Positions 1 to 10,790 of a stretch of 10,790 nucleotides of DNA are shown here, piece by piece (position 1 is the first letter of the stretch; every line of letters begins with the position of its first letter). The stretch spans positions 1 to 10,790 of the forward strand of contig JAJXYU010000039.1 of assembly GCA_021780395.1 (NCBI GenBank), read 5' to 3'. A program made the position numbers and the translations under genes. The stretch is from Pseudomonadota bacterium (GTDB taxonomy: Bacteria; Pseudomonadota; Gammaproteobacteria; Steroidobacterales; Steroidobacteraceae). The notes below the pieces were generated by a model. The model had not been told where the DNA came from, did not search any database, and was given only the letters and a program-made list of their open reading frames with translations.

Positions 1-114
1 CTCGTGCTTCTCGACGATGACCGTGTCGGTCGCGCCTTCGAGCGCGAGGTGATAGGCGAGGCTGGCACCCATGATGCCGCCGCCGACGATGACGATCTGT
101 GCGTGTGTTTTCAT
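1..114 (-). CDS. FAD-dependent oxidoreductase (DAO/dimethylglycine-sarcosine dehydrogenase-like), N-terminal fragment
   Basis: Only the first 38 codons lie in the window; the frame is open to base 1. The ATG is at 114-112. After a few residues the protein reads QIVIVGGGIMGASLAYHLA, the GxGxxG dinucleotide-binding beta-alpha-beta fold that opens DAO-family FAD enzymes. A second strand ending in VIVEKHE follows, whose acidic residue normally contacts the FAD ribose. The GGGIMGAS wording is common in sarcosine and dimethylglycine dehydrogenase-like oxidases, but the substrate cannot be told from this piece. There is no signal peptide, so it is probably cytoplasmic. It is divergent from a LysR-type regulator, an arrangement in which the regulator usually controls its neighbour. 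A GGGAG lies about 13 nt before the ATG, so the ribosome site is weak. Confidence 0.8.
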   Translation of the reverse strand, partial: MKTHAQIVIVGGGIMGASLAYHLALEGATDTVIVEKHE

Positions 115-148
115 GCGATGAGACGGGCTCCCGATGGCGGATGACGAC

Positions 149-176
149 GATAAATTGAGCCTTGCTCGACAGACAA
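149..176 (-). promoter_or_regulatory. Candidate sigma70-type promoter for the oxidoreductase
   Basis: Read on the minus strand, TTGTCT (176-171) is followed after 16 nt by TTTATC (154-149). This is a fair -35/-10 pair, about 35 nt before the oxidoreductase ATG at 114. The stretch is much richer in A/T than anything around it, as expected of a promoter. It is a prediction from pattern only. Confidence 0.35.
157..167. promoter_or_regulatory. Small inverted repeat, possible LysR-regulator operator
   Basis: GAGC-CTT-GCTC is a perfect 4-bp-arm inverted repeat in the divergent oxidoreductase/LysR intergenic region. It lies inside the spacer of the candidate minus-strand promoter. LysR-type proteins bind short interrupted dyads in such regions. 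It does not fit the exact T-N11-A consensus, and short dyads are frequent by chance. Confidence 0.25.
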
Positions 177-223
177 ACGAATATTTTGATAGCTTAGCCC
201 CGGTTTTTTTTCGAGCATCCCCC

Positions 224-1150
224 GTGAATCGGACCAAACCGGTGGTCGGCTTGCCGACCTTGACCTGGCTGCGCGCGTTCGAGGCCGCGGCGCGGACCTC
301 GAGCTTCAGCGCCGCTGCGGCGGAGCTGAATCTCACGTCGGGCGCGATCGGCTACCAGATCCGCGCGCTCGAACGCCACCTCGGGTTCGCCCTGTTCGAA
401 CGGCTGCCGCGCGGCGTGCGCCTGACCGCGATGGGGGTCGCCTACCTGCCGCCCGTCCGCAAGGCGTTCGAGGAACTCGCGGACTCGACGATCGGCCTGT
501 TCGGCGGCGACGCGCGGGCGCAGATCACGGTGCACGCGCCGGTGAGCCTCGCCGCGCTGTGGCTCGCGCCCCACTTGCCGTCGTTCGCCGCGGCGCATCC
601 GTCGATCGACGTGCGGCTGTGCTCCGTGGTCTGGGACAACGCCTCGCCCGACGAGTCGACCGACCTCGAGATTCGATATGGCGATGGTCATTGGCTCGGC
701 TATCGCTCGGAGCGCTTCCTGAACCAGGGAATCCTCGCGGTCTGCAGCCCGACGCTGCGGCGCGAGGCCAACGGCGAGACCCGCGGCGAGGCCGGGTCGG
801 TCGCGCTGCTCGCGCGGCATCCGATCCACATCATGGGCTACGAGGATCACTGGCTGAGCGTGCAACGCGAACTGGGCCTGCGCGACGCCGGAACGCCGCG
901 CGGGCCGACCGTGGACACCTCGGTCGCCGCGCTAGAACTCGCCGCGAACGGCATGGGCTGCGCGCTCGCGCACCGGATCTTCGCGGCGCCGTACCTGCGC
1001 ACCGGCCGGCTGGTCACGGTGATCGACCGGGAATTCCGCGACCGCCGCTCGTATTTCGTCGTCATGCCCGAACGGGCGCGCCGCGTGCGCCGCGAAGTCG
1101 AGTCCTTCCGGGACTGGCTGCTGGAACTCGCCGCCGCCGAAATCGTCTGA
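224..1150 (+). CDS. LysR-type transcriptional regulator, GcvA-like
   Basis: A cytoplasmic DNA-binding regulator of about 308 aa, the usual LysR length. From the GTG at 224, the winged helix-turn-helix spans roughly residues 10-69. It includes LRAFEAAARTSSFSAAAAEL, a recognition helix around LTSGAIGYQIRALE, and the wing sequence LFERLPRGVRLT. The substrate-binding domain follows from about residue 92. The LPTLTWLRAFEAAAR opening is typical of the GcvA subgroup, which often controls amino-acid or amine catabolism genes. The frame is open upstream to an ATG at 134, which would add 30 residues. That extension is unusually A/T-rich, overlaps the probable divergent promoter and resembles no LysR N-terminus, so GTG 224 is preferred. 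Neither start has a good Shine-Dalgarno. The likely target is the divergent oxidoreductase, possibly together with its own gene; the inducer is unknown. Confidence 0.88.
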   Translation: MNRTKPVVGLPTLTWLRAFEAAARTSSFSAAAAELNLTSGAIGYQIRALERHLGFALFERLPRGVRLTAMGVAYLPPVRKAFEELADSTIGLFGGDARAQITVHAPVSLAALWLAPHLPSFAAAHPSIDVRLCSVVWDNASPDESTDLEIRYGDGHWLGYRSERFLNQGILAVCSPTLRREANGETRGEAGSVALLARHPIHIMGYEDHWLSVQRELGLRDAGTPRGPTVDTSVAALELAANGMGCALAHRIFAAPYLRTGRLVTVIDREFRDRRSYFVVMPERARRVRREVESFRDWLLELAAAEIV

Positions 1151-1153
1151 ACC

Positions 1154-1163
1154 GAGGCGCCTC
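1154..1163. repeat. 10-bp palindrome GAGGCGCCTC at convergent gene ends (copy 1)
   Basis: A perfect palindrome fills almost all of the 13 bp between the LysR stop (1150) and the stop of the convergent hybrid kinase (1164). The same ten bases recur at 4410-4419, at another convergent gene end. There is no T-tract, so it is not a classical intrinsic terminator on its own. It may be chance in GC-rich DNA. Confidence 0.3.
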
Positions 1164-2714
1164 TCATCCGCCAGTCCCGTCCGCGGCGACCGGGGGATCG
1201 CCGAGTGCGGTAATCGCTGCGGTCAGCGCGCCGGTGTCGACCGGCTTGCCCAGGAACCGGCACGACCGGATCGGCGCCCTGACGCCCCGGAGCAGCGAAT
1301 CGAGGTCGCCGCTCAACAGGATCGCGGGCAGTTCCCAGCCGAGCGTTTCACGCAAGTGGTGCAGCAGGTCGATCCCGGTCATCTCGGCGCCGAGCCGATA
1401 ATCGGCGAGCAGCAGGTCGCCCGCGCGCAGCTGCGGGGCGAGCGCGAGCGCCTCGCCGGGAGACCCGGCGCTGAGGACCCGGTAACCCGCGACCGTCAGG
1501 AACAGTTCGGTCGCGGTACGGACCGAGGCATTGTCCTCGACCAGCAGCAGACGGCCCCGCGCCGCAGGATCGACGATCGTCGGGTCGAGTCCGGCGGGCG
1601 TCGCACCCGAACCTTCCGAGCGCAGGGCCTCGCGCGCGATGCGCACCACGACGTGGGTTCCCTCGCCGACGGTCGAGCGCACGATCACCTGATAGCCGAG
1701 GAGCCGGGCCACCTCGCGCACGATCGCGAGCCCGAGACCGACGCCGAGACGCGGCGCTCCGGCCCGGTCGACCTGATAATACTCGTCGAAGATGCGCTCG
1801 AGCTTGTCGGCCGGGATTCCGATCCCGGTGTCCTCGACGCCGATGTCGAGGTGTTGCGGATCGATCCGCGCCATGACCCGGACGCCGCCCCGCTCGGTGT
1901 ACTTCAGCGCATTGCCGATCAGGTTCTGCAACAACTGGGTGAACAGCAGGCGGTCGGTCGACAAGGTCGCGTCGGGTCGGGAGAACTCGAGGCGCAGCGC
2001 TTTCGCGGCTGCGACGGAGTCGAACTCGCGATGCAGGTCCGCGAACACGGAGGCGAGCGACACGTCGTCGAGCTGCGGCTTGATCGCCCCCGACTCCAGG
2101 CGGCTCACGTCGAGGAGCCCGTCCAGCAACCGCGTGGCCGCATCGATCGCGAGTTCCTCGCGGTGCAACAAATCCTCGATGTCCGGACAGCCGTTCGCGA
2201 GCCGGCGCATCGCGGCGTTCAGCAGCCGGATCGTTTGCATCGGCTGGCGCAGGTCGTGGCTCGCGGTCGCGAGGAAGCGACTCTTCGCGCGGTTCGCGCG
2301 CTCGGCCTCCGCTCGGGCCGCGACCAGTGCGTCCCGCACCGACCGCCGCTCGGTCGCGTCCCGAATCGCGGCCGCAACGTAGCGCTCTCCCTGCCACTCG
2401 AACGGCGCGAGGCGGATTCCCGCCGGGAACTCCGAGCCGTCCGCGCGGCGGGCGTAGAGGTCCGAGACCCGGCTCCCCATCTCCCGGCTCTGGGGATCCT
2501 GGTGGAACTCGGCCACGTGGTTCGCATGACGCTCGCGGAACCGTTCCGGCAGGAGCACGTCGAGGGACCGACCGACCAGGGCCTCGGGCGCATAGCCGAG
2601 CACGGCACGCGCCGTCTCGTTCGCAAATCGGATCACCCCGCGCGAATCGACGGCGATCAGCGCGTCCGGGCTGAAATGCAACAGCTGTCGTGACAGCGCG
2701 GCTATGTCACTCAT
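1164..2714 (-). CDS. PAS-containing hybrid sensor histidine kinase/response regulator
   Basis: A 516-aa soluble hybrid kinase with no membrane segment, so it should sense a cytoplasmic cue. A PAS domain covers about residues 5-122 (FSPDALIAVDSRGVIRFANE near the start). A linker helix (130-145) leads to the HisKA domain with the H-box FLATASHDLRQPMQ, phospho-acceptor H153. The HATPase domain has an N-box NLIGNALKY (N264/N268), G1 DTGIGIP (D295) and G2 GVGLGLAI (324-331). A receiver domain occupies about 385-503, with acidic pair E393/D394, phospho-acceptor D438, S468 and K490 (FLGKPVD). All catalytic residues are intact. The SHDLRQP subtype often pairs with FixJ/NarL-type regulators, and such a regulator lies just across the divergent promoter region. 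There is no HPt domain, so the receiver must pass phosphate to a separate histidine protein or act as a switch or sink. I see no clear Shine-Dalgarno before the ATG at 2714. The ligand is unknown. Confidence 0.92.
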   Translation of the reverse strand: MSDIAALSRQLLHFSPDALIAVDSRGVIRFANETARAVLGYAPEALVGRSLDVLLPERFRERHANHVAEFHQDPQSREMGSRVSDLYARRADGSEFPAGIRLAPFEWQGERYVAAAIRDATERRSVRDALVAARAEAERANRAKSRFLATASHDLRQPMQTIRLLNAAMRRLANGCPDIEDLLHREELAIDAATRLLDGLLDVSRLESGAIKPQLDDVSLASVFADLHREFDSVAAAKALRLEFSRPDATLSTDRLLFTQLLQNLIGNALKYTERGGVRVMARIDPQHLDIGVEDTGIGIPADKLERIFDEYYQVDRAGAPRLGVGLGLAIVREVARLLGYQVIVRSTVGEGTHVVVRIAREALRSEGSGATPAGLDPTIVDPAARGRLLLVEDNASVRTATELFLTVAGYRVLSAGSPGEALALAPQLRAGDLLLADYRLGAEMTGIDLLHHLRETLGWELPAILLSGDLDSLLRGVRAPIRSCRFLGKPVDTGALTAAITALGDPPVAADGTGG

Positions 2715-2987
2715 GGGTTGGTCGCGTCCGCTGCAGGGCCGCCGGGCTCGGTGGCCCGAACTGCCGGGCTATCGTTTCAGTTTACCCGATCTGCCGCCGG
2801 CCCGGGACCCATAAGGGTGAGGCGCAAGCGGATCCGTGAAACCCGCGGCTGCGCCGGGCCGACGAATTCGGCACTCTGTCAGCCCGGTGGTTGGCTGAAA
2901 ATCATTTCTGGAGTCGATTCTCGGGGGTGCCGGCGTCGGGACGCCGGAGCCGTCAGTCTTGCCTGGGTCAGTACTTAAGGTGCAGCG
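2715..2987. other. Divergent intergenic region between the hybrid kinase and the short-kinase operon
   Basis: This 273-bp stretch has no convincing gene and must hold the promoters of both two-component units. For the minus-strand kinase, TAAACT (2784-2779) is a -10-like hexamer with no good -35. For the plus-strand operon, TTGGCT at 2891 is -35-like but has only a weak partner near 2914-2921. Its clearest feature is the perfect palindrome at 2930-2947. The promoter calls are weak. Confidence 0.5.
2930..2947. promoter_or_regulatory. 18-bp palindrome CCGGCGTC-GG-GACGCCGG
   Basis: Two perfect 8-bp arms separated by 2 bp lie about 40 nt before the start of the short kinase. The 2-base centre is too tight for an RNA loop without opening a pair, so a DNA operator for a dimeric regulator is the simpler reading. 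A 5'-leader hairpin is the alternative. An obvious candidate binder is the FixJ-like regulator encoded in the same operon, but this is inference. Confidence 0.45.
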
Positions 2988-3740
2988 ATGGACAGTAAAC
3001 CGCCCGCGGCGGAGTCGGGCGCGATCCTCAACCAATTGATGGAGATCGCGCGGATCTCAGCGCTCGCCGAAATGGCGAGCGGGATCGCTCACGAGCTCAA
3101 TCAGCCGCTCGGCGCGATCGCGACCTTCGCACAAGCCGGGGAACGGATGCTGAACCGCGCCGACCCGCTGCTCGCACCCGCACTCGACGTGTTCCGGCAA
3201 ATCAGCCAGGAGGCGCTCGGGGCCGGCGCAGGCATCCGCCGGATCCGCAGCCTGTTCGAGTACGAACCGGCGACCCGCGAGACCTGCCGGATGCCGGAGG
3301 TGGTCGAGGAGTTGCGACCGGTGCTCGAGATGCTCGCGCTGCGCGCACACGGCACGCTCGAGATCACCGAGGCGCGACCCGGTCTGCCCGAGGTGCCGAT
3401 CGACCGCCTGAAGGTTCAACACGTGCTGTTCGCCCTGGTGCAGAACGCGTTCGACGCGTCGGTCGAGCACGCCGCCGAGGCGCAGCCGCGGGTACGGATC
3501 GTGGTGACCGGTGACCGCTACGCGGTCGAGACCAGCGTGTTCGACACCGGCGCGGGCATCGCGCCGCAGATCCGTGAACAGCTGTTCCGCCCGTTCTTCA
3601 CGACCAAGGCGCGCGGCACCGGGCTCGGTCTGGCGTCGAGCCGCGCGATCATCGAAGCCCATGAAGGTACGATAGGATTCGAATTGCACCCCCAGGACGG
3701 GAGCCGTTTCTGGTTCCGCCTGCCAGCCGCGGCCAACTGA
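2988..3740 (+). CDS. Sensorless histidine kinase (FixL/TtrS-type catalytic core)
   Basis: A 250-aa protein that is almost only a kinase core; about 20 residues precede the dimerisation helices and there is no PAS, GAF or membrane segment. The H-box is MASGIAHELNQPLGAI with H35 and adjacent acid E36, the LNQP subtype seen in FixL, TtrS and similar kinases. The HATPase part has N-box VQNAFDA (N153, D156), G1 DTGAGI (D186), F-box FRPFFTTK (200-207) and G2 GTGLGLA, all intact, so it should bind ATP and phosphorylate itself. AAGGTG at 2977-2982 is a good ribosome site 5 nt before the ATG. It is followed 12 nt later by a FixJ-type regulator, its probable partner. A second 250-aa protein at 9378 is its degenerate paralogue. 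Its input is unclear: it may need a partner sensor or an accessory protein. Confidence 0.9.
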   Translation: MDSKPPAAESGAILNQLMEIARISALAEMASGIAHELNQPLGAIATFAQAGERMLNRADPLLAPALDVFRQISQEALGAGAGIRRIRSLFEYEPATRETCRMPEVVEELRPVLEMLALRAHGTLEITEARPGLPEVPIDRLKVQHVLFALVQNAFDASVEHAAEAQPRVRIVVTGDRYAVETSVFDTGAGIAPQIREQLFRPFFTTKARGTGLGLASSRAIIEAHEGTIGFELHPQDGSRFWFRLPAAAN

Positions 3741-3752
3741 CGAGGAGTCGGG

Positions 3753-4382
3753 ATGACGAAACCCACGGAGACGCAGAACGCGAGGGGCACGATCTACGTG
3801 GTCGACGACGACGACGGCATGCGGCGCGCGCTGACGCTGCTGCTCGGCACGGTCGGTTTCGACACCCGCGCGTACGCCCGCCCGAGCGAGTTCCTCGCGA
3901 ACCTGAAGCCCGACGAGCCCGGCTGCCTCGTGCTCGACATCCGGATGCCTGAAATGAGCGGCCTGGAACTACAGCAGCAGCTGAACCAGACCGGGTGCAT
4001 GCTGCCGGTGATCTTCATCACGGGACACGGGGACGTGCCGATGGCGGTTCAGGCGATGAAGGCCGGCGCGTTCGAGTTCATCCAGAAGCCGTTCCGCGAA
4101 CAGGACCTGCTCGACAAGGTGAACCACGCGCTGCGCCACGATGCCGAGAACCGGCAGGATCTCGCGCGCCGCGCGGAAGTGCTGAAGCGGCTGGAAACCC
4201 TGACGCCGCGGGAACGCCAGGTCATGGATCTGGTGGTCGAGGGCGGTGCGAACAAGGTGATCGCGATCGATCTCGGCCTGAGCGAACGCACGGTCGAGAT
4301 CCACCGCGCGAAGGTCATGGACAAGATGGGTGCGCGTTCAGTCGCGCACCTGGTCAAACTGCACATGATGATCGCCGAGTGA
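3753..4382 (+). CDS. FixJ/NarL-type two-component response regulator
   Basis: A 209-aa transcription factor. The receiver spans about residues 13-128, with acidic patch D18-D21, phospho-acceptor D62 (VLDIRMPEMSG), T90 (VIFITGHGD) and K112 (FIQKPF). The ITGHGDVPMAVQAMKAGAFEF wording is typical of the FixJ/TtrR subgroup. A LuxR-type helix-turn-helix follows at about 147-206 (LTPRERQVMDLVVEG, then LSERTVEIHRAKVM). Everything needed for phosphorylation and DNA binding is present. GAGGAG at 3742-3747 sits 5 nt before the ATG and 2 nt after the upstream kinase stop, so the two genes should be co-transcribed and their products work together. Its regulon cannot be read from sequence. hemN lies downstream and FixJ-type regulators control microaerobic genes in some proteobacteria, but no binding site was identified there. 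Confidence 0.93.
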   Translation: MTKPTETQNARGTIYVVDDDDGMRRALTLLLGTVGFDTRAYARPSEFLANLKPDEPGCLVLDIRMPEMSGLELQQQLNQTGCMLPVIFITGHGDVPMAVQAMKAGAFEFIQKPFREQDLLDKVNHALRHDAENRQDLARRAEVLKRLETLTPRERQVMDLVVEGGANKVIAIDLGLSERTVEIHRAKVMDKMGARSVAHLVKLHMMIAE

Positions 4383-4391
4383 TCCCGGCGG

Positions 4392-4408
4392 GCGCGCGGT
4401 CCGCGTGC
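4392..4408. repeat. GC-rich inverted repeat after the response regulator
   Basis: Arms 4392-4399 and 4401-4408 pair over 8 positions with one G-T wobble, just after the regulator stop at 4382. As RNA the loop would have to open at least one pair. There is no T-tract, so it is at best a weak or factor-assisted 3' end for the operon. Confidence 0.25.
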
Positions 4409-4409
4409 G

Positions 4410-4419
4410 GAGGCGCCTC
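4410..4419. repeat. 10-bp palindrome GAGGCGCCTC at convergent gene ends (copy 2)
   Basis: Identical to the palindrome at 1154-1163. It overlaps the stop codon of the candidate minus-strand mini-gene and lies 28 nt after the convergent regulator gene. A one-base variant lies inside the coding region near 8913-8922, so the word is not restricted to gene ends. Confidence 0.3.
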
Positions 4420-4507
4420 AGGGCGACTTGCCGGCCCGGCGCGATGCGTAGACGACGAACCCCACCATCAGCGCGAGCGTGATCGCTCCACGTACCAGGT
4501 CGCTCAT
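4418..4507 (-). CDS. Candidate 29-aa single-span membrane protein, FixQ/CcoQ-like in layout
   Basis: ATG at 4507-4505, TGA at 4420-4418. The protein opens MSDLVRGAITLALMVGFVVY and ends in a short basic tail with two arginines and one lysine. That gives one strongly hydrophobic helix (about residues 7-20) followed by positive charges, so an N-out, C-in inner-membrane orientation is predicted. GGAGA lies about 11 nt before the ATG. The helix preceded by (L)xRG and followed by RR resembles the start of FixQ/CcoQ, the small subunit of cbb3 cytochrome oxidase. It is about half the usual CcoQ length, and no ccoN, ccoO or ccoP is present here. The frame can be extended upstream to 4639, but that part is not protein-like. 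It may be a real mini-protein, a relic, or chance. Confidence 0.4.
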   Translation of the reverse strand: MSDLVRGAITLALMVGFVVYASRRAGKSP

Positions 4508-4529
4508 GTCCGACGATTCTCCGCTGGGT

Positions 4530-4593
4530 TTCCCGAGACCCCGGGAATCGTAGACGACCCGGATGCCCGCGCCCATACGGGGCGCACCGGGTC
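4530..4593. other. Two adjacent stem-loops upstream of the mini-gene and hemN
   Basis: Stem-loop 1: GACCCGG (4556-4562) pairs with CCGGGTC (4587-4593), and inside it GCGCCC (4569-4574) pairs with GGGCGC (4580-4585) around a 5-nt loop. Stem-loop 2: TTCCCG (4530-4535) pairs with CGGGAA (4542-4547) around 6 nt. Both lie between divergent starts, where a terminator is not expected. If transcribed from the minus strand they would form the leader of the 29-aa gene. Otherwise they could be a small RNA or operator dyads. The function is unknown. Confidence 0.4.
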
Positions 4594-4634
4594 CCTCTAA
4601 GTAGTCTCCCGCAGATGGACCGGATCGGCGGCGG

Positions 4635-4640
4635 TACAAT
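4635..4640 (+). promoter_or_regulatory. -10-like box TACAAT upstream of hemN
   Basis: TACAAT differs from the TATAAT consensus at one base and lies 43 nt before the hemN ATG. I see no good -35 at the expected distance, so an activator-dependent promoter is possible. I found no FNR-type TTGAT-N4-ATCAA site. Confidence 0.35.
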
Positions 4641-4682
4641 ACGGCGAGTATCCCCGGCGCGGTGGCGCGGGAGGCGGGCCGA

Positions 4683-6074
4683 ATGACGACCGACGTGCTG
4701 TTCGACGACGAATTGATGAGGCGTTACGATCGCGAGGGGCCGCGTTACACCTCGTATCCGACCGCGGTTCAGTTCCACGACGGCATCGGGCTGCCCGCGT
4801 ATGCGGAAGCCGCCGCGAGCAGCCCCGGCGCGCTCGCGAAAGCCCCGCTGTCCGTGTACGTGCACATTCCGTTCTGCCAGAGTCCCTGCTTCTATTGCGG
4901 TTGCAACAAGATCATCACCCGCCAGATGGACCAGGCGGACGCCTATCTGGAGCGCCTCGCGCGCGAGATCGAGCTGCGGAGCCGCCATTTCGACCGGACG
5001 CGCGAAGTCGAGCAGCTGCACTTCGGCGGCGGCACGCCGACGTTCCTGAGCCAGGACCGGCTGGCGTCGGTGATGAACGTGATCGACCGGCACTTCCGGC
5101 TGACGCGGGCAGCGACCCGCGACTATTCGATCGAGATCGATCCGCGTACGGTCGATCCGCCGCGCCTCGGGGCGCTGGTCGAACTCGGCTTCAACCGCGT
5201 GAGTCTCGGCGTCCAGGACTACGACCCCGAGGTCCAGCGCGCGATCAACCGATTCCAGCCGATCGACACCGTGACGCGCCTCGTCGATACCGCACGCGGG
5301 CTCGGCCTGCGATCGCTGAACTTCGACCTGATCTACGGCCTGCCGAAGCAAACGCCGCAGACCTTCGCCGCGACTCTCGACGCGGTCGTCGCCCAACGGC
5401 CGGACCGGCTTGCGGTCTACGGCTACGCCCACATGCCGCAGACCTTCAAGGCGCAGCGCAAGATCGTCGCGACCGACCTGCCGGGCCCGGCGGTGCGGCT
5501 CGAGTTGCTGAAGCTCGCGATCGACACGCTGACCGCCGCCGGATACCTGTACATCGGCATGGACCACTTCGCGCTGCCCGGCGATTCGCTCGCCCGTGCG
5601 CAGGCGAACGGCACGATGCACCGCACCTTCCAGGGATATACGACCCACGCGAGCCGTGATCTCGTGAGCCTCGGCGTGAGCGCGATCGGTCAGCTCGGCC
5701 GGCTCTACGTTCAGAACCAGAAAACGCTGTCGCTGTATTCGGCGATGCTCGACGAGGGACGTCTCCCGCTGCATCGCGGCGTTGCGATGACCGACGACGA
5801 TGTCGTGAGACGCGACGTGATCCATCGTATCATGTGCGACAACGCGATCGACGTCGATGCGGTCGAGCGGCGCTTCGGAATCGATTTCGACGACTATTTC
5901 GCGGACGAACTGCACCGACTCGACACCCTGGTCGACGACGGGCTCATCGAACGCGCCGCTCGTCGGATCGGGCTGACCCCCCGCGGACGCCTGCTGATGC
6001 GCAACGTCGCGATGGTCTTCGATGCGTACAAGAATGCCGGCGCCGGCGCGCCGCGTTTGTCACGAGTGATCTGA
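4683..6074 (+). CDS. hemN: Oxygen-independent coproporphyrinogen III oxidase (HemN)
   Basis: A radical-SAM enzyme that converts coproporphyrinogen III to protoporphyrinogen IX without oxygen, in cytoplasmic haem synthesis. From the ATG at 4683 it has 463 aa, matching the roughly 457-aa E. coli enzyme. The segment VYVHIPFCQSPCFYCGCNK carries the CxxxCxxCxC signature: C65, C69 and C72 for the 4Fe-4S cluster and C74 as the extra conserved cysteine. Y59 and H61 match conserved residues just before it. FGGGTPTFL (114-122) is the SAM-binding glycine motif, and the N-terminal RYTSYPTA is diagnostic of true HemN rather than HemW. A GTG at 4662 is in frame, but GGGAGG (4669-4674) is well spaced for the ATG at 4683. 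It converges on glpK with only 19 bp between stops. Its presence implies growth with little or no oxygen. Confidence 0.97.
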   Translation: MTTDVLFDDELMRRYDREGPRYTSYPTAVQFHDGIGLPAYAEAAASSPGALAKAPLSVYVHIPFCQSPCFYCGCNKIITRQMDQADAYLERLAREIELRSRHFDRTREVEQLHFGGGTPTFLSQDRLASVMNVIDRHFRLTRAATRDYSIEIDPRTVDPPRLGALVELGFNRVSLGVQDYDPEVQRAINRFQPIDTVTRLVDTARGLGLRSLNFDLIYGLPKQTPQTFAATLDAVVAQRPDRLAVYGYAHMPQTFKAQRKIVATDLPGPAVRLELLKLAIDTLTAAGYLYIGMDHFALPGDSLARAQANGTMHRTFQGYTTHASRDLVSLGVSAIGQLGRLYVQNQKTLSLYSAMLDEGRLPLHRGVAMTDDDVVRRDVIHRIMCDNAIDVDAVERRFGIDFDDYFADELHRLDTLVDDGLIERAARRIGLTPRGRLLMRNVAMVFDAYKNAGAGAPRLSRVI

Positions 6075-6093
6075 CGCACGCCGCAACGGACGC

Positions 6094-7593
6094 TCAGTCT
6101 ACCCAGCCGAGGGATCGATCCACCGCCTTCTTCCAGCCCGCGCACAGGGTCGCGCGGCGCGCGTCGGTCATCGTCGGCGCGAAGCGCTTCTCGAGCGTCA
6201 GCTCCGCCGCGAGATCCGCGCTGCTGCGCCAGTGACCGACCGCGAGGCCGGCCGCGAACGCGGCCCCGAGCGCGGTCGTCTCGACGGTCTTGGGGCGCAG
6301 CACGTCGATCCCGAGGATGTCGGCCTGGAATTGCATCAGGGTCTCGTTCACCGCCATGCCACCGTCGACCCGCAGTTCGGCGATCGCCGTGCCGGAATCG
6401 CTGCGCATCGCCTCGAGCACGTCGCGCGTCTGATACGCGGTCGCCTCGAGGGCCGCGCGGGCAAGGTGTCCGCGATTCGCAAAGCGGGTCAGTCCGGTGA
6501 TCACCCCGCGCGCATCGGGCCGCCAGTACGGGGCGTACAGCCCCGAGAAGGCCGGCACCATGTACACGTCGCCGTTGTCCTCGACCTCGCGCGCGAGCAC
6601 CTCGACGTCGGCGCTGCGCTCGATCAGTCCGAGGTTGTCCCGCAACCACTGAACGAGCGCACCCGCGATCGCGACCGAACCCTCGAGCGCGTACCGCGGC
6701 GCGTCCCGGCCGAATCGGTACGCGACCGTGGTGATCAGGCCGGCGCGCGAGCGCACCGGCCGCGTGCCGGTATGGGTCAGCAGGAAACAGCCGGTCCCGT
6801 AGGTGTTCTTGGTCGCACCGGGCTCGAAACACGCCTGCCCGACCAGCGCGGCCTGCTGATCCCCGAGGATTCCGGCGAGAGGAACGCCGGCGAGCGGGCC
6901 CCCGCTCACCACGCCGTAGGGCTCGCTGGAGGAGACGATCCGCGGGAGCGCCGCCCGCGGCACGTCGAACGCGCGCAGCAACTCCTCGTCCCAGTCCAGG
7001 GTCTCGAGATTCATCAACTGCGTACGGCTCGCATTGGTGACGTCGCTCACGTGCACGCCGCCGCGCGGCCCGCCGGTCAGGTGCCACACCAGCCAGGCGT
7101 CGATGGTTCCGACCAGCGCGTCCCCGGTCTGCGCGGCGGCGTGCGCGCCCGCGACCTCGGCGAACAACCACTCGACCTTCGGCGCGCTGAAATAGCTCGC
7201 GAGCGGCAGCCCGGTCTTCTCCCGGAACCGGTCATGGCCGCCGTCGGCCGCGTGGCGCGCCACCAGCGCATCGGCCCGGGTATCCTGCCAGACGAGCGCG
7301 TTGTGCAGCGGCCGACCGCTGTGTCGATCCCAGACGAGCACCGTCTCGCGTTGGTTCGTGATCCCGATCGCGGCCAGATCGGCCGCGCGCAATCCGGCGT
7401 GCGACAGCGCGTCCGCCGCGACCCGGCGGGTATTTTCGAGGATCTCGAGCGGATCGTGCTCGACCCAGCCCGGTCGCGGAAAGATCTGCGCATGCTCGCG
7501 CTGCGCCGACGCGATGGGGTTTCCGGCGCGATCGAACACGATGAACCGCGTGCTGGTGGTCCCTTGATCGATCGAACCGACGTACTGCGGCAT
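6094..7593 (-). CDS. glpK: Glycerol kinase
   Basis: A cytoplasmic FGGY-family kinase that phosphorylates glycerol to sn-glycerol 3-phosphate with ATP. From the ATG at 7593 it has 499 aa, against about 502 in E. coli. [10 protein letters not shown] (7-16) is the phosphate-binding start. Glycerol ligands R82, E83, Y134 and D245 appear in [17 protein letters not shown] and [17 protein letters not shown] and VDGGMAVNE (DGG) complete the ATPase fold. The frame extends upstream to 7644, but AGAGGA about 10 nt before the ATG and the [10 protein letters not shown] start support 7593. The loop before GDQQ is about two residues shorter than in E. coli and lacks its arginine, so fructose-1,6-bisphosphate inhibition may be absent. 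No glpF or glpD lies nearby. It could be a single-gene unit; the upstream 173 bp show no clear promoter. Confidence 0.97.
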
Positions 7594-7766
7594 GGCGACC
7601 CAGTCCTCTGCGACGCCGAACGGACGTCGACTCGATGATCGCACACGCCGCGAGCCCCCGGATATCCCGTAGCGTGCCGCGCCCGCTCCCGATGGCCGCC
7701 GACCACGTGACGGATTAGAGTGCGTCGAAGGGCTCGAACACGAGGACCCGCGGAGGACCGACGGCG

Positions 7767-9332
7767 ATGCGGGCGACGAGCGGCACCGAACCGGCCGACG
7801 CTGCGCCGCCCCCGTTCGCGGCGGCGGAACTGCTCGATCCGGCCGCGTATGCGCATCCGGTCGTGGCGGCGCGCGTGATCGAGACCAACACCTCGTGGGT
7901 CGTGTTGACGGGCGACTTCGCGTACAAGATCAAGAAGGCGGTGCGGCTCGAGTTCCTGGACGCGAGCACGCTCGCGCACCGACGCTTTCTGTGCGAGGAA
8001 GAGCGCCGCTTGAATGCCCGCCTGGCGCCCGAGCTCTACCTCGAGGTCGTGCCGATCGTGCGCGACGCGCGGGGAATCCGCGTCGGCGGCGCCGGCACGC
8101 CCATCGAGTACGCGGTGAAGATGCACCAGTTCGACGGTACGCAGGAACTCGCCGCGCTGCTCGAGCGCGGCGCGGTGGAAGCGTCCGAGATCGCCGGGCT
8201 CGCGCGCCGCGTCGCGCGCTTTCACGCGGATGCGGCGGTCGACGTCGGCCGTCCCGACGGCGTGAACACCACGCGAATGCGGTCCGCGGTCCTCGGCAAT
8301 CTCGCGACGCTGCTCGCCCACGTCGGTGCGGACGGAACGGCGCCGGAACTCGGCCGGCTGATCGACTGGACGCACGATCGGCTCGAGCGCGACGCGCGCC
8401 GGTTCCAGGAGCGCGAAGCCGCCGGTCATGTGCGCGAGTGCCACGGCGATCTGCACGCCCGCAACATCGTGCGCTGGCAGGGTCGTTTGATTCCGTTCGA
8501 CTGCCTGGAATTCGACCCGGCGCTGCGCTGGATCGACGTGATGAGCGACGCCGCGTTCCTGGTGATGGATCTCGTCGGAAGGTCGCGCCCCGATCTCGCC
8601 GCGACGTTCCTCGACGCTTATCTCGACGAGACCGGCGACTACGCCGGCGTCGCGCTGTTGCCGTTCTATGCGGTATACCGCGCGCTCGTCCGCGCGATGG
8701 TCGACACGCTCGCCGCGGAGGCACGAGCCGGCGGGCGGCGGGCCTTCACCGACCGCGCCCGCACGCGAATCGGGACTGCCGCGCGCTTCGCGAACCCGCC
8801 GCCGGCGGTGCTCGTCGCGATGCACGGACCGTCGGGTGCCGGGAAGTCCTGGCTCAGCGAGCGGCTGGTCCCGAGCCTCGGCGCGGTTCGAATTCGTTCC
8901 GACGTCGAGCGCAGGCGCCTCGCGGGCGATGCGCCCGCGGCCCACGATCCGCGCGCGGATGCACTCACCTACGAGCGGATGATCGAAGGGGCCCGCAGCT
9001 GCCTCGAAGGCGGCGTGGCCACGATCCTCGACGCGGCCAGCCTGCGCCGCACCGACCGCGATCGCTTCCGGGCGCTCGCCACGCGGGCCGGGGTCCCGCT
9101 GGTGATCCTCTCCTGCCGGGCCGAGCGACGGGTATTGACGGACCGCGTGGCCGCCCGACGACGCCTCGGGGCGGATGTGTCGGACGCGGATCTTCGCGTG
9201 CTCGACGCGCAACTCGCGACGATGGAGCCGTTCGGCGACGACGAGCGCGCCGACGTGATCGAGATCCAGACCGCCGAGCCCCGCGCGCTCGAGCGCGCGA
9301 TCGCGGTGATCGCCCGGATCCGCTCTAGGTAG
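7767..9332 (+). CDS. Fused aminoglycoside-phosphotransferase-like / P-loop kinase-like protein
   Basis: A 521-aa cytoplasmic protein with two kinase folds. The N-terminal half (about 25-330) is an APH-type small-molecule kinase fold. It has K55/K57 in [14 protein letters not shown], the catalytic loop [12 protein letters not shown] (D228, N233) and the metal site FDCLEFD (D245). The C-terminal part (about 345-520) is a P-loop NTPase of the gluconate-kinase/zeta-toxin-like type, with Walker A GPSGAGKS (354-361) and a later lid rich in arginine (459-467). This fusion corresponds to the widespread COG2187/COG0645 arrangement, whose substrate is not established; aminoglycoside resistance should not be assumed. 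GGAGGA at 7752-7757 gives a well-spaced start. The stop lies 45 nt before the degenerate kinase gene, so co-transcription is possible, although a -10-like TAGAAT overlaps its stop (9330-9335). Confidence 0.88.
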
Positions 9333-9377
9333 AATTCCCTGCTGCAGGACCGCGGACGGAGCGCGACGATTTCGTTC

Positions 9378-10130
9378 ATGACCAGGCAGCAAGCCGCACG
9401 GAGTCCGGCGACCGGAGAGGCGGCGTTCGCGGCCAGTCGGGTCGCGGACGCCGCCCGCAGCGCGGAACTCGAGGAGCTCGCGGCGTGGCTCGCGCACCAG
9501 ATGAACCAGCCGCTCGGCGCGATCGCCGCGTTCGCACAGGCCGGGAGCCGGATGCTCGCGGGACCGAACCCGTCGATCGAGCAGGCGGCCGCGCTATTTC
9601 GCGAGATCGCGCGTCTCGCGCTCGACGCGGGCGAGGACGTCAGCCGGATTCGCGCGCGACACACCGTCGAGGTCGCGCCCGCGAACCGATACCGGATCGC
9701 GGACCTGATCGACGCGATCGAACCGCCGCTGCGCCGGATCGCGGCACGCTATCACGGCCGACTCGAGATCGACGTAGGGCCCGAACTTCCCGAGATCCGG
9801 GTCGACCCGCCGCGCATCCAGTACGTCGTGATGAGCCTGGTCCGCAGCGGCTTCGCGGCCGCCGATCCCCGCCTCGTGACGCCGCACGTGCGCGTGGAGA
9901 CCCGTGCCGACGCCGACGCGGTCGTCACGAGCGTCTTCGACGACGGCGCGCATCCGGCGGCGGCGGATCACGACGCGTTCGATCCGTCGCTCGAGACGGC
10001 GGCGCCCCCGCTCGGCCTGAGCCTCGCGGCGAGCCGCTCGATCGTCGAGGCGCATTGCGGGACGATCGGCTTCGAGAAGCTCCACGGGGGCGGACGGACC
10101 TGGTTCCGGTTGCCGGCGGCCGAGCCCTAG
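9378..10130 (+). CDS. Degenerate histidine kinase paralogue (pseudokinase or phosphotransferase)
   Basis: A 250-aa protein, exactly as long as the kinase at 2988 and related along its whole length. AHQMNQPLGAIAAFAQAGSRML matches AHELNQPLGAIATFAQAGERML of the paralogue, with phospho-acceptor H40 kept. The C-terminus IVEAHCGTIGFE...WFRLPA also matches. The catalytic parts are ruined. The acid after the histidine is Q41. The N-box VQNAFDA reads VRSGFAA, so N becomes S157 and D becomes A160. G1 DTGAGI reads DDGAHP. The F-box FRPFFTTK reads FDPSLETA. G2 GTGLGL reads PLGLSL. The frame is intact with normal codon use, so the protein is probably made and selected. It should not bind ATP well. It resembles Spo0B or ChpT in design: a dimerisation/histidine domain plus a dead ATPase domain. 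The ribosome site is weak (GGAG 16 nt before the ATG). Its stop lies 13 bp from the convergent ATPase. Confidence 0.85.
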   Translation: MTRQQAARSPATGEAAFAASRVADAARSAELEELAAWLAHQMNQPLGAIAAFAQAGSRMLAGPNPSIEQAAALFREIARLALDAGEDVSRIRARHTVEVAPANRYRIADLIDAIEPPLRRIAARYHGRLEIDVGPELPEIRVDPPRIQYVVMSLVRSGFAAADPRLVTPHVRVETRADADAVVTSVFDDGAHPAAADHDAFDPSLETAAPPLGLSLAASRSIVEAHCGTIGFEKLHGGGRTWFRLPAAEP

Positions 10131-10143
10131 CGGGCCTGCGCCT

Positions 10144-10790
10144 TCAGGGCGTCGCGCGCCGGAACCACAGCGCCTTCAGCGCCTCGAGCACCGCGAACGA
10201 CGCGACGCCGACCGCGACGCCGAGTCCGGCGCCGCGCCAGCCGAGCGTCGCGAAATGAAACAAGTGCGCGGCCGGGGCCCAGCCGACCGCGACCGCGAGC
10301 ATCGCGATCACCGCGCCGAACAGCACCCACAGGAACCGGTTCGGGCGGCCCACGGCACTGCGGAAGGTCGTGCCGAAGCTGCGGTTCACCAGGATCAATG
10401 ACAGGTTCGCGACGACCAGCGAGACGAACACGATCGCGCGCAGGCGTTCGGCCACGATCCCGGCACGCGCGCCGATCACCAGCAGCGCGGCGAGCAGCAG
10501 GAACGCCACCGTCCCCTGGGCCACCGCCCAGAGCACGCGCCGCGGCCGCAGCAGCGGCTCGCGCGGATCCCGCGGAGGCCGGCGCATCACGTTCTCCTCC
10601 TCCGGCTCCGCTTCGAACACCAGCGAGCAGGCCGGATCGATGATCATCTCGAGGAATGCGATGTGGATCGGCGACAGCACGAGCGGCAAGCCGAGCAGCA
10701 GCGGCGTGAGCGCGAGCCCCGCGATCGGAATGTGCACCGCGACGATGTACTCGACCGCCTTCACCAGGTTGTCGTAGATCCGGCGACCGA
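10144..10790 (-). CDS. P-type cation-transporting ATPase, C-terminal membrane region (partial)
   Basis: The frame is open to the right edge of the window, so this is only the last 215 or so codons of a P-type ATPase. The first residues GRRIYDNLVKAVEYIVAVHIP are the hinge into membrane helix 5, as in P2-type (Ca/Mg-type) pumps. The helix-6 region follows, with LEMIIDPACSLVFEAEP carrying an acidic residue in the membrane. A charged cytoplasmic loop (EEENVMRRPPRDP) and four more hydrophobic helices (7-10) then lead to the basic C-terminus. The phosphorylation motif DKTG and the nucleotide-binding domain would lie beyond base 10790. The ion cannot be named: the helix-6 wording differs from classical Ca pumps. 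The protein is an inner-membrane transporter. Its gene converges on the degenerate kinase gene, with 13 bp between stops. Confidence 0.9.
   Translation of the reverse strand, partial: GRRIYDNLVKAVEYIVAVHIPIAGLALTPLLLGLPLVLSPIHIAFLEMIIDPACSLVFEAEPEEENVMRRPPRDPREPLLRPRRVLWAVAQGTVAFLLLAALLVIGARAGIVAERLRAIVFVSLVVANLSLILVNRSFGTTFRSAVGRPNRFLWVLFGAVIAMLAVAVGWAPAAHLFHFATLGWRGAGLGVAVGVASFAVLEALKALWFRRATP

Follow-up and report, generated by a model that had tools for sequence, protein, structure and literature searches.

A degenerate FixL-type histidine kinase core with a conserved receiver-docking helix: a possible antagonist of a FixJ-like regulator

The window examined here, a stretch of 10,790 nucleotides from a Steroidobacteraceae genome (2.93 Mb in 162 contigs), carries two paralogous histidine kinase cores of the FixL type. 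One of them, HK1, is intact. The other, degHK (9378..10130, + strand; 250 aa, identified from the ORF list, Pfam and the paralogue alignment), descends from such a core, has lost kinase residues, is maintained by selection and conserves the positions at which a receiver docks on its helical hairpin. The reading we favour, possible though still short of probable, is that degHK has given up kinase activity and now docks on the FixJ-like regulator encoded nearby, as a binding protein or a phosphatase; we infer its partner, the negative direction of its effect and its chemistry. A bifunctional histidine kinase can phosphorylate its partner and also take the phosphate off again, and in the HisKA proteins tested separate residues within a single helix serve the two activities (PMC3510030). 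The degHK clade, in which the kinase-only residues vary and the docking and phosphatase positions are fixed, thus provides a test of the evolutionary split of these activities into two proteins.

Gene neighbourhood and distribution in the genus

The gene order in the window is LysR regulator, hybrid PAS-kinase-receiver protein, HK1, FixJ-like regulator, HemN, GlpK, AAA_33, degHK and cation-transport ATPase, with the GlpK and cation-transport ATPase genes on the strand opposite to degHK. The hybrid kinase (1164..2714, - strand) has the domains PAS-HisKA-HATPase-receiver and is NahK/ErcS-like by profile matches; it is a possible phosphoryl donor. HK1 (2988..3740, + strand), assigned by Pfam, NCBIfam and alignment as the intact FixL-core paralogue of degHK, has no sensor domain detectable by profile search, so that its control may come from elsewhere. 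Its presumed partner, the FixJ-like response regulator (3753..4382, + strand), scores 249 bits, just below the FixJ cut-off of 255. The combination of a sensorless FixL-like core with a FixJ-like regulator (2988-4382) and a divergent NahK/ErcS-like hybrid is recurrent in many of the genus genomes examined. The HemN-type gene (4662..6074, + strand; Pfam Radical_SAM and HemN_C) is a possible target of the FixJ-like regulator, by analogy with a FixJ link that we draw from PMC7078487. Glycerol kinase occupies 6094-7644 of the window, and beyond the cation-transport ATPase lies a gene which, judged by eye, resembles glycerol-3-phosphate dehydrogenase (L043, 3880-5376).

Directly 5' of degHK is AAA_33, an APH-like kinase gene by Pfam (7767..9332, + strand). 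The spacer between the two genes (9333..9377, + strand) contains the conserved block GCGCGACGAT; its length of 45 nt is constant in G000, G006, G016 and G022, and the position of the ATG start of degHK is common to the same genomes. At the end of AAA_33 and in the spacer (9321-9377) the blocks TAGGTAGAAT and GCGCGACGAT are identical in four genomes. As TAGGTAGAAT resembles a -10 element, degHK may have its own promoter; a scan of 9200-10300 found no sigma-70 pairs. AAA_33 and degHK are in one frame in four genomes, separated by a stop and 15 open codons (9330-9377). A read-through fusion is possible, but the constant spacer would also fit an ordinary leader. An antisense ORF of 806 codons overlaps the start of degHK.

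A search of 23 genomes of the genus (E 1e-15) found full-length degHK beside AAA_33 in five (G000, G006, G016, G005 and G002), all of which also have HK1 and the FixJ-like gene. The copy in G022 is cut by the contig end; it was ruled out as an instance of decay, since the fragment ends where the contig does. AAA_33 adjoins degHK upstream in all six of these genomes, and also lies 5' of a C-terminal degHK remnant in G013, from which the His domain is gone (L050, 10009-10296). The function of degHK is thus dispensable in at least one lineage. In G013 a similar glycerol-3-phosphate-dehydrogenase-like gene adjoins the remnant and faces it. One further candidate, G009:C168, was set aside as an orthologue because an MreC-like frame is fused there, at an Ala-Pro repeat, to the last 40-odd residues of degHK; this contig (L047, 2074-3072) is probably a mis-joined assembly. 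No degenerate copy was found at this threshold in the other 15 genomes, some of which are incomplete, and in nine of these 15 no degHK remnants were found around AAA_33 (10 loci examined). In G020 one HK1-like copy is split in two pieces (L065, 6753-7447) and the other (L009) is intact.

Database proteins related to degHK are P0002-P0008, P0010, P0016, P0018, P0019 and P0031-P0034, some of them identical or almost identical to the genome copies; relatives of the gene lie in the metagenome-assembled genomes (Proteobacteria bacterium) DBS1-1.bin95, BP8.bin24 and ZJ5.bin5. The intact relatives P0048 and P0076 are annotated as Steroidobacteraceae. Because the protein searches scored the best ~8000 candidates each, the degenerate clade may exceed the 17 members described below.

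Sequence, predicted structure and selection

The degHK and HK1 proteins are identical at 105 of 246 positions (43%; E 1e-54), with identity of 81% in residues 40-60, 65% at the C-terminal end and 15-38% in the other regions. The original prediction, that degHK is a frame-intact degenerate kinase retaining H40 and the hairpin, is borne out by the 250-aa ORF, the alignment to HK1 and the structural model. H40, the phospho-acceptor position (codon 9495..9497, + strand), is followed by Asn at +3 and Gln at +4, as in intact relatives; the latter, Q44 (codon 9507..9509, + strand), occupies the position of the HisKA phosphatase residue, a role assigned by analogy (PMC3510030). At +1, the Glu of HK1 is replaced by Q41 (codon 9498..9500, + strand), and the N-box Asn of HK1 by S157 (codon 9846..9848, + strand). 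H192 replaces the second G1 Gly, Ala at 208 the lid Lys and P211 the first G2 Gly, and F204 is lost. The signature of an active FixL-type kinase (+1 acid, N-box Asn, second G1 Gly, lid Lys, first G2 Gly) is therefore absent from degHK. The E-to-Q and N-to-S changes, the G1 sequence DDGAHP and the G2 sequence PLGLSL had all been noted beforehand and are all present; of the F-box (DAFDPSLE), which had been described as lost, F204 is gone but F201 is kept.

When 13 signature sites are scored, 7 are missing from degHK and 6 are still in place (H40, Q44, D188, G190, F201 and G213). Alignment with the Pfam profiles, a check that had been proposed, gave HATPase_c 29.3 bits, which passes the cut-off of 26.4, and HisKA 18.3 bits against a cut-off of 26.9, which HK1 also fails to reach (26.4). 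The statement that nearly every ATP-site feature has been removed was thus too strong. All 45 intact relatives have the His, +1 Glu, +3 Asn, +4 Gln, N-box Asn, G1 Asp with both Gly, F201, F204, lid Lys and Gly 211 and 213. Of the relatives outside the degenerate clade, 115 of 117 keep all 13 sites and two lose one each (gaps not being scored as losses), whereas all 17 clade members lose at least two; the loss of sites is therefore more than chance. Chance or a misread frame is likewise ruled out by the orthologues of degHK, which are 250-254 aa long and 66-82% identical.

In the AlphaFold2 model the DHp hairpin (residues 21-95; 9438..9662, + strand; also covered by the weak HisKA match) is formed by two long helices, residues 10-60 and 67-95. 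The HATPase-fold (CA) domain (residues 102-250; 9681..10127, + strand) keeps its scaffold, and 9 of its 15 ten-residue blocks have pLDDT of at least 90. Mean pLDDT is 77.9 for the degHK monomer model and 80.6 for that of HK1. A lid helix is absent from the degHK model, whereas that of HK1 has a short helix at residues 193-196. The lid blocks 191-200 and 201-210 have mean pLDDT of 59 and 54 in degHK and of 77 and 56 in HK1; low order at 201-210 is thus no peculiarity of degHK, and the difference between the two lids lies in residues 191-200 and in the missing helix. FixL cores lead both fold comparisons among the best 50 matches listed in each, and neither ChpT nor Spo0B is among those matches.

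The degHK gene is under constraint, two- to three-fold looser in dN/dS than that on HK1. In the pairwise comparisons of G000, G006 and G016, whole-gene dN/dS is 0.43, 0.41 and 0.38 for degHK (bootstrap 95% limits together 0.25-0.62; 0 of 1000 bootstraps reach 1 in each of the three comparisons) and 0.14, 0.14 and 0.19 for HK1; the other six cluster genes compared range from 0.035 to 0.34. Absolute values are rough, given the simple codon method and high GC, and the comparison with HK1 within the same genomes is safer. Neutral simulations, with substitutions but no indels and a spectrum drawn from four-fold sites, which could be under selection too, gave a median dN/dS of 1.69 and a protein identity of 37%, against an observed identity of 73-77%. 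It is this departure in both measures from which we conclude constraint. The absence of stop codons, which had been offered as an argument for a retained function, is a weak one, since the open frame survived in 69% of 500 neutral simulations and the antisense ORF overlaps the start of the gene; dN/dS and protein identity make the case for a retained function instead.

The degenerate clade and the possible role of degHK

A single branch with support of 100/99 separates the 17 degenerate sequences from 45 intact ones. It was recovered in three trees, one of which included an outgroup (16 degenerate, 30 intact and 4 outgroup rows; branch support 100/99). Long branches were flagged for the G002 copy (P0033), P0008 and the G005 copy (P0031), whose placement inside the clade is unsure. 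The expectation that orthologues would conserve H40 and not the N-box is confirmed: 16 of the 17 clade members still have the His and 3 still have the N-box Asn, and both residues are present in all 45 intact sequences. The +1 acid, Glu in every intact sequence, is also kept in 3 members (another 3/17 have Arg at this position), the G1 Asp in 11, the second G1 Gly in 2 and the lid Lys in 2. The Gln at +4, invariant in the 45 intact sequences, and positions +6, +7, +8, +11, +12, +15 and +16 are kept in 17/17; according to PDB titles, +8, +11 and +15 are positions altered to rewire the docking of HK853. Over the 17 copies 33 columns are invariant, 12 of them within positions 44-60.

Fitch counts were made for columns that are invariant in the intact relatives. 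Each of 11 ATP-site columns changed 2-9 times within the clade, compared with 0-4 times for 8 other CA columns (Mann-Whitney p 0.0014 against the ATP-site columns) and 0-5 times for 15 helix-1 columns, 12 of which changed once or not at all (p 7e-5); these p values are to be read with the reservation that columns are not independent, that the ATP-site list was hand-chosen and that the tree was built with the same columns. The rank tests, on the larger set (17 vs 45), are stronger than the results on a smaller set, in which 0/11 ATP-site and 4/12 other CA columns were kept invariant (Fisher p 0.09) and a permutation across all CA columns gave 0.083.

The least degenerate members are not grouped together. 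P0034 and P0032, each short of 2/13 sites, cluster with P0031, which lacks 4. P0007 lacks 3/13 and joins P0033, where erosion is greatest (11 sites), in a group of modest support (91/75). As near-intact members nest among eroded ones, the losses were probably stepwise and parallel, and P0034, P0032 and P0007 allow their order to be traced. In P0034, Gln replaces H40, and the +1 Glu, N-box, G1, F-box, Lys and two G2 glycines are intact; this is a single protein from two contigs and could be an error.

This pattern of varying kinase residues, a near-constant His and a frozen +4 and docking surface fits a protein which docks a receiver and dephosphorylates or holds it. We suggest that degHK arose as a duplicate of HK1, and that it would no longer make phospho-histidine from ATP while retaining the part of the hairpin on which the FixJ-like receiver docks. 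It would then bind the FixJ-like regulator and either speed the loss of phosphate, through the invariant +4 Gln, or keep the regulator from HK1; output at genes such as hemN would be lowered or sharpened.

The chemistry supposed here has been dissected in other HisKA proteins. In alanine scanning the +1 acid was needed for kinase activity and dispensable for phosphatase activity, and the +4 Thr or Asn of the proteins tested was needed for phosphatase and not for kinase activity (PMC3510030). The His of CrdS is required for kinase activity and merely helps the phosphatase, so that CrdS without it is still a phosphatase: the half-life of CrdA~P is reported as 53.5 min alone and as 0.7, 2.6, 0.4 and 47.6 min with wild-type, H371A, E372A and N375A CrdS. 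The isolated DHp domains of NtrB and EnvZ are phosphatase-active, with activity greatly boosted by the CA domain (PMC3510030). Chimeras with the FixL module of B. japonicum can be net phosphatases on FixJ (PMC11164954). FixT is a receiver-type inhibitor of FixL whose loss in Caulobacter leads to porphyrin build-up, which makes a negative regulator near fixJ and hemN plausible (PMC7078487).

Several observations do not favour docking with phosphatase activity. Retention of H40 in 16/17 members is more than a pure phosphatase need would require, but in PleC the His is needed for kinase and phosphatase activity alike (PMC3510030). The residue at +4 is Gln in the clade and its intact relatives, where the tested HisKA proteins had Thr or Asn (PMC3510030), though FixL modules can still act as net phosphatases (PMC11164954). 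PhyP, once called a phosphatase, is reported to have shown no phosphatase activity on testing and to be a phosphotransferase and regulator trap (PMC5898713). At position +11 the 17 degenerate copies all have Ala, but 5 of 6 HK1s from the genomes with a whole or cut degHK have Thr. Measured against the remainder of the protein, the His box is also less tightly conserved among degenerate sequences than among intact ones. Since some 5 kb separate degHK from hk1-fixJ and the gene next to it encodes an unrelated kinase-like protein, its partner could be another receiver; the genome has 30 receiver-domain matches, 28 of them above the cut-off. More sweeping, and in our view doubtful, is the proposition that a natural FixL-type clade was converted, through repeated independent losses of different kinase parts, into specialised phosphatases or antagonists that dock on FixJ, while the docking helix and the +4 Gln stayed frozen throughout. 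If this is true, kinase activity has been discarded and the opposite activity retained.

A histidine phosphotransferase of the Spo0B, ChpT or PhyT kind, the first two being the models of the original prediction, is a rather unlikely alternative to docking and antagonism; here H40 would accept a phosphoryl group from a receiver such as the one in the hybrid kinase and hand it to the FixJ-like regulator or drain it backwards. In the HisKA kinases tested, ATP no longer drives phosphorylation once the +1 acid is lost (PMC3510030), so the His retained in 16 of 17 members suggests phosphate from an aspartate. The hybrid ends in a receiver and no HPt domain was found in it; the five HPt matches of the genome fall within two large open reading frames (1833 and 742 codons), and none is small and stand-alone. 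PhyT, with its degenerate ATPase domain, is a precedent (PMC5898713). However, P0034 is without the His and keeps the docking helix and most of the ATP site, and a relay needs no degHK, since the hybrid-HK1-FixJ set is present in G007 and G011, where no degHK was found. The fold model is nearest to FixL cores among the matches listed, which excludes nothing. The prediction holds as far as a degenerate paralogue under selection whose His box is conserved. Three findings speak against phospho-His being strictly needed: P0034 has Gln at H40, the His domain is gone in G013 and the invariant residue of the His box is the +4 Gln, at the position used for phosphatase activity in the HisKA proteins tested (PMC3510030). 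Loss of H40 among orthologues had been named in advance as evidence against the prediction, and one protein in 17, the possibly erroneous P0034, is of this kind.

We also consider unlikely the second reading raised in the original prediction, in which degHK is a pseudokinase that pairs with HK1 in heterodimers and, as a dominant modulator, dampens or biases HK1 autophosphorylation. In its favour, HK1 has no detected sensor domain and may be controlled from outside. Both hairpin helices are kept in the model, and there is precedent in ChrS: an inactive variant acts by way of HrrS, the paralogue that carries out the phosphotransfer, and the native ChrS and HrrS proteins form heterodimers, but for the truncated ChrS form the same source reports that no heterodimers were detected (PMC9491836). 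Moreover, outside residues 40-60 the hairpin of degHK is far from that of HK1 (32% identity before the His, 34% in the loop and helix 2), as though the surface used for dimerisation had since diverged.

Finally, it is improbable that degHK is a relaxed, slowly decaying duplicate without an important role: different clade members have lost different parts, its dN/dS exceeds that of HK1, G013 has a remnant only and 15/23 genomes have yielded no copy (remnants being sought in 9), but dN/dS is well below 1 in three comparisons, the length is held at 250-254 aa in P0002-P0006, the 45-nt spacer is fixed in four genomes and the invariant columns extend over all 17 copies.

Comparison with known degenerate kinases

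Degenerate kinases that act as regulators are already known, namely Spo0B, ChpT, PhyT, DivL and the ChrS variant; among the matches listed, we found no description of a FixL-type degenerate clade of this sort in the open-access literature. ChpT of Caulobacter has a dimeric His hairpin and a HATPase-like domain that makes no use of ATP (PMC3433190), and Spo0B of Bacillus is a dimeric phosphotransferase of possible kinase ancestry (PMC12826061). A His in a two-helix hairpin is likewise found in degHK and in 16 of 17 clade members, as supported by the model, P0034 being without the His. Phosphotransfer has been demonstrated for ChpT and Spo0B, whereas degHK is known here from sequence and model. 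The lid of ChpT is replaced by helical turns, unlike the helix-free lid of the degHK model, and degHK, with seven of the 13 signature sites lost, still has D188, G190, G213 and a HATPase_c match above the cut-off. The ChrS variant is a dead kinase acting on a paralogue or partner kinase (PMC9491836); it is a laboratory frameshift form, unlike the natural degHK.

DivL, likewise a catalytically dead kinase, is among the listed fold matches of degHK. In a repurposed Caulobacter kinase the catalytic domain reportedly reads the phosphorylation state of a regulator (PMC4211667). NifL acts on NifA (title of 9qq6) and has 14% sequence identity to degHK. FixT exerts negative feedback on FixLJ, and hemN lies beside the fixJ-like gene here, but FixT is a receiver-domain protein and no kinase relative (PMC7078487).

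PhyT (formerly PhyP) of Sphingomonas melonis resembles degHK in its degenerate ATPase domain and retained His. It sequesters its regulator and passes phosphate, retention of the regulator at the membrane depends on the His as well, and its motif is HRxxN, with Arg following the His as in 3/17 relatives of degHK (PMC5898713). The hairpins differ, however, since Pfam and NCBIfam assign degHK to HisKA, FixL type. That of PhyT is of the HisKA_2/HWE type, and PhyT is marked further by a membrane anchor and the phyR locus.

Compared with FixL, degHK is without a detected sensor domain, the +1 Glu, the N-box Asn, the second G1 Gly, the lid Lys and parts of G2. The FixL core and the chimeras YF1 and SB2F1 are nevertheless its best whole-length match in both sequence and fold among the matches listed, the FixL His box HxxNQPL with Gln at +4 is alike in degHK, and a FixJ-like regulator is encoded in the same cluster.
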